This document shows, one piece after another, positions 1 to 64,000 of a DNA stretch of 64,000 nt. The translations under genes and the position numbers were made by a program. The notes beneath the pieces were generated by a model. It searched no databases, was not told the origin of the DNA, and saw nothing but the letters and a program-made list of their open reading frames with translations. Origin of the DNA: Stenotrophomonas aracearum (GTDB lineage: Bacteria; Pseudomonadota; Gammaproteobacteria; Xanthomonadales; Xanthomonadaceae); NCBI RefSeq assembly GCF_031834615.1, contig NZ_CP115543.1:3731001-3795000 (forward strand), written 5' to 3'. Numbering within the stretch: the first letter of the stretch is position 1; the number at the start of each line of letters is the position of its first letter.

Positions 1-440
1 CGCAGTGGAATCCGGTGCCGCAGCGGGGCTGGTGGCGACTGTGCCTGCCGGCCCTTGTGATCGTGCCCCTGTTGGCAGCCGGTGCGGTGTGGGAAGTGGG
101 CCCATGGGGCGCGTTGCTACTGGCCTGGCTGCCGTGGTCGGCATTGCGCGCGCACCGCACGATGGCGCGCATGGGGTACCACCTGGACGCCCGCTACGTG
201 GCGGTGCGTGGCGGCTGGTGGCAGCGCTGGTGGCGCTTTGCCGAGCTGGACAAGCTGCAGGCGCTGCGGCTGCAGCGCTCACCGCTGGACCGTTGGCTGG
301 GCACCAGCAGCGTGTGGCTGGATACGGCCGGGGCGCACGGTAGCGTGGGGTTGTGCCTGCGGTATCTGCCGGAGGATGAGGCGCGGGCGGTGTTTGAGCG
401 ATTGAATGCAGCGTTCGTGACGCGGCGCGTGGGGCGCTGA
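1..440 (+). CDS. PH-domain (bPH2/YdbT-like) membrane protein, 5' end missing
   Basis: The reading frame is open from position 3 and about 145 C-terminal residues are visible; the start lies outside the window. Two hydrophobic stretches come first (about residues 10-28 and 33-47 of the visible part). They are followed by a Trp-rich segment GYHLDARYVAVRGGWWQRWW and then QALRLQRSPLDRWLGTSSVW, which is the layout of bacterial PH domain 2 repeats in YdbT/YdbS-type membrane proteins. The family is of unknown function. The gene ends just before an inverted pair of GTAG palindromes. The family call is an inference from the pattern of hydrophobic helices plus the RGGWW...LDRWLG block. Confidence 0.7.
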   Translation, partial: QWNPVPQRGWWRLCLPALVIVPLLAAGAVWEVGPWGALLLAWLPWSALRAHRTMARMGYHLDARYVAVRGGWWQRWWRFAELDKLQALRLQRSPLDRWLGTSSVWLDTAGAHGSVGLCLRYLPEDEARAVFERLNAAFVTRRVGR

Positions 441-447
441 TCGTATG

Positions 448-506
448 CAGCCACGCAGGGCGTGGCTCTACCGTCGATCAGGGTAGTGCCACGCCCTGCG
501 TGGCGA
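448..506. repeat. Inverted pair of GTAG-headed palindromes (SMAG/REP-like)
   Basis: Two related units face each other. One is 448-472, read on the minus strand as GTAGAGCCACGCCCTGCG and onward. The other is 483-506 on the plus strand, GTAGTGCCACGCCCTGCG and onward. Each unit is a small hairpin with a GTAG head. The pair sits between two genes that converge here. Short GTAG-headed palindromes are known from Stenotrophomonas genomes (SMAG elements); the assignment is by resemblance. The pair could also fold into one long hairpin and act as a transcription barrier. Confidence 0.75.
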
Positions 507-515
507 CCCTGTAAA

Positions 516-1571
516 TCAGCGCCGCGACGGCCCCCAATATCCCAGGTCCTTCCGGATCTGCAGCCCGCGCGTCCATGCCCCGAACGGCTTGCGCTTCAAG
601 ACCCCCATCTCGCCCGCCAGGAAATCCTCGGTCGCGGCAATCACCCGCTCGCTGGAACGCCCATCGCGCCACGGATGGATGTCATCGGCGTAACGCCTGA
701 TCTCGGCCATCAACGCCGGCTCCGGATGCAGCGCGCGCGCCAGCATGGCGGGCAGCTGCGAAGGGTCGTCGAAATCGATCATGTGCGGCTGCGGTACCCG
801 GTTGCGGAAGGTCACCACCGGTTTGTGCTGGACCACGAACTCGGACACGATCGAGGAGGTGTCCGACACCAGCACGTCGGCGGCGCGCTGCGCGGCCATG
901 ACCTGCTCGGGCTCGATGAACGCCGCGTTCGGACCGGCCAGCGCGCGATACCGGGCGAACAGCTCCGGCGGGCACTTGGGGTGCAGGGTCAGCAGCCAGT
1001 AGTGCGCGCCCCCCCCAATGTCGGCGGCAATCTGCTCGAACAGGTGCGGGGCGGCGCTGAGGCGCTCGGTGAAGGTCGAGCCGAACAGGATCACCGGCCG
1101 GCCCTGCGCCGGTGCGCGCAGCGCGGCGCTGGCGCCCGCATCGTCCAGGAACAGCGGGTCCAGCTTCGGCCAGCCGGTTTCGGCCACCGCGAAATGACCT
1201 TCGCGCTCGGCCAGCTCCCGGAACGGCGCGGTGGTCGCCGGCCCCTGCGTGCAGTACAGGTCGAACAACCCGCGCACCCGGAAGTGGCCGCGCGCGCTGT
1301 CGCGCTTCTGCACGTTGAAGCCGTGGAAGACCTGCACCTTGGCCCCGGCGATGAACGGCGGCACCCAGTTGGCCGCACTGAACAACGCCCGCGGGCGCAG
1401 CGCCAGCGCCTGCTGCAGGCCGACATCGGGCACGCCCGGCAGGCTGGCCCCGGCCGCGCCGTCGGTGAACCATGCCGACACCGATTGGCCGGAGGCGTGC
1501 AACGCCTGGGCCAACGGGGCGAGAATAGGCAGCGCATAGCGCTCCGTCGCAAACAGCAGGTACTCGGCCAT
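516..1571 (-). CDS. CDP-glycerol glycerophosphotransferase-like protein
   Basis: This is a 351-residue protein. It carries the features of the glycerophosphotransferase (TagB/TagF, GT-B-like) family: a central LLTLHPKCP segment and then DVLVSDTSSIVSEF, followed by KPVVTF. The family transfers polyol phosphates onto envelope glycans; the acceptor here is unknown, but the neighbours suggest LPS or another surface polysaccharide. Two adjacent ATG codons (1574 and 1571) could start it. The second is preferred because GGAGG lies at a suitable distance from it. The start region overlaps the start of the divergent GT2 gene, so the ribosome binding site lies inside that gene. Confidence 0.75.
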   Translation of the reverse strand: MAEYLLFATERYALPILAPLAQALHASGQSVSAWFTDGAAGASLPGVPDVGLQQALALRPRALFSAANWVPPFIAGAKVQVFHGFNVQKRDSARGHFRVRGLFDLYCTQGPATTAPFRELAEREGHFAVAETGWPKLDPLFLDDAGASAALRAPAQGRPVILFGSTFTERLSAAPHLFEQIAADIGGGAHYWLLTLHPKCPPELFARYRALAGPNAAFIEPEQVMAAQRAADVLVSDTSSIVSEFVVQHKPVVTFRNRVPQPHMIDFDDPSQLPAMLARALHPEPALMAEIRRYADDIHPWRDGRSSERVIAATEDFLAGEMGVLKRKPFGAWTRGLQIRKDLGYWGPSRR

Positions 1572-1572
1572 C

Positions 1573-2391
1573 ATGTCCTCCACGACCGCTCCCGTTGAAC
1601 GGCCTCGCATTTCGGCCTGCATTATCGCGTTCAATGAAGCAGACCGCATCGGCGACTGCCTGGCCTCGCTCGCCTTCTGCGACGAGGTGATCGTCGTGGA
1701 CTCGTATTCCACCGATGCCACCGTGGCCATCGCCACGGCCGCCGGGGCGCGGGTGCTGCAGCGTCCGTTCGACGGCTTCCGCAGCCAGAAGGCGTTCTGC
1801 GTCGAACAGGCCACGCACGACTGGGTGCTGTGCCTGGACGCCGACGAGCGGGTCAGCGACACCCTGCGCGAAGCCATCCAGGCCGCCCAGGCCAGCGACT
1901 TCACCGGCCACCACGGCTACCGTTTCGCACGCCTGTCCGAGTACTTCGGCAAGTTCCTGCGCCACGGCAATGCCTACCCGGACCGGGTGCTGCGCCTGTT
2001 CGACCGCCGCCATGGCGGCTGGCGCGGCAAGCGCGAGATCCACGAGGCGGCCAGCGTCGACGGCAGCGTCGGCACGTTGCGGGGCGACCTCATCCACTAC
2101 CCCTACCGTTCGCTGGAACAGCAGCTGGCCAAGACCCAGCGCTACGCGCGGATGATGGCCGAACACGAATTCGCACGTGGCAAGCGCGCTACCCTGGCCA
2201 AGCTGGTACTGGCGCCCGCATGGCGGTTCTGGCGCGGGCTGCTGCTGCGCGGCGGCTTCCGCGACGGTTGGCACGGGCTGGTCTACGCCTACGTGCGGGC
2301 CAATTACGTGCGCCAGAAGACCATCATGCTGTGGATGCTGCAACACGGACAGCCGGTGGCCGACCCGCCCCGCCGCGGCGACACCCCCTGA
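1573..2391 (+). CDS. Family 2 glycosyltransferase, LgtF/WaaE type (LPS core)
   Basis: The 272-residue protein opens with ISACIIAFNEADRIGDCL and EVIVVDSYSTDATV, then has the DADER metal-binding motif (near residue 89). Later come YPDRVLRLFDRR and REIHEAASVDG, typical of the WaaE/KdtX/LgtF beta-glucosyltransferase group that decorates the inner core of LPS. It is cytoplasmic or membrane-associated. The ATG at 1573 overlaps the start codons of the divergent upstream gene and has no clear Shine-Dalgarno. No good in-frame alternative lies before the catalytic domain. The next gene begins 13 bp downstream, so the two are probably co-transcribed. Confidence 0.85.
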   Translation: MSSTTAPVERPRISACIIAFNEADRIGDCLASLAFCDEVIVVDSYSTDATVAIATAAGARVLQRPFDGFRSQKAFCVEQATHDWVLCLDADERVSDTLREAIQAAQASDFTGHHGYRFARLSEYFGKFLRHGNAYPDRVLRLFDRRHGGWRGKREIHEAASVDGSVGTLRGDLIHYPYRSLEQQLAKTQRYARMMAEHEFARGKRATLAKLVLAPAWRFWRGLLLRGGFRDGWHGLVYAYVRANYVRQKTIMLWMLQHGQPVADPPRRGDTP

Positions 2392-2404
2392 ACCGAAGGC
2401 CCCC

Positions 2405-3541
2405 ATGAAGATCCTCTACACCAACTTCCACGCCGGCGATGGCGGTGGCCACACCACCTACCTGGCGTCGCTGGCGCGCGCCCTGTCGCCCCGCCACCAG
2501 CTGTACATGGCCGCCCCGGCTGACAGCCGGGTGCTGCGCGTGGTGCGCCAGGAGCGCATTGCCGAACCGGTGGAGATCGCCTTCAGCAGCGGCCTGCCCA
2601 CGCTGGCACGGCAATGGGCCGACCTGCGTACCCTGCGCCGGTTGATCGTCACCCAGGGCATCGACATCGTGCATGCCAACGGCGCGCGCGACCACCGCGT
2701 GGCGATGGAAGCGGTGGCGGGCCTGTCGCGGCGACCGAAGCTGGTGTTCACCAAGCACAACAGCAAGCCCAGCAACACGCTGGGCAACGCGGTGCGGGCG
2801 CGCTGGGGCACCGACCGGGTGATCGCGGTGTCCGCGCACACCCGCCAGATGCTGCTCGACAGCCCATACCGTCACTGCCCGATCGACGTGGTCCGCAACG
2901 GCGTGGACCTGCAGCGCTTCTCGCCGGTCGACCCCGGCGAAGGCGCTGCGCTGCGCGCGCGCTGGACGACCGACCCCAAGGCACTGGTGCTGGTCAGCAA
3001 CGCCGGCACCGACGACCACAAGGGCTGGATCGACCTGGCGCGCGCCATCGCCACGTTGCCCGCACCGATCCGCAGCAAGGTGCACATGGCCGTGGCCGGG
3101 CGCGATCCGGACCCGCAGCTGGTCGCGGAAGTGGCGCAGCTGGGGATCGCCGCGCAGGTGCATTTCGCCGGCCTGCTCGAGGACATCCGGCCGTTCGTGG
3201 CCAGTGGCGACGCCGGTTTCGTGCTCTCTTGGGATATCGAAACCATCTCCTTCGCCTGCCGCGAGATGATGGCGATGGGCAAACCGGTGATGGTCAGCGA
3301 CTACGCGGGCCTGCCCGAGAACATCACCCACGGCCAGGATGGCTGGATCGTGCCGGTGCGGAACGTGGCGGCGATCGCCGCGCAGGTGGAGGCGCTGTAC
3401 GCCCTGCGCAGCAGCTTGCCTGCGGTTGGCGAAGCGGCGCGCGCGCGCGCCGAGCGGGATTTCGGGCTGGAGACCTTCAGCCGGCTGACGGAAGCCAGCT
3501 ACGCCGCGGTGCTGGGCGAAACCGGATCAGCCGTTGCCTGA
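2405..3541 (+). CDS. Family 4 glycosyltransferase (GT-B fold)
   Basis: The 378-residue protein starts MKILYTNFHAGDGGGHTTYL, the N-terminal glycine-rich loop of a GT-B enzyme. It has VIAVSAHTRQML and VVRNGVDLQRFSP in the middle. The nucleotide-sugar domain includes SWDIETISFACREMMAMGKP with conserved glutamates and VSDYAGLPENI. It probably adds a sugar to the LPS core or a related glycan; donor and acceptor cannot be read from sequence. It follows the GT2 gene by 13 bp. Its 3' end overlaps by 15 bp the 3' end of the convergent O-antigen ligase gene. Confidence 0.85.
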   Translation: MKILYTNFHAGDGGGHTTYLASLARALSPRHQLYMAAPADSRVLRVVRQERIAEPVEIAFSSGLPTLARQWADLRTLRRLIVTQGIDIVHANGARDHRVAMEAVAGLSRRPKLVFTKHNSKPSNTLGNAVRARWGTDRVIAVSAHTRQMLLDSPYRHCPIDVVRNGVDLQRFSPVDPGEGAALRARWTTDPKALVLVSNAGTDDHKGWIDLARAIATLPAPIRSKVHMAVAGRDPDPQLVAEVAQLGIAAQVHFAGLLEDIRPFVASGDAGFVLSWDIETISFACREMMAMGKPVMVSDYAGLPENITHGQDGWIVPVRNVAAIAAQVEALYALRSSLPAVGEAARARAERDFGLETFSRLTEASYAAVLGETGSAVA

Positions 3542-4876
3542 GCGCAGCCGCAGCGGGTCGGAAAGGGCCAGGAAACAGGCCATCCAGGTGGCATAGAACG
3601 AGGCGGTGCGCATGTCGCGGAACATCATTTCGGTGATGCCGAACACGGCAAAGCCCACGCAGATCATCAGGCCCGCGCCGGCGAACAGCCGCGTGGGTCG
3701 GTCGGTCACGTCCAGCCGCAGCCGACGCGCGAACAACCAGCCGGGCGCGATGTACAGCAGCACCAGCCCCAGCCCGCCCAGCACGCCGTAGGTGGCCAGG
3801 AAGTACAGCAGGTCGTTGTGGGTTTCGCCGAAATCACGCGCCACCGTCGGCGTGACCTGCTTGGCATCGGCCAGCTTGGCCAGCTCTTCGCGGAAGCGGT
3901 CGCCGCCGCCCACGCCGAACACCGGCTCGCTGCGGATCATGTGACCGGCCGCGCTCCACAACTGCAGGCGGATGCACACCGAGGTGTCGGACAGGTGCGC
4001 CACCTGGCACTGATCGAATTCGCTCACGCCGAGGTGGATGCGCTGGCGCATCGAGGCATCGCTGGCCACGATGAGGCCCGCCATGCCCAGCAGCAGCGCC
4101 GCTGCCAGCAGCTTCAGGCGGTTCATGCGCCGGCCCTGCACCAGCATGGCGATGAACAGGAAAAAGGGAATCGCCAACAGCCCCCCCCGGGTCTGCGTGG
4201 CAAGGAACGCAGCGACACCGGCGATGCCGCTGACCAGCTTGAGCGCGAACTCGATCCGGCGGAAACGGGTGACGCGCAGGCCGAGCAGCAGGAACGCGAT
4301 CATCGAAAACAGCAGGGTCAGGTCGCCGTAGGTCACCGCATTGAACTGCTGGGTGGCCGGCCGTTCACCGGTGCTCAGCACCAGCCAGGCCACGTTGATG
4401 ACCGCATACCAGATCCCACCGAGCAGACCGAGCGTGGCGTGGGCAAGGATGTGGCGCGGCACCCGCAGCGCGGCGGCAAGGATCAGCCCGACCGTAAGAA
4501 AGCGCACGGCCTTCTCGACTTCCGAGCCCTTCCAGATCCCATGCACCACCAGGCTGGTGAGCACCCCCACCAGCAGCACCGCCATGCCCGCCACCATCCA
4601 CAGGTATTCGCGGCGGTTGTCGCACCAGTTCGTGCCCAGGGCCGGACGGCGCACCCACGCCAGCACGATGAAGCTGAGCAGTACCAGCCCGTAGTACCCC
4701 GCGCTGCCGCCGTCCATGGTCGACATCAGCAGCACCGGCGAAAGGCCGAGTGCCACGGTGAACACCCAGGCCAATGCGGGGTGGATGCCGGCGGGACGGG
4801 AAAGCGCGTGGTTCACGTTCAGGGCTACTCGGGCGGAGCGGTCGGCATTGTGGCCGATAGGTCGGGAATGATCCAT
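3527..4876 (-). CDS. O-antigen ligase family protein (WaaL-like)
   Basis: The 449-residue protein is strongly hydrophobic with about 10-12 membrane segments. It has a periplasmic loop carrying FGVGGGDRFREEL and then DFGETHNDLLYFLATYGVLG, the Wzy_C/WaaL signature with its conserved histidine. WaaL ligases join lipid-linked O-antigen to lipid A-core at the periplasmic face; some family members are polymerases instead. The ATG at 4876 was chosen because upstream sequence in frame overlaps the neighbouring gene and does not look like membrane protein. The gene starts 10 bp after the GT39 gene ends, so the two form a minus-strand pair. Confidence 0.85.
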   Translation of the reverse strand: MDHSRPIGHNADRSARVALNVNHALSRPAGIHPALAWVFTVALGLSPVLLMSTMDGGSAGYYGLVLLSFIVLAWVRRPALGTNWCDNRREYLWMVAGMAVLLVGVLTSLVVHGIWKGSEVEKAVRFLTVGLILAAALRVPRHILAHATLGLLGGIWYAVINVAWLVLSTGERPATQQFNAVTYGDLTLLFSMIAFLLLGLRVTRFRRIEFALKLVSGIAGVAAFLATQTRGGLLAIPFFLFIAMLVQGRRMNRLKLLAAALLLGMAGLIVASDASMRQRIHLGVSEFDQCQVAHLSDTSVCIRLQLWSAAGHMIRSEPVFGVGGGDRFREELAKLADAKQVTPTVARDFGETHNDLLYFLATYGVLGGLGLVLLYIAPGWLFARRLRLDVTDRPTRLFAGAGLMICVGFAVFGITEMMFRDMRTASFYATWMACFLALSDPLRLRSGNG

Positions 4877-4886
4877 GAGCGGGCGG

Positions 4887-6611
4887 CTAGTCCTCGCCGT
4901 CTTCCTTGCCCTGCTCGCGCCGGATCCGGGCCAGGTCCACGGCGCTGGGCTGGCAGGGCCCGACGAAGGCCCGGGCCGGCACCAGCCACCAGCCGCGCCG
5001 GTTGGCCACGCCCACCCGCTCGGCCTGGTCGCGGTCCACGCAGTCCAGCAGTGCCGCCTGCTGCACCAGCAGCCAGCGCCGCTCGGGCGCCTCGGCCTGC
5101 CAGGCGAGGCCATCCTGCAGCTGCAGGTACCAGCGTCGCTTGAAGCCGAAGGTGCGCACCGGGCGGTCGGACATCAGCAGGTTCTGCTCCTTCCAGCCGA
5201 CCAGCGCCAGTTCGGCGTCCGGCCCGATCCGCTCGCCTGCGTCGCGCATCAGCCCGCGTGCGGAACTGGAATCATTGAACAACGGATAGCCCACCAGGCC
5301 GTAAGTGACCCAGGCCATGGCCAGGATCGACATCACTGCGATGTGGAAGCGGCGCGGCCCGGTGAACACCAGGCTGACCACGCCCCAGCTGCCCAGCGCG
5401 ATGCCGACCCAGCCAAGCGCGGCAGTCACCGCACTGTCGATCCCGCGCTCCAGGATCAGCCTGCGCTCGAAACCGGGCTCGCCGCCCAGCATCGCCACGC
5501 CCACGCCGAGCAGTGCCACGGTCAGCAGTGCGGCGAAGCCGCCCAGCACCCACTGCACGTCGCGCCGGCGCAGCAGGCCCGGCAGCAGCGGCGCCAGCGC
5601 CAGGCAGAAGATCGGCAGCGCCGGCAGGATGTAGACGTCGCGCTTGCCGTGCGGAATCGAGAAGAACAGCACGATGAGCAACCACCAGCCCAGCAGCAGC
5701 AGGTAGCGCGGGTCGCGCCGGCGCAGTCGCCGCCACCAGGCCGGAATGGCCCAGGGCACCAGCAGGAACGCCGGGATCCACATCGACGGCATGGTGGCCA
5801 GGAAGTACCACCACGGCTGGTGGTGGTCCCAGGACTGGGCGTAGCGCTTGGCCGTCTGCCGGAACAGGATGTCGTTCATGTACGCGCGGTACTCGGCCGA
5901 ACCACTGCCGGTGGCGGCCAGCACCATCGGCACCAGCCACAGCGCCACGGCCGCAGCGAACGCCACCGGCCCCAGCCAGAACCGCCAGTTGCGCAGATCC
6001 AGCCGTACCCGCGGCCAGCCCAGCGCCACCGCGACCAGCGCCGGCACGAGCATGAACAGGGCCAGCACCCCAACGCCCTTGGTGATCACCCCCAGCCCGG
6101 CCGCGAACCAGCCCAGCCACCACCAGCGCCAGGCCGGGCCGCACAGCAGGTGCCGCAGCAGCCCGTAATTGGCCAGGGTGATGAAGAACACCACCAGCGG
6201 GTCGATCTGGGCCTTCTTGGCCTGGAAGGTGAAGTGGACCGCGAACAGCAGCGCCCAGGCGGCGTACAGGCCGACCTTGCGGGTCCACAGGCGGCGACCG
6301 AGGTCGTACACGCAGGCCAGCGTTCCCAGCGACGCAAGCAGGGTCGGCAGCAGGAACGCCACCCGCCAGTCGCGCAGCAGCGTGTACAGGGTGGCCTGCA
6401 GCCACATCAGCATCGGTGGCTTGTCGGAGTACAGCTCGGTACCGCGGTGCGGGAACAGCCAGTCCCCGCTCAGCACCATCTGCTTGGCGACCAATGCGAA
6501 GCGCGGCTCGTCCGACGGCCACGGATCACGCATGCCCAGCCCGGCCCCCAGCACCAACAGCGCGGTGATGGCGAGCAACCAGAAGTCCCTTGATTGGCGT
6601 GTCGTCAGCAT
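4887..6611 (-). CDS. ArnT-type family 39 glycosyltransferase
   Basis: The 574-residue integral membrane protein begins with one helix followed by DPWPSDEPRFALVAKQM, the acidic DE motif in the first periplasmic loop of GT39/ArnT enzymes. Next comes GTELYSDKPPMLMW, the second conserved loop. More than ten membrane helices follow, then a soluble C-terminal part of about 130 residues. The family uses polyprenyl-phosphate sugars to glycosylate lipid A or other envelope molecules. Aminoarabinose transfer to lipid A is possible but not shown, because no arn operon is visible in this window. It sits 10 bp upstream of the ligase-like gene. Confidence 0.82.
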   Translation of the reverse strand: MLTTRQSRDFWLLAITALLVLGAGLGMRDPWPSDEPRFALVAKQMVLSGDWLFPHRGTELYSDKPPMLMWLQATLYTLLRDWRVAFLLPTLLASLGTLACVYDLGRRLWTRKVGLYAAWALLFAVHFTFQAKKAQIDPLVVFFITLANYGLLRHLLCGPAWRWWWLGWFAAGLGVITKGVGVLALFMLVPALVAVALGWPRVRLDLRNWRFWLGPVAFAAAVALWLVPMVLAATGSGSAEYRAYMNDILFRQTAKRYAQSWDHHQPWWYFLATMPSMWIPAFLLVPWAIPAWWRRLRRRDPRYLLLLGWWLLIVLFFSIPHGKRDVYILPALPIFCLALAPLLPGLLRRRDVQWVLGGFAALLTVALLGVGVAMLGGEPGFERRLILERGIDSAVTAALGWVGIALGSWGVVSLVFTGPRRFHIAVMSILAMAWVTYGLVGYPLFNDSSSARGLMRDAGERIGPDAELALVGWKEQNLLMSDRPVRTFGFKRRWYLQLQDGLAWQAEAPERRWLLVQQAALLDCVDRDQAERVGVANRRGWWLVPARAFVGPCQPSAVDLARIRREQGKEDGED

Positions 6612-6635
6612 GGTGCCGATTCTACCGGTGCCGCG

Positions 6636-7976
6636 TTACCCCTTCTTCAGCAGGCGCGCATAGAAGAAGCCATCAGCGCCGTGTTCGCCCGGCAGACGCT
6701 GGCGCCCCGCCCACGAATCATGGCCGTAAGCGTCACCCAGTGGCAGGAACCCCGCACGCGGGGTGCGTTGCAGGAACGCCTCGACCTGGAACTGGTTTTC
6801 TTCGCGCAGGATCGAGCATGTCGCGTACAACAGGGTGCCGCCGGGGGCGAGCATCCCGAAGCAGGCGTCGAGCAGGCGTGCCTGCAGCGCCACCAGGGTC
6901 GGAATGTCGGTGGCGCGGCGGTGCAGCAGCACGTCTGGCTGGCGGCGGATGATGCCGGTGGCCGAGCACGGCGCATCGAGCAGGATCACATCGAACGGCT
7001 CGCCGTCCCACCAGCTGGCCGGGTCGGTGGCATCGGCCGCCCGGACCTGGGCGTGTTCGCCCACGCCGGTGCGGGCGAAGGTCTCGCTGATGCGCTTGAG
7101 CCGGCGCGGGTCGATGTCCAGCGCCAGCAGGCGCAGGCTGGGATCGCGCTCGAGCAGGTGTGCGGACTTGCCACCCGGTGCGGCGCAGGCATCCAGCACG
7201 CGCGCGCCGGGGCGCGGCGCCAGGGCGTCGGCCACCTGCTGCGCGGAGAGGTCCTGCACCGACAGCGCGCCGTCGCTGAAGCCCGGCAGCGCGGTCACCG
7301 CCACCGGCACCGGCAGGCGGATCGCGTCGGCGGCCAGGTCGGTGGTTTCGGCCGCGATGCCAGCCGCCTCCAGGCGCTGCAGCATCGCCGCGCGGTCGCC
7401 CTGCTGGTGGTTTACCCGCAACCACAGCGGCGCCGGGGTGAGGCTTTCGCTGAAGATCGCCTCGGCCTGGTCGGGCCAGTCCTGTTCGATCTGCTCGGCC
7501 AGCCACTTGGGGAAGGCGTCGCGTGCCGGCACGGGCGGTATGCCATCGCGCTGGGCCCGGCGCAGCAGGGCGTTGACCATGCCGGCCTGGCGCTCGCGGC
7601 CCAGCGCGCGCGCGGCCTCGACCGTGGCCGAGAGCGCGGCGTGCGCCGGAAGGTCCAGCGCATCCAGCTGCGCGAAGCCCACGAGCAGCAGCGCGCGCAG
7701 TTCTTCGTCGCGCGCCCCCAGCGGACGCTGCATCCACTTCGCCAGTGCGGCGTCGTACGCGGTACGCCGGCGCAGCACGGCAAAGCACAGCGCTTCAAGC
7801 AGGGCGCGGTCGCGGCTGTCGTCCAGGCCAGGCAATGCGGTGGTGAGTTCGGCCTTGAGCGACCGGCCACGGCCGATCACCTGGGCCAGCACGCGCGCGG
7901 CCAGCACCCGGGTCGGAACGCCCGGGGCCATCGAGGACAGCTGCGGGGACGGTTTGCCCTGGCGGTGATGTGCCAT
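6636..7976 (-). CDS. rsmB: 16S rRNA (cytosine-967-C5)-methyltransferase RsmB
   Basis: The 446-residue protein has an N-terminal NusB-like helical domain (to about residue 150). It is followed by an RsmB/NOP2 methyltransferase domain with the SAM loop [15 protein letters not shown]. Two catalytic cysteine motifs, [17 protein letters not shown] and [11 protein letters not shown], mark the m5C methyltransferase mechanism. It modifies C967 of 16S rRNA. The length is close to the E. coli enzyme. The ATG at 7976 comes one base after the fmt stop codon, so translation is probably coupled to fmt. Confidence 0.95.
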
Positions 7977-7977
7977 T

Positions 7978-8901
7978 TCAGCCCCCTGCGACCAGGTCGC
8001 GGCGCGCGTTGAGGTAATCGGCGGCGGTGATCGCCTTGCCGCCCTCGCGCTGCAGCACGCGCAGGCGCAGCGCGCCTTGGCCGCAGGCGATGTCGATGCC
8101 CTCGCGCCCGACCGCCAGCAGGGTGCCCGGCGCCTTGCCCTGGTTGTCGGCCAGCGCCAGCGCGCCATGGATGCGCACGCGCTCGCCGGCCAGCTGCGCC
8201 TCGGCGATCGGCCACGGGTTGAACGCGCGCACGGTCCGCTCCAGCACCTGCGCATCGTCCGACCAGTCCAGCCGCGCCTCGGCCTTGTCCAGCTTGTGCG
8301 CGTAGGTCACGCCCTGCGCCGGCTGCGGCTGCGCGATCGGCTTGAGGCCGGCACGCAGCAGGCCCAGGCCGTCGGACAGCACCTGCGCGCCGAGCTCGGC
8401 GAGGCGGTCGTGCAACGACCCGCCAAGCTCGCCGGCCTGGATCGGGGTGTGCTGGCGCAGCAGCACCGGACCGGTGTCCAGCCCGGCCTCCATCTGCATC
8501 AGGCACACGCCGGTTTCGGCGTCGCCGGCCTGGATCGCACGCTGGATCGGCGCGGCGCCGCGCCAGCGCGGCAGCAGCGAGGCATGCACGTTCCAGCAGC
8601 CATGGGTGGGGATGGCCAGCACGGCCTTGGGCAGGATCAGCCCATAGGCCACCACCACCATCAGGTCCGGCTGCAGGTCGCGCAGCTGCTGCTGGGCCTC
8701 CGGCGTCTTCAGCGATTCGGGCTGGAACACCGGAATGCCCCGGGCGATCGCCTCCAGCTTCACCGGCGAGGGCATCAGCCCACGACCGCGGCCGGCCGGG
8801 CGGTCGGGCTGGGTGTACACGCCCACCACCTCATGGTGGCGCGCGGCAGCACGCAGCGACGACACGGCGAACTCAGGCGTACCGGCAAAGACAATCTTCA
8901 T
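7978..8901 (-). CDS. fmt: Methionyl-tRNA formyltransferase
   Basis: The 307-residue protein formylates Met on initiator tRNA. It begins [18 protein letters not shown]. It carries the formyl-THF-binding and catalytic segment [19 protein letters not shown] with the Asn, His and SLLP motif, then [22 protein letters not shown]-terminal OB-fold domain completes it. The gene lies between def and rsmB in the order common in proteobacteria (def-fmt-rsmB). A terminator-like hairpin sits between def and fmt, so fmt may also have its own promoter or receive only readthrough. Confidence 0.96.
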
Positions 8902-8918
8902 GGCGTTCCCACTTGCAG

Positions 8919-8950
8919 AAAGAAAAACGGCGCCGGAGGTCGGCGCCGAA
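8919..8950 (-). terminator. Rho-independent terminator-like hairpin between def and fmt
   Basis: On the minus strand a perfect 7-bp stem CGGCGCC/GGCGCCG with a 7-nt loop is followed by TTTTTCTTTCT. It lies about 18 bp before the fmt start codon, downstream of def. It may end most def transcripts or act as a partial terminator. Confidence 0.6.
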
Positions 8951-9000
8951 CAACCGGTCGCGGGGCGCGGGCTGGCCGCGCCGCCACATCCGTGGCCAGG

Positions 9001-9513
9001 TCAGGCAACGTGCTTGCGCTGCTTGGCCAGCTTCTTGCGGACCATCTCGCGCTTGAGCGGCGAGAGGTAGTCGATGAACAGCTTGCCGTCCAGGTGGTCC
9101 ATCTCATGCTGCACGCAGACGGCCAGCAGGCCGTCGGTGGTCAGCTCCTGGGCCACGCCCTGGCGGTCCAGGAAGCGCACGGTGATGCTGTCGGCGCGGG
9201 TCACGTCGGCGAAGATCCCGGGGACGGACAGGCAGCCTTCCTGGTAGACCTTGCCGCCTTCGCTGGCGGCGATCTCCGGGTTGATGAAGACCAGCGGGGT
9301 GTTCTTCTCCTCGCTGACGTCGATCACCATGAAGCGCTTGTGGACGTCGACCTGGGAGGCGGCCAGGCCGATGCCCGGGGCCTCGTACATGGTCTGGAAC
9401 ATGTTGTCGATCAGTTCCTGGAAGGCCGGGGTGGTCACCTCGGCGGCGTCGATCCGCGCGGCCTTGGTGCGCAGGCGCGGGTCCGGGAACTCAAGAATGG
9501 GCAGGAGAGCCAT
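9001..9513 (-). CDS. def: Peptide deformylase
   Basis: The 170-residue metalloenzyme removes the N-formyl group from nascent proteins. All three family motifs are present: GIGLAASQ (motif I), EGCLSVP (motif II, Cys ligand) and [17 protein letters not shown] (motif III, HEMDH with two His ligands). The length matches the E. coli enzyme. It is the first gene of the def-fmt-rsmB group and is divergent from the LysM gene, with 125 bp between the start codons. Confidence 0.97.
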
Positions 9514-9573
9514 GGCAAATACCGTTTGGGGGCGCCCTTAAAGCGGCGTACGTCGCAATTCTATCGCCAACGC

Positions 9574-9604
9574 TTGCCTTGCGCCCCGGTTTCTGGACTA
9601 TAGT
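9574..9604 (+). promoter_or_regulatory. Possible promoter of the LysM gene
   Basis: TATAGT at 9599-9604 is a good -10 hexamer 34 bp before the ATG. Upstream there is TTGCCT at 9574 with a long 19-bp spacer, so the -35 is weak. The call rests mainly on the -10. Confidence 0.35.
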
Positions 9605-9638
9605 GCTCGAACCTGTTGGGGAATCAGGCACCACACCT

Positions 9639-10772
9639 ATGTTTGAAAAGACACGTACGGTCGTCGCCGTCGCGATGCTGACCGTCGCTACCTATGCTAC
9701 CGCCGTTGAAGTGAATGGCGGGCACCCGGAAACCTATGTCGTCCAGAAGGGCGATACCTTGTGGGATATTTCCGCGCGCTTCCTTAAAAAGCCGTGGTTG
9801 TGGCCGGAAATCTGGCAGGCCAACCCGCAGGTCAAGAACCCGCACCTGATCTACCCGGGCGACGTGCTGAGCCTGGCCTACCTGGACCGCGTCGTGGCCC
9901 AGCCGGGCCCGCGCCAGGAAGCGCCGATCAACGCGATCCCGCTCAGCCAGGTCGAGCCCTTCCTGAAGCAGCTCAGCGTGGTCGATGAGATCGCCTCGCT
10001 GCCGGACGTGGTCGGCCTGGAAGACAACCGCCTTCGCGCCACTACGGGCCAGGTGGCCTACGTGCGCGGTTTGGACGGCGCCCAGGTGGGCCAGCGCTGG
10101 GCCGTGGTCCGCCCGACCGTGCGCTTCTCGCTGCCCAAGCCCACCGAGGACCTGACCGCCCATGGCAGGGTCACCCCCGGCAGCGGCAACCTGTGGGCGA
10201 ACTTCGTGGCTGAACCGAGCCAGCGCCGCGAGGTACTGGGCTACGAACTGGCCCAGCTCAACGTGGGCACCGTGACCAAGTTGCCGGACGGCCGCTCGGA
10301 CGTGACCACGCTGTCGCTGCAGGGCCGGGTCGACGGCCGTGAAGTCCGCGCCGGCGATCGGCTGGTACCGGTGGAAGCGACGCCATACGACCTGCAGTTC
10401 GTCCCGCACGCCCCCGCTGCCCAGACCGAAGGCCTGGACATGCGCGTGTTGGCGGTGACGGACATGTACCTGTCGGGCGGTCCGCGCGATGTCATCGCGA
10501 TCTCGGCCGGCAGCGCCAACGGCATCGACAACGGCACCGTGGTCTCGCTGTGGCGCCAGGGGCGGCATGTGGCCGACCGCAAGAAGTACCCGGGCTCCTC
10601 GCGGATGGACGATTCGCTCACCGACGGTGCCGGCCGGATTTCGCTGCCGGACGAGTACGCCGCCCATGCGATGGTGTTCCGCACCTTCGACAAGGTCAGC
10701 TACGCACTGGTGATGCAGGGCGTGAAGCCAGTGCTGGTCGGTTACTCGGCCAAGCATCCCGACGCGCAGTAG
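9639..10772 (+). CDS. LysM peptidoglycan-binding domain protein
   Basis: This is a 377-residue protein. It has an N-terminal signal-like segment (VVAVAMLTVATYATAVEV) and a LysM domain at about residues 30-80: YVVQKGDTLWDISARFLKKP, then WPEIWQANPQVKNPHLIYPGD. The rest is a family-specific region of unknown fold. LysM binds N-acetylglucosamine-containing glycans, so the protein probably acts at the cell wall. The ATG at 9639 was chosen because it gives a signal peptide; an in-frame GTG/TTG region upstream adds residues without one. Orthologous LysM proteins typically lie next to dprA in related bacteria, as here. Confidence 0.85.
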   Translation: MFEKTRTVVAVAMLTVATYATAVEVNGGHPETYVVQKGDTLWDISARFLKKPWLWPEIWQANPQVKNPHLIYPGDVLSLAYLDRVVAQPGPRQEAPINAIPLSQVEPFLKQLSVVDEIASLPDVVGLEDNRLRATTGQVAYVRGLDGAQVGQRWAVVRPTVRFSLPKPTEDLTAHGRVTPGSGNLWANFVAEPSQRREVLGYELAQLNVGTVTKLPDGRSDVTTLSLQGRVDGREVRAGDRLVPVEATPYDLQFVPHAPAAQTEGLDMRVLAVTDMYLSGGPRDVIAISAGSANGIDNGTVVSLWRQGRHVADRKKYPGSSRMDDSLTDGAGRISLPDEYAAHAMVFRTFDKVSYALVMQGVKPVLVGYSAKHPDAQ

Positions 10773-10813
10773 GCACCGACCGCTGGTCGGGGCACATTCT
10801 GACGCACCAACGC

Positions 10814-10835
10814 GACGGCGCCCGAGGGCGCCGTC
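10814..10835 (+). terminator. Strong hairpin after the LysM gene
   Basis: GACGGCGCC and GGCGCCGTC form a perfect 9-bp stem around CGAG, 41 bp after the stop codon. No T-run follows, only GTCGTCTGCGG, so intrinsic termination is uncertain. It may protect the transcript end or pause polymerase before dprA. Confidence 0.45.
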
Positions 10836-10860
10836 GTCGTCTGCGGGCTAGCCTGACCCG

Positions 10861-12000
10861 ATGCCCCAGACGCCCCCCTGTTCCACCGAGGCGCTGCTGC
10901 GCCTGGTCCTGGCCGGCGGCGCCATCGCTCCGCGCCGCACCCTCCTCACGCGCTTCGAAACACCCGCCGACGCCCTACGCGGCGGCCCGGCGGCATGGCG
11001 CGCCGCCGGATGCAGCGCCGAACAGCGGGCCCGGCTGGCCCTGCCCGAGCGCGAGGCGCTTGCCCGTGGGCTACGCTGGCTGGAACAGCCCGGCCGACAC
11101 CTGCTGCCGGCCGGCGATCCCGACTATCCGCCCCTGCTCGGCGAACGGGACACCGCGCCGCTCGCTCTTTTCATCCATGGCGACCCGGCGGCGCTGTGGC
11201 ATCCAGGCGTGGCCGTGGTGGGCAGCCGTACCCCATCCCCCACCGGCGGGGAGTTGGCGGCGGAATTTGCCACCGCGCTGGCCCGCAGCGGCCTGGCGGT
11301 GGTCAGCGGGCTGGCGGCCGGGGTCGATGCGCGCGCCCACCGGGGCGCATTGGAGGTCCCCGACGGGCGCACCGTCGCCGTGGTGGCCACCGGCCTGGAC
11401 CTGGCCTTCCCGCCGCGCAATACCGCCCTGCAGGCCTGCATTGCCGAGCGCGGCGCGGTGGTCAGCGAGTACCCGCCGGGGACGGCAGCGCGTCCCGGGC
11501 AGTTTCCCGCCCGCAACCGGATCGTGGCCGGGCTGTCGCTGGGCACGCTGGTCATCGAAGCCGCGCTGCGCTCCGGGGCGCTGATCACCGCGCGCCTGGC
11601 CGCAGAAGCCGGCCGCGAGGTGTTTGCCCTGCCCGGTTCGGTGCGCAACCCCCGGGCCCGGGGCTGCCACCGGCTGATCCGCGACGGCGCCCAGCTGGTC
11701 GAAACGCCGGCCGAGGTGGTGGCCGGCCTCACCGGGGCGGCGGCGCAACTGGGCCAGGCCTTGCGTTCCCGCCTGGCAGCCCCCACTGAACAGGCACGGC
11801 CCACGGTGCCCACCCCCTCCCCCGCTCTTCCTCCCGACTACCAGCGCTTGTGGAAAGTCCTGGATGAAAACCCAACGGGTATGGATTCATTGATCCAGCG
11901 CAGCGGATTGACGGCGACGCAGCTGTCGGCCATGCTGCTGATCATGGAACTGGATGGAAAGGTGGTTGCCACCCATGGCCGCTACTGTAGAAAACCCTAG
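10861..12000 (+). CDS. dprA: DNA-processing protein DprA (Smf)
   Basis: The 379-residue protein protects incoming single-stranded DNA and loads RecA during natural transformation. The Rossmann-like DprA core contains VVGSRTPSPTGGELAAEF, SGLAAGVDARAHRGAL and FPARNRIVAGLS. It ends with the C-terminal winged-helix domain (about residues 320-379, GMDSLIQRSGLTATQLSAML). The N-terminal segment is a SAM-like helical region. The length is normal. It precedes smg by 42 bp, the standard proteobacterial dprA-smg order. Confidence 0.95.
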   Translation: MPQTPPCSTEALLRLVLAGGAIAPRRTLLTRFETPADALRGGPAAWRAAGCSAEQRARLALPEREALARGLRWLEQPGRHLLPAGDPDYPPLLGERDTAPLALFIHGDPAALWHPGVAVVGSRTPSPTGGELAAEFATALARSGLAVVSGLAAGVDARAHRGALEVPDGRTVAVVATGLDLAFPPRNTALQACIAERGAVVSEYPPGTAARPGQFPARNRIVAGLSLGTLVIEAALRSGALITARLAAEAGREVFALPGSVRNPRARGCHRLIRDGAQLVETPAEVVAGLTGAAAQLGQALRSRLAAPTEQARPTVPTPSPALPPDYQRLWKVLDENPTGMDSLIQRSGLTATQLSAMLLIMELDGKVVATHGRYCRKP

Positions 12001-12042
12001 TTTCTTCACCTCCACAGCGTCGTTGACGCAGGCCGAGGGGCA

Positions 12043-12516
12043 ATGAAAGAGAGCATTCTGGACGTCCTGCTGTACCTGTTTGAACACTACTTCAGCGAAG
12101 ACGCGGACATCGTCCGCGACCGCGATACCCTCCAGAACAGCCTGATACAGGCCGGCTTCAGCCCCACCGAGATCAACAAGGCCTTCGACTGGCTCGACGC
12201 CCTCGCCGAGCAGCGCCCCGCCGTGAGCGTGGCCCGGGTCGACGGTCCGGTCCGCATTTTCCATGGCCCGGAGCTGGACAAGCTCGACGTGGAAGGCCGC
12301 GGGTTCCTGATGTTCCTGGAACAGCACGGCATCCTGGACGCCAACCAGCGCGAGCTGGTGCTCGACCGCGCCATGGCCCTGGACCAGGACGACCTGGACC
12401 TGGACGACCTGAAATGGGTGGTGCTGATGGTGCTGTTCAACCAGCCCGGCGCCGAAGCCGCCTACGCCTGGATGGAAACCCAGATGTTCGTGGACGAGCC
12501 GGAACCCCTTCACTGA
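12043..12516 (+). CDS. smg: Smg family protein (DUF494)
   Basis: This is a 157-residue acidic protein. It begins [20 protein letters not shown], the hallmark of the DUF494/Smg family, which always lies near dprA/smf and topA. It ends with a conserved block [20 protein letters not shown]. It is cytoplasmic by composition. The biochemical function is not known. The family assignment is firm because both ends and the neighbours match. Confidence 0.92.
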
Positions 12517-12555
12517 CCGTACACTGGGTGCTTCGCGCATTCAGGGGAATGGAAA

Positions 12556-13332
12556 GTGAGCCAGTGGTTCTATGCAGAAGGGAATCGTCAGCAGCGTGGT
12601 CCGCTGACATCTGAAGAGTTGGTTGAGAAGTACACGTCCGGCGAAGTCGCGCTGGACTCCCTCGTCTGGCGTGACGGGCTGCCACAGTGGCAGCCCCTGC
12701 GCAGCGTGGCCGACGAGCTGGGCCTGGTGATCGCACCGCCGCCCATGGCCGGACCGGACCTGGGTGGACCTCAGCTGGAGCCGGTCGTGCCCAGCCCGCC
12801 GCGCATTCCCGGATTCGATTCGCCCCCCCCTTCGTCTTCGCCGCACGCCGCCGTGCCGGGCCCGGCGCCGTCCTACGTGCGTGCCGCACCGCCGCCGAAG
12901 AAGACCTCCGGCTGCCTGGTCATCGGCCTGGTGGTGGGCGTCGGGTTCCTGGTGGTGATGGGCATCCTCGCCGCCATCGCGATTCCCGCCTATAACGACT
13001 ATCTGCACCGCGCCCGGGTGGCCAATGCGGTCGGCATCGTGTCGCAGTTGAAGTACCAGGTGAACGAGTTCGCCCTGAACACCGAGCGCTGCCCGGTCAA
13101 CGACGACGACGGCTTCAAGAGCCCGAGCTCGTATGCCGGCGATTACGTCGGCGCGGTGCGGATCGGCCGCTTCGGCGAAGGCAAGTGCGGCATCGAGATG
13201 GAGTTCTCGGTGCCCGGCAAGCGTGCGCTGGATGGCAAGATGCTGTGGTTCGAGTACGACATGCAGAGCCAGGAGTGGACCTGCAGCAGCGATCTCGACG
13301 CCAAGTACGTGCCGGTGCAGTGCCGCGGCTGA
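12556..13332 (+). CDS. GYF-domain protein with a type IV pilin-like segment
   Basis: The 258-residue protein starts at GTG (12556). Residues 1-60 form a GYF_2/DUF4339 domain (SQWFYAEGNRQQRGPLTSEE, then LVWRDGLPQWQPL). A Pro-rich linker of about 55 residues follows. Next is a hydrophobic helix continuing into GILAAIAIPAYNDYLHRARV, which reads like the N-terminal helix of a type IV pilin. The C-terminal 90 residues contain four cysteines in a pilin-like arrangement. There is no N-terminal prepilin leader, so the helix is probably a membrane anchor with the C-terminal domain outside. It is paired with another GYF protein 46 bp downstream. Confidence 0.8.
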   Translation: MSQWFYAEGNRQQRGPLTSEELVEKYTSGEVALDSLVWRDGLPQWQPLRSVADELGLVIAPPPMAGPDLGGPQLEPVVPSPPRIPGFDSPPPSSSPHAAVPGPAPSYVRAAPPPKKTSGCLVIGLVVGVGFLVVMGILAAIAIPAYNDYLHRARVANAVGIVSQLKYQVNEFALNTERCPVNDDDGFKSPSSYAGDYVGAVRIGRFGEGKCGIEMEFSVPGKRALDGKMLWFEYDMQSQEWTCSSDLDAKYVPVQCRG

Positions 13333-13378
13333 GCCGCGACTTCATGATTACGGATGAATCCAGAAGGGGAAGTACGCA

Positions 13379-14287
13379 ATGACTGAGTGGTATTACGCCG
13401 ATGGCCAGGAGCGCCAGGGCCCGTTGATGGCCGAAGACCTCCGCCAACGCTTCCAGCGCGGGGAGATCAGCCTCACCACGCTGGTCTGGCGCGAAGGCTA
13501 TGGCGCGTGGAAGCCGGTGTCCGAAGCGGTGGAGGAACTGCAGCTGCAGAACCTGACCAGCGCGACCGAGAACCTGGGCAGCGGTTTCGACCTGCGCGGG
13601 GACTACACCGCCATCGACAACGGCACCGCCCCGCTCCCGGGCACCGGGGGCGGCACCTACTCGCCGTACTCCGCGCCCGGCGCCACCGGCAGCTACGGCG
13701 CGACCGTGGTCAGCGGCGGCGAGGTGGTCTATGCCGGCTTCTGGAAGCGCTATGCCGCCTACTTCCTGGACTCGATCGTGGTCGGCATCATCAACATCCC
13801 GGTCAGCCTCATTTTCAACCTGATCGGCGCGGCCAGCGGCAACGAAACCCTGGCCGTGGCGCTGAGCCTGGTGGCGATGCTGGGCGGCTTCGTGATCGGC
13901 ATCGGCTACTACGCCGGCTTCCACGCCTCGCGCGGCGGCGCCACCCTGGGCAAGATGGCCGTGGGGATCAAGGTGGTGCGCAGCGACGGTGAGCGGATCA
14001 CCTTCATGCGCGGCGTGGGGCGCTATTTCGGCTTCATCCTGAGCAGCCTGACCCTGTTCATCGGCTTCATCATGGCCGCCTTCACCGAGCGCAAGCAGGC
14101 CCTGCACGACATGCTGTGCGACACCCTGGTGGTGGACAAGTGGGCGTTCACCGAAAACGCCGAGTTCCAGGAGCGCGGCCTGGGCACCGTGACCATCGTG
14201 ATCCTGGTCATCAGCGGCATCCTGACCGTGATCAGCATCGGACTGGTGATCGCCATGTTCGGGGTCATCGCCTCGTCCATGTCCTGA
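13379..14287 (+). CDS. GYF-domain and RDD-family membrane protein
   Basis: The 302-residue protein has an N-terminal GYF_2 domain (TEWYYADGQERQGPLMAEDL, then LVWREGYGAWKPV). It is closely similar in layout to that of the previous gene. After a Gly-rich linker it has an RDD domain (about residues 118-300): YAGFWKRYAAYFLDSIVVG, GATLGKMAVGIKVV and ERKQALHDMLCDTLVV. Four or five membrane helices are visible. The function of the family is unknown. The shared GYF module suggests that both proteins bind the same kind of proline-rich partner on the cytoplasmic side. Confidence 0.87.
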   Translation: MTEWYYADGQERQGPLMAEDLRQRFQRGEISLTTLVWREGYGAWKPVSEAVEELQLQNLTSATENLGSGFDLRGDYTAIDNGTAPLPGTGGGTYSPYSAPGATGSYGATVVSGGEVVYAGFWKRYAAYFLDSIVVGIINIPVSLIFNLIGAASGNETLAVALSLVAMLGGFVIGIGYYAGFHASRGGATLGKMAVGIKVVRSDGERITFMRGVGRYFGFILSSLTLFIGFIMAAFTERKQALHDMLCDTLVVDKWAFTENAEFQERGLGTVTIVILVISGILTVISIGLVIAMFGVIASSMS

Positions 14288-14298
14288 CCCTCCTCACA

Positions 14299-14326
14299 CC
14301 GGGCCGCTTGACACGGGCGGCCCCGG
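14299..14326 (+). terminator. Imperfect hairpin after the RDD gene
   Basis: CCGGGCCGC pairs with GCGGCCCCGG (one bulge), 12 bp after the stop codon, followed by CGTGATTCCTCT. It is a weak intrinsic terminator candidate for the GYF gene pair. Confidence 0.4.
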
Positions 14327-14352
14327 CGTGATTCCTCTAGCACGCGCAGAAC

Positions 14353-14383
14353 CTGAACGCCCGGCGCACAACCGGGCGTTCAG
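14353..14383. repeat. Perfect 12-bp inverted repeat before topA
   Basis: CTGAACGCCCGG (14353-14364) and CCGGGCGTTCAG (14372-14383) are separated by 7 bp. No T-run follows on either strand. It could be a second terminator hairpin for the upstream genes or an operator in the topA promoter region, about 90 bp before the topA start. Confidence 0.5.
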
Positions 14384-14475
14384 CGTATGGAATTCGACGG
14401 CTGCCCTTCACTAATGCGGCCTTTTGCTCCACCCTAGCGCCCTCCCCCGGGCCGCTGCCCACAGAAATCAACGAC

Positions 14476-16974
<2,499 letters not shown>

Positions 16975-16986
16975 CCGGTTGCGCCC

Positions 16987-17547
16987 ATGAACGAGCTCAC
17001 CGTCGATTCGGCTGTTCCCACCCTGCACGCTGGCGGGGTGGTCGCCTACCCCACTGAAGCCGTATGGGGGCTGGGCTGCGATCCGGCCAATGAAGCTGCG
17101 GTGTTGAAGCTGCTGCGGCTCAAGCAGCGCCCGGTCGAAAAGGGCATGATCCTGGTCGCCGCCGACCTGGCCCAGCTGGACGGCTGGGTTTCGGTCAATC
17201 AACTGCCGGCTGACCGCCGGGATGAGGTGCTGGCCAGCTGGCCCGGCGCGCACACCTGGATCCTGCCGGCGGGCCCGCGTGCACCGCGCTGGGTCACCGG
17301 CGAACACTCCGGCATTGCGGTGCGGATCAGCGCACATCCCCTGGTGGGCGCGCTGTGCCGTGCCTGGGGCGGACCGCTGGTCTCGACCAGCGCCAACCTG
17401 GCCGGCCAGCCGCCGGCACGCACCCGCGCCGCTCTGGATCCCGCGCTGCTGGCCCTGCTGGACGGCCTGGTCGACGGCGCCACCGGCGGCCTGGCCCAGC
17501 CCACCCCGATCCGCGACGCCCTCACCGGGCAGGTGCTGCGCACCTGA
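16987..17547 (+). CDS. tsaC: L-threonylcarbamoyladenylate synthase TsaC
   Basis: The 186-residue protein makes threonylcarbamoyl-AMP for the t6A modification of ANN-decoding tRNAs. The YrdC/Sua5 fold is shown by GGVVAYPTEAVWGLGCDP, LKLLRLKQRPVEKGMILVAA and the C-terminal GGPLVSTSANLAGQPPARTR. The short length matches the TsaC type (no Sua5 domain). It follows topA by 12 bp, so it is probably in the same transcript. This topA-tsaC neighbourhood is common in gammaproteobacteria. Confidence 0.93.
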   Translation: MNELTVDSAVPTLHAGGVVAYPTEAVWGLGCDPANEAAVLKLLRLKQRPVEKGMILVAADLAQLDGWVSVNQLPADRRDEVLASWPGAHTWILPAGPRAPRWVTGEHSGIAVRISAHPLVGALCRAWGGPLVSTSANLAGQPPARTRAALDPALLALLDGLVDGATGGLAQPTPIRDALTGQVLRT

Positions 17548-17595
17548 GCCGCGGCGTTGTTTACGCGTGCACAGGCAAGGCCGCACACTGCGGCC

Positions 17596-18417
17596 ATGCG
17601 CCCGTCCCCTGCCCTCTGGTTGTTGCTCCTGCTGCCCGGTGTCGCCGCTCCGCTGGCGGCCCAGGACAGCAGCGTGCGGGTGTACCGCTGCGTGGGCAGC
17701 AATGGCGCGGTGTCGCTGCAGGACGCGCCGTGCCGTGACGGCCGCCAGGAAGTGCGCGAAATGCAGCGCCCCCGCGACCCGGCCCCCCGGGTCGTGCGCA
17801 GCGACAGCACACCGTCCACGCCACCGCCTGCCGCGCCCGAACGCGAAGTGCGCTACGTCCACGTACAGCCGCCGCAGCCGATGTACGAATGCATCCGCGA
17901 CGATGGCAGCCGTTACTCCAGCGAGACCAGCGAGGGGAATCCGCGCTGGGTGCCGGTGTGGACCAGCGCCTGGTTGCCGGGACGCGGTCCAGGCGGCATT
18001 CGTCCGGGACCGGGACCTCGCCCGGGTCCCGACCCGCGCCCGGATCCCCGTCCGCTTCCGCTTCCGCCTATCGCACCAATGGGCAGCGGTTCGATCACCT
18101 CCAGCGGTGGTTCGCTGACCGTGCAGGGCGGTGGCTCGCGCGGCGGGGGCAGTTTCACCGTGGGCAGCGGGAGCACCCAGTGGCACACCGAAGGTTCGGC
18201 CTACCCCGGCACCTACCATGACGTGGTGGTGCCGGCCGGCAATGTGCTGGTGCGCGACCAGTGCCATCCCCTGCCGGCCAGCGAAGTGTGTTCGATCCTC
18301 AGCGACCGCCGCTGGGAGCTGGTGCGCCGTTACAACAGCGCGCTGCAGGGCGAACGCGACGCGATCAGCCGTGAACAGCGCGGCGTGGATGCGCGGCTGG
18401 ACCGCGACTGCCGATAG
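17596..18417 (+). CDS. DUF4124-containing exported protein
   Basis: The 273-residue protein begins with a signal peptide (PALWLLLLLPGVAAPLAAQ). The mature part opens with VYRCVGSNGAVSLQDAPCRD, a DUF4124-type motif with two cysteines. A low-complexity Pro/Arg/Gly-rich region lies in the middle (about residues 140-210). The C-terminal part has four more cysteines. It is presumably periplasmic. No function is known for the family. The ATG at 17596 was chosen to give the signal peptide. The next gene encodes a related protein, so this is a tandem pair of paralogues. Confidence 0.75.
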   Translation: MRPSPALWLLLLLPGVAAPLAAQDSSVRVYRCVGSNGAVSLQDAPCRDGRQEVREMQRPRDPAPRVVRSDSTPSTPPPAAPEREVRYVHVQPPQPMYECIRDDGSRYSSETSEGNPRWVPVWTSAWLPGRGPGGIRPGPGPRPGPDPRPDPRPLPLPPIAPMGSGSITSSGGSLTVQGGGSRGGGSFTVGSGSTQWHTEGSAYPGTYHDVVVPAGNVLVRDQCHPLPASEVCSILSDRRWELVRRYNSALQGERDAISREQRGVDARLDRDCR

Positions 18418-18450
18418 GGCGGCGGGCCAGGTGCGTTGTATCCTGCGCGG

Positions 18451-19194
18451 ATGAAACCCTGGTGGCTCCTGTTGCTGTGCGTGGCCTCGTCGGCAATGGC
18501 CGACGACGCGATCGTGTTCCGCTGTACCGACGCCGATGGCAACAGCACCGTGCAGGGCACGCCGTGCCCGGCCGGCAGCCACCAGGTCATCCAGCGCATG
18601 AACGCGGCGCCGTCGCGCGCCGAGGTGTCGGTGTCCAGCAGCATTACGCCGCCCGCAGCGGCGCCACCACCGGTGGCACCCGCGGCCAGCGCGCCAGCGG
18701 CGGCGGGCGACGCGCCCGCTGCGGTGCCCGCCTTTGTGCCCGGCAAGGCCCGGCCGGTCGAGCGCATCATTTCAGAGGCCTACGAAGTGCCCACCGGGAC
18801 CGCGATCCTCGACACGGCCAACCTGCCCAAGCCCGGAGACGATGCAACCGCAGCGGACACCGACAAGCCGCCGCTGCCGGAGATCTACCAGTGCCAGGCA
18901 CAGGACGGTGGCCGCTACCTGCATGAGCGCGAGCCCGCGCCGCCGCACTGCCAGCTGCTGTCGGTCACCGCCCTGGGCGGGGCGACGCCACTCAATGCCG
19001 CCAGCTGCGAGGTGATCCGCGACGCGTGCGAGCCGATACCCGAAGACCAGCGCTGCAACGCGTGGCAGCAGCGCTTCCGCGATGCACGCGGGCGCGAGCG
19101 GTTCGCTTCGCCGGACAATGCGGCCGCCGCTGCGGCAGAGCGCGCCCGCCTCCAGGCAGTGCTGGCCGAGTCGAGCTGCGCGGTCCCCGGTTGA
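18451..19194 (+). CDS. DUF4124-containing exported protein (paralogue of the preceding gene)
   Basis: The 247-residue protein has a signal peptide (MKPWWLLLLCVASSAMA) directly followed by DDAIVFRCTDADGNSTVQGT with PCPAGSHQVIQRM, a DUF4124 motif like that of its upstream neighbour. A Pro/Ala-rich middle follows. A C-terminal region has several cysteines (YQCQAQDGGRYLHERE, then CEVIRDACEPIPEDQRCNAW). It is probably periplasmic, and its role is unknown. The shared layout with the gene 33 bp upstream points to a tandem duplication that has since diverged. Confidence 0.75.
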   Translation: MKPWWLLLLCVASSAMADDAIVFRCTDADGNSTVQGTPCPAGSHQVIQRMNAAPSRAEVSVSSSITPPAAAPPPVAPAASAPAAAGDAPAAVPAFVPGKARPVERIISEAYEVPTGTAILDTANLPKPGDDATAADTDKPPLPEIYQCQAQDGGRYLHEREPAPPHCQLLSVTALGGATPLNAASCEVIRDACEPIPEDQRCNAWQQRFRDARGRERFASPDNAAAAAAERARLQAVLAESSCAVPG

Positions 19195-19196
19195 CG

Positions 19197-19973
19197 TTAA
19201 AACCCGTAGCGCAGGAACCCGCCGTCCACCGCGATGCATTCGCCGGTGACGTAGCTGGCCGCAGGCAGGCACAGGAAGCCCACCGCAGCGGCCACTTCTT
19301 CGGGCTCGCCGATGCGGCGCATCGGGGTACGGTCGATGACCTGCTCGTAATAGTCCGGGTCCGACAGCGGCCCGGAGGTGCGGCGGGTGCGGATGTACCA
19401 GGGCGCCACCGCATTGACCCGGATGCCGTCTTCAGCCCACTCCACCGCCAGGTTGCGCGTCATCTGGTGCATGGCGGCCTTGGTCATGCCATACACCGCG
19501 CCGCTGCGCACGTGGGTGAGGCCCGACACGCTGCCCACGTTGACGATCGCCGAGGCCGCATGGCGCGCCAGCAAGGGGTGCGCGTAGCGCGACAGCTCGA
19601 AGGCCGAGAACAGGTTGGTTTCGAAGATGCCGCGCCATTCGTCTTCGGTGTATTCGGTGGCCGCCTTGGTGACGTTGCCGCCGGCATTGTTGATCAGCAG
19701 GTGCAGGCCGTCGCTGTGGTCTTCCACCCAGTCGAGGATCTCGCGGCGGTCCTCGTCGTCGGAGACATCGGCGGCAAGCCCGTGGATCTCACGGTCCGGG
19801 TACGCGTCGGCCAGCTCGTCGCGGGCCATTTCCAGCGCATCGGCGTCGCGCCCGACGATCAGCAGGTCGGCACCGAATCCCAGCAGTTCGTGTGCGATCG
19901 CCAGGCCGATGCCGGCACTGGCACCGGTGATCAATGCGGTCTGTCCATCCAGTCGCCAACGATGCGCGCTCAC
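19197..19973 (-). CDS. SDR family oxidoreductase (tropinone reductase-like)
   Basis: The 258-residue Rossmann enzyme has TALITGASAGIGLAIAHEL for NAD(P) binding and LLINNAGGNVTKAA. The Ser-Tyr-Lys catalytic set is in IVNVGSVSGLTHVRSGAVYG and MTKAAMHQM. It ends YVTGECIAVDGGFL, usual for classical SDRs. The substrate is unknown; the closest recognisable class is tropinone-reductase-like. The GTG start at 19973 is chosen because AGGAG lies 7 bp upstream and the length then fits the family. A longer upstream reading has no domain content. It converges on the DUF4124 gene with a 2-bp gap. Confidence 0.88.
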   Translation of the reverse strand: MSAHRWRLDGQTALITGASAGIGLAIAHELLGFGADLLIVGRDADALEMARDELADAYPDREIHGLAADVSDDEDRREILDWVEDHSDGLHLLINNAGGNVTKAATEYTEDEWRGIFETNLFSAFELSRYAHPLLARHAASAIVNVGSVSGLTHVRSGAVYGMTKAAMHQMTRNLAVEWAEDGIRVNAVAPWYIRTRRTSGPLSDPDYYEQVIDRTPMRRIGEPEEVAAAVGFLCLPAASYVTGECIAVDGGFLRYGF

Positions 19974-20113
19974 CTGCTTCTCCTGCGTTGGGGGCCTGCC
20001 CCGTAAGTCGTGCGGGCAGGATAGCCCGCATGCGGGTGCAGCGCATCCCGTCACACACGGGCTGGCAAAGCGGTGCGACACTACGATTTCCTGGGCTCGC
20101 CCGCGAGGTTGCC

Positions 20114-20329
20114 ATGTTGATCCGTATCACCCTGCCGCTGCTCGGCCTGCTGGTAGTGAGCGGCTGCAACCGTCCGGTGCCGCCGGATCCCGACAAGCGC
20201 CCCGAACCGCAGGCCACCGCCCTGCGCGACGCCGTGCAGGGACCGCTGGAGAAGGCCAAGGCGGCCCGCGAAACGCTGGAAAAGGCGCCGGATACACGCG
20301 CCGCGGATGACTCCGCCATCGAACCCTAA
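20114..20329 (+). CDS. Small putative lipoprotein
   Basis: The 71-residue protein starts MLIRITLPLLGLLVVSGCN, a short lipoprotein signal with a good lipobox (VSGC, Cys at residue 18). The mature part is about 53 residues, charged and likely helical (KAKAARETLEKAPDTRAADD). I recognise no family beyond the lipoprotein signal. The start was chosen because it gives the lipobox; upstream in-frame starts would add unlikely residues. A strong bidirectional terminator follows at once. Confidence 0.7.
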   Translation: MLIRITLPLLGLLVVSGCNRPVPPDPDKRPEPQATALRDAVQGPLEKAKAARETLEKAPDTRAADDSAIEP

Positions 20330-20331
20330 AT

Positions 20332-20361
20332 AAAAAAAACCCGGCTTTCGCCGGGTTTTTT
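20332..20361. terminator. Bidirectional Rho-independent terminator
   Basis: An A8 run, CCCGGC, loop TTTC, GCCGGG and a T-run form an ideal terminator that works in both directions. It serves the small lipoprotein gene on the plus strand and sppA on the minus strand, which converge here. Confidence 0.92.
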
Positions 20362-20368
20362 CGATGTA

Positions 20369-22273
20369 TCAGAAGCCGCAGAAGCAATATGCCAGGGCTT
20401 TCACCGGGGCACTGCCGCGCGGGTCGCGGGCGGCATCTTCAACGAAGCGCAGCTGCGTATCCACTTCCGGCATCGACCGGGCCAGCATGATCCGCGCCAT
20501 GCCGGTTTCGCCCAGCATCCAGGCACCGGCGTGGCTGCCGGCAAAGCCGCTCAGGAACTGTGCAAACGGGGTGGCCGCCTTTTCGATGTAGCGCACCCGC
20601 ACTTTGTCGGGACCGCCCAGCTTGGCGCGGTTGGCGGCATCGGCAATGGCGTCCTTCAGGCCACCGAAGGCGTCGACCAGGCCGCGCTCCTTGGCCTGCG
20701 CACCGCTCCACACGCGGCCACGCGCCACTTCGTCCACCGCTTCCACCGGCTTGTTGCGCGCATCGGCGACCTTGCCGGTGAAGTCGGCGTAGCCCTTGTT
20801 GATCACCGACTGGATCACCTGGCCCACGGCCGGATCCATCGGACGGGTGATATCGAAGGCACCGGCGAAGCGGGTGGTGCCCACGCCGTCGGTATGCACG
20901 CCGATCTTGTCCAGCGAGCGCGACAGGTTCGGGATCATGCCGAAGATGCCGATCGAACCGGTGATGGTCGACGGGTCGGCATAGATGCGGTCGGCATTCA
21001 TGCTGATCCAGTAACCACCCGAAGCAGCGAGGTCGCCCATCGACACCACCACCGGCTTGCCGGCGGCCTTCAGCGCCACCACTTCGCGGCGGATCTGCTC
21101 GGAGGCGAACACTTCGCCACCCGGCGAATCCACGCGCAGCACCACCGCCTTGACGTTGTCGTCGTCGCGCGCTTCGCGCAGCAGCGCCGAGGTCGACTCA
21201 CCGCCGACGCGACCGGCTGGCAGGTCGCCGCCGGCGATTTCGCCAGAGGCCACCACCACGGCTACCTGCGGACGCGAATCCACCGGGGAACCGCGCATGT
21301 CGAGCTGGGCCAGGTAGCCGTCCAGATTGACGCTGCGGAAGCCGCCGTCGGCGTCTTCGTCGGCCACGCCACGGTCGGCGAGCAGGTCTTCGACTTCCTC
21401 ACGGGTCTTCAGACCGTCCACCAGCTTCTGCTGCAGGGCGAACTTGGCCAGGTCGCCACCGGCGGCGGCGATGCCCTCAGGCATCGTGTCGATGCCGGCC
21501 GCCAGCTGCGCGGCGTCCAGCTTGCGCGCCTTTGCGATGTCGGCCAGGTAGCGCTGCCACACGTCGTTCATCCAGAACAGGTCGGCTTCCTTGGCCTGCG
21601 GCGAGGCGGCGTCCAGCACGTACGGTTCGGCCGCGGACTTGTACTCGCCCACCTTGAACAGGTGCACGTCCACGCCCAGCTTGTCCTGCAACCCGGTGCG
21701 GAAGTACTGGCGGTAACGGCCAAGGCCTTCCAGCACCACCCCGCCCATCGGGTCGAGGTAGATCTCGTCGGCCTGCGCGGCCAGCAGGTACTGCCACTGG
21801 CTCAGGTTGTCGGCATAGGCCACCACCTGCTTGCCCGACGCACGCACGGCCTGCAGCGACGCCGCCACTTCACGCATTGAAGCGAAGCCGCTCGGCTGCA
21901 GCTTGTCCAGCTGCAGCACCACCCGCTCGATCTTCTTGTCGTCCCGTGCCGCATCCAGCGCGCGGATCAGGTCGCGCAGCTGCACTTCCTCGGCGCTGTT
22001 GTCGCCAATGGCCTTGGCAAGCGCTCGGCTGACGGGGTCTGCACTGAACTGCTCGACCAGGCGGCCTTCCGGCGCGATCACCAGCGAGGTGCGGTCCTGC
22101 AGGGCACGGTTGCTGCTGGCGCCCTTGCCCATCGCCACCACGAACAGGACGAGGATCAGCAGCAGCAGGCCGAAGAACAGCAGGTTGAGGATCAGCCTGC
22201 GGGTAAAGTTCATCACATCCCACAGCCCGATGAAGAAGCTGGCGACAGGATTGCGACGCACGGGTTGGTTCAT
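20369..22273 (-). CDS. sppA: Signal peptide peptidase SppA, 67K type
   Basis: The 634-residue membrane-bound serine protease degrades cleaved signal peptides. An N-terminal helix (about residues 28-49) anchors it. The tandem SppA domains carry the catalytic Lys in FKVGEYKSAAEP (about residue 211). The Ser is in MGDLAASGGYWISMNADRIY (about residue 414), matching K209/S409 of the E. coli enzyme. VLRVDSPGGEVFASEQIRRE is the usual preceding motif. The length is typical of the 67K form. It lies 85 bp downstream of the MATE gene in the same direction. Confidence 0.95.
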   Translation of the reverse strand: MNQPVRRNPVASFFIGLWDVMNFTRRLILNLLFFGLLLLILVLFVVAMGKGASSNRALQDRTSLVIAPEGRLVEQFSADPVSRALAKAIGDNSAEEVQLRDLIRALDAARDDKKIERVVLQLDKLQPSGFASMREVAASLQAVRASGKQVVAYADNLSQWQYLLAAQADEIYLDPMGGVVLEGLGRYRQYFRTGLQDKLGVDVHLFKVGEYKSAAEPYVLDAASPQAKEADLFWMNDVWQRYLADIAKARKLDAAQLAAGIDTMPEGIAAAGGDLAKFALQQKLVDGLKTREEVEDLLADRGVADEDADGGFRSVNLDGYLAQLDMRGSPVDSRPQVAVVVASGEIAGGDLPAGRVGGESTSALLREARDDDNVKAVVLRVDSPGGEVFASEQIRREVVALKAAGKPVVVSMGDLAASGGYWISMNADRIYADPSTITGSIGIFGMIPNLSRSLDKIGVHTDGVGTTRFAGAFDITRPMDPAVGQVIQSVINKGYADFTGKVADARNKPVEAVDEVARGRVWSGAQAKERGLVDAFGGLKDAIADAANRAKLGGPDKVRVRYIEKAATPFAQFLSGFAGSHAGAWMLGETGMARIMLARSMPEVDTQLRFVEDAARDPRGSAPVKALAYCFCGF

Positions 22274-22358
22274 GGGGGAAACTCCAGTTGGCTTCTTGCC
22301 GTGGTACCAGCATAGCCGCTGCCGGACAGGCCGGCATCGGACACAAGTAAGGGGGCCG

Positions 22359-23720
22359 TCAGGCCAGGGTGGTCCCGACGCGACGGCTGCTGACCCGCAG
22401 CCGCCAGCCCATCAGGATCGCCGCGGCGGTCAGGCCCAGGATCAGGCCCAGCCACATGCCCTGCGGTCCCATGCCCAGGCCCAGGCCGAGCCCGGCGCCG
22501 AGCGGCATGCCCAGCCCCCAGTACGAGAACATGGCGATGAACATCGGCACGCGGGTGTCCTTCAGGCCGCGCAGCGCGCCGGCCGACAGTACCTGGATGC
22601 CGTCGGGGAACTGGAAGGCCGCCGCATACAGCAGCAGGGTCGAGGCCAGCGCGGCCACGCCCAGGTCGGCGGTGTACACGCCGACGATGGCGTCGTGCCC
22701 GAACAGCAGCACCAGCGCCGAAAGCGTCTGCGTTCCCAGGATGATCAGCAGCCCGGCAATCGAGGCCCGACGCACGCCCAGCCCGTTGCCGCTGCCCACC
22801 GCATGGCCCACCCGCACGGTGGTGGCTTCGGCCACGCCCATCGGGATCATGAAGCACAGCTGGGCCACGTTGATGGCGATCTGGTGCGAGGCGGCTTCGG
22901 TCGCGCCCAGGCGGCCGATCAGCAGGGCGGTGACGATGAACAGCCCGCCTTCCATCAGCACCGTGATGCCGATCGGCAGGCCGGTCCGCAGCAGGTCCCA
23001 GATCGCAGCCCAACGCGGCAGCTCCAGGTGCGAGAACAATTCCAGGTGGGCGAAGCGGCGGGTCTTCCACAGGTAACCGGCAAAGCACAGCGCCTGGATC
23101 CACATCATGGTGGCCGAGGCGATGCCCAGGCCTTCAGCGCCCATTTCGGGGAAGCCCAGCTTGCCGTAACACAGCACGTAGCCCAGCGGTGCCAGCACCA
23201 GCAGGCCGCCGAAGCCAAGCAGCATGGTAGGCAGCGTCCAGTGCATGCCTTCGCTGAGGTAGCGCATGCAGAAGTACAGGGTGAGCGCCGGGCCGCCCCA
23301 GCGCACCGCATGCAGGAAGGCGGTTGCGCCGGGCACGATGTCCGGCGCGATGCCGAACGCCGGCAGCAGCGGCGGCACCACCGTGAGGAAGGTGAACATG
23401 ATCAGGCCCAGGCCCAGCGCCAGCCATAGCGCCTGGCGGAACAGCGGGCCGATCTCGCGCTCGCGGCCGGCGCCGTGCAGCTGCGAAACCGAGGCGGTCA
23501 GCGAGATCAGGGTGCCGATCGGAATCAGCATCGGCAGCCACAGCAGGGCGGTGCCGATGGTGACGGCGGCCAGGGTCTGGGTGCCGTGGTGCCCGGCGAT
23601 GACGTTGTCGACGAAGGAAATCAGGCCGGTGGAGACATGGCCGAGCACCAGCGGCAGCGCGAGCAGGCCGGTGGCACGCACTTCCCGGGAGAGGCGCGGC
23701 GTGGAGGTAACGGTAGACAT
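22359..23720 (-). CDS. MATE family efflux transporter (NorM-like)
   Basis: The 453-residue inner-membrane protein has about 12 helices in two homologous halves. Recognisable segments are VLGHVSTGLISFVDNVIAGH in helix 1 and GLPIGITVLMEGGLFIVTAL in the second half; such MATE proteins are Na+- or H+-driven drug exporters. The exported substrates cannot be told from sequence. The start at 23720 is the only good one before helix 1. It may be co-transcribed with sppA downstream. Confidence 0.88.
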   Translation of the reverse strand: MSTVTSTPRLSREVRATGLLALPLVLGHVSTGLISFVDNVIAGHHGTQTLAAVTIGTALLWLPMLIPIGTLISLTASVSQLHGAGREREIGPLFRQALWLALGLGLIMFTFLTVVPPLLPAFGIAPDIVPGATAFLHAVRWGGPALTLYFCMRYLSEGMHWTLPTMLLGFGGLLVLAPLGYVLCYGKLGFPEMGAEGLGIASATMMWIQALCFAGYLWKTRRFAHLELFSHLELPRWAAIWDLLRTGLPIGITVLMEGGLFIVTALLIGRLGATEAASHQIAINVAQLCFMIPMGVAEATTVRVGHAVGSGNGLGVRRASIAGLLIILGTQTLSALVLLFGHDAIVGVYTADLGVAALASTLLLYAAAFQFPDGIQVLSAGALRGLKDTRVPMFIAMFSYWGLGMPLGAGLGLGLGMGPQGMWLGLILGLTAAAILMGWRLRVSSRRVGTTLA

Positions 23721-23792
23721 GGGATCACAGACCGCAGACTACGGGAGCGCGCGAAGGGCACAGGCACCGGGTTGCGGGCGGCCATCTTACGC

Positions 23793-24359
23793 TTACCGCA
23801 CTACATTTTCCCGCAGCCAGGCATCACGGGCGGCCGGCGCCAGGCCCAGGAACTGGTCACGTACGCGGTCGCGCTCCTGCGGCGGGGTGCGCTGGGCGAT
23901 CAAGGTGAGCTGGGCCAGCTGGCCGTCGTTGAGCTGGCGCAGCGCGACCAGGGCGGGTTCGCGCTGTTCCACCGGCAGGTAGCCGAACAGGCCCTGCAGC
24001 TTGGGGAACTGCTGGCCCAGCTGCGGGCCCAACCGCCAGCCGTCGCGGAAGCGCTGGTCCTGTTCGTCGAAGCGCGCGCGCAGCGACTGCTGCTGCGCCG
24101 CCGGCAGCGCGGCCACGCGGCGCGCGGCCTCGCGGATGCGGGTGCGCTCGGATTCGGGCAGCGCCTGCCACTGCGCGTAGCGGGTGCGCAGCTCGCGCAG
24201 CTGGGCCGGATCCAGCGCGGCCGGCGTTGCGGGAATCGCCGGTGCGGTGGTCGGGGTGGGGACGGGGGCGGCAACCGGGGTGGGCAGCGGCAGTGCCTGG
24301 GGCGCGGCAGTGGCGCCAGCGGACAGGGCCATCAGGAGCAGCAGGATCGACTTATTCAT
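23793..24359 (-). CDS. DUF3106-type exported protein
   Basis: The 188-residue protein has a signal peptide (MNKSILLLLMALSAGATAAP) and a Pro/Thr/Ala-rich stretch. The helical C-terminal region is full of Gln/Arg/Glu: RTRYAQWQALPESERTRIRE, RDGWRLGPQLGQQFPKLQGL, then TPPQERDRVRDQFL, the style of DUF3106 proteins. It is expected in the periplasm, with unknown function. The first codons overlap the end of the upstream sigma-like gene by 8 bp, so translation is coupled. DUF3106 genes beside sigma-like genes occur in other proteobacteria. Confidence 0.75.
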   Translation of the reverse strand: MNKSILLLLMALSAGATAAPQALPLPTPVAAPVPTPTTAPAIPATPAALDPAQLRELRTRYAQWQALPESERTRIREAARRVAALPAAQQQSLRARFDEQDQRFRDGWRLGPQLGQQFPKLQGLFGYLPVEQREPALVALRQLNDGQLAQLTLIAQRTPPQERDRVRDQFLGLAPAARDAWLRENVVR

Positions 24360-25365
24360 CGGCGGCAGACGTCTCCAGGCCGGCAGCGGCAGGTTCGGGG
24401 CGGTTCGGTTGCGGCTGCGACTCATCGACGGGCACCGGACCGCCGGCCGCGAACCAGGCATACAGATCAGCATCGCGGGCCAGCATCAGTTCGGGATCGG
24501 CCAGCATCGCCGCGTCGCTGGCGGCATGCGCGGGGTCGGCCGGCGCGGCCACCGGCAGGTCGTCGGCCGGCAGCTGTTCCACGGCCACCGGGTCGGCGGT
24601 GGACACCGCACCGTCGGGCACGCTCGCCTCGGGGGGGACGGCGGCCGGCCGATGCTTCCACCAGGCCGCGCCGCCCAGCAGCACGCCGGTGGTGACCAGC
24701 AGGATCAGCAGGCCTCGCCACACGGGCCGGCGATTGCCGGCACGGCGACGGGCAGGGCCGCGGCGGGGGGCGGCCTCTGCAGGCGCGGGCGCGCGCCAGG
24801 AGGCCGCTCCCTTGTCCTTGCCCGGTGCGGGCACGGCGGCCGGCTGATGCAGCTGCTGCAGGCGGCTGGCGGGCATCTCGCGCAGGCGCTGCTGGACCTG
24901 CTCGGCCAGCGCGCGCCAGCCGGCGGCATCCGGGTGGCCGTGTGCGTCGCGCGGGCAGGCCTCGGCCAGCGCGTGCTGGTAGTCGGCCACCGGCATGTCC
25001 AGGATCTGTGCGGCGGCGGCCTCGTCCAACCCGCCACCGACCCGCAGCAGCAGGGCCAGGCGCGCGGGCGGTGCCAGCTGCGGCAGGTGCGACAGTTCCG
25101 GTGCCCACTGCCCACCTGCGGCGGGAACGCGGATCGGGGTGCGGTGCGCCAGCAGGATCCAGAACCGGTCGGGCCACTGGGCCATGGGCACGTCGCTGGC
25201 GATCCCGGCGAACGCACGCATGACCGCGACCAGGGCCTGTTCGGCAACGGTCGAGTCGCCGCACTGCAGCTCGGCAACGACCAGGGCACGGCGTTCAACG
25301 CCTCGCAGGAACGCGGACAATGCGCCCGCTGCGTTGGATGAAACAGGGGCGTTCACAGCCGTCAT
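24352..25365 (-). CDS. Sigma-70-like protein fused to a transmembrane region
   Basis: This is a 337-residue protein. Residues 15-75 resemble a degenerate sigma region 2 (GVERRALVVAELQCGDSTVA, then WPDRFWILLAHR). Residues 92-125 resemble region 4 (LAPPARLALLLRVGGGLDEA, AAQILDMPVADYQHAL). After a basic linker (PRRGPARRRAGNRR) a single membrane helix follows (WRGLLILLVTTGVLLGGAAW, about residue 215), then about 100 acidic and proline-rich residues, probably periplasmic. GGAG lies 7 bp before the ATG. It is coupled to a DUF3106 gene. The sigma resemblance is my inference from pattern, not a database hit. It could instead be a membrane-tied HTH regulator. Confidence 0.6.
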   Translation of the reverse strand: MTAVNAPVSSNAAGALSAFLRGVERRALVVAELQCGDSTVAEQALVAVMRAFAGIASDVPMAQWPDRFWILLAHRTPIRVPAAGGQWAPELSHLPQLAPPARLALLLRVGGGLDEAAAAQILDMPVADYQHALAEACPRDAHGHPDAAGWRALAEQVQQRLREMPASRLQQLHQPAAVPAPGKDKGAASWRAPAPAEAAPRRGPARRRAGNRRPVWRGLLILLVTTGVLLGGAAWWKHRPAAVPPEASVPDGAVSTADPVAVEQLPADDLPVAAPADPAHAASDAAMLADPELMLARDADLYAWFAAGGPVPVDESQPQPNRPEPAAAGLETSAADE

Positions 25366-25801
25366 AGCAACTCCATCAAGTGCCGGAATGATAGCGAGTG
25401 CGCCCCCGGTCGGGCATGCCGATGCAGGCCGCAGGCGGCGCGACATACGGCCGGGAACGCTTGACAGCCGCGCAGGTTGTGCACAGCACCAACAAAAACG
25501 GCACAAAACCGGGGGGTGAAGCCCGCGTCACCCGTGTGTCAGCTTTGTTTCACAGCCATATCATTGATTGTATTACATTTTGTTGTGTGGCTATTTTTTG
25601 ACCAACAGAGGTGTGAGGGCGGAACTCCCTGACAATCAGCTCGGAGTTCGACACTCGCGCACAGACTTATCCACAGAAGATGTGGATAAGACCGAATCTC
25701 CAATAGCCACGGATATTTAGCCGGTATTTAGGTTCCACGGCAGGCGCCGACAGGGGATTCTCCGACTGAACAGGCCGGTCCACGACCGCTACACTGGCCC
25801 G
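25366..25801. other. Long intergenic region with DnaA boxes before priA
   Basis: This 436-bp gap between two divergent genes holds no convincing ORF. It includes an AT-rich patch (about 25555-25605, TCATTGATTGTATTACATTT), one imperfect DnaA box at 25477-25485 (TTGTGCACA) and an inverted pair of perfect boxes at 25666-25690. Promoters for the sigma-like gene and for priA must lie here. I do not see a clear -35/-10 pair for either. Confidence 0.6.
25666..25690. promoter_or_regulatory. Inverted pair of perfect DnaA boxes
   Basis: CTTATCCACA and TGTGGATAAG are a perfect 10-bp inverted repeat around GAAGA. Each arm contains the strong DnaA box TTATCCACA. It lies 111 bp before the priA start. DnaA control of priA or a DnaA-titrating site are possible roles. 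Confidence 0.75.
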
Positions 25802-27988
25802 ATGCTTTCGCCCGCCCCCACGCCCACCCTGCAGGTCGTCCTGCCCGTGCCCTTGCCGCAGTGGTTCGACTACGCCCCCCCGCCGGGCGAGCTGCCGCAC
25901 GCAGGCGTGATCGGCCGTCGGCTGCGGGTGCCCTTCGGGTCCCGCGAGCTGGTCGGCGTGGTGGCCGGAATCGGCACAGTGGCCGACGGCGCCACCCTTC
26001 GCGCTGCGGTGGCGTGGCTGGACCCGGCCCCACTGCTGGGCGGGGAACTCTGGTCATCGCTGCAGTGGTTGTCGCGCTATACCCACGCGCCGCTGGGGGA
26101 AGTGGTCAGCACTGCCCTGCCCGCCCCGTTGCGCAAGGGCGAACCCGTCCCCGACACCCATCGTTGGGGCTGGCAGCTCACCCCTGCCGGCCAGGAGCCG
26201 GGCGTGAAACTGCGCGCGGGGACACGACCCCACCGCCTGGCCGAGCTGCTCGGCAACGGCAGTGTCGATGAGGACCTGCTGGACGAGGCACTGTATGACT
26301 GGCGCAGTGCCGCCCGCGCCTTGGCCAAACGCGGGCTGGTCGAACGCGTTGCGCTCGCGCACAGCGCGGCGTTGCCCAGCCTCCGTCCCGGCCCGTGCCC
26401 GAACGCGGAGCAGGCCGACGCGATCGCGGCCATCACCGCCGGGAAGGGTTTCGGTGCATTCCTGCTCGATGGTGTGACCGGCAGCGGCAAGACCGAGGTG
26501 TACCTGCAGGCGATCGCGGACTGCCTGGCGCGCGGGCGCCAGGCGCTGGTCCTGGTGCCCGAGATCGGGCTCACCCCGCAGACCCTGGCCCGCTTCCGCA
26601 GCCGCTTGGGCATCACCGTGCATGAGCTGCACTCGGGCTTGAACGACAACGAACGCGCGCGGGTCTGGGCAGCCGCCGCACGCGGCGAAGCGCAGGTGGT
26701 GGTGGGAACGCGCTCGGCGGTGTTCACACCGCTGCCCAACGCCGGCCTCATCGTGGTGGACGAAGAACACGACGGCAGTTACAAGCAGCAGGACGGGATC
26801 CGTTACCACGCCCGCGATTTCGCGCTGGTGCGGGCCAAGGCGCTCGACATTCCCGTGGTCCTGGGCAGCGCCACCCCGTCGCTGGAGTCGCTGCACAACG
26901 CACACGCGGGCCGGTACACCCACCTGCGCCTGAAGCAGCGCGCCGGCGAGGCCCGACCGCCCACGGTGCGCGTGCTCGACGTGCGCAAGCGCCCGCTGAA
27001 GGACGGCCTGTCGCCGGAGGTCATGCAGGGCATCGAGCAGCACCTGCAGGCCGGCCACCAGGTGCTGGTGTTCAAGAACCGTCGCGGCTACGCACCGGTG
27101 CTGCTCTGCCACGACTGTGGCTGGACCGCGCCCTGCAAGCGCTGCGATGCGCCGATGACCGTGCACGCTGGCGGGCGCCGCCTGCAGTGCCACCACTGCG
27201 GCGCGCGCCAACCGGCGCCGCTGGCCTGCCCGGACTGCGGCAGCCTGGCGCTGCAACCACAGGGCATCGGCACGGAACGGCTTGAAGAGCATCTGGTGGA
27301 GGCGTTCGCCGACTACCCGGTGATCCGCATCGACCGCGGCACCACGAACCGGCGCGACGCACTGGAAAGCCAACTGGCGTCGCTGGGCGACCGTGCCGGC
27401 ATCCTGGTCGGCACGCAGATCCTGGCCAAGGGCCACGACCTGCCCAAGCTGACCCTGGTGGTCGTGGTGGGAATCGACGAAGGCCTGTTCTCGGCCGATT
27501 TCCGTGCCAGCGAAAAACTGGCCCAGCAGCTGATCCAGGTGGCGGGGCGCGCGGGGCGCGCGACCGATCCCGGCGAAGTCTGGCTGCAGACCCACCATCC
27601 CGGGCATCCGTTGCTGGAAACGCTGGTCAATGGCGGTTACCACGCCTTCGCCGATGCCGAACTGCAGCAGCGCGAAGCAGCAGGCTTCCCGCCGTTCGCG
27701 CACCTGGCGCTGCTGCGCGCCGAGGCGCAGCAGGTGGAACATGCCAATGCCATGTTGAGCGGCGTGCGCGAGCTGATCGCGCACGACAGCCCGGTGGAGC
27801 GGTTCGGCCCGATGCCGGCACCGATGCCGCGCCGCGCCGGTTACCAGCGCACCCAGCTGTTGTTGTCGGCGCCGTCGCGACGGCCGCTGCATGCACTGTT
27901 GGACCAGATCATGCCGCAGGTCTACGCGCTGCCGCAGGCGCGGAAGGTGCGCTGGTCGCTGGATGTAGACCCGATGGACCTGTATTAG
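25802..27988 (+). CDS. priA: Primosomal helicase PriA
   Basis: The 728-residue helicase restarts stalled replication forks. It has an N-terminal DNA-binding domain (QVVLPVPLPQWFDYAPP). The helicase has Walker A LLDGVTGSGKTEVYLQAI (about residue 224), DEEHDGSYKQQDG, and the later motifs GTQILAKGHDLPKL and QVAGRAGRA. Eight zinc-binding cysteines lie in CHDCGWTAPCKRCD, LQCHHCG and ACPDCG. The length is normal. The last codons overlap by 4 bp the convergent GST gene. The upstream inverted DnaA boxes may link its expression to replication initiation. Confidence 0.96.
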   Translation: MLSPAPTPTLQVVLPVPLPQWFDYAPPPGELPHAGVIGRRLRVPFGSRELVGVVAGIGTVADGATLRAAVAWLDPAPLLGGELWSSLQWLSRYTHAPLGEVVSTALPAPLRKGEPVPDTHRWGWQLTPAGQEPGVKLRAGTRPHRLAELLGNGSVDEDLLDEALYDWRSAARALAKRGLVERVALAHSAALPSLRPGPCPNAEQADAIAAITAGKGFGAFLLDGVTGSGKTEVYLQAIADCLARGRQALVLVPEIGLTPQTLARFRSRLGITVHELHSGLNDNERARVWAAAARGEAQVVVGTRSAVFTPLPNAGLIVVDEEHDGSYKQQDGIRYHARDFALVRAKALDIPVVLGSATPSLESLHNAHAGRYTHLRLKQRAGEARPPTVRVLDVRKRPLKDGLSPEVMQGIEQHLQAGHQVLVFKNRRGYAPVLLCHDCGWTAPCKRCDAPMTVHAGGRRLQCHHCGARQPAPLACPDCGSLALQPQGIGTERLEEHLVEAFADYPVIRIDRGTTNRRDALESQLASLGDRAGILVGTQILAKGHDLPKLTLVVVVGIDEGLFSADFRASEKLAQQLIQVAGRAGRATDPGEVWLQTHHPGHPLLETLVNGGYHAFADAELQQREAAGFPPFAHLALLRAEAQQVEHANAMLSGVRELIAHDSPVERFGPMPAPMPRRAGYQRTQLLLSAPSRRPLHALLDQIMPQVYALPQARKVRWSLDVDPMDLY

Positions 27989-28605
27989 GTCAGCGGCGTC
28001 ATCACCGCCTTGACGTACGCGGGGCGCTGCTGCAGGCGCTGGTACCACGCTTCCAGGTGCGGCAGCGACGGGCGCTGGATCGGCAGTTCGAACCACGCAT
28101 AGACAAGTGCGCCCAGCGGGATGTCGCCCATCGCAAACTGCTCGCCGGACAGCCACGGTTGCCGCGCCAGCGTGGCATCGGCCATCGCCAGCAGCTCACC
28201 GGCACGCACCACGGCCGCGTTGATGCGCGCTTCGTCGCGGTTGGCCGGTGCGGTGCGCATGATGCCCCAGATCAGTTCGCTGTACAGCGGCGCCATCCGC
28301 GAGGTGCTCCAGTCCATCCACTTCTCGGCCTGGGCGCGCGTCATCGCGTCTTCCGGGTACAACGTGCCCAACGCGTAACGCGCGCTCAGGTAGCGCACGA
28401 TGGTGTTGGACTCCCACAGCGGCAGGCCCTGGTCTTCGATCACCGGCACCAGCCCGTTGGGATTCATCGCCGTGTACCCGGGCGACTGCGTGCCACCGAA
28501 CGGACCACCCACTTCGATGGATTCGTATGGCAGGCCGATTTCCTCGGCGCACCACAACACCTTGCGCACGTTGCTGGAATTTTGCCGGCCCCAGATCTTC
28601 AGCAT
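27985..28605 (-). CDS. Glutathione S-transferase family protein
   Basis: The 206-residue cytosolic protein has an N-terminal thioredoxin-like domain (MLKIWGRQNSSNVRKVLWCA; NPNGLVPVIEDQGLPLWESN, with the cis-Pro and the ES glutathione-binding pair). An all-helical C-terminal domain follows. It ends in PSLPHLEAWYQRLQQRPAY. The catalytic residue is probably Ser in the RQNSSNVRK segment, as in theta-like or beta-like GSTs. AGGAA precedes the ATG at 28605. It diverges from the NDH-2 gene with 153 bp in between. Confidence 0.9.
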   Translation of the reverse strand: MLKIWGRQNSSNVRKVLWCAEEIGLPYESIEVGGPFGGTQSPGYTAMNPNGLVPVIEDQGLPLWESNTIVRYLSARYALGTLYPEDAMTRAQAEKWMDWSTSRMAPLYSELIWGIMRTAPANRDEARINAAVVRAGELLAMADATLARQPWLSGEQFAMGDIPLGALVYAWFELPIQRPSLPHLEAWYQRLQQRPAYVKAVMTPLT

Positions 28606-28758
28606 GTTGGTTTCCTGATCATTGAAGTGCGCCGCTACGATACGCCGATGGCCGTACCGCTGCGATGGCCGCTGAATCGGGTTGCAGGCATGCACGTGCA
28701 CATGCAGCCCGACATGCGACGATGCGCATATTGGAATCGACCGTCCTGGAGCGTCTGC

Positions 28759-30039
28759 ATGACCCGCGATCCCCTGCCCCACCTGGTCATCATCGGGGGT
28801 GGTTTTGCCGGCCTCTGGGCCACCCGCGCACTGGCCAGCGCGCGCGTCCGCATCACCCTGGTGGACCGTCGCAACCACCATCTGTTCCAGCCGCTGCTGT
28901 ACCAGGTCGCCACGGCGGGCCTGTCCGCACCCGATATCGCCGCACCGCTGCGCCATATCCTGGGCGAGCAGCGCAACGTGGAAGTACGACTGGGCGAAGT
29001 CACCACCCTCGACAAGCACGCGCGCCAGATCACCCTGGCTGATGGCAGCACACTCGGCTACGACACGTTGATGCTGTGCACCGGCGCCACCCACGCCTAC
29101 TTCGGGCACGACGAATGGGCCGCCGACGCGCCCGGCCTGAAGACACTCGACGATGCCATCGCGCTGCGCCGCAAACTGCTGCTGGCATTCGAGCGCGCGG
29201 AGGCCGAACCCGATCCGGCGCGCAAGGCAGCCTGGCTCAGCTTCGCAGTCGTGGGCGGTGGTCCGACCGGCGTGGAGCTGGCCGGCACCCTGGCCGAGAT
29301 TGCGCGGCATACCCTGCGCAACGAGTTCCGCCACATCGACCCGGCCAGCGCCAAGGTGCGGCTGGTGGAGGCGGGCCCGCGCGTGCTGTCCAGCTTCCCC
29401 GAGGTGCTCTCGCTCAAGGCGCGCCGACAACTGGAGAGGCTCGGCGTGGAAGTACTGACCGGCACCCCGGTGAGCAACATCAACGGCGAAGGCTTCCAGC
29501 TCGGCGAACAGTTCATTCCCGCGCGCACGGTGGTCTGGGCGGCCGGTGTGGCGGCCTCGCCGCTGGCGCGCACGCTGGAGGTGCCGCTGGATCGCGCCGG
29601 GCGCGTTCCGGTGCAACCGGACCTCACCGTGGCCGGACACCCCGAGATCTTCGTCGCTGGCGACCTGGCCGCGCTGCAGCAGGCCGATGGACGCCCGGTG
29701 CCGGGCGTGGCGCCGGCAGCCAAGCAGATGGGCAAGCACGTGGCCGCCACCGTGCGCGCAAGGCTGGAGGGTCGGCAGGCGCCCGGGCCGTTCAAGTACC
29801 AGGACTTCGGCAACCTGGTCACGATCGGCCGCATGGCCGCCATCGTGCACCTGGGCCGGCTGCAGCTGTCGGGCGTGCTGGCCTGGTGGTTCTGGCTGGC
29901 CGCGCACGTGTTCTTCCTGATCGGCTTCCGCAACCGGATCGTGGTGCTGCTCAACTGGGCCGTGGCGTACTGGAGCTACCAGCGCAGCGCGCGGATCATC
30001 TTCGGCGACGACCAGGACGACCGCCGCCCCCGGCCTTGA
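28759..30039 (+). CDS. ndh: NADH dehydrogenase type II (NDH-2)
   Basis: The 426-residue flavoprotein passes electrons from NADH to quinone without pumping protons. It has the FAD loop LVIIGGGFAGLWATRALA, NHHLFQPLLYQVATAGLSAP, and the NADH loop VVGGGPTGVELAGTLAEIAR. IFVAGDLAALQQADGRPVPG is the second FAD motif, followed by the quinone-site AAKQMGKHVA. A C-terminal membrane-anchoring helix follows (ALAWWFWLAAHVFFLIGF-like segment near residue 380). The start at 28759 fits the family. NDH-2 genes are often alone, as here. Confidence 0.93.
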   Translation: MTRDPLPHLVIIGGGFAGLWATRALASARVRITLVDRRNHHLFQPLLYQVATAGLSAPDIAAPLRHILGEQRNVEVRLGEVTTLDKHARQITLADGSTLGYDTLMLCTGATHAYFGHDEWAADAPGLKTLDDAIALRRKLLLAFERAEAEPDPARKAAWLSFAVVGGGPTGVELAGTLAEIARHTLRNEFRHIDPASAKVRLVEAGPRVLSSFPEVLSLKARRQLERLGVEVLTGTPVSNINGEGFQLGEQFIPARTVVWAAGVAASPLARTLEVPLDRAGRVPVQPDLTVAGHPEIFVAGDLAALQQADGRPVPGVAPAAKQMGKHVAATVRARLEGRQAPGPFKYQDFGNLVTIGRMAAIVHLGRLQLSGVLAWWFWLAAHVFFLIGFRNRIVVLLNWAVAYWSYQRSARIIFGDDQDDRRPRP

Positions 30040-30048
30040 GCAGCACGC

Positions 30049-30324
30049 TCAGGTCGGTTCCGCGTCGGCGGCCTGCAGCCACGCCAGCTTGCGCTCGCGG
30101 GGCTGCTTCTTGAGTGCCCACTCGGCCTTCGACGCCGCCGCACGGTCCGGATAGGCGCGCACGGCCAGCACCTTCAGCGGCGGGTTGGCGCGGGTGTAGC
30201 GCGCGCCCTTGCCGCACAGGTGCGCCTGGAAACGGGCGTCCACGTCGTTGCTGATGCCGGCGTAGTAGCTGCCATTTCGGCATTCGAGCAGGTACACGTA
30301 CCAGGGGGCGGGTTCAGCGGGCAT
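30049..30324 (-). CDS. GIY-YIG nuclease family protein
   Basis: The 91-residue protein is a single GIY-YIG domain: [20 protein letters not shown], then [20 protein letters not shown] and [15 protein letters not shown]. This is the YhbQ/UPF0213 size class, for which nuclease activity has been reported for some members. It converges on the NDH-2 gene with a 9-bp gap and diverges from the TRIC-type gene. Confidence 0.9.
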
Positions 30325-30408
30325 ACCGGGATTATCCACCGGCGCGGGGATGCTGGCTGCTAGAATCCGCGCCGGACGCGGCGCCGCCTGCGTCCTGGAG
30401 TTCCCCCC

Positions 30409-31026
30409 ATGCTGCTCGCTGTCATCTACCTCATCGCCATTTCCGCTGAAGCCATGACCGGCGCCCTGTCCGCGGGCCGGCGACGCATGGACCTGTTCGG
30501 CGTGGTCATCATCGCCTGCGTCACCGCGCTGGGCGGCGGCTCGCTGCGCGACATCGTGCTCGGCCATTACCCGCTGGGCTGGGTCCAGCACCCGGAGTAC
30601 CTGGGCTTCACCATCTGCGCGGCCTTGATCGCCACCTGGCTGGCGCGCTGGATGCATCATTTCCGCCGCACCTTCCTGGTGCTGGATGGCCTGGGGCTGA
30701 TCGCGTTCACGCTGATCGGGTGCGCCGTGGCGCGCGACGCCGGCCACTCGGTGCCGATCGTGTTGATCGCAGGCATGCTCACCGGCGCTTTCGGCGGCGT
30801 GCTGCGCGACGTGCTGTGCAACGAAGTGCCGCTGATCTTCCAGAAGGAGCTGTACGCGGTGATCACGCTGTTTACCGGTGCCGCGTGGCTGGGCCTGCTG
30901 GCGCTGGGCGTGTCGCTCAATGCGGCCACGCTCTGGTCGCTGGGCGGCGGCTTTGCATTGCGCCTGCTCGCGATCCACTACAAGTGGGAAATGCCGAAGT
31001 TCGTCTACCGTGACGAAGTGCACTGA
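30409..31026 (+). CDS. Trimeric intracellular cation channel (TRIC/YicG-like) membrane protein
   Basis: The 205-residue protein has seven hydrophobic segments. Two UPF0126 repeats carry the diagnostic glycine motifs: [19 protein letters not shown] and [20 protein letters not shown]. Such bacterial TRIC homologues are potassium-selective channels in some studied members. The 3' end overlaps the convergent GNAT toxin gene by 22 bp. Confidence 0.88.
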
Positions 31027-31496
31027 AGCGGCAACATCACCGTGAGCGGATGGATCGGTGACACGATGAACCCGTGCTTGAGATAGAACGCCTTGGCCGG
31101 TTCATCGATGGCGTGGCAGAGCAATGCACGGGCACCCAGCTGGCCGCAGGCCTGCAAGGCGCGCAGCACGGCATCTTTCAGCAGGCCCTGGCCGATTCCC
31201 TGCCCGGCCCACTCTGCATGCACGGCCAGGCGCCCGAGCACGATGACCGGGATCGGATCCGGCATGTTGCGACGGATCCTGCCTGGCGCAGTGTCGTGCG
31301 ATATCCCGCCAGCGGAAAGCGCGTAGTAGCCGACCACGCGTTGCTGCTCGTCGCAGCTGACAAAACACCGCGAAGCGCCCGACGCCTGGTTCTGGTGCGC
31401 GCGCTCAAGCAGCCACCGGGTCAGCGCAGGGGCGCTGCAGCGGAAGCCATCAAGCAGATGTTCCGCCTGCAGCGGTACGGGAGCGGAGAGCCGCAA
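31005..31496 (-). CDS. GNAT acetyltransferase toxin (TacT/AtaT-like)
   Basis: The 163-residue protein is a GNAT acetyltransferase with [20 protein letters not shown] (the acetyl-CoA loop), [17 protein letters not shown] and [13 protein letters not shown]. Toxins of this size, paired with DUF1778 antitoxins, acetylate aminoacyl-tRNAs and stop translation. It starts 4 bp after the antitoxin stop codon, the usual antitoxin-then-toxin order. Its 3' end runs 22 bp into the neighbouring gene on the other strand. Confidence 0.88.
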
Positions 31497-31500
31497 GGGC

Positions 31501-31770
31501 TTACCGCTCCCAGGGTGCGGGCGTGCTCAACAGCCGGCGCAGCGCCGGGTTGTCTTCGAGCGGCGCGTCCAGCAGTGCATTGAACCGCTGCAGCTGCTCC
31601 GCACTCACGTTGAACTGCGTCTGGTCGGCCAGGACTTCGCGCGCCTTGTCGCACGCCGCGTCGAGGATGAACTCGGTGCGGTTCACACCGCTGATCTGCA
31701 CGGCGCGATCGATCAGATCCTGCTTGTCGGCCGGTGCGCGGAAATTGATGACCTTGCTTGCGGTTCCCAT
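31501..31770 (-). CDS. DUF1778 antitoxin
   Basis: The 89-residue protein has a ribbon-helix-helix segment (KVINFRAPADKQDLIDRAVQ; VNRTEFILDAACDKAREVL), typical of DUF1778 antitoxins. It has a C-terminal tail that would wrap the toxin. The ATG at 31770 is chosen over one 36 bp upstream because that one overlaps the -10 element. It would neutralise the GNAT toxin and repress its own operon. A likely promoter lies just upstream. Confidence 0.88.
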   Translation of the reverse strand: MGTASKVINFRAPADKQDLIDRAVQISGVNRTEFILDAACDKAREVLADQTQFNVSAEQLQRFNALLDAPLEDNPALRRLLSTPAPWER

Positions 31771-31804
31771 GGGGAGCACTCGCACGTTGCTGGATTGTGC
31801 ATAC

Positions 31805-31833
31805 ATTGTACATACACCTTGTGGAGCTCTCAA
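31805..31833 (-). promoter_or_regulatory. Promoter of the toxin-antitoxin operon
   Basis: On the minus strand TTGAGA (31833-31828) and TACAAT (31810-31805) are separated by exactly 17 bp, 34 bp before the antitoxin ATG. The -10 region contains a direct repeat of TGTATG, 11 bp apart, a plausible antitoxin-binding site. No clear Shine-Dalgarno precedes the ATG. Confidence 0.75.
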
Positions 31834-31921
31834 GCGAGGCCTGAAGTCTGCGCCACTTGGGTTGGGTGTATCCAATTGATTCTAATTAACAAACCAGGGA
31901 TTTCAGTAGGCGTGGTCTTTC

Positions 31922-31948
31922 GCGGGGCCGGCCGGCCGCCGGCCCCGC
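31922..31948. terminator. Perfect 11-bp inverted repeat downstream of the DAHP synthase gene
   Basis: GCGGGGCCGGC and GCCGGCCCCGC are separated by CGGCC, 8 bp after the end of the DAHP synthase gene on the minus strand. There is no U-run, so it may be a transcript-end stabiliser rather than a strong terminator. It lacks the GTAG head of the SMAG-like repeats. Confidence 0.5.
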
Positions 31949-31955
31949 ACCCGCC

Positions 31956-33029
31956 TCAGGCGGCCGCTGCCAGACGGCGTGCACGCCGCGCGCGCACCGC
32001 CTGGGCCAGCGATTCCAGCACCTCCAGCGAGGTGTCCCAGCTGATGCAGCCGTCGGTGATGCTCTGGCCGTAGGTCAGCGGCTGGCCTTCCACCAGGTCC
32101 TGGCGACCGGCGACCAGGTGGCTTTCCACCATCACCCCGACGATGCGCTCTTCACCGCCGGCCAGCTGCGCGTTGATGTCGGCAACCACCTTGGGCTGGT
32201 TTTCCGGATTCTTGCTGCTGTTGGCGTGGCTGGCATCGATCATCAGCCGCGCCGGCAGGTGCGCCTTGCCCAGGGTCTGGCTGGCCGCATCCACGCTGTC
32301 CGCGTCGAAGTTCGGCTGTTTGCCGCCGCGCAGGATCACATGGCAGTCCGGGTTGCCGGCGGTGGCGACAATGGCGGTGTCGCCCTGCTTGGTGACCGAC
32401 AGGAAGTGATGCGGGTTGGAGGCGGCGCCCACTGCATCGGCGGCGATCTTGATGTTGCCGTCGGTGCCGTTCTTGAAGCCCACCGGGCACGACAGCCCCG
32501 ACGCCAGTTCACGATGCACCTGGCTTTCAGTGGTGCGCGCGCCGATCGCGCCCCAGGCCACCAGGTCGGCGATGTACTGCGGCGAGATCACGTCAAGGAA
32601 TTCCACGCCGGCCGGCAGGCCCAGCTTGTTGATGTCGCGCAGCAGGCCGCGGGCGATGCGCAGGCCCTTGTTGATCTGGAAGCTGCCGTCCAGGTCCGGA
32701 TCGTTGATCAGGCCTTTCCAGCCGACGGTGGTGCGCGGCTTCTCGAAGTAGACGCGCATGACGATCTCCAGATCGCCGGCGTAGGCGTCGCGCAGCGGCT
32801 TGAGGCGATGGGCGTATTCGATGGCAGCCACCGGATCGTGGATCGAGCACGGGCCGATCACCACCGCCAGGCGGTCATCTCGGCCATGCAGGATCTCGTG
32901 CAGCGCCGTGCGCGAGGCACTCACCGTATCGGAGGCTTCGTCGTCGCAGGGCAGCATGGCGATCAGCTGCGCCGGCGGGGTCAACGGTTCGAGTTTTCGG
33001 ATGCGCAGGTCGTCGGTGTGCGGGGGCAT
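31956..33029 (-). CDS. aroG: 3-deoxy-7-phosphoheptulonate synthase (DAHP synthase, AroG type)
   Basis: The 357-residue enzyme makes DAHP from phosphoenolpyruvate and erythrose-4-phosphate, the first step of the shikimate pathway. It has the type I alpha pattern: VVIGPCSIHDPVAAIEYAHR, VYFEKPRTTVGWKGLINDPD, then SHANSSKNPENQPKVVADI and the C-terminal SITDGCISWDTSLEVLESLA. The length fits the AroF/G/H family; which amino acid inhibits it cannot be read with confidence. Upstream sequence codes a Tyr/Phe/Trp-rich leader peptide followed by an intrinsic terminator, so transcription attenuation in response to aromatic amino acids is very likely. A GGAG-like signal precedes the ATG. Confidence 0.92.
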   Translation of the reverse strand: MPPHTDDLRIRKLEPLTPPAQLIAMLPCDDEASDTVSASRTALHEILHGRDDRLAVVIGPCSIHDPVAAIEYAHRLKPLRDAYAGDLEIVMRVYFEKPRTTVGWKGLINDPDLDGSFQINKGLRIARGLLRDINKLGLPAGVEFLDVISPQYIADLVAWGAIGARTTESQVHRELASGLSCPVGFKNGTDGNIKIAADAVGAASNPHHFLSVTKQGDTAIVATAGNPDCHVILRGGKQPNFDADSVDAASQTLGKAHLPARLMIDASHANSSKNPENQPKVVADINAQLAGGEERIVGVMVESHLVAGRQDLVEGQPLTYGQSITDGCISWDTSLEVLESLAQAVRARRARRLAAAA

Positions 33030-33072
33030 GGGGGGTCTCCTGGAAGGTGGGGGTCCCCAGCGCGGCGGCAAC

Positions 33073-33102
33073 AAAAAAGCCGCCAGGTGCGCTGGCGGCT
33101 TT
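33073..33102 (-). terminator. Attenuator terminator before the DAHP synthase gene
   Basis: On the minus strand a stem AAAGCCGCCAG / CTGGCGGCTTT with a 5-nt loop is followed by a run of six T. It lies between the leader peptide and the DAHP synthase start, about 44 bp before the ATG, so most transcripts would end before the gene. A copy of the 3' arm core (CCGGCGG, minus strand, 33155-33149) in the leader could pair with the 5' arm and form the antiterminator. Confidence 0.85.
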
Positions 33103-33125
33103 CGGGTATGCGTCTGAAGCTTTCT

Positions 33126-33206
33126 TCAGGTTGAGCGCATGCCTTCCTCCGCCGGTGGCTTCGGAAAGTAATACCAAAAGTAGGAATTGGCGGGGCGTGC
33201 GTTCAT
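33126..33206 (-). CDS. Aromatic leader peptide controlling the DAHP synthase gene
   Basis: This is a 26-residue ORF. Codons 9-14 (33182-33165) encode YFWYYF: six aromatic residues in a row with all three end products of the pathway. The sequence before is MNARPANS. After the aromatic run comes PKPPAEEGMRST and a stop. An intrinsic terminator follows 24 bp after the stop codon. The organisation is that of a ribosome-mediated attenuator: a ribosome stalled at the YFWYYF codons would leave CCGGCGG free to pair with the terminator's 5' arm. No clear Shine-Dalgarno precedes the ATG. A TTATCT -10-like element lies only 10 bp upstream, so the leader mRNA may be almost leaderless. Confidence 0.85.
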   Translation of the reverse strand: MNARPANSYFWYYFPKPPAEEGMRST

Positions 33207-33279
33207 TGGGGACTATAGATAACACAGCTTTTGTGCGACGCAAAATGTTTCATTCGCAACTGCGGTCGCAGCCGGCCAA

Positions 33280-33306
33280 CAAAAAACCCCGCCTCGCGGC
33301 GGGGTT
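33280..33306 (-). terminator. Rho-independent terminator of groEL
   Basis: On the minus strand CCCCGCC / GGCGGGG (7-bp stem, loop GCGA) is followed by TTTTTT. It lies about 43 bp after the groEL stop codon and separates groEL from the leader peptide of the DAHP synthase gene. Confidence 0.92.
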
Positions 33307-33347
33307 CTTCGCATGCATCACGACAGGATGTCGCGGGTGCGCGGACC

Positions 33348-35051
<1,704 letters not shown>

Positions 35052-35055
35052 TCAA

Positions 35056-35343
35056 TCAGCCGATGACGGCGAGGATGTCGTCTTCGCGCAGGACCTTGTA
35101 TTCCACGCCTTCGCTCTTGTAGCTGCTGCCGGCGTACTGGCCATAGATGACCTTGTCACCGACCTTCAGCGACGGCGCGCGGACGCTGCCGTTGTCCAGC
35201 GGCTTGCCCGGGCCCACGGCCACGACTTCACCCTTGGTCGACTTTTCCTTGGCCGAGTCCGGGATCACGATGCCGCCGGCGGAGATTTCGTCGGCTTCGA
35301 TCGGCTTGACCACAACGCGGTCGTGAAGCGGCTTGATGCTCAT
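35056..35343 (-). CDS. groS: Co-chaperonin GroES (10 kDa)
   Basis: The 95-residue protein caps the GroEL cavity. It begins [20 protein letters not shown], has the mobile-loop region [20 protein letters not shown], and ends in a beta-hairpin ([12 protein letters not shown]). It is the first gene of the groESL operon. Upstream there is a perfect CIRCE half-site and one imperfect half, the usual target of the HrcA repressor. Confidence 0.98.
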
Positions 35344-35389
35344 GTGGGACCTCTTAAGTTATTGATTGGTCAGACAAAGTCCGGCGATG

Positions 35390-35416
35390 TTAGCACTCAC
35401 CCAAGGTGACTGCCAG
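35390..35416 (-). promoter_or_regulatory. Degenerate CIRCE element of groESL
   Basis: TTAGCACTC (35390-35398) is followed after exactly 9 bp by GACTGCCAG (35408-35416). The CIRCE consensus is TTAGCACTC-N9-GAGTGCTAA; one half is perfect and the other matches 6 of 9 positions. It lies 46-73 bp before the groES start. Confidence 0.75.
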
Positions 35417-35660
35417 CACCGCTCGTGAAAAAACCCGCCAGTGCGGGACAGGGCAGAGATGGTGGCCCACCTGTGCCTTTCAAGGGGCCGGACCCGAATT
35501 TTTCGCAGATGGGGAATCGTCGGAGAGGCTCAACCCGACAAAGTTCCGCCAATTTCTTGACGCACGTCCCATTGCGGCGTGCCGAATACGACATATCGAT
35601 AGATGTGTCATATGGATTGGCTAGATTCGGCGGGCAAAACCCAATCACAAGGAGCCGTAG
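35417..35660. other. Intergenic region before the nuclease gene
   Basis: This 244-bp region carries the orphan terminator on the minus strand. On the plus strand TTGACG (about 35557) and an AT-rich stretch with CATATCGATAGATGTGTCAT hint at a promoter for the nuclease gene, but no good -10 at the right distance is seen. AAGGAG at about 35649 is a good ribosome binding site for that gene. I see no convincing small ORF. Confidence 0.4.
35428..35447 (-). terminator. Orphan Rho-independent terminator upstream of groESL
   Basis: On the minus strand CCCGC / GCGGG with loop ACTG is followed by TTTTTT. No minus-strand gene is seen upstream in the next 1.9 kb, because the nuclease gene is on the plus strand. 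It therefore ends either an unannotated small RNA from 35450-35660 or antisense transcription from the nuclease gene. Confidence 0.6.
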
Positions 35661-37445
35661 ATGAGGTTGCCCACACCGCTTTCCCTGGCGTGCCTGCTGG
35701 CGCTGGCCGCCGGCCCCGCCCGCGCCGACGTATTCATCAATGAGCTGCACTACGACGACAGCACCCCCGCCGGTGACGTCGGCGAGGCGATCGAGGTCGT
35801 CGCCACCGGCGGCGAGGACCTCGGCAGCTACACGCTGTACCTGTACAACGGCAGCACCCCGTCCGCCGCCACGGTGTATGCCAGCAACCCGGTACCTGCC
35901 GGCACGGCCGCCGGCTGCGGCAAGGCCAGTCTCGCTACCGTCACCTACCCCACCAACGGCCTGCAGAACGGCGCCAACGACGGCATCGCGCTGGTCGATG
36001 GCAGCGGCAAGGTGGTGCAGTTCATCAGCTACGAAGGCACCGTTACCGCTGCCAGCGGCCCGGCGGCCGGGCTGACCAGCCAGAACATCCCGGTCAGCGA
36101 GACCAACAGCACCGCGCCGGGCACCTCCCTCCAGCTCACCGGCAGCGGCAGCCAGTACGCCCACTTCACCTGGGCGCCCTCGGCGGCGCAGACCTTCGGT
36201 GCGTGCAACAACGGCCAGACCTTCAGTGGCAGCGGCGGCACCGGGCCGAACACCCCGCCCTCCGTTCGCACCACCACCCCCGAGCAGGGCGCCACCACCT
36301 TCCCGGCCGCCGCCGACCTGGCCGTGACCTTCAGCGAGACCGTCACGCTCAGCAACGGCGCGTTCGTGCTCAGCTGCGGCCAGTCCGGCAGCGTGCCGCT
36401 CACCCACGCCACCAGCGGCACCACCTTCACCCTGTCCACCAATACCGCGCTGGTCGCCGGTGAAGCCTGCCGGTTCGATATCCGGGCCACCCGGATTAAG
36501 GATGCGCAGGGCGCCCGTCCGGCTGCGGACACCCGCATTGCCTTCAACGTCGCCGCAGGCGGCACCGACCCCGGTCCGGACCCGGACCCGGGCAGCTACT
36601 ACTCGAAGGTGAACACCTCCAGCCCGAGCCAGCTGCGCTGCTCGCTGCATGAAACGATCAAGGGCCACACCTCGTATCCGTACAGCGGCTCGGGCACCAG
36701 CACCTGGACCATCCTGGAGATCGCCGACGAGGACCCCAACAACAGTGGCCGGATCCTGGACGCATACCGCAACCGCAGCTACGCCAAGGTCAGCGACCGC
36801 GCGGGCACCGGCAGCGGCCTGACCTACAACCGCGAACACACCTGGCCCAACTCGCTGGGCTTTGCCAGCACCACCGGCGACAAGGGCCTGCCGTATGCGC
36901 CCTACACCGATACCCACATGCTGTACCTGACCGACGCGCAATGGAACGCGGACCGCGGCAACAAGCCGTTCGCCAAGTGCGACGTCAATTGCGGCGAGCG
37001 CGCCACCGAGAACAACAACGGCCAGGGCGGTGGCAGCGGCGGATACCCGGGCAATTCCAACTGGGTGCGCAGCCCGGACGGCAATACCGGCACCTTCGAA
37101 GTGTGGGGCCAGCGCAAGGGCGACATGGCGCGTGCGGTGATGTACATGGCGATCCGTTATGAGGGCGGCAAGGACGCGGCGACCGGGCAGTCCGAACCGG
37201 ACCTGGAGCTGACCGACGACCGCAGTAGAATCGTCAAGACCTCGTCCTCGCCGGCGTACATGGGGCTGCTCTCGACGCTGATCGAGTGGCACCTTGCAGA
37301 TCCGCCCAACGCGGCTGAAAAGGCCCGCAATGAGGTCGTCTTCAGCTTCCAGGGCAACCGCAATCCGTTCATCGACCACCCCGAGTGGGCTACGCCGGCG
37401 CTGTTCACTTCGGCCAAGCCGGCGAGCTGCCAGCTGGCTGACTGA
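35661..37445 (+). CDS. Secreted endonuclease I family protein with lamin-tail and Ig-like domains
   Basis: The 594-residue protein has a signal peptide (MRLPTPLSLACLLALAAGPA-type). A lamin-tail domain follows at about residues 22-190 (VFINELHYDDSTPAGDVGEA). An SbsA/Big_5-like Ig domain lies at about residues 200-300, then a short Pro/Asp linker. The C-terminal endonuclease I domain contains TYNREHTWPNSLGF, with the catalytic His, and DTHMLYLTDAQWNADRGN; RNPFIDHPEW is the usual end motif. Such nucleases are exported and digest DNA or RNA for phosphate or nutrients. The first two domains probably bind surfaces or nucleic acid. AAGGAG precedes the ATG. Confidence 0.88.
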   Translation: MRLPTPLSLACLLALAAGPARADVFINELHYDDSTPAGDVGEAIEVVATGGEDLGSYTLYLYNGSTPSAATVYASNPVPAGTAAGCGKASLATVTYPTNGLQNGANDGIALVDGSGKVVQFISYEGTVTAASGPAAGLTSQNIPVSETNSTAPGTSLQLTGSGSQYAHFTWAPSAAQTFGACNNGQTFSGSGGTGPNTPPSVRTTTPEQGATTFPAAADLAVTFSETVTLSNGAFVLSCGQSGSVPLTHATSGTTFTLSTNTALVAGEACRFDIRATRIKDAQGARPAADTRIAFNVAAGGTDPGPDPDPGSYYSKVNTSSPSQLRCSLHETIKGHTSYPYSGSGTSTWTILEIADEDPNNSGRILDAYRNRSYAKVSDRAGTGSGLTYNREHTWPNSLGFASTTGDKGLPYAPYTDTHMLYLTDAQWNADRGNKPFAKCDVNCGERATENNNGQGGGSGGYPGNSNWVRSPDGNTGTFEVWGQRKGDMARAVMYMAIRYEGGKDAATGQSEPDLELTDDRSRIVKTSSSPAYMGLLSTLIEWHLADPPNAAEKARNEVVFSFQGNRNPFIDHPEWATPALFTSAKPASCQLAD

Positions 37446-37455
37446 CGGGCTACAT

Positions 37456-37480
37456 GGAGCCGGCCGGCGGCCGGCACTAC
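37456..37480 (-). repeat. GTAG-headed palindrome (SMAG/REP-like), copy B
   Basis: On the minus strand GTAGTGCCGGCCGCCGGCCG and a few more bases form a GTAG-headed hairpin, 11 bp after the nuclease stop codon. It is identical over 25 bp to the element at 46199-46223. Confidence 0.8.
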
Positions 37481-37511
37481 CCGTTGTGTTGGCCGGCAGT
37501 GCCGTCATGTT

Positions 37512-37536
37512 GGCCGGCCCCGCCTTGGGGCCGGCC
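37512..37536. repeat. Perfect 10-bp inverted repeat before cutA
   Basis: GGCCGGCCCC and GGGGCCGGCC are separated by GCCTT. It resembles the body of the neighbouring GTAG element without the head, so it may be a degenerate copy. It lies 37 bp before cutA. Confidence 0.5.
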
Positions 37537-37572
37537 GGCAGCGGGGGAATTCCATCCCTATAATCGGCGGTC

Positions 37573-37911
37573 ATGTCGACCGCCGATTCCGTATTCATTC
37601 TTCTGACCACCTGCCCTGACGCCGCCACCGCGGCGCGGCTGGCGCACGCGCTGGTGGAAGAACGCCTGGCCGCGTGCGTGACACGGCTGGACGGGGCGCA
37701 CTCGACCTACCGCTGGCACGGCGAGGTCACCGAGGACGCTGAGGTCCAGCTGCTGATCAAGACCACCGGCAGCCGCCTGGATGCGGCCATCGCGCGGGTG
37801 CAGGTGCTGCACCCGTATGAACTCCCCGAGTGCATCGCGGTCGAAACCCGCGCTGGCCTGCCGGCCTACCTGGATTGGATTCGGGCCCAGACCCGAGAGG
37901 AAACCGATTGA
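37573..37911 (+). CDS. cutA: Divalent cation tolerance protein CutA
   Basis: The 112-residue protein belongs to the CutA1 family of trimeric, PII-like proteins. Family motifs are CPDAATAARLAHALVEERLA, ACVTRLDGAHSTYRWHGEV and VLHPYELPECIAVET. CutA is named from copper tolerance in E. coli, though its real role is unsettled. Its stop codon overlaps the dsbD start by one base (TGATG), and in many proteobacteria cutA also sits directly before dsbD. Confidence 0.93.
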   Translation: MSTADSVFILLTTCPDAATAARLAHALVEERLAACVTRLDGAHSTYRWHGEVTEDAEVQLLIKTTGSRLDAAIARVQVLHPYELPECIAVETRAGLPAYLDWIRAQTREETD

Positions 37912-40274
37912 TGACGCTGTTTGGTCGCTTTGCCGCGCTGTGCGCGCTGTTCGTGGTGTCCCTGCCGGCCCTGGCCGTCAGCGAGAAAGACCTGTTGCCG
38001 GTCGATGAGGCCTTCGGGCTGAGCGCGCAGGCGCGCGACCGCGGGCATATCGAAGTCAGCTGGAAGATCGCGCCGGGCTACTACCTGTATCGCCACCGCA
38101 CCACGGTCAAGAGCGACGCGGCCTTCGTTGCCGAGGCGCTGCAGATGCCGGCCGGCAAGAAGCACCACGACGACTTCTTCGGCGAAGTGGAAACCTACCG
38201 CGACCGTCTGGTCGCCGTGCTGCCGGGCAAGGCCACCGACGATGCCGGCACGGTCACGCTGGAAGTGCGTTACCAGGGCTGCGCCGATGCAGGCGTGTGC
38301 TACCCACCGCAGAAGCGCAGCCTGCAGGTGAAGCTGCCCGGCGGAACCGCTCGGGGCGACACTGCGGTAACTCCGGCCTTCAACGGCGCGGCGGCCTCGC
38401 CGTTCAACAACCCGCTGGGCGGCGACGCCGGCGGTGGGCTGCGCCTGCCTGGAACGGCCAGCACCCAGGCGCTGCCGCTGCCTTCCGAACGCGCATTCGG
38501 CTTCGAGGCCATCGTCGGCGACGGCAACACCGTGCTGCTGCGTTTCAGCCCGGCGCCGGGTTACTACCTGTACCGCGACCGCACCTCGCTGAAGCTGGAA
38601 GGCGCCCCCGGCATCCGCGCCGACACCCCGCGCTGGCCCGCGGCGAAGTCGCACCGCGACGAACACTTCGGCGACGTGGCGGTGTACTTCGACCAGACCG
38701 AGGTCGCGCTGCCGCTGCGTCGCACCGTCGCCGACGCGGCCGAGGCGACCCTGGTGATCACCTTCCAGGGCTGCCAGACCGACGGGATCTGCTACCCGCC
38801 GATGACGCGCCGCGTGAAGCTGGCGCTGCCGGCCGGCAAGGTCAATGCCAGCGCCGATGAAGCGGTGCGCCGCAGCGACGTGATCGCGCCGCTGGTGAGC
38901 CGCGACAAGCGCCCGCAGCCGCGCGAGGCCAATGGCATTGCCACCCAGCCGATGCTGATCCGCCCGAACGAGCCGGTGGCGGACGCGGCGCAGGCCGAGG
39001 CACCCGATGCCAGCGCCGACAACGCGCAGCGCACGCCCCCGCCCACCAGCAGCGACGCCACCCCGACCACGCTGATCGCGGCGCTGCTGCTGGCGCTGGC
39101 CGGTGGCCTGATCCTCAACCTGATGCCGTGCGTGCTGCCGATTCTGTCGCTGAAGGTGCTGGGCGTGGCGCAGAGCGGCGAGAGCCGCCAGCGCGCGCGC
39201 AGCCATGCCCTCTGGTACACCGCGGGCGTGCTGGTGGCGTTCGCTGCGATCGGCGCGCTGGTGCTGGCCCTGCGTGCGGCCGGCCAGGCCGCCGGGTGGG
39301 GCTTCCAGTTGCAGCACCCGTGGTTCATCGCCGCGCTGGTGTACCTGATGTTCACCGTGGGCCTGAGCCTGTCGGGCGTGTTCACCCTCGGCGGCAGCCT
39401 CGGCGGCGTGGGCCAGTCGCTGGCCTCGCGCAGCGGGCCGGTCGGCGATTTCTTCACCGGCGTGCTCGCCTGCGTGGTCGCCAGCCCGTGCGTGGCGCCG
39501 TTCATGGGTGCGCCGCTGGCCTACGCGTTCACCGCGCCGGCCCTGCCGGCGATGCTGGTGTTCCTGGTGCTGGGCCTGGGCCTGGCGCTGCCGTTCCTGC
39601 TGATCGGCTTCGTACCGTCGCTGGCCAGGCGCCTGCCGCGCCCCGGTGCATGGATGGAAACGCTGAAGCAGGTGCTGGCCTTCCCCATGTACGGCACCGC
39701 GTTGTGGCTGCTGTGGGTGCTGGGCAAGCAGCGCGGCGTGGACGCGATGGCGCTGGTGCTGGCCGGGCTGGTGGTACTGGGCCTGGCGCTGTGGTGGTTC
39801 GAGCGCAGCCGCTGGCGCAGCCAGCGGGTGGGCGCGGTCCTGGCCCTGGTGCTGCTGCTGGGCGCACTGGTGCCGGTGTGGGCGGTGACCCGCATCGACG
39901 CCCCGGGCAAGGCCGCAGCGCCCACCGCCGACAACGTGGTGGCCTATTCGCCGCAGATGCTCGACCGCCTGCGCCAGGACAACCGCGTGGTGTTCGTCAA
40001 CATGACCGCCGACTGGTGCGTGACCTGCAAGGCCAACGAACGTGCGGTGCTGGGCACCCACGCGTTCGAGGAAACGCTGCGTCGGACCAACGCGGTGTAC
40101 ATGCGCGGCGACTACACCAATGTCGATGAGCAGATCACCGCGTTCCTGGATGAACACAAGGCGGTCGGCGTGCCGCTGTACGTGGTGTACGGCCCGGGCG
40201 CACCGCCGACGGTACTGCCCACCGTGCTGACCCAGGCGCTGGTCGAAGAAGCGCTGCTGCGCACCGCACGATGA
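37911..40274 (+). CDS. dsbD: Thiol:disulfide interchange protein DsbD with duplicated N-terminal domain
   Basis: The 787-residue inner-membrane protein carries reducing power from cytoplasmic thioredoxin to the periplasm. After a signal peptide it has two nDsbD-like domains: residues 24-150 (YQGCADAGVCYPP, near 120) and 190-310 (FQGCQTDGICYPP, near 284). The membrane domain follows with NLMPCVLPILSLKVLG (Cys near 402) and ACVVASPCVAPFMGAP. The C-terminal thioredoxin domain has TADWCVTCKANE (near 701). E. coli DsbD has one N-terminal domain, so this one is longer by about 200 residues. Translation is coupled to cutA and to the following TlpA-like gene. Confidence 0.93.
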   Translation: MTLFGRFAALCALFVVSLPALAVSEKDLLPVDEAFGLSAQARDRGHIEVSWKIAPGYYLYRHRTTVKSDAAFVAEALQMPAGKKHHDDFFGEVETYRDRLVAVLPGKATDDAGTVTLEVRYQGCADAGVCYPPQKRSLQVKLPGGTARGDTAVTPAFNGAAASPFNNPLGGDAGGGLRLPGTASTQALPLPSERAFGFEAIVGDGNTVLLRFSPAPGYYLYRDRTSLKLEGAPGIRADTPRWPAAKSHRDEHFGDVAVYFDQTEVALPLRRTVADAAEATLVITFQGCQTDGICYPPMTRRVKLALPAGKVNASADEAVRRSDVIAPLVSRDKRPQPREANGIATQPMLIRPNEPVADAAQAEAPDASADNAQRTPPPTSSDATPTTLIAALLLALAGGLILNLMPCVLPILSLKVLGVAQSGESRQRARSHALWYTAGVLVAFAAIGALVLALRAAGQAAGWGFQLQHPWFIAALVYLMFTVGLSLSGVFTLGGSLGGVGQSLASRSGPVGDFFTGVLACVVASPCVAPFMGAPLAYAFTAPALPAMLVFLVLGLGLALPFLLIGFVPSLARRLPRPGAWMETLKQVLAFPMYGTALWLLWVLGKQRGVDAMALVLAGLVVLGLALWWFERSRWRSQRVGAVLALVLLLGALVPVWAVTRIDAPGKAAAPTADNVVAYSPQMLDRLRQDNRVVFVNMTADWCVTCKANERAVLGTHAFEETLRRTNAVYMRGDYTNVDEQITAFLDEHKAVGVPLYVVYGPGAPPTVLPTVLTQALVEEALLRTAR

Positions 40275-40834
40275 GCGCGCCGCCGCGCAGGTCGCTGCTG
40301 GTGACAGGGCTGATCGCGGCGGCACTGGGCCTGGGCACCGGCCTCTACCAGTTCGCGCGTGAACCGCAGGAACCCCGGTCTGCTGCGGTGGAACGTCCTG
40401 CCGCCGTCCCGGCCAGGCCGGGCGATCCGATGCCGGCGATCACCCTGCCCGACGTGGACGGCGCGCCGGTGGATTTCGCCCGCTTCCATGGCCGTCCGCT
40501 GCTGATCAATGTCTGGGCCAGCTGGTGCGGTCCCTGCATCGAGGAGATGCCGATGCTGGCCGCGTTCGCTGCCGCGCAGCCCGGCGACGGCGTGCAGGTG
40601 GTCGGCCTGGCCATCGATACGCCCGACGGCGTGCGCGACTACCTGCAGCAGGTGCCGGTGAGCTACCCCATCGTGGTCGAGCAGCCCGCGCCGGATGACG
40701 CGAGCGTGCGCCTGGGCAATGCGCAGGGGCTGCTGCCGTATTCGGTGCTGGTGAACGCCGAGGGCAGGATCGTCAAACAGAAGCTCGGGCCGTTCGCCGC
40801 AGGCGAAGTGGAGACGTGGGCGAGCCTCAGGTAA
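40271..40834 (+). CDS. TlpA-like thioredoxin-family protein
   Basis: The 187-residue protein has an N-terminal membrane anchor or signal (LLVTGLIAAALGLGTGLYQF). A periplasmic thioredoxin-like domain follows with ITLPDVDGAPVDFARFHGRP and the active site VWASWCGPCIEEMPMLAAF. TlpA-type proteins reduce disulfides in the periplasm, for example during cytochrome c or copper-centre maturation. The ATG overlaps the dsbD stop codon (ATGA), so it is very likely fed with electrons by DsbD. The last codons overlap the UvrA-like gene's 3' end by 8 bp. Confidence 0.88.
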   Translation: MSAPPRRSLLVTGLIAAALGLGTGLYQFAREPQEPRSAAVERPAAVPARPGDPMPAITLPDVDGAPVDFARFHGRPLLINVWASWCGPCIEEMPMLAAFAAAQPGDGVQVVGLAIDTPDGVRDYLQQVPVSYPIVVEQPAPDDASVRLGNAQGLLPYSVLVNAEGRIVKQKLGPFAAGEVETWASLR

Positions 40835-43463
40835 AGAAGCGCCGCAGATAGCGGGCGGTCTTTCCCTGTTTCGAACGACTGACAAGCTCGGGCGTGCCGG
40901 CGGCAACCACCTGGCCGCCCTGCTCGCCCGCGCCGGGGCCCACATCGATCACCCAGTCGGTGTCTGCGACCACGCGCAGGTCGTGCTCGACCACCACCAC
41001 GGTGTTGCCCGCGTCGACCAGGCCGTGCAGCTGCGCCATCAGCTTGTCCACGTCGGCCGGGTGCAGGCCGGTGGTGGGTTCGTCCAGCACATACAGGGTG
41101 TTGCCGTGCTGGCTGCGCTGCAGTTCGGTGGCGAGCTTGATGCGCTGCGCTTCGCCACCGGACAGTTCCGTGGCCGGCTGGCCCAGCCGCAGGTAGCCCA
41201 GTCCGATGTCGCGCAGCAGCTGCAGCGGGCGCTGCACCACCGCTTCGTCGACGAAGAACGCCAGCGCCTCCTCCACGGTCATCGCCAGTACCTGCGCGAT
41301 GTTGCGGCCGTTCCACTCCACCTCCAGGGTTTTGGCGTTGTAGCGCTGGCCGTGGCAGGTCGGGCATGGCGCGTACACGCTGGGCATGAACAGCAGTTCC
41401 ACGTGCACGAAACCCTCGCCTTCGCAGGTTTCGCAGCGCCCCTGGGCCATGTTGAAGGAGAAGCGGCTGGCGCTGTACCGCCGCGCCTTGGCCGTGCGGG
41501 TTGCCGCGAACAGCTTGCGCACGTGGTCGAACAGCCCGGTGTAGGTGGCCAGGTTGGAACGCGGGGTGCGCCCGATCGGCTTCTGGTCGACGTTGACCAG
41601 TCGTTTGATCGCGGCCTGCCCGGCATGCAGGCGGCCGCGCGTGCGCTCGATCCGGCTCGGCTGCGGCAGGTCGTCGTCGGTCTCCGCTGCCGGCGGCTCA
41701 TGGCCCAGGTGGTCGCCAACCAGCTCCACCAGCGCCTGGCTGACCAAGCTGGATTTGCCGGAGCCGGACACGCCGGTGACCGCGCAGAACGCGCCCAGCG
41801 GGAAGCGTGCGTCCAACCCATGCAGGTTGTTGCGATGGATACCGCGCAGCTCCAGCCAGCCGGCCGGTTCGCGCGGCGTGCGGCGCATGGCCGCGTGGGT
41901 ATCGAACAGGTAAGGCGCGGTGGCCGATGCCTTCACCGTGCGCAGGCCGTCCGGCACACCGCTGTACAGCACCTGCCCGCCATGCTGGCCGGCACCGGGG
42001 CCGACGTCCACCAGCCAGTCGGCGCGGCGCAGCATCTCCAGGTCGTGCTCGACCACAAACAACGTGTTGCCACCGGCCTTGAGCTGGTCCAGTGCGTCGT
42101 ACAGCGCCTCCCCATCGGCCGGATGCAGGCCGGCGGTCGGTTCGTCGAGGACGTACACCACGCCGAACAGGCTGGAGCGGATCTGGGTGGCCAGGCGCAG
42201 CCGTTGCAGCTCGCCCGGCGACAACGTGGGCGTGGCGCGGTCCATCGACAGATACCCCAGCCCCAGCGCTTCCAGCGTGCCGATTCGCTCCACCAGGTCC
42301 TGCGCGATGCGCTGCGCGGCAATGCGCTTTTCTTCAGACAGGTCCGGGGTACGGCGCACGTCGCTACTGCCTGCGTGCTGCAGGCCGCCGGCGGCCACCC
42401 GCGCCTGCTCTGCCTTGCGCCCGGCGGCACGGCTACGCGGTGCGCGTGCCGCAGGCGCTTCGAATCGGCCTTCGGCGGCCGGTCGCAGCGCGTCGGCCAT
42501 GGCCGCCAGTGACAGCTGCGACAGCGCGCCGATGTCCAGCCCGGCGAACGTCACCGACAACGATGCGCGCTTCAGGCGCTTGCCCTCGCAGACCGGGCAC
42601 ACCGTACCGACCATGTAGCGCGCCACGCGCTTTTTCATCATGGCGCTCTGGGTGGTGGCGAAGGTTTGCAGCACATAGCGCCGCGCGCCGCTGAACGTGC
42701 CCATGTAGCTGGGCTCTTCCTTGCGACGCAGCGCAGCGCGGGTTTCGGCGGGGGTGAAGCCTGCGTAGACCGGCACCACCGGCTGCTCTTCGGTGAACAG
42801 GATCCAGTCGCGCTGCTTCTTCGGCAGGTCGCGCCAGGGAATGTCGACGTCGTAGCCGAGCGTGACCAGGATGTCGCGCTGGTTCTGGCCGTGCCAGGCC
42901 GGTGGCCACGCCGCGATGGCGCGTTCGCGGATGCTCAGCGAAGGATCGGGCACCATCGACTGCTCGGTCACCTCGTACACGTGGCCCAGCCCGTGGCAGT
43001 TCGGGCAGGCACCCTGCGGCGTGTTCGGCGAGAAATCCTCGGCGTACAGCATCGGCTGTTTCGCCGGATACGTACCGGCACGCGAGTACAGCATGCGCAG
43101 CAGGCTGGACAGCGTGGTCACGCTGCCCACGCTGGACCGCACGCTGGCGGTGCCGCGCTGCTGCTGCAGCGCCACCGCCGGGGGCAGGCCTTCGATCGCA
43201 TCCACGTTGGGCACGCCGACCTGGTCGATCAACCGCCGCGCGTACGGCGACAGCGACTCCAGGTAGCGCCGCTGCGCCTCGGCATACAGCGTACCGAAGG
43301 CCAGCGACGACTTGCCGGAACCGGAGATGCCCGAGAACACCACCAGTGCGTCGCGTGGAATGTCCACGTCGACGTTCTTCAGGTTGTGTTCGCGGGCACC
43401 GCGAACGCGCACGAACGCGTCAGCGGCAGCGCGGGGTACAGCGGGCTTCTTTCGGGTGCTCAT
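40827..43463 (-). CDS. UvrA-like ABC ATPase (UvrA2 type)
   Basis: The 878-residue protein has two UvrA-type ABC modules. Each has a Walker A ([34 protein letters not shown]) and zinc-finger cysteines ([34 protein letters not shown]). The signature is [12 protein letters not shown] in the first half, where LSGGE is usual, and [12 protein letters not shown] in the second. It is shorter than housekeeping UvrA (about 940 residues). This fits the UvrA2 class, which lacks the UvrB-binding insertion and is linked in some bacteria to DNA-damage or drug tolerance. Its start codon overlaps the chemoreceptor stop codon. Confidence 0.9.
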
Positions 43464-46042
43464 GCATCCAGCATACCCACCGCGCGCATGCGCCTGGTGA
43501 CGGGCGCCGCCGGCCGCTCCAGCACGAAGGCGGCCACCGCTTCGGACAACTGCCCGGCCTGTCGCTGCATGGCCTGCGCCGATGCACTGGCCTCCTCCAC
43601 CATCGCGGCATTCTGCTGGGTGCTGCCGTCCATCTGCAGCAGGGTCTTGCCGACCTGTTCGATGCCCTCGCTCTGCTGCTGGGACGCGGCGGAGATACTG
43701 GCGGTGATCGCGGTGACCTGTTCCACGCTGCTGACGATGCGGGTCATGGTCGCACCGGCCTGGTCGACTTGGCGGGTGCCCGCATTCACGTTCTCCACCG
43801 ACGCCTCGATCAGGGTCTTGATCTGGCGCGCGGCGTCGGCACTGCGCTGCGCGAGCAGGCGCACTTCGCCGGCCACCACGGCGAAGCTGCGCCCCTGTTC
43901 ACCGGCACGTGCGGCCTCCACCGCCGCATTGAGCGCGAGGATGTTGGTCTGGAAGGCAATGCCGTCGATCACGCCGGTGATGTCGCCGATCCGGCGCGAC
44001 GAGGCGGCGATGTCATGCATGGTCGCCACCACCTGCGCGACTGCGCTGCCGCCCTCCACCGCGATGTCTGCGGCGCCCACCGCGAGCCGGTTCGCCTGCA
44101 GCGCCGAATCGGCGTTCTGGCGCACGGTGGCGGTGAGTTCCTCCATCGACGAGGCGGTTTCTTCCAGGTGCGCGGCCTGGCGCTCGGTGCGCTCGGCCAG
44201 GTCGCGGTTGCCGGCGACGATCTCGTCGGCCGCGCCATGGATCGCGCCGGTAGCCTGCTGGATGCGCACCACGATGTCGGAAAGCTGCTGCACGCTGGCG
44301 TTGGCGTCGTCGCGCATCTGCGCGAACACGCCCTGGAAGTCGCCCTGCATGCGCAGGCCGAGGTCGCCACGCGCGAGTCCCGAAAGCAGCGCCTGCAGCC
44401 CGGCCAGGTTGCCCTGGAACGTGTCCAGCAGCCGGTTGATGCTGACCGCCAGGGTCAGCACGAATCCCTGCTTGTCATGCACGGCGATGCGCGCGTCCAG
44501 CTCGCCGTGCGCGGCCGCGTCCACCAGCGCGGCCACCTCGGTTTCCACCGTGGTCTCCAGCGCGCGGCTGCGCCATTCCACGGCAGCGCCAAGCAGCTGG
44601 CCCTCGTCCAGGATCGGATTGAGCACCAGCTGGTAGCGGACACCGCCCTGCTCGACCTCATGGGCGCTGCCCTTGCCACCCTGCAGTTGCGCGGCCACGT
44701 TGGCGAACACCGGGTGCAGCCGATGCGCGGGCTCGCCGCGCCACTGTTCCGGCGTGCAGCCCAGTGCGCTGCACAGCGCGCGGTTGAGGAAGCCGATGCT
44801 GCCGTCCGGCTCGAGCACCATCAACCCGGTCTGGGCGCTGTCCAGCGCCTGGCGGGCACGGGTATTGTCGCGCGCGGCCGCACGCTCGGCCTCGATCCGG
44901 CTGCGCAGCCGGCCCTGCATGTGCAGCAGCCGCTGCGCCAGCTGCCCGAACTCGTCGTGCGGATTGCGTACGACCAGTACCGTGTCCAAGCGGTCTTCTG
45001 CGATGTCCTCGGCAAAGCGCAGGGTGTCGGCGATCGGGCGCTGCACCGCCTGCAGGGTGAGCAGCAGGGTGGCGACCAGCAGCAGCGCCACCAGCAGCAG
45101 GGTTACTGCGAACGCGACGGTCATGGTCCGCGCCTGGCTCTGCAGGCGACCGCGCGCCGCCTCCAGCGACGCGGCCTGCGCCTGCCGGACCTGTTCCAGG
45201 CTGGGCGCGATCTGCGCGGCGGTGTCGGCCAGCGACTGCGCCTCGATGTCCAGGCCGACCCGGGCAGCCGTGTAGCCCAGCAAGGCGCCCTGGTAGGCGT
45301 CCATCGCTGCGCGCAGCGCGTCCTGCGCGTCCGAACGCAGGCCCGGTGAGGCCATCGCCAGCTCGAACGGCAGCTTCGCCTCACTGGCACGGTCGGTGTG
45401 GGCGGAATCGCCGGTGAGCAGCAGCAACGCCTCCTGCCGGCGGATCGTCTGCCATTGCGCGTCCAACGCCGGGCGTTGCACCGTGGCCAGGGCGTCCTCC
45501 ATCGCAGTCGCGGCGGCCTCGACCTGCGCGCGCAGGTTTTCCTCGCCACGCCCCATTTCATCCACGCGTGCGTTCAACGCGGTGATGCCGTCGGCGAACT
45601 CGGCGATGCGTGCGGCCAGTGCCTGCAACGCCTCCGCCTTGCCGTTGCCTGCGGCAGCGCGCTGCAGACCGGCCAGCGACTCCTGCAGGTGCTGCCGTGC
45701 CTGCTGCAGCGCCTGGCGGTCGGCATCGTCGAAGCTGGTGGCATAGCGGGTCTGCAGGCGGCGTGCGTCGGCGACCTGGGTGCCCAGTGCCGCCACCAGC
45801 CCGGTGACCTGCTGGTGCCTGTCGAACGTGTCTGCGGCACGCTCGCTGTTGTACCGTGTCCACGCGTATACGATGGCCACCAGCAACAGGCCCGAAACGC
45901 AGGCGACCAGGCTGATCTTCAGCTTGCGCGCCACGCTCAGCCGGCGCAGTGCAACCAGCCCGTCGCGCAGGGCATGCCGGACGGGAACGGACTCACCGCG
46001 TCGGGTGAGGGACAACCACAGGCGGCGGGGGAAGGCCGACAT
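43460..46042 (-). CDS. Methyl-accepting chemotaxis protein with PAS domain
   Basis: This is an 860-residue protein. Membrane helices lie near residues 46-66 ([20 protein letters not shown]) and about 305-330. In between is a long, mostly helical periplasmic ligand domain of about 240 residues. A HAMP segment follows, then a PAS-like domain ([20 protein letters not shown]), then a second HAMP-like region. Last is the signalling hairpin with [20 protein letters not shown] and [20 protein letters not shown]. The ATG at 46042 has GGAG 6 bp before it. An excellent sigma-28 promoter precedes it. It is coupled to the UvrA-like gene by a 4-bp overlap (ATGA). Confidence 0.92.
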
Positions 46043-46070
46043 TGCGTACTCCAAGCGGAATGACGCATCG

Positions 46071-46097
46071 GTATCGGCCGGGACTGGCGCAACTTTA
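46071..46097 (-). promoter_or_regulatory. Sigma-28 (FliA) promoter of the chemoreceptor gene
   Basis: On the minus strand TAAA (46097-46094), 15 bp, then GCCGATAC (46078-46071) match TAAA-N15-GCCGATAA with one mismatch. The element ends 28 bp before the chemoreceptor ATG, the expected distance. It ties the receptor to the flagellar late regulon. Confidence 0.88.
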
Positions 46098-46198
46098 GGG
46101 TTGCTTATGCAGAACCTTGAGCGCCGTCAAACTACGCAGCCGTTGTACCGTGCGTAGACGACGGGAAGATGACGCGTTGCCTGCGTTCTGCATCTCTT

Positions 46199-46223
46199 GG
46201 AGCCGGCCGGCGGCCGGCACTAC
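46199..46223 (-). repeat. GTAG-headed palindrome (SMAG/REP-like), copy C
   Basis: Identical over 25 bp to the element at 37456-37480. It lies at the 3' end of the NmrA-like gene, whose TAG stop codon (46222-46220) is part of the GTAG head. Confidence 0.85.
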
Positions 46224-47002
46224 GGCTTTGGGAGGTGGACGAGGGGTAACGGACCGCGCGTGTGGCTGTCCAGCCAGTCGGCGAAGCGGGTACTGCCCAG
46301 CAGCGCGCCGGGTTCGGGGGTGAGGGTGGTGTCCTTCAGCCGGGCGCCGTAGTAGCGCGCATCCGGGTCTTCCACGACCGGGCGGTCGTCCTGGTTGAAG
46401 TACATCACCCGCTCCACCAGCTCGAACAGGCGGTGGCACTCGGGGCCGGCGATCTGCACCATGCGCCGGGTCGGCGCGGTCATCGCGACCTGGGCGACCA
46501 GTGCGGCCAGGTCATCGGCGGCCACCGGCTGGACCTTGGCAGGCGACAGGTGCAGCGGCTGGCGTTGGGCCAGCGGTGCCACCAGCTGTGCCATGAACTC
46601 GTGGCACTGGGTCGCGCGCACCAGCGTGGAGCGCAGGCCGGATTGGCGGATCAGGCCCTCCTGCACCGCCTTGGCGCGGAAGTAGGGGCTGTCCTGCAGG
46701 TACGGCGTCCCCACGATGGAAAGGCCGACCAGATGTTCCACGCCGGCGCGTTCGCAGGCGGCCAGCAACTGTGTGGTGGCCCGCTGGAAGAAGTCGCCGA
46801 CCTGCGGGTCGTCGAAGATCGGCGCGTTGGCGGCATCCACCACCACCTGTGCGCCCTGCAGTGCGGCGGGCAGGCCCTGGCCGGTCAGCACGTCCACGCC
46901 GGTGCGGCGCGACGCCGGTACCGCTTCGTGCCCGTGCGCAGCCAGATGCTCCACCACCCGACTGCCGATCAGCCCGTGGCCTCCGATGACGACGATCTTC
47001 AT
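46220..47002 (-). CDS. NAD(P)-binding NmrA/SDR-like protein 1
   Basis: This is a 260-residue atypical SDR. It has KIVVIGGHGLIGSRVVEHLA (nucleotide loop), VVVDAANAPIFDD and GVEHLVGLSIVGTPYLQDSP, then PYFRAKAVQEGLI in place of the YxxxK site. The family binds NAD(P) and is often a redox sensor or epimerase/reductase. It is a paralogue of the protein at 48574-49323 with the same motif order. It is the last gene of a four-gene minus-strand operon and starts 20 bp after the bestrophin stop codon. AAGGAC precedes the ATG. The TAG stop codon belongs to the repeat at its 3' end. Confidence 0.88.
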   Translation of the reverse strand: MKIVVIGGHGLIGSRVVEHLAAHGHEAVPASRRTGVDVLTGQGLPAALQGAQVVVDAANAPIFDDPQVGDFFQRATTQLLAACERAGVEHLVGLSIVGTPYLQDSPYFRAKAVQEGLIRQSGLRSTLVRATQCHEFMAQLVAPLAQRQPLHLSPAKVQPVAADDLAALVAQVAMTAPTRRMVQIAGPECHRLFELVERVMYFNQDDRPVVEDPDARYYGARLKDTTLTPEPGALLGSTRFADWLDSHTRGPLPLVHLPKP

Positions 47003-47022
47003 GTGTGAGGTCCTTGTAGGTG

Positions 47023-48030
47023 TTACATCACGATAGGGCTGGCAGGCGCCTGCTGGATCGGCACATCGCGCTCATCCAGCATCTGGCGAAGGTCGCTCTC
47101 GACCGTGCCGCACAGCTGCGAGATCGGAATGTCGTTGGCACCGCCTTCGAACGGGTTGGCGCTGCTCTCACCGACCTGGTCCAGCGCGGCGTACATCCAC
47201 GACACCAGCACGCCCAGCGGGATCGCCAGCCACACCATGTGCCCGGCCATCGCACCGCCCACGGTGTCGTTCATCGGCGCCAGCAGGTCGATCATGCCCA
47301 GCGGCAGCAGCAGGCACAGGATGCGCACGAAGATCACGTTGATCACCGCGTACTGGCGTGGGTACGGGTAGTTCTTGATGCGCTCGCTGCGCGATTGCTG
47401 GTCATGCAGGTCGCGCAGCACGCGCTGCAGCTCGGCGAAGCTGGCCTGCGGAATCTGTCCGTCGTCGAGCAGCTGGCGCAGCGCGGCGCCCTGCAGCGAC
47501 AGCACTTCGGTGGCCCTGCTGGTCGCACCCAGGATGCGCGAGCGCTCGTCCGGGGTCACGTACTTGGTAAGTTCGGCATCCAACGTGCGCACCTTCTCCG
47601 GCACGTCATAGTGCTTGCGGTACTCCACATTCGGCGTCAGCTTCTGGGTTTCCCACGGCTTGCTCTCGCGCATCTGGTAGCGCAACGCGGTCAGCCAGGC
47701 CAGGTGCCGGTACACCAGCCGCCGGGTATGTTCGGGGTGGCTCACGTAGTCGCGGCTCATGGTGCCCCACAAACGGCTGGCCGCGGTGATCGACGCCCAC
47801 ACCTGCTGCGCTTCCCACAACCGGTTGTAGGTCTGGGTGTTCTTGAAGCCGGCGATCAGCGCCACGCTGGTGCCGAGCATGAAGATCACGTTCCACGGCA
47901 CCGTCAGCCAATGCAGGCCGCCCAGCTGGTACAGCGCCACCAGGGCGACGTTCCACAGGATCAGCAGGTACAGCGGACGACGCGTCCAGACCAGGAATTC
48001 GGTGAAGGTGTAAGAGCGACCAGCGTGCAT
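47023..48030 (-). CDS. Bestrophin family membrane protein
   Basis: The 335-residue protein starts MHAGRSYTFTEFLVWTRRPL and has about four membrane segments. The bestrophin/UPF0187 pattern is shown by FMLGTSVALIAGFKNTQTYN, RLWEAQQVWASI and PLGVLVSWMYAALDQVGESS with NPFEGGANDIPISQLC. Bacterial bestrophins form cation- or anion-conducting pentamers. The physiological role here is unknown. It lies 30 bp after the Ohr-like gene and 20 bp before the NmrA-like gene 1. Confidence 0.88.
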   Translation of the reverse strand: MHAGRSYTFTEFLVWTRRPLYLLILWNVALVALYQLGGLHWLTVPWNVIFMLGTSVALIAGFKNTQTYNRLWEAQQVWASITAASRLWGTMSRDYVSHPEHTRRLVYRHLAWLTALRYQMRESKPWETQKLTPNVEYRKHYDVPEKVRTLDAELTKYVTPDERSRILGATSRATEVLSLQGAALRQLLDDGQIPQASFAELQRVLRDLHDQQSRSERIKNYPYPRQYAVINVIFVRILCLLLPLGMIDLLAPMNDTVGGAMAGHMVWLAIPLGVLVSWMYAALDQVGESSANPFEGGANDIPISQLCGTVESDLRQMLDERDVPIQQAPASPIVM

Positions 48031-48060
48031 GATCGTTGTCTCCGGCAGGGTAAGCGCCGC

Positions 48061-48567
48061 TCAGGGCGCTGCGGTGGGCACCACGCTCACCACGTGGGTG
48101 ATGCCGTTGCGGAACATCTTTGCGTAGGGGCAGACGCGTTCGGTATTGCGGACCAGCTCGGCAGCCACGCTGCTCTCCAGCCCGGGAAGGTAGGCCTCCA
48201 CCTCGGCCGAAAGCAGGTACAGCCCGTCGATCGGATCGCGCGAGAAGGTCACCGCCACCTCGATGCATGCATCCACCAGCACCAGTCCGGCGCGGCTGGC
48301 CAGCAGGTTCATCGCACCGTGGAAACAGGCGGCGTAACCGGCGGCCAGCAGCTGCTCCGGGTTGCTGCCGCCGCCGGGACCACCCAGCGAGGGCGGCAGG
48401 CGCAGATCGAGCTCCAGCGCGCCGTCGTCGGACACCACCACGCCGGAGGCACGACCATGGCCGGTGACACCGCCCTGGACGCGCACCCGCCCGGTGTAGA
48501 GCGGACGCACTTCATCGCCACGGTATTTGTCGAGTACGGCAGGCGACGGCGGCTTCAGGTCGGACAT
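48061..48567 (-). CDS. OsmC/Ohr family protein (organic hydroperoxide resistance-like)
   Basis: The 168-residue protein has the two cysteines of the peroxidatic pair: GYAACFHGAMNLLA and ERVCPYAKMFRNGI. It also has GVVVSDDGALELDLRLPPSL and GGGSNPEQLLAAG as in Ohr. Ohr proteins reduce organic hydroperoxides. About 25 extra N-terminal residues, compared with typical Ohr (about 140), are visible. It starts 6 bp after the NmrA-like gene 2, so translation is coupled. Confidence 0.88.
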   Translation of the reverse strand: MSDLKPPSPAVLDKYRGDEVRPLYTGRVRVQGGVTGHGRASGVVVSDDGALELDLRLPPSLGGPGGGSNPEQLLAAGYAACFHGAMNLLASRAGLVLVDACIEVAVTFSRDPIDGLYLLSAEVEAYLPGLESSVAAELVRNTERVCPYAKMFRNGITHVVSVVPTAAP

Positions 48568-48573
48568 GGCAGG

Positions 48574-49323
48574 TCAGCGCACCAGTCCGGACTGCTGCAG
48601 CCAGCCGTCGAAGCCCTGGCGGCCCAGCCATGCCTGTCCGGCAGGTACCAGGGTGTCGTCCTGCAGCTGCGCACCGAAGTACGGCGCCTGCGCGTCGCCG
48701 ACCACGCGGCGCGGGTCGCCGGTGCGGTCCATGAAGCGCTGCGCCAGTTCGTCCATCGGCGCGCGCTCGGGGCCGGCGATTTCCACCACGCCATTGATTG
48801 CGGGCTGCAGCGCCACCTTCACCACCGCATCGGCCACGTCGTCGGCGGAGATCGGCTGCACCAGTGCGGTGGGCAGCCGCAATGACTCACCGGCGGACTG
48901 GATGATGCCCGGCAGGAACTCGAAGAACTGGGTGGAATGGATGATGGTGTAGGCGATGCCCGCGTCGCGGATCAGCGCTTCCTGCGCGATCTTGCCGCGG
49001 AAGTAGCCGCTGGCCGCCAGCTTGTCGGTACCCACCACCGACAGCGCCACGTGGTGACGCACACCCGCCGCCTTTTCGGCCGCGAGGATGTTGCGTCCGG
49101 CGGTCTGGAAGAACGCCAGCACGGCCGCGTCCTCGAACGACGGCGAGTTGGCCAGGTCGATGACCACGTCGGTGCCGACCATGGCCGCGTCCAGGCCCTC
49201 GCCGCTGATGATGTCGATGCCGGTGGAGGGCGCGGCGATGACGATCTCGTGCCCGGCCGCGCGCAGGCGGTCGACTACTTTGCTGCCGATGCGGCCGGTG
49301 CCGCCGATGACCAGGAACTTCAT
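48574..49323 (-). CDS. NAD(P)-binding NmrA/SDR-like protein 2
   Basis: This is a 249-residue atypical SDR. It has KFLVIGGTGRIGSKVVDRLR at the N-terminus, VVIDLANSPSFEDAAVLAFF and HHVALSVVGTDKLAASGYFR with GKIAQEALI. It is a clear paralogue of the protein at 46220-47002. It is the first gene of the possible operon with the Ohr-like, bestrophin and NmrA-like 1 genes. NAD(P)-dependent epimerase/oxidoreductase proteins of this kind are frequent neighbours of ECF41 sigma factors. A good GGAG precedes the ATG. Confidence 0.88.
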   Translation of the reverse strand: MKFLVIGGTGRIGSKVVDRLRAAGHEIVIAAPSTGIDIISGEGLDAAMVGTDVVIDLANSPSFEDAAVLAFFQTAGRNILAAEKAAGVRHHVALSVVGTDKLAASGYFRGKIAQEALIRDAGIAYTIIHSTQFFEFLPGIIQSAGESLRLPTALVQPISADDVADAVVKVALQPAINGVVEIAGPERAPMDELAQRFMDRTGDPRRVVGDAQAPYFGAQLQDDTLVPAGQAWLGRQGFDGWLQQSGLVR

Positions 49324-49453
49324 GGGGATGCTCCACTGCTGGAAGGGGACGCCCCGCTGGAACCGGGGCTTGTGGGGATGCTAGGCAGAACGCCAGGGCG
49401 GCAGTAGATCCGCGCACGGACGCGCACTGTTGCCTGCCGGGAACCAATCGGGG

Positions 49454-50488
49454 TCACCGCCAGGCCCCGGCGTCGATGTCGCGCGCCGGGGCGCCGGCAT
49501 GCTGCACGCTCTCCCAGTGGGTCACTACGTCCAGGTCGAGCGCGCGGACCTCGCTGGTGATGAAGTCGATGAAGGCGCGGATCCGCTTGGGCAGCTGGCG
49601 CCGACTCAGGTAGCACAGGTAATGGCCACGGTCGTCGGCCGCATATTGGTCCAGGCAGCTCACCGCCAGGCCGGCGTCCAGCGCCGCACGCACCTGGTAG
49701 TTCGGCAGCTGCGCCAACCCCTGGCCCTGCAGCACCGCCTGCAGCGCCAGGTCGGCGTCGTTGAACACAAGCGCCGAGGACGGTTCCACGCTGAGCGGCT
49801 TGCCGTCCACGCGGAATTCCCACGGCTGCAGGCGCCCGTTCGGCTGGCGCTGGCTGATGCAGGCATGCGCGGACAGTTCGGCCACGGTGCTCGGCAGGCC
49901 ATGCTGCTGTACGTACGCCGGTGCGGCACAGACCAGAAGCTGCATTGGGATCAGATGCTTGGCGATCACCTCGCTGTCTTCCAGCACGCCATCGCGGAAG
50001 GCCACATCGATGCGATCGGCGGCCAGGTCCAATGCGCGCTCTTCCAGCTGCAGCTCCAGGGTGACCTCGGGGAAGCGTGCGCGGAAGGAAGAGAGCAGCG
50101 GCGCGATCACCTTGCGGCCAAAGCCATGGTTCGCGCTGACCCGCAGGTGGCCGCGGGGTGGTCCGTCGCGAAGGTCGCGCATTTCCTCCAGCGCCTGCAG
50201 GATGCGGTCCACGCCGGGCCGACAGCCGTCATGGAACAGCTCGCCCTCGCGCGTCAGCGAGGTGGACCGCGTGGTGCGCAGGAACAGGCGCACGCCCAGC
50301 TGCCCTTCCAGCTTCTGCACGCTGCGGCTGACCGCCGAGCGACCGATGCCGAGTCGATCTGCCGCGCGCGAGAAGCTGCCCTCGTGGGCCACCGCAATGA
50401 AGGCCATGACCCCGGCATAGCTTGCCGAGAAGCCGGTGGTGAGCGGATCGACACCGTCTTCGACGGTGCCCGGTTCGGTCAGGGACAT
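49454..50488 (-). CDS. LysR family transcriptional regulator
   Basis: The 344-residue protein has an N-terminal winged HTH (VMAFIAVAHEGSFSRAADRL, GIGRSAVSRSVQKLEGQLGV, RLFLRTTRSTSLT). A periplasmic-binding-protein-like effector domain follows. The effector is unknown. It carries about 25 extra N-terminal residues before the HTH. Its start overlaps by 10 bp the 3' end of the sigma fragment, so the two are translationally coupled. It lies 130 bp before the NmrA-like operon in the same direction and may regulate it. Confidence 0.9.
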   Translation of the reverse strand: MSLTEPGTVEDGVDPLTTGFSASYAGVMAFIAVAHEGSFSRAADRLGIGRSAVSRSVQKLEGQLGVRLFLRTTRSTSLTREGELFHDGCRPGVDRILQALEEMRDLRDGPPRGHLRVSANHGFGRKVIAPLLSSFRARFPEVTLELQLEERALDLAADRIDVAFRDGVLEDSEVIAKHLIPMQLLVCAAPAYVQQHGLPSTVAELSAHACISQRQPNGRLQPWEFRVDGKPLSVEPSSALVFNDADLALQAVLQGQGLAQLPNYQVRAALDAGLAVSCLDQYAADDRGHYLCYLSRRQLPKRIRAFIDFITSEVRALDLDVVTHWESVQHAGAPARDIDAGAWR

Positions 50489-50742
50489 GCGGGTGGCACT
50501 CCGGGGAGGCGCGCGTGGGCACGCAGGCAGGCATGGGCGGCTTGCAGGCGCTGCCGGCAGTCGTCGGCAGAGAGTCCAAGCAGGGGCATGAGCTCTTCGA
50601 TGGATGCCCCGGCCACGTCGTGCAGTAACAGCAGCAGGCGCGCGTCGGCCGGCAGGGCATCCAGCGCGGCCAGAAACGTCGTCCACACCTGGTCGGCGGG
50701 GCACGGCGGGCCTGCGGCATCGGTGGCGTTCAGGGTGCTCAT
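50479..50742 (-). CDS. Sigma region 4-only protein (truncated ECF-like)
   Basis: The 87-residue protein contains FLAALDALPADARLLLLLHD followed by ASIEELMPLLGLSADDCRQR and LQAAHACLRAHA, the helix-turn-helix of sigma region 4. There is no region 2, so it cannot be a complete sigma factor. It may be a remnant, an antagonist or a helper of a real sigma factor. The ATG at 50742 lies 8 bp after the -10 part of an ECF41-type promoter motif, so the mRNA would be nearly leaderless. Confidence 0.55.
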   Translation of the reverse strand: MSTLNATDAAGPPCPADQVWTTFLAALDALPADARLLLLLHDVAGASIEELMPLLGLSADDCRQRLQAAHACLRAHARLPGVPPACP

Positions 50743-50750
50743 ACCGGTCA

Positions 50751-50777
50751 GACGGACCAGCGCACTGCGCTGTGACA
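50751..50777 (-). promoter_or_regulatory. ECF41-type promoter (TGTCACA-N16-CGTC)
   Basis: On the minus strand TGTCACA (50777-50771), 16 bp, then CGTC (50754-50751) agree exactly with the consensus I recall for ECF41 sigma factors. It points towards the region-4-only gene and the LysR gene. An ECF41 sigma factor is encoded 1.1 kb away on the other strand. Confidence 0.75.
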
Positions 50778-50906
50778 GCCCCACCCCGCCGCGATTGGTG
50801 CGTTGCGCTCAACACGGTGCGTCCGCCGCGCCGGCTACCGGGGCGGCGGCGCGGCGCCTAGCCTGCAGCCTCCGATCTGCCCCCCTCCACTGCCTGGACC
50901 ACGACC

Positions 50907-51386
50907 ATGAGCGAACGTCTCGACTACCAGAAGCAAGCGCCCGCCCTGTTCAAGAAACTGCTCGACTACAGCATGGCCGCGCATGCCACCACCATCGAAG
51001 AACCGATCCAGGACCTGATCGCGATCCGCGCGTCCCAGCTCAACGGCTGCGGCTTCTGCGTGGACATGCACGTCAAGCAGGCCACGATCCACGGCGAGCG
51101 TCCGCTGCGCCTGCACCACCTGGCAGTGTGGCGCGAATCCACCCTGTTCAGCCCGCGCGAACGCGCCGCGCTGGCGTGGACCGAAGTGCTCACCCAGCTG
51201 CCCGTGCACGGCGTGCCGGATGAACTCTACGAGCGCGTGCGTGGCCAGCTTTCCGAACAGGAAATACTGGATCTCACCCATGCGGTGATGGGCATCAATG
51301 CCTGGAACCGCATCAACATCGCCTTCCGCAGCGAACCGGGTTCGCGCGACAAGGCCTGGGGCCTGGACAAGGCCGACCTCAACTGA
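50907..51386 (+). CDS. Carboxymuconolactone decarboxylase/AhpD family protein
   Basis: The 159-residue protein has the AhpD-type active site SQLNGCGFCVDMHVKQATIH, with two cysteines spaced CxxC and a following His. ALAWTEVLTQ completes the family pattern. These proteins are alkylhydroperoxidase-like. It is the standard partner of ECF41 sigma factors (the C of the COE set). It lies 11 bp before the cupin gene, and the ECF sigma gene follows; the three are probably co-transcribed. Confidence 0.92.
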   Translation: MSERLDYQKQAPALFKKLLDYSMAAHATTIEEPIQDLIAIRASQLNGCGFCVDMHVKQATIHGERPLRLHHLAVWRESTLFSPRERAALAWTEVLTQLPVHGVPDELYERVRGQLSEQEILDLTHAVMGINAWNRINIAFRSEPGSRDKAWGLDKADLN

Positions 51387-51397
51387 AGGAGACACCC

Positions 51398-51805
51398 ATG
51401 CGCCTGATCCTGTGCTCCCTGCTGCTGGCCGCCGCCAGCCCCGCCACGATGGCGGCCGCACCCGCCCCTGCCGCCCCCGAGCCGGTGGTGACATCGGTGA
51501 TGAGCAAGGCCCTGCCCGAGTACCCGGGCAAGGAAGCCTTGATCCTCACCGTGGAGTACCCGCCGGGCGGTGCCGACCCGATACATCGACACGATGCGCA
51601 TGGGTTCGTCTACGTACTGGAGGGCAACATCGTGATGGGCGTGGCCGGTGGTCGCGAGGTCACGCTGGGTCCCGGCGAGGCCTTCCACGAAGGTCCGGAA
51701 GACCTGCACACCGTGGGCCGCAACGCGAGCAGCACCAAACCGGCGCGATTCGTGGTGTTCCTGCTCAAGGACGCGGACAAACCCGCCGTATTGCCACCGC
51801 ATTGA
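51398..51805 (+). CDS. Exported cupin-domain protein
   Basis: This is a 135-residue protein. It has a signal peptide (MRLILCSLLLAAASPATMAA-like) and one small beta-barrel with PPGGADPIHRHDAHGFVYVL, which contains two metal-binding histidines. GDNIVMGVAG-type sequence then leads to TLGPGEAFHEGPEDLHTVGR, with a further Glu and His. It is probably periplasmic. The metal and substrate are unknown. It sits between the AhpD-like and ECF genes. Confidence 0.88.
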   Translation: MRLILCSLLLAAASPATMAAAPAPAAPEPVVTSVMSKALPEYPGKEALILTVEYPPGGADPIHRHDAHGFVYVLEGNIVMGVAGGREVTLGPGEAFHEGPEDLHTVGRNASSTKPARFVVFLLKDADKPAVLPPH

Positions 51806-51819
51806 GCGGGGCATTGCCC

Positions 51820-51861
51820 GCCGCAGGAACGGTGCTCCTCTCCCGGCACTGTTCCTGCGGC
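51820..51861 (+). terminator. 16-bp hairpin between the cupin and the ECF sigma gene
   Basis: GCCGCAGGAACGGTGC (51820-51835) pairs with GCACTGTTCCTGCGGC (51846-51861) with one G-U pair and a 10-nt loop. No T-run follows. It starts 15 bp after the cupin stop codon and ends 24 bp before the ECF start. It could end the AhpD/cupin transcript or lower sigma expression. Confidence 0.6.
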
Positions 51862-51884
51862 CTCTGCTCGTGTTGAATGCCGCG

Positions 51885-52772
51885 ATGGATACCTCCCCCG
51901 ACCTGTTTACCTCGTTGCGCCCGCGCGTACTGGGCGTGGCCTACCGCATGCTGGGCTCGATGGCCGAGGCCGAAGACGTGGCCCAAGAGGTATGGCTGCG
52001 CTGGAATGGCACCGACCGCGCAGCCATCGAGAACGCCGAAGCCTGGCTGGTCGCCACCGCCACCCGCATCGCCATCGACGAGCTGCGCCTGGCCCGGCGC
52101 AGCCGCGAACAGTACGTGGGCATCTGGCTGCCCGAGCCGGTCCCGACCGAAGACGCGGACACGCCCGAGCGCCTGCACGAAGCGGCCAGCGATCTTTCGG
52201 TTGCGTTCCTGGCCGTGCTGGAGCGGCTGGCACCGGAAGCGCGCGCCGCCTTCCTGCTGCACGATGTGTTCGACCGCGACTACCCGGAAATCGCCGGGAT
52301 CCTGGACAAAAGCGAAGCGGCCTGCCGGCAGATCGTGCACCGCGCGCGTGCTCGCCTGCGCGAGGAACGGCCGCTGCACGTGGTGCCGCACCGTACGCAC
52401 CAGCAGTTGCTGCACGCCTTCGCCGACGCACTGGACAAGGCCGATCTGAAATCCATGATGGCGCTGATGGACAGCTCGGCGCAGCTGATCGGCGACGGCG
52501 GCGGCATCGTCAGCAGCTTCCCGAAGCCGATGCTGGGCGGCGCACGCATCGCGCAGCTGCTGTTCGCACCCACGCTCCGGCGGCGCGCCGAACTGCGCAT
52601 GGTGCCGGCGTACTTCAACGGTCGCATGGGACTGCTGCGTTACTTCGGCGATCACCTGGAATCGGCGATGTCGTTCGACACCGACGGCGAGCGCATCACC
52701 CAGATCCTGGTGCAGCGCAACCCGAACAAGCTGGCGCGGATCCTGGCGCAGCAGCCGCTGTCGCTGCGCTGA
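51885..52772 (+). CDS. ECF41-type RNA polymerase sigma factor
   Basis: The 295-residue sigma factor has region 2 (RVLGVAYRMLGSMAEAEDVA, QEVWLRWNG) and region 4 (LERLAPEARAAFLLHDVFDR, YPEIAGILDKSEAACRQIVH). It then has a SnoaL-like C-terminal extension of about 120 residues. The linker WLPEP, the DGGG motif in IGDGGGIVSS and the terminal NPNKL match the marks of ECF41 (SigJ-like) factors. In these the C-terminal domain regulates the sigma part directly, so no anti-sigma gene is needed. The ATG at 51885 was chosen for region 2 completeness. It is downstream of the AhpD and cupin genes. Confidence 0.9.
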   Translation: MDTSPDLFTSLRPRVLGVAYRMLGSMAEAEDVAQEVWLRWNGTDRAAIENAEAWLVATATRIAIDELRLARRSREQYVGIWLPEPVPTEDADTPERLHEAASDLSVAFLAVLERLAPEARAAFLLHDVFDRDYPEIAGILDKSEAACRQIVHRARARLREERPLHVVPHRTHQQLLHAFADALDKADLKSMMALMDSSAQLIGDGGGIVSSFPKPMLGGARIAQLLFAPTLRRRAELRMVPAYFNGRMGLLRYFGDHLESAMSFDTDGERITQILVQRNPNKLARILAQQPLSLR

Positions 52773-52833
52773 AGCTTGATGCGCCGACGACGCCGGCCGA
52801 TGCATGCTGCGGGCAACCGCGCTGGAACCTGAC

Positions 52834-53460
52834 ATGCCCGCTTCCGTCCTGCTGCCCCCGTCGCGCTGGCGCACGCTGCCACGCCGTTTCTACCGGCGCC
52901 ATCCGACCGAGGTGGCGCCGGAGCTGCTCAACAAGCTGCTGGTGCGCGACGACGGTCGTGCCGGGCGCATCGTAGAAGTGGAGGCTTATGCCGGCGACCA
53001 GGACCCGGCCGCGCACTCGTTCCGTGGCATGACCGCACGCACCGCCAGCATGTTCGGTGAGTGCGGGCACCTGTATGTGTATTTCACGTATGGCATGCAC
53101 TGGGGCAGCAACGCGGTGTGTGGTGAAGTCGGTCAAGGCTGGGGCGTGCTGTTGCGGGCGCTGGAACCGGTGCAGGGCCTGGACCTCATCCGCGAAGCGC
53201 GCCCGGCGGTCCGCCGCGACCGCGAGCTGGCCAGCGGTCCGGGGCGGCTGTCGCAGGCGATGGGCATCGACAAGATGCTGGATGGTGCCGACCTGGTGAA
53301 GAACGATCGCGGCATCCGCATCGTCTCCGACGGCATGCCACCACCGGAGGATCCGGTGGCGGGGCCACGCATCGGCATCCGCCATGCGGTGGAGTTCCCG
53401 TGGCGCTGGCACGTGCGCGGGCATGCGCATGTGTCCGGGCCGGTGTCAGCGCGGGGTTGA
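52834..53460 (+). CDS. DNA-3-methyladenine (alkyladenine) glycosylase, Mpg type
   Basis: The 208-residue protein removes alkylated purines from DNA. It has the AAG-family motifs VEVEAYAGDQDPAAHSFRGM (with the active-site Glu), TARTASMFGECGHLYVYFTY, GMHWGSNAV and SGPGRLSQAMGIDK. The ATG at 52834 has GGAA in front; one at 52804 is less likely. It lies 61 bp after the ECF sigma gene. The 3' end overlaps by 15 bp the convergent M23 peptidase gene. Confidence 0.93.
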   Translation: MPASVLLPPSRWRTLPRRFYRRHPTEVAPELLNKLLVRDDGRAGRIVEVEAYAGDQDPAAHSFRGMTARTASMFGECGHLYVYFTYGMHWGSNAVCGEVGQGWGVLLRALEPVQGLDLIREARPAVRRDRELASGPGRLSQAMGIDKMLDGADLVKNDRGIRIVSDGMPPPEDPVAGPRIGIRHAVEFPWRWHVRGHAHVSGPVSARG

Positions 53461-54081
53461 GGCGCGCGGCTGGCCGGTGACGTGCGCACGCAGCAGCGGC
53501 AGTGGATCGTAAGCCCCACTGCCGCCATAGATGCCCCAGTGCAGGTGCGGCGGGGTACCGGCCGCATTGCCGCTATCGCCCACATAGCCCAGTACATCGC
53601 CCTCGGCGAGTACGTCGCCTTCCGAGAGGCCTTCGCGCCAGTCTTCCAGATGGGCGTAGTAGTAACGCTCACGCGCGGGCCCCACCACCCAGACCTGGCG
53701 CCCGCCCAGTCCGCTGTCGCGCACCGCCACCACCACGCCGGGCCCCGCACTGCGCACCGGCGTGCCGCGTCTCGCGAATATGTCCACCCCGGCGTGGGTG
53801 CGATCGCGCCCACGCGGCGCGCCGAAGGTGTCGGCGATGCGCCGCGCCGCCACGCCTTCCACCGGCACCGGCAGCGATGTCGGCGGCGGCATGCGGGACA
53901 GGTCCCACATCGCGCGCGGGGCCCTCAACCATTCGCTGTTCCAGAAGGCCAGCACGGTGATGCCCAGCAGGCAGGGAACCACGAACCACGCCAGCCATCG
54001 ACGCAGGGTGTAAGCCCGCGAGCGCGGGCGCGGCTTTTGAACTGCTGCATCGTCGGTATCGGGTGGCGTGGGCGGGTTCAT
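53446..54081 (-). CDS. M23 family metallopeptidase
   Basis: The 211-residue protein has a single N-terminal membrane helix (LAWFVVPCLLGITVLAFW), then a LytM/M23 domain. THAGVDIFARRGTPVRSAGP has the first His and Asp ligands. RYYYAHL and PPHLHWGIYG carry the other histidines (HLH). Active zinc peptidases of this type cleave peptidoglycan cross-bridges, and the metal residues are all present. It is expected to face the periplasm. It is alone between the glycosylase and the DUF1254-like gene. Confidence 0.9.
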   Translation of the reverse strand: MNPPTPPDTDDAAVQKPRPRSRAYTLRRWLAWFVVPCLLGITVLAFWNSEWLRAPRAMWDLSRMPPPTSLPVPVEGVAARRIADTFGAPRGRDRTHAGVDIFARRGTPVRSAGPGVVVAVRDSGLGGRQVWVVGPARERYYYAHLEDWREGLSEGDVLAEGDVLGYVGDSGNAAGTPPHLHWGIYGGSGAYDPLPLLRAHVTGQPRASTPR

Positions 54082-54117
54082 GCCTCCAGCATGGCAGAAC
54101 CCGCGTAAACACCATGC

Positions 54118-55257
54118 TTACTGCACTGCCACCGCCTCCGGGAAGGTCCAGCGTCCGTCCAGGATCTCCGCTCGTGGGCGATACAGCCGCACCAGGTAAT
54201 TCCAGCCGGCCATGGTCGGCAGGCAGTTGGGCACCTGTCCGTCGCAGCCGCCGAACTGGATGTCGACCGAGCCGTCCGCATTCTTCTTCGCGGTCAGGTT
54301 GTTGAGCGTGTAGGCGTCCTGCGCATTCTTCTCGAAGTAGCCCTTGGCGTTGTAGAGGCTCACCGACCAGAAGCCGTCCACCGGCACATCGGCCACGTGC
54401 AGGCGGTACACGGTCTTGCCGTCGTTGTTCGGCGGGGTGACGTTGAGGTACATCGCATCGGCATCGGGATTGCCGCCCCATGCAGACGCAGCACCGATCA
54501 GCCGGCGGACCGGATCGACGGTGTCACGGGTACCGAACATGTGCCGGGTATCGGGCAGGGTTTCGGCAAGCGTCAGCAGCGCGTTACGCACCGTGTCCTG
54601 GCTTGCCGCGTCCCACTGGGGTACCTCGAAGCTGCCCGGCGAAGCCTGCTGTACCTTGATCGCATCCTGCAGCGCGTGCACCTGGGTCACATCGTCCGGA
54701 TTGTTGGGATCCACCAGCGTGCGCAGCGCCACGATCACGTAGCGGGTTCCGTCCTTGCCGCGACTCAAGGTATAGGCGCCGGGCTTGTAGTTGACCTGGG
54801 TAGTGTATTGATCCTCGTCGATGACCTGCATGGACATGAACCGATCACCGGCATCAGGCAGGGTGATGGTGACCGGCCCCGCATCGAGATCGAACACACC
54901 ACTGGAATACAACGTGTCACGATTCAATCGAACGACGGTCTGGTTATCGATGGACGCCGGTTCGCGTCGATGCACCAGCTTTCCCAGCCCGCCGTCCTTC
55001 ACCACCGACGCGAGGTAGCGGTCCGATTCGGCGCGCACGAAATTATCGGCGGTGACCGTCACGCCGCCAGGCTGGGCGGCTCGTTCGACCGGCGCAGCGG
55101 CGGGAGCGGTCGAAGGCGCCGACGCGTCCGCCGGAGCTTCGGCAGCCACCGGCGCCACGGGATCGGGTTCGCGCTTGCAGGCAGCCACCGATACCGCGAG
55201 GGCCAACGCAGTTGAGAGCAGGACAACGTGGGAGTTCCGCGAGGCTGTAACGCGCAC
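54118..55257 (-). CDS. DUF1254/DUF1214 lipoprotein
   Basis: The 379-residue protein has a lipoprotein signal peptide (LSTALALAVSVAAC), then a Pro/Ala-rich stretch. The DUF1254 domain includes FVRAESDRYLASVVKDGGLG and NRDTLYSSGVFDLDAGPVTI. The C-terminal DUF1214 domain includes VPVDGFWSVSLYNAKGYFEK and PEAVAVQ. The function is unknown; relatives occur with various enzymes. The start is GTG at 55257 with GGAGA in front. It is divergent from the DJ-1/PfpI gene. Confidence 0.85.
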   Translation of the reverse strand: MRVTASRNSHVVLLSTALALAVSVAACKREPDPVAPVAAEAPADASAPSTAPAAAPVERAAQPGGVTVTADNFVRAESDRYLASVVKDGGLGKLVHRREPASIDNQTVVRLNRDTLYSSGVFDLDAGPVTITLPDAGDRFMSMQVIDEDQYTTQVNYKPGAYTLSRGKDGTRYVIVALRTLVDPNNPDDVTQVHALQDAIKVQQASPGSFEVPQWDAASQDTVRNALLTLAETLPDTRHMFGTRDTVDPVRRLIGAASAWGGNPDADAMYLNVTPPNNDGKTVYRLHVADVPVDGFWSVSLYNAKGYFEKNAQDAYTLNNLTAKKNADGSVDIQFGGCDGQVPNCLPTMAGWNYLVRLYRPRAEILDGRWTFPEAVAVQ

Positions 55258-55390
55258 GGTGGCGTCTCCATGGAGGGATGGTCGCAGCCTAACAACGGCG
55301 TTGCACCTTCAACACCGTACTTTTACTGCCCTTGGGCCACACTGCGCGCCCGACCCAGGCTGCCCCCCCCACTTCACAGGAATACACTGC

Positions 55391-56080
55391 ATGAACGTCC
55401 TGATCGTCCTCACGTCCCACGATGAGCTTGGCACTACCGGCAAGAAGACCGGCTTCTGGCTTGAAGAACTCGCCGCGCCCTACTACGCCTTCCTGGATGC
55501 GGGCGCCAACATCACCCTCGCTTCGCCCAAGGGCGGCCAGCCACCGCTCGATCCCAAGAGCAACGAACCCGACGCACAGACGGCGTCGACGCGCCGCTTT
55601 GAAGCCGACGCAGAGGCGACCGCCAAACTGGCGAACACCGTTCGCCTGGATAGTGTCTCGCAGGATGATTTCGACACGGTCTTCTACCCCGGCGGCCATG
55701 GTCCGTTGTGGGACCTGGCCGAAGACAGGAACTCCATTGCGTTGATCGAATCCTTCATCGGGGCAGGCAAGCCGGTTGGCCTGGTCTGCCATGCGCCGGG
55801 CGTGCTGCGCCACGTCAAAGCGACCGATGGCAATCCGCTGGTGAAGGGCAAGAAGGTCACCGGCTTCACCAATTCCGAGGAAGCGGGCGTTGGCCTGACC
55901 GACGTGGTGCCTTTCCTGGTGGAAGACACGCTCAAGTCGCTGGGTGGCGACTACTCCAAGGGACCGGACTGGGGCTCGCACGTGGTAAGCGATGGCTTGC
56001 TGATCACCGGTCAAAACCCCGCTTCATCCGAGGAGGCAGCGAACACGCTGTTGAAGAAGACCGCAGAAACACGCGACTGA
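55391..56080 (+). CDS. DJ-1/PfpI family protein (type 1 glutamine amidotransferase-like)
   Basis: The 229-residue protein has the HchA/PfpI-like layout: MNVLIVLTSHDELG, then KTGFWLEELAAPYYAFLDAG and TVFYPGGHGPLWDL. The nucleophile elbow is VGLVCHAPGVLRHVK (reactive Cys followed by His). Proteins of this group are chaperones, glyoxalase III or deglycase-like enzymes, and sequence alone does not decide which. The ATG at 55391 follows the usual start of the family. A perfect hairpin follows the gene. Confidence 0.9.
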   Translation: MNVLIVLTSHDELGTTGKKTGFWLEELAAPYYAFLDAGANITLASPKGGQPPLDPKSNEPDAQTASTRRFEADAEATAKLANTVRLDSVSQDDFDTVFYPGGHGPLWDLAEDRNSIALIESFIGAGKPVGLVCHAPGVLRHVKATDGNPLVKGKKVTGFTNSEEAGVGLTDVVPFLVEDTLKSLGGDYSKGPDWGSHVVSDGLLITGQNPASSEEAANTLLKKTAETRD

Positions 56081-56101
56081 GGGGTTCCTTCGCATTCAAT
56101 G

Positions 56102-56133
56102 AACGTCGGGGCAAGAGCGTTTGCCCCGACGTT
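56102..56133 (+). terminator. Perfect 13-bp hairpin after the DJ-1/PfpI gene
   Basis: AACGTCGGGGCAA and TTGCCCCGACGTT are separated by 6 bp, 22 bp after the stop codon. No U-run follows. It is the best candidate for the transcript end. Confidence 0.6.
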
Positions 56134-56181
56134 GACATGCGCCGGGCTAGACTCAAACTGCCTCCATTCCGCGCAGAGAAC

Positions 56182-56577
56182 ATGAACAGCTTGGCCGTTT
56201 CACCCACCGGCGCTACCGTGCTGGTGGTCGAAGATGAAATCGAACTGTCACGACTCTTCGTCGAAGTGTTAACCGCAGCCGGTTACACCGCCGTTCCCGC
56301 GTACTCGGTGACGGATGCATTTGCCGCCATGGCCTACCAGCATTTCGACGCTGCGGTACTCGATGTTGAACTACGCGACGGCGCGATTTTTCCCGTAGCG
56401 GACCGCCTCGCTGCGCAGGGAACGCCCTATCTGTTCGCGTCAGCCATCTACTTCCAGGCGATTCCAAAGGCGCACCAGGACGTGCCGTTCATCGGCAAGC
56501 CGTTCAACATCGACGATCTGCTGTTCCGCGTCGAGCAGATCATCAGCGGCGTGGATCTGGCTTCGCCTGCGGCTTGA
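56182..56577 (+). CDS. Single-domain response regulator
   Basis: The 131-residue protein has a receiver domain only: VLVVEDEIELSRLFVEVLTA (acidic pocket), AAVLDVELRDGA (phosphorylated Asp at residue 61), TPYLFASAIYF and PFIGKPFNIDDLL (conserved Lys). No output domain is present and no kinase is adjacent. It is probably a phosphate relay or target-binding regulator. The last 35 bp overlap arsC on the other strand. Confidence 0.9.
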   Translation: MNSLAVSPTGATVLVVEDEIELSRLFVEVLTAAGYTAVPAYSVTDAFAAMAYQHFDAAVLDVELRDGAIFPVADRLAAQGTPYLFASAIYFQAIPKAHQDVPFIGKPFNIDDLLFRVEQIISGVDLASPAA

Positions 56578-56965
56578 CCACTTCGCCATCTTCCTTGGTG
56601 AATGGCGTTGCGATCACGGGAAGAATCTCCAGCACCACCTCCGACGGCCGCGCCAGGCGGGTACCCAACCCGGTCTGTACCAGCGGCCGCTGGATCAGGA
56701 TCGGGTTGGCGACCATTGCGTCGAGCAGCGCTTCGTCGCTCAAGGCCGCGTCGGCCAGCCCAAGGGCCGCATACGGCGCTTCCTTGCTGCGGATCGCATC
56801 GCGCACCTGCAGACCTGCCGCCGCTATCAGCTCCGCGAGCTTCTGCCGGGTGGGCGGAGTGCGCAGGTAATCCACCACCTGCGGCTCAATGCCGGCATGC
56901 CGGATCAGCGCCAGCGTGTTGCGCGAAGTACCGCACCTGGGGTTGTGGTAAATGACAGCGTTCAT
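56543..56965 (-). CDS. arsC: Arsenate reductase (glutaredoxin-coupled)
   Basis: The 140-residue protein starts VIYHNPRCGTSRNTLALIRH with the catalytic Cys at residue 11. It has VVDYLRTPPTRQKLAELIAA and LIQRPLVQTGLGTRLARPSE with the conserved Arg. It reduces arsenate to arsenite with glutathione and glutaredoxin. No arsR or arsB is in the window, so it may not be part of a dedicated arsenic operon. Its 3' end overlaps the receiver gene by 35 bp. Confidence 0.92.
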   Translation of the reverse strand: MNAVIYHNPRCGTSRNTLALIRHAGIEPQVVDYLRTPPTRQKLAELIAAAGLQVRDAIRSKEAPYAALGLADAALSDEALLDAMVANPILIQRPLVQTGLGTRLARPSEVVLEILPVIATPFTKEDGEVVKPQAKPDPRR

Positions 56966-57029
56966 TTTTCCTTTACAACACGTGCTGGGGCATGGATCGG
57001 ATCAGTTTACCCTGCAGGCGTGTTTGTCA

Positions 57030-57134
57030 TCACATCGGCGGCCAAGCCGCGTTCGCCTTGGCGTGCTCGTACCAGTCCACCATGCCGAGATCGTCCAGCG
57101 CATACTCGCCCCGATTCGACTTCCACGCGGACAT
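57030..57134 (-). pseudogene. Short ORF, possible gene remnant
   Basis: This 34-codon ORF reads MSAWKSNRGEYALDDLGMVD then WYEHAKANAAWPPM. Its composition looks coding-like, but I recognise no family. It lies in the 229-bp gap between arsC and the SDR gene, with no clear ribosome binding site. It may be a remnant of a larger gene or a small protein; I cannot decide. Confidence 0.25.
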
Positions 57135-57194
57135 ACCGGGGAAAGGCAGCGCCGCATGCTCCGATGCGGAATTCAAGCGAACTTGTCGAACGCG

Positions 57195-58031
57195 TCATTT
57201 CGCCAGCGGGTAGTCCGTCGACACGCTGAGTTCCCGCCACCGCTCCATCTCCAGCAGCCTGTCGCGGTCCGCGTTGGCGATGATTTCCAGCGCATCGCTG
57301 CCCAAGGCAAGGCGCAGCGGCGGCCGTTCCTGTGCTGCAAGCTTGAGCAGCGCGGCGGCGGCCCGCGCCGGGTCGCCGGGCTGGCGGCCGTCATAGGCAC
57401 GCTGGGCCCGTGCGGTGGCGCCCACAACGGCTTCGTACTCGCGCCGGCCCTCATGCAAGGTGGTGGACGCGCCGGCGAAGTCGGTACGGAAGCCACCCGG
57501 CTCTACGACGGTGACCTGAACGCCGATCAACGCCATCTCCCTGGCCAACGACTCGGAAAAGCCTTCAACGCCCCACTTGGCGGCAGAGTACGCCGCACGC
57601 CCGGGCGCGCCGATCCGGCCGCCGACCGAGGAGAACTGGATGATGTGGCCACTGCCCTGTTCGCGCATCAACGGAATGACCGCCTTGGTCATGATGATGG
57701 TGCCGAACAGGTTGGTTTCGATCTGCTGCCGGATCTCGGCCAGGCTGGCGTCTTCCACGGAATTCACATCGCCGTAGCCGGCGTTGTTCACCAGCACGTC
57801 CAGCCCGCCGAAGGCCTGCTGCGCCAACACCACCGCGTGAACTGCCTGCCCAGGGTCGGTCACGTCCAACGCGGTCGTTCGTACCGCACTGCCGTGGCGC
57901 TGCACCAGGTCATCAAGACGGGCAGGATCGCGCGCGGTGGCAACCAGCTCGTGCCCCGCCTCCAGTACTGCCTCGGCCAGCGCGCGCCCGATGCCGCGCG
58001 ATGCGCCAGTGATGAGCCATCGTTGTGTCAC
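57195..58031 (-). CDS. SDR family oxidoreductase (last gene of the hydrolase operon)
   Basis: The 278-residue classical SDR has WLITGASRGIGRALAEAVLE, LDVLVNNAGYGDVNSVEDAS, and the catalytic set in IIQFSSVGGRIGAPGRAAYS, AAKWGVEGFSESLAREMALI. The substrate is not known. The GTG start at 58031 overlaps the stop codon of the preceding alpha/beta hydrolase gene by 4 bp. It is the only member of the group without a signal peptide, so it would act in the cytoplasm. Confidence 0.88.
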   Translation of the reverse strand: MTQRWLITGASRGIGRALAEAVLEAGHELVATARDPARLDDLVQRHGSAVRTTALDVTDPGQAVHAVVLAQQAFGGLDVLVNNAGYGDVNSVEDASLAEIRQQIETNLFGTIIMTKAVIPLMREQGSGHIIQFSSVGGRIGAPGRAAYSAAKWGVEGFSESLAREMALIGVQVTVVEPGGFRTDFAGASTTLHEGRREYEAVVGATARAQRAYDGRQPGDPARAAAALLKLAAQERPPLRLALGSDALEIIANADRDRLLEMERWRELSVSTDYPLAK

Positions 58032-58843
58032 GGGCGTGCTCCCTGCGCTGCTTTCTCGATCAGCGCCGCCACGGTGTCGGGATGGGACACCATGACCACG
58101 TGCGAGCCACCCTTGACCACCACGGTCTCGCGGGCCTGCGCGCGCTCGGCCATGAACGCCTGCGCGGCGGCAGGAATGTTCAGGTCGGCATCGCCGTACA
58201 CGAACCAGCTGGGCAGCGTCTTCCACGCCGACGCCGGGCTGGCCTCGTTCAATGCGGCCTCGGTGATCGGGCGCTGGCCTGCCGCCATCAGGCGTGCCTG
58301 CGCGGCGGGAACATCTGCGGCGAACTGCGCATGGAACTTGTCCTGTTCGATGTAGAGATCCTTGCCGCCATCGGCCAGCACGACCGGCGGTGCAAGCGTC
58401 GCGCCAAGGCTGCTGCCCGGGAATTTGCCGGACAGCTGCGCCGCGGTTTCGCCCACCGCCGGTGCAAAGGCGGCGACGAACACCAGCGCCTTGACGTTGG
58501 ACGCGCCATCGGCCGCGGCACTGATCACAAAGCCGCCATAGGAATGCCCCACCAGCACCACCGGGCCGGGGATGCTGCGCAGCAGGCTGTTCACCTCAGC
58601 CGCGTCGGCACGGACGCTTCGAAGTTCGTTGGGCGCCGCTATCACGCGGTAGCCATCGGCGTGCAGCCGGTCAATGACGCCATTCCAGCTGGAACTGTCG
58701 GCGAAGGCGCCGTGGACCAGCACCACCGTGGGCTTGGCCGCCGAAACAGGGGCAGCAAAGCCTGCCAGCGGCGTGGCCAGTGACAACGCCAGCAGCGTCA
58801 GCGTACCGGCAAGGGAGATTGAGCGGCGATTGCGCAGGATCAT
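58028..58843 (-). CDS. Exported alpha/beta hydrolase
   Basis: The 271-residue protein has an N-terminal signal peptide (SLAGTLTLLALSLATPLAGF). The hydrolase fold shows VVLVHGAFADSSSWNGVIDR, the nucleophile elbow VLVGHSYGGFVISA with Ser, and the late GGSHVVMVSHPDTVA with the catalytic His. The substrate is unknown; the type is close to small esterases of the AB_hydrolase_6 kind. The ATG at 58843 has GAGG in front. It is the fourth gene of the operon and overlaps the SDR start. Confidence 0.88.
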   Translation of the reverse strand: MILRNRRSISLAGTLTLLALSLATPLAGFAAPVSAAKPTVVLVHGAFADSSSWNGVIDRLHADGYRVIAAPNELRSVRADAAEVNSLLRSIPGPVVLVGHSYGGFVISAAADGASNVKALVFVAAFAPAVGETAAQLSGKFPGSSLGATLAPPVVLADGGKDLYIEQDKFHAQFAADVPAAQARLMAAGQRPITEAALNEASPASAWKTLPSWFVYGDADLNIPAAAQAFMAERAQARETVVVKGGSHVVMVSHPDTVAALIEKAAQGARP

Positions 58844-58880
58844 GGTGGCATTCCTCAGTGAGAGTGGAAAACGGGGCCAG

Positions 58881-59390
58881 TCACTGCGCCCACCGGGTGA
58901 ACACAAGGTCGTGGTTCTTGACCCGCGATTGATGGCAGGCCAGGCAGGTTTCATGCTGGGCGCGGTCGGCGGGTTGTCCGTCGATGAAGCGGCCAAAGCC
59001 CCAGCCGCCGGACGCGGCGTACTTCTTCGAGTCCTTCACCATGACCTGCACGGTGGTGGCCGCGCCGGGAACCGAGGCCGGGGCGAACTCGCCCGACGGC
59101 ACGTCCTTCCAGGCCAGCTTCACCAGCACCGTGCCGTCGGGAAATGGCAACCGGCCCGCCCGATAGGCGCGCACGGCCACGTCGTTGCCGAGCACCGCGC
59201 GCAGCTCGTTCAACGGAGCGGCTTCCTGCGCCACGCCCACCAGCTGCCAGCGCCGGTAGCCGTCCGGCAGAGTCACGCCGTAGATGGGCGATGCCGGCTT
59301 GGCTGCCGGTGCACCGCGTGCAATGAAGACGGTGCCGAGCACGATCAGTACGCAAACCAGGACGAACAGCAGAATCCGGGCGATCTTCAT
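58881..59390 (-). CDS. Cytochrome P460 family protein
   Basis: The 169-residue protein has an N-terminal membrane or signal helix (LFVLVCVLIVLGTVFIA) and a P460-like domain including YGVTLPDGYRRWQLVGVAQE and SGGWGFGRFIDGQPADRAQH. The haem-binding CxxCH is in ETCLACHQSRV near the C-terminus. P460-type proteins oxidise hydroxylamine or serve as electron carriers. The activity here is unknown. It would be periplasmic and anchored by one helix. It is the third gene of the operon. Confidence 0.82.
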   Translation of the reverse strand: MKIARILLFVLVCVLIVLGTVFIARGAPAAKPASPIYGVTLPDGYRRWQLVGVAQEAAPLNELRAVLGNDVAVRAYRAGRLPFPDGTVLVKLAWKDVPSGEFAPASVPGAATTVQVMVKDSKKYAASGGWGFGRFIDGQPADRAQHETCLACHQSRVKNHDLVFTRWAQ

Positions 59391-59406
59391 CGGTATCCCC
59401 TGCGGC

Positions 59407-60462
59407 CTATAGATGGTCGACATCGATCACCGCCTGCGCGAACGCCTGCGGACTCTCCTGCGGCAGGTTGTGGCCGATGCCGCCGCTGATCAGCCGGTAC
59501 TCGTACTTGCCGGTGAAGCGTTTGGCATAGCTCTCGGCAGTCGGGTGCGGCGCGCCGTTGGCGTCGCCCTCCATGGTGATGGTCGGCACCTCGATGTTGG
59601 GAAGACCGGCCAGGCGCTGTTCCAGCGGCGCGTACTTCGCTTCGCCTTCGGCAAGACCCAGGCGCCACCGGTAGTTGTGGATGGCAATGGCCACCTGGTC
59701 GGGATTGTCCAGTGCGGCGGCACTGCGCGCGAAGGTGGCGTCGTCGAACTTCCACTGCGGCGAGGCCAGCTGCCAGATCAGGCGGGCGAAGTCGTGGCGG
59801 TTCTTGTCATAGCCGTCGCGACCGCGGTCAGTGGCGAAGTAGAACTGGTACCACCACTGCAGTTCGGCCTTCGGCGGCAGGGGTGCACTGCCTGCCGCCT
59901 GGCTGCTGATCAGGTAGCCGCTCACCGACACCAGCGAGCGCACGCGCTCGGGCCACAGCGCGGCGACGATGTTGGCAGAACGCGCGCCCCAGTCGAACCC
60001 GGCAAGCCCGGCGCGCTTGATGCCCAACGCGTCCATGAAGTCGATCACGTCCTGGGCCAGCGCGGCGGGCTCGGCATTGCGCGGGGTGCCGCTGGAGAGG
60101 AAGCGGGTGTCGCCATAGCCGCGTGCGAACGGAACCAGCACCCGGTAGCCCTTTGCCGCCAGCAGCGGCGCCACTTCGTCATAGCTGTGGATGTCGTAGG
60201 GCCAGCCATGCAGCAGGATCACCACCGGCCCTTTTGCCGGCCCGAGTTCGGCATAGGCCACGTCCAGCACACCAGCACGCACGTGCTTGAGCGCGCCCAA
60301 TGCGCCCTGCGGGGTCGCCGCTGCGGCAGGTGCAGTGGTCGAAGGCGCTGCAGCGGCGCTACCGACCAGACCAAGCTGGAACAGGCAGGCCAGCAGGGAA
60401 GCGCCCAGTACGTTGAAGCGGTGGGGCACGGTAGTTGCGCGAGTCATCAAGGTATTCATCAT
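59407..60462 (-). CDS. Exported epoxide hydrolase-like alpha/beta hydrolase
   Basis: This is a 351-residue protein. A signal peptide lies at residues 10-40 (ASLLACLFQLGLVGSAAAAP). The fold has PVVILLHGWPYDIHSYDEVA, an Asp nucleophile in AGLAGFDWGARSANIVAALW and the catalytic His in LISGGIGHNLPQESP. An Asp nucleophile points to epoxide hydrolase or haloalkane dehalogenase chemistry. Two adjacent ATG codons (60462, 60459) could start it; GGAG lies 4 and 7 bp away. It is the second gene of the operon. Confidence 0.88.
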   Translation of the reverse strand: MMNTLMTRATTVPHRFNVLGASLLACLFQLGLVGSAAAAPSTTAPAAAATPQGALGALKHVRAGVLDVAYAELGPAKGPVVILLHGWPYDIHSYDEVAPLLAAKGYRVLVPFARGYGDTRFLSSGTPRNAEPAALAQDVIDFMDALGIKRAGLAGFDWGARSANIVAALWPERVRSLVSVSGYLISSQAAGSAPLPPKAELQWWYQFYFATDRGRDGYDKNRHDFARLIWQLASPQWKFDDATFARSAAALDNPDQVAIAIHNYRWRLGLAEGEAKYAPLEQRLAGLPNIEVPTITMEGDANGAPHPTAESYAKRFTGKYEYRLISGGIGHNLPQESPQAFAQAVIDVDHL

Positions 60463-60493
60463 CGTCTCCAGAAGGAAAGCCCGTGGTGCGGAA

Positions 60494-61819
60494 TCAAGGC
60501 GCGGAATGGCGCAACGGCGCGAACGCGGTGCGCAGTTCTTCGGCGAACAGCTGGGGTTGTTCCCATGCGGCGAAATGGCCGCCCCTGCCGGCTTGGTGGA
60601 AGTAGTAAAGCGAGGGGTAGGCCTGGCGCGTCCAGCTTTCCGGGGCCCGGTAAATCTCGCCGGGGAAGACCGTCACCGCGACCGGCACGCGGATGCTGGC
60701 CGTCTTCTGTGCGGCGGCACTGAAGTTGTTGTTGTTGTTTTCCCAGTAGAAGCGCGATGAAGACGCGCCGGTCCGGGTGACCCAGTACAGGGTCAGGTCG
60801 TCGAGGATGGCGTCGCGGCCGAGCACGGCTTCGGGGTGGCCGTTGCTGTCGGTCCAGGCCGCAATCTTCTCGTAAAGCCACGCCGCCATGCCGGCCGGTG
60901 AGTCGGTCAGCGCATACCCTACCGTCTGCGGGCGGGTCACCATCATCGCGCCGTAGGCGGCATTGCGGCCAAAGAACGTACTCAGCTGGTCGTATGCCTC
61001 GCGCTCGCTTGCACCCAGCCCGGGCGGCGCGGCATGCCCGGCATTGATGCCCTCCACCAGTTCGGCCGGAATCGTGGCCGGCATGTTCAGATGAATGCCC
61101 AGCAGACCCTGCGGCGCCTGGCGTGCCAGCGCATCGGAGATGACCGACCCGTGGTCGCCCCCCTGCGACACGTAATGGGTATAGCCCAGACGTTTCATCA
61201 GCACGTCCCAGGCCCGCGCCACCCGATCCGGGTTCCATCCCGGCGCCGTTGGCCGGCCCGAAAAACCGTAGCCGGGAATGGCCGGAATCACCACGTCGAA
61301 GGCGTCTTCGGCGCGACCGCCATGGGCTACCGGATCGGTCAACGGCCCGATCGCGTTGATGAACTCCAGCGGCGAACCCGGCCAGCCATGGGTGAGCACC
61401 AGTGGCATTGCATGCGGCTCGCGCGAGCGGACGTGGATGAACTGGATGTCCACCCCGTCGATGGTGGTGATGTACTGCGGCAGGCTGTTGAGCCGCTTCT
61501 CCACCCGGCGCCAGTCATAGCCGCTGCCCCAGTACCCCAGCAGGTCCTGCAGGGCGGCCAGCTGCACCCCTTGCGACGTATCGGTGACGGTTTCCCGGTC
61601 GGGCCAGCGGGTCTGCGCAATGCGCCTGCGCAGCTCGACCAGCTCCGACTCGGGAACATGCACGTGATAGGGGCGAATGCTGGTGTCGGGCGAACTCGGC
61701 GCGGGGGCGACCGGCGCGGCAAGCGCCGGTGCCAGCGGGCAGGCGACGGCGAAACCCAGCACGGCGACCAGGCGAAGACAGGCTGTGGTTCGGCGAGTAC
61801 AAAGGACGGTTGAGGACAT
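60494..61819 (-). CDS. Exported EHN-type epoxide hydrolase
   Basis: The 441-residue protein has a signal peptide (LRLVAVLGFAVACPLAPALA). The N-terminal epoxide hydrolase domain follows (EHN, about residues 45-150: YHVHVPESELVELRRRIAQT). In the catalytic domain, MPLVLTHGWPGSPLEFINAI, the Asp nucleophile in VSQGGDHGSVIS and the late RGGHFAAWEQP with the His are visible. It hydrolyses epoxides, probably in the periplasm. It is the first gene of the operon and is divergent from the sensor kinase gene, with 185 bp in between. Confidence 0.9.
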   Translation of the reverse strand: MSSTVLCTRRTTACLRLVAVLGFAVACPLAPALAAPVAPAPSSPDTSIRPYHVHVPESELVELRRRIAQTRWPDRETVTDTSQGVQLAALQDLLGYWGSGYDWRRVEKRLNSLPQYITTIDGVDIQFIHVRSREPHAMPLVLTHGWPGSPLEFINAIGPLTDPVAHGGRAEDAFDVVIPAIPGYGFSGRPTAPGWNPDRVARAWDVLMKRLGYTHYVSQGGDHGSVISDALARQAPQGLLGIHLNMPATIPAELVEGINAGHAAPPGLGASEREAYDQLSTFFGRNAAYGAMMVTRPQTVGYALTDSPAGMAAWLYEKIAAWTDSNGHPEAVLGRDAILDDLTLYWVTRTGASSSRFYWENNNNNFSAAAQKTASIRVPVAVTVFPGEIYRAPESWTRQAYPSLYYFHQAGRGGHFAAWEQPQLFAEELRTAFAPLRHSAP

Positions 61820-61892
61820 GGGGGGCTCCGCACGACGGAAGCGTCGCAGTGGGTGCATATCAGCAGGCCCCGCGCCGGCGCACACTTGAACC

Positions 61893-61912
61893 AAGGTATC
61901 GGTCGATACCTT
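61893..61912. promoter_or_regulatory. Perfect palindrome, candidate response-regulator operator
   Basis: AAGGTATCG, GT, CGATACCTT is a perfect 9-bp inverted repeat in the 185-bp region between the hydrolase operon and the kinase gene. The outer bases extend it (CCAAGG.. / ..CCTTTG). It is placed where the linked response regulator could control both directions. Confidence 0.7.
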
Positions 61913-61935
61913 TGTATGAGCCCGCCGGATCGACA

Positions 61936-61944
61936 CCAAGGTAT
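61936..61944 (+). promoter_or_regulatory. Second half-site of the operator motif
   Basis: CCAAGGTAT repeats the left half of the palindrome at 61891-61901 in the same orientation, 45 bp downstream. It could be a secondary binding site for the same regulator. Confidence 0.5.
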
Positions 61945-62004
61945 GGTTGAAACGCAGCGCAGCGACGCGCACCCTTTCCCGTTGACGATCGTCGAGCAGA
62001 GCCC

Positions 62005-63537
62005 ATGGCGAAGACAGAACCCAGTGGGTCGGAAGACCCCACGATCGCCACGTTCCGTGCGCTGGCCGACGCCATGCCTGCCTCGGTACTGCTGATGACG
62101 CCCGACGGCCAGGTGGAATACGCCAATGAACAGGCGGTCGCATTCCGCGGTGCCAGTCTCGAGGAACAGCGCGCATGGAAGAATGCGCAGCTGATCCATC
62201 CAGACGAACTTCCGCAGGCCATCGAACAGTGGGCGCACTGCGTGGCCACGGGGGACCGGTTCGAGATGGAGTACCGCGTACGTCGCGCCGACGGCGCGTA
62301 CCGCTGGTTCCACGTGCGCGGCCAGCCGGTGAGGGACGCAGCCGGCAGCATCCAGCGCTGGTGCTTCCTCGACGTGGACGTCGATGACCGTAAACGAGGT
62401 GAAGCGCTGCTGGCGCAGACACTGGCCGAACTGGCCGCCTCGAAACAGCGGCTGCGCGCCCTGATCGACACCGTACCGGGGTTCGTCTGGCAGGCCGCAC
62501 CGGACGGCAGCGTGGAATTCCTCAACCAGCGCTGGTTCGACTACACCGGCATGCAGCCGGAGGACGCGCTGGGCAGCGGCTGGACCTCGCGCATCCATCC
62601 CGCCGACGCAGCGCCCCTGGGCGCATACTGGCATGCCCTGCTGGCGTCGGGCGAGCAGGGCAGCTTCGAGGCCAGGCTGCGCGGAGCCGATGAGCGCTAC
62701 CGGTGGTTCCTGATCCGCGCCGTGCCGTTGCTGGACGACAGCGGAAAGGTGCTGCGCTGGTACGGGCAGAACACCGATATCGAGGACCGAAAGCAGGCCG
62801 AACTGTCGCTGGCCCGGGTCCGCTCGGAGCTGGCCCACGTGGCGCGCGTCGCGAGCCTGGGCGCGTTGACTGCCTCCATCGCCCATGAGGTCAACCAGCC
62901 GCTGGCCGGCATCATCACCAACGCCAATACCTGCATGCGCATGTTGAACGCAGATCCTCCCAACCTGGTGGGCGCACGCGAGACGGTGCGGCGCACCCTG
63001 CGCGACGGTAACCGCGCGTCGGACGTCGTCAAGCGCCTGCGGGCGCTGTTCGCCAAGGCCGATGCCACGGCAGAGCCGCTGGATCTGAACGAAGCGACCC
63101 GTGAAGTACTGGCCCTGGTCTCGGCCGAACTGGACCGTGCCGGCATCTCGCTGCAACTGAGGTTCGCAGACCCGTTGCCACCGGCGTGGGCCGACCGCGT
63201 GCAGGTACAGCAGGTCATCCTCAACCTGCTGCTCAATGCCAGCGAAGCCATGTCTGCCCTCGAGCACCGCACCCGACGGCTGTGCGTGACTACCGCTACC
63301 GAAGGCACCGACCGCGTGCGTCTGTCGGTGAGCGACTCCGGCGACGGTGTCGACCCACACGACGCGGAACGCATCTTCCAGGCCTTCCACACCACCAAGC
63401 GCAGCGGCATGGGCATCGGCCTGTCGGTGAGCCGCTCGATCATCGACAGCCACGGTGGTTCGCTCTGGGTGGAATCGGCCGAGATGGGCGGCGCCCAGTT
63501 CGCCTTTACCCTGCCCCGCGCGGAGGCACGCGCATGA
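62005..63537 (+). CDS. PAS-PAS sensor histidine kinase
   Basis: The 510-residue protein has no membrane segment. It has two PAS/PAC modules (about residues 20-135, YRVRRADGAYRWFHVRG; about 150-270, GFVWQAAPDGSVEFLNQRWF), then HisKA with ASIAHEVNQPLAGIITNANT (His near 294). HATPase_c follows with NLLLNASEAMSALE, VSDSGDGVDPHDAERIFQAF and TTKRSGMGIGLSVSRSI. This is the HPK4/FixL-like class. It probably senses a soluble signal; the PAS ligand cannot be told. The next gene overlaps its stop codon by 4 bp. Confidence 0.93.
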   Translation: MAKTEPSGSEDPTIATFRALADAMPASVLLMTPDGQVEYANEQAVAFRGASLEEQRAWKNAQLIHPDELPQAIEQWAHCVATGDRFEMEYRVRRADGAYRWFHVRGQPVRDAAGSIQRWCFLDVDVDDRKRGEALLAQTLAELAASKQRLRALIDTVPGFVWQAAPDGSVEFLNQRWFDYTGMQPEDALGSGWTSRIHPADAAPLGAYWHALLASGEQGSFEARLRGADERYRWFLIRAVPLLDDSGKVLRWYGQNTDIEDRKQAELSLARVRSELAHVARVASLGALTASIAHEVNQPLAGIITNANTCMRMLNADPPNLVGARETVRRTLRDGNRASDVVKRLRALFAKADATAEPLDLNEATREVLALVSAELDRAGISLQLRFADPLPPAWADRVQVQQVILNLLLNASEAMSALEHRTRRLCVTTATEGTDRVRLSVSDSGDGVDPHDAERIFQAFHTTKRSGMGIGLSVSRSIIDSHGGSLWVESAEMGGAQFAFTLPRAEARA

Positions 63538-63905
63538 GCCCTGCCCTGCTGGTGTCGGTGGTGGACGACGACGAATCGGTGCGCGAGTCGCTGCCCGACC
63601 TGCTGCGCGAGTTCGGCTACACGGTGGCCGCGTTCTCTTCGGCCGCCGAGTTCCTCGCCTCGGCCGAGATCGAGAGCACCCGCTGCCTCATCCTGGACAT
63701 CGCCATGCCCGGCATGAGCGGCCCTGAGCTGATGCTGGAACTGCGCCGGCGGCACTACGCGATACCGCTCATCTTCATCACCGCACACGGCTCCGCCAGC
63801 GAGCGTCCACGCTTGATCCGGCAAGGTGCAGTGGAGTGCCTGGCCAAACCCTTCAGCGAGGCCGAGCTGCTGCGGGCGCTCAACGCCGCGCTGCCGCAGC
63901 CCTGA
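63534..63905 (+). CDS. Single-domain response regulator of the kinase operon
   Basis: The 123-residue protein is a receiver domain only: LVSVVDDDESVRESLPDLLR, RCLILDIAMPGMSGPELM (phosphorylated Asp at 55), LIFITAHGSASERPRLIRQG, then ECLAKPFSEAELL. Its sequence style is FixJ-like, but there is no HTH. The ATG overlaps the kinase stop codon (ATGA). It may serve as a phosphate sink or competing acceptor beside the following regulator. Confidence 0.92.
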   Translation: MSPALLVSVVDDDESVRESLPDLLREFGYTVAAFSSAAEFLASAEIESTRCLILDIAMPGMSGPELMLELRRRHYAIPLIFITAHGSASERPRLIRQGAVECLAKPFSEAELLRALNAALPQP

Positions 63906-63937
63906 GCGACTGCCCGCCGAACCCCGGAGAACGCCCC

Positions 63938-64000
63938 ATGCAGCATGCTTCCGCCCTGGTATACGTGGTCGACGACGATGTCTCGGTACGCGAGTCGCTC
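63938..64000 (+). CDS. Response regulator, 3' end outside the window
   Basis: Only 21 codons are visible: MQHASALVYVVDDDVSVRES then Leu. This is a receiver-domain N-terminus of FixJ type, 32 bp after the previous gene, with GGAG in front. By analogy with similar loci it probably continues into a LuxR-type DNA-binding domain and would be the regulator of the divergent hydrolase genes. The C-terminal part cannot be checked here. Confidence 0.8.
   Translation, partial: MQHASALVYVVDDDVSVRESL

Follow-up and report, generated by a model that had tools for sequence, protein, structure and literature searches.

An aromatic leader peptide and a predicted ribosome-controlled attenuator upstream of class I DAHP synthase genes in Stenotrophomonas and other Proteobacteria

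The leader region of aroG

The window, i.e. the whole stretch of 64,000 nt of Stenotrophomonas aracearum DNA that was analysed, carries on its minus strand a class I-alpha DAHP synthase gene (aroG). The encoded protein matches Pfam DAHP_synth_1 with 319.5 bits and NCBIfam aroFGH with 536.3 bits (cut-off 173.2). The gene and its upstream region comprise the following features, given in the direction of transcription.

34994-33348, minus strand: groEL (Pfam Cpn60), upstream neighbour of the leader, with its own hairpin and T-run near 33306-33281
33238..33243, minus strand: -35-like TTGCGT of the predicted leader promoter, 16 nt 5′ of the -10 hexamer
33216..33224, minus strand: extended -10 TGT-TATCTA of the predicted promoter, recognized by motif conservation
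33126..33206, minus strand: leader ORF of 26 codons, MNARPANSYFWYYFPKPPAEEGMRST, read from the sequence and without a Shine-Dalgarno site
33165..33182, minus strand: control codons 9-14, UAC UUU UGG UAU UAC UUU (Y9 F10 W11 Y12 Y13 F14)
33149..33155, minus strand: segment 2, CCGGCGG, a copy of the terminator 3′ arm and 5′ strand of the predicted antiterminator
33105..33143, minus strand: predicted inner antiterminator stems GG/CC and AUGCG/CGCAU, which flank the stop-codon hairpin
33114..33129, minus strand: hairpin CUGAAG-AAAG-CUUCAG over the stop codon (arms 33129-33124 and 33119-33114), predicted tip of the antiterminator
33128-33126, minus strand: leader UGA stop codon, spanned by the CUGAAG/CUUCAG hairpin
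33073..33101, minus strand: intrinsic terminator, stem AAGCCGCCAG-CGCAC-CUGGCGGCUU (-17.5 kcal/mol) and U-tract, with the stem at 33101-33077 and the U-tract at 33078-33073 as read from the sequence
33091..33099, minus strand: segment 3, GCCGCCAGC, the terminator 5′ arm and also the 3′ strand of the predicted antiterminator
31956..33029, minus strand: class I-alpha DAHP synthase gene of the aroFGH family (aroG), ATG at 33029

The elements that an earlier note had picked out of this sequence were all recovered. They are the 26-codon ORF with YFWYYF at codons 9-14 (33206-33126, minus strand), the intrinsic terminator ahead of the DAHP synthase start (33101-33073), the CCGGCGG copy of the terminator 3′ arm core (33155-33149), which pairs at six of seven positions with CCGCCAG of the 5′ arm, and a second small hairpin, CTGAAG/CTTCAG, over the leader stop, which is genuine and would form the apex of a longer antiterminator. 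The window has 1585 short ORFs of 8-45 codons, with nested starts included, and only the leader ORF has at least five aromatic residues in eight codons. The RNA from 33210 to 33064 folds with -54.5 kcal/mol, below all 200 shuffles (200/200, z -4.0). A simple terminator scan of the window missed the leader terminator, probably because A-U pairs pull part of the U-tract into the stem.

Two further observations concern the immediate surroundings. A sub-threshold Rfam match to the Xanthomonas sRNA asX2 (23.7 bits, threshold 70) lies on the plus strand at 33041-33101, opposite the terminator, and probably reflects the terminator hairpin only. Just 3′ of aroG, on the minus strand, follow genes for a TacA1-like antitoxin (31501-31875; Pfam, 76.8 bits) and a GNAT acetyltransferase (31005-31496), which look like a TacAT-type toxin-antitoxin pair.

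Conservation and comparative evidence

Within the genus, 25 genomes including the window's own were searched, and each has the class I gene with an aromatic leader. An even draw of 250 Xanthomonadales genomes yielded 67 matches, from which two short fragments with E about 5e-4 (G120 and G190) were left out; the class I gene is thereby counted in 65 of the 250 genomes, and the leader precedes 64 of these 65 genes. The sole exception (L148, genome G247) has an upstream sequence that looks unrelated, and the idea that an Rfam element accounts for the missing leader was discarded for want of any Rfam match. Among the best 80 (of more) named class I loci from a protein search, 55 have a leader and 25 do not. 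These calls were made partly by eye; one locus of the group without a leader (L079) has only 49 nt of upstream sequence, and a Chloroflexota MAG (L102), counted as having a leader both among the 55 and in the tree described below, is doubtful. Leaders are found, for instance, in Xanthomonas, Dyella, Rhodanobacter, Burkholderia, Paraburkholderia, Caballeronia, Cupriavidus, Massilia, Rugamonas, Janthinobacterium, Bradyrhizobium, Mesorhizobium, Devosia and Methylosinus. The set also contains five enterobacterial and two Vibrionaceae loci, along with Rhodocyclaceae and Zoogloeaceae loci (Azoarcus, Thauera), none of which showed a leader. In the Chloroflexota MAG, an ORF beginning MSRYFSFFSWYGYF... 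and a hairpin GAGAAGGGCG/CGCCCTTCTC with a poor T-run stand before the DAHP synthase gene, perhaps as an independent case. On a tree of 93 DAHP synthases, the leader label needs 9 changes, compared with a mean of 23.0 after shuffling (0 of 500 shuffles as low); the leader is thus clustered on the tree, yet not confined to one clade.

The comparative analysis relied on 113 distinct loci in which both a leader and a terminator were called, with duplicate sequences collapsed. Five loci with a wrongly picked ORF or of doubtful status (L047, L061, L078, L084 and L102) had been removed by hand, and five others (L054, L056, L069, L138 and L160) have a leader but a terminator that the simple finder did not call. 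For the covariation alignment and the covariance model, 43 of the 113 loci were hand-picked for diversity over three groups. The interior-fold and switch calculations cover the 111 loci with a pairing score of at least 14, and the start-region test covers 108.

The terminator covaries across relatives: in the 43 sequences, 95.6% of cells are paired and 26 cells are changed on both sides, a number that 0 of 500 shuffles reached. One of its pairs is G-C in 22 and A-U in 17 of the 43 sequences. The alternative pairing of segments 2 and 3 is also preserved, with 89.4% of cells paired, compared with 16.6-56.3% when the segments are slid. This pairing has a covariation score of 0.084, a value reached in 7 of 500 shuffles, with slid controls at 0.051 or less. 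Seven cells are changed on both sides, a count reached in 8 of 500 shuffles, although a control slid by +2 gives nine, and the number of pairs with changes on both sides was reached by 361 of 500 shuffles. The 2:3 pairing thus rests more on conserved pairing than on covariation. The layout is regular. In 105 of the 113 distinct loci, GGCGG forms part of the best match to the 5′ arm of the terminator, and this match starts 8-19 nt 3′ of the last aromatic codon; the shuffle p of the 2:3 match is ≤0.05 in 70 loci and ≤0.01 in 24. The interior of the antiterminator is more stable than shuffled sequence over the 111 loci (mean z -1.34), with values of -1.63 in Xanthomonadaceae (44 loci), -1.42 in other Xanthomonadales (29), -1.80 in Hyphomicrobiales (10) and -0.63 in the rest (28). 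In 42 Xanthomonadaceae sequences, 86.6% of the cells of the inner antiterminator stems pair, and covariation of the antiterminator is slight there because the pairs hardly vary. A hairpin of the start region with the stretch 3′ of segment 2 (1:2) was rejected as a general feature; its mean z is -1.61 in Xanthomonadaceae (44 loci), where it is supported, a weak -0.68 in other Xanthomonadales (29) and +0.27 elsewhere (35), where it is absent.

The covariance model (R1) was searched in 369 genomes of the class, with 10 candidates scored per genome under strict filters. At least seven places reached 45 bits or more, and 7/7 have an aromatic leader and a downstream DAHP synthase. Among the matches listed, 26 of 30 loci were inspected; the 19 inspected at 38.7 bits or below have no accepted aromatic leader with a DAHP synthase gene and resemble ordinary terminators. 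One match of low score (L233), with four aromatic residues in eight codons, was read as chance. A DNA pattern of three repeats (CTGGCGG-CCGCCAG-CTGGCGG) proved a poor finder: in 398 genomes of the phylum it hit 25 places in 24 genomes, of which 10 resemble the leader by eye, while a reversed control matched in 6 genomes and the window itself was missed.

These data bear on a rival reading in which an aromatic ORF stands by chance beside an ordinary terminator. The window taken alone gives it some room, as its contiguous GGCGG/CCGCC match is 5 bp long and not significant (shuffle p 0.19 for the outer pairing), and terminators with a CCGCC core are common, as the low-scoring R1 matches illustrate. 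Against chance stand the conservation over three proteobacterial groups, the covariation and the fixed layout; a chance ORF is ruled out by conservation together with its standing as the sole aromatic-rich ORF of the window, and the reading as a whole is exceedingly improbable. It is conservation, rather than the window sequence by itself, that carries the observation. The earlier note had asked for an alignment of relatives, and this alignment returned Phe, Tyr and Trp together in 73/73 distinct Xanthomonadales leaders, a covarying terminator and the alternative pairing; its view of the region as a leader-peptide attenuator before the DAHP synthase gene is supported by the same three features.

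Predicted start, switching and sensed amino acids

The leader start differs from that of aroG. An SD-like 4-mer 4-20 nt 5′ of the leader start is present in 0/73 Xanthomonadales, 0/10 Hyphomicrobiales and 1/30 other loci, whereas the corresponding counts at aroG starts, which are approximate since they were taken from the protein alignment, are 57/73, 10/10 and 24/30. In 72 of the 73 distinct Xanthomonadales loci, TGnTAn ends 6-9 nt 5′ of the leader start, with no occurrence in the control upstream of aroG; this pattern was chosen after viewing the alignment and is thus partly post hoc, a stricter first -10 pattern having been found in 2/73. TTGC is enriched at columns -37 to -34 before the leader start of the same 73 loci. 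In Hyphomicrobiales, a TGAC-type -35 and a CTA-type -10 ending 7-8 nt 5′ of the ATG occur in 7/10 loci. A promoter ahead of the leader ORF, one of the features by which leader-peptide attenuators are recognized, was thus found by motif alone. The bases just 5′ of the ATG are mostly C, which makes the A of the leader start codon the probable first transcribed base. Transcription is likely to start at or adjoining this A, and the leader mRNA, with a predicted start just 3′ of the extended -10 and devoid of a Shine-Dalgarno site, is probably leaderless. In Burkholderia-type loci, a TATAAA-like box seen by eye lies nearly 40 nt upstream, so that a leaderless start would not hold there.

On this basis, the stretch 5′ of aroG is predicted to act as a ribosome-controlled transcription attenuator on the class I DAHP synthase, off by default, a reading to which a probability of about 0.86 is given. 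Transcription would start at the A of the leader ATG, as seems likely, and the ribosome would therefore load without a Shine-Dalgarno site. A shortage of Phe-, Tyr- or Trp-tRNA would hold the ribosome at codons 9-12. Segment 2 would then stay accessible and form, together with segment 3, a long hairpin with its tip over the stop codon. Once this 2:3 hairpin has formed, the terminator is predicted to come too late and aroG would be transcribed. With an ample supply of all three, translation would proceed to the stop codon, where the ribosome would mask the inner antiterminator stems, so that the terminator would form. In an RNA free of ribosomes, pairing between the start region of the leader and the stretch 3′ of segment 2 is predicted for Xanthomonadaceae, which would make off the default state. 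If this is true, one short leader senses all three end products at their common first step.

The switch was computed with ViennaRNA and a masked ribosome, whose footprint was assumed to reach 18 nt upstream and 13 nt downstream of the first nucleotide of the A-site codon. In the window RNA ending with segment 3, stalls at codons 9, 10, 11 and 12 give 2:3 probabilities of 0.92, 0.98, 1.00 and 0.99, respectively. These codons specify Tyr, Phe, Trp and Tyr, and thus all three amino acids fall within the effective stretch. The probability drops to 0.03 and 0.02 for stalls at codons 13 and 14, where segment 2 is not freed, to 0.14 once the ribosome has reached the stop codon and to 0.01 if the RNA carries none. 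In the complete window RNA, the terminator is favoured at equilibrium in every case, and the switch must therefore be kinetic, i.e. depend on the order of folding. Over the 111 loci, the 2:3 probability for the best stall exceeds 0.5 in all 111; it is below 0.5 at the stop codon in 74 and without a ribosome in 80. One locus of the same genus (L008) keeps 0.97 at the stop codon and shows no switch-off. A complete switch, defined as a mid-run stall above 0.5 with both the stop and the ribosome-free state below 0.5, is obtained in 42 of 73 Xanthomonadales loci, where shuffles predict 14.7. Elsewhere, it is obtained in 13 of 38 loci, no better than the 10.1 predicted by shuffles. The computed switch thus has good support in the window's own order and none above shuffles elsewhere. 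Of the other features by which leader-peptide attenuators are recognized, the window has a run of aromatic codons, a terminator between ORF and gene and an antiterminator that opens on stalling, the last by computation only.

Besides the 73 Xanthomonadales leaders, the 10/10 Hyphomicrobiales leaders also contain Phe, Tyr and Trp together, while among 30 other leaders, mostly of Burkholderiales, Phe and Tyr occur in 30/30 and Trp in 15/30. Codon choice is skewed as well. In Xanthomonadales, UUU accounts for 151 of 183 Phe codons in leaders (83%) compared with 19 of 395 in aroG stretches (5%); the corresponding counts are 15/15 and 5/55 in Hyphomicrobiales, and 89/126 and 37/203 in the other loci. 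In the window, both Phe codons of the leader are UUU, which is used for 0 of the 16 Phe codons of groES, groEL and aroG. The skew of Tyr codons towards UAU is smaller in Xanthomonadales (87/224 in leaders, 50/368 in aroG) and absent in Hyphomicrobiales (13/27 and 23/49), the other loci having 34/66 and 52/204. All these counts are non-independent, as the loci are related. The UUU skew beside genes that use UUC suggests that codon choice, in addition to amino acid choice, tunes the sensitivity of the attenuator, and numerous aligned natural variants are at hand for testing this idea.

The same data leave space for a narrower version of the attenuator, in which only a shortage of Phe, or of Phe and Tyr, would count and the Trp codon would be tolerated without a role. 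Such a restriction, possible if rather doubtful, finds an analogue in Corynebacterium glutamicum, where a Phe-Tyr-Phe leader (AroR) is reported to answer to Phe and not to Tyr (PMC11802643). It would agree with the half of the leaders outside Xanthomonadales and Hyphomicrobiales that lack Trp (15/30), with the strong skew of Phe codons to UUU where Tyr codons are skewed less or not at all, and with the composition of the window run, in which W occurs once, Y three times and F twice. It is opposed by the constancy of Trp, which no leader lacks among the 73 distinct ones of Xanthomonadales and the 10 of Hyphomicrobiales, and by the place of the Trp codon in the window, as the antiterminator probability peaks for a stall at this codon 11. 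A response of the full attenuator to shortage of each of Phe, Tyr and Trp is what we infer from the codons.

Another reading, compatible with attenuation, would make the terminator constitutive and the ORF mainly a source of a trans-acting small RNA or peptide, as has been described for rnTrpL and peTrpL, products of the trp attenuator of Sinorhizobium meliloti (PMC7298713). The predicted default is indeed termination, and the resulting RNA of ∼135 nt would in turn qualify as a short leaderless mRNA. The part of the peptide conserved after the aromatic run, however, coincides with the antiterminator strand, and at one locus (L037) the RNA of this strand, GGCGGTGG, is kept but read as WRW, versus AV in its relatives, i.e. 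the RNA is retained and the frame changed. The element is also tied to the DAHP synthase gene. A mainly trans-acting product is accordingly an improbable account of the leader.

Place in the cell and relation to known systems

The aroG product is one of two DAHP synthases of this organism. A class II DAHP synthase is encoded in the own genome and in all 101 genomes of the order searched (101/101). No accepted aromatic leader was found upstream of the class II gene in 30 loci from these genomes (28 with at least 300 nt of upstream sequence), and the own class II locus (L205) has no candidate. Eight class II loci with four or five aromatic residues in eight codons were rejected by eye, seven as hydrophobic MPxW... 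peptides and one as a chance ORF. The short hydrophobic ORF (MPxW...F...) lies about 110-390 nt 5′ of the class II gene (L192, L194, L200, L213, L215, L218 and L219) and perhaps encodes a conserved small membrane protein. With an unleadered class II enzyme in the same genome, the attenuator would control one of two DAHP synthases, and the claim of the earlier note that it sets entry into the shikimate pathway is overstated. More likely, it adjusts the class I enzyme on top of the class II enzyme. In the stretches fetched upstream of trpE and pheA of the own genome, no short ORF with four aromatic residues in eight codons, WW or FFF was present.

That the leader acts instead of TyrR/TrpR control, as had also been suggested, is supported in part only: in the own genome, the TrpR-family protein and the TyrR-type match both fall below the cut-offs for TrpR and TyrR. 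The sole TrpR-family protein found scores 49.1 bits for YerC/YecD (cut-off 42.2) and 25.5 bits for TrpR (cut-off 67.25), and the sole TyrR-type HTH match is a sigma-54 activator with 238 bits for TyrR (cut-off 576). The YerC/YecD-like gene lies directly 5′ of hisG (L190:1456-1782; about 1773550 on C1 of the own genome) and is probably HisR, in agreement with the HisR described in Xanthomonadales (PMC9413887). The attenuator offers a concrete answer to how bacteria without a recognizable TyrR or TrpR, as checked in the window's genome, may tune aromatic synthesis.

Taken to its full extent, the proposal becomes tentative, falling a little short of an even chance. The leader would be a leaderless, default-off OR gate for shortage of Phe, Tyr or Trp, in which the rare UUU codon amplifies stalls, and it would travel with the class I-alpha DAHP synthase through alpha-, beta- and gammaproteobacteria, providing xanthomonads with an on-demand second entry to the shikimate pathway beside the unleadered class II enzyme.

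No family of Rfam 15 reached its threshold in the window stretch, among the scores listed, or in four further loci (L020, L032, L062 and L148). Phe_leader (RF01859) scores 22.3 bits (E 0.24) against the window stretch, and membership was rejected given its gathering threshold of 55 bits. NCBIfam and Pfam returned 0 families at E up to 10 for four leader peptides, which are so short that the filters may miss them. The literature searched gave no earlier report of a proteobacterial aroG leader, and a prior prediction in older work is possible.

Several known attenuators nevertheless resemble the aroG leader in part. The pheL-pheA attenuator, to which RF01859 refers, likewise combines a leader ORF, a terminator and aromatic control codons, but it senses Phe only and precedes a terminal-branch gene. 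Codons for more than one end product are known from the leaders of Escherichia coli ilvGMEDA and thrABC, which thus share the principle of several end products in one leader and differ in that these are branched-chain amino acids or Thr/Ile.

At DAHP synthase genes, one counterpart is aroR-aroF of C. glutamicum, in which a leader peptide with Phe-Tyr-Phe (AroR) is reported to precede the DAHP synthase gene and ribosome stalling to raise readthrough (PMC4046766, PMC11802643). It belongs to an actinobacterium and has Phe-Tyr-Phe only, and the likeness drawn here is at the level of description. The uORFC-13-1 motif of Acholeplasma also combines a predicted uORF and a terminator before a DAHP synthase gene (aroF); its 24 representatives are reported only from Acholeplasma and environmental sequence, and it has at least one Phe codon and an RBS (PMC8632094). 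In two Vibrio species, a putative attenuator was predicted at a DAHP synthase-tyrA operon, taken from a web database of putative attenuators and with no leader peptide described in the text at hand (PMC1173090); the Vibrionaceae loci sampled here, one Photobacterium and one Enterovibrio, have no aromatic leader. The trpL leader of S. meliloti is alike in that its transcript starts at the leader ATG and that no transcriptional repression is reported in the available part of the paper; it differs in sensing Trp only, in preceding trpE(G) and in that its start site is known, whereas that of the aroG leader is predicted (PMC7298713). Collectively, the mechanism is classical ribosome-mediated attenuation, of a kind already known at DAHP synthase. 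New is the proteobacterial aroG element, which is unusually broad, with three aromatic amino acids in one leader, a probable leaderless start and a UUU skew.
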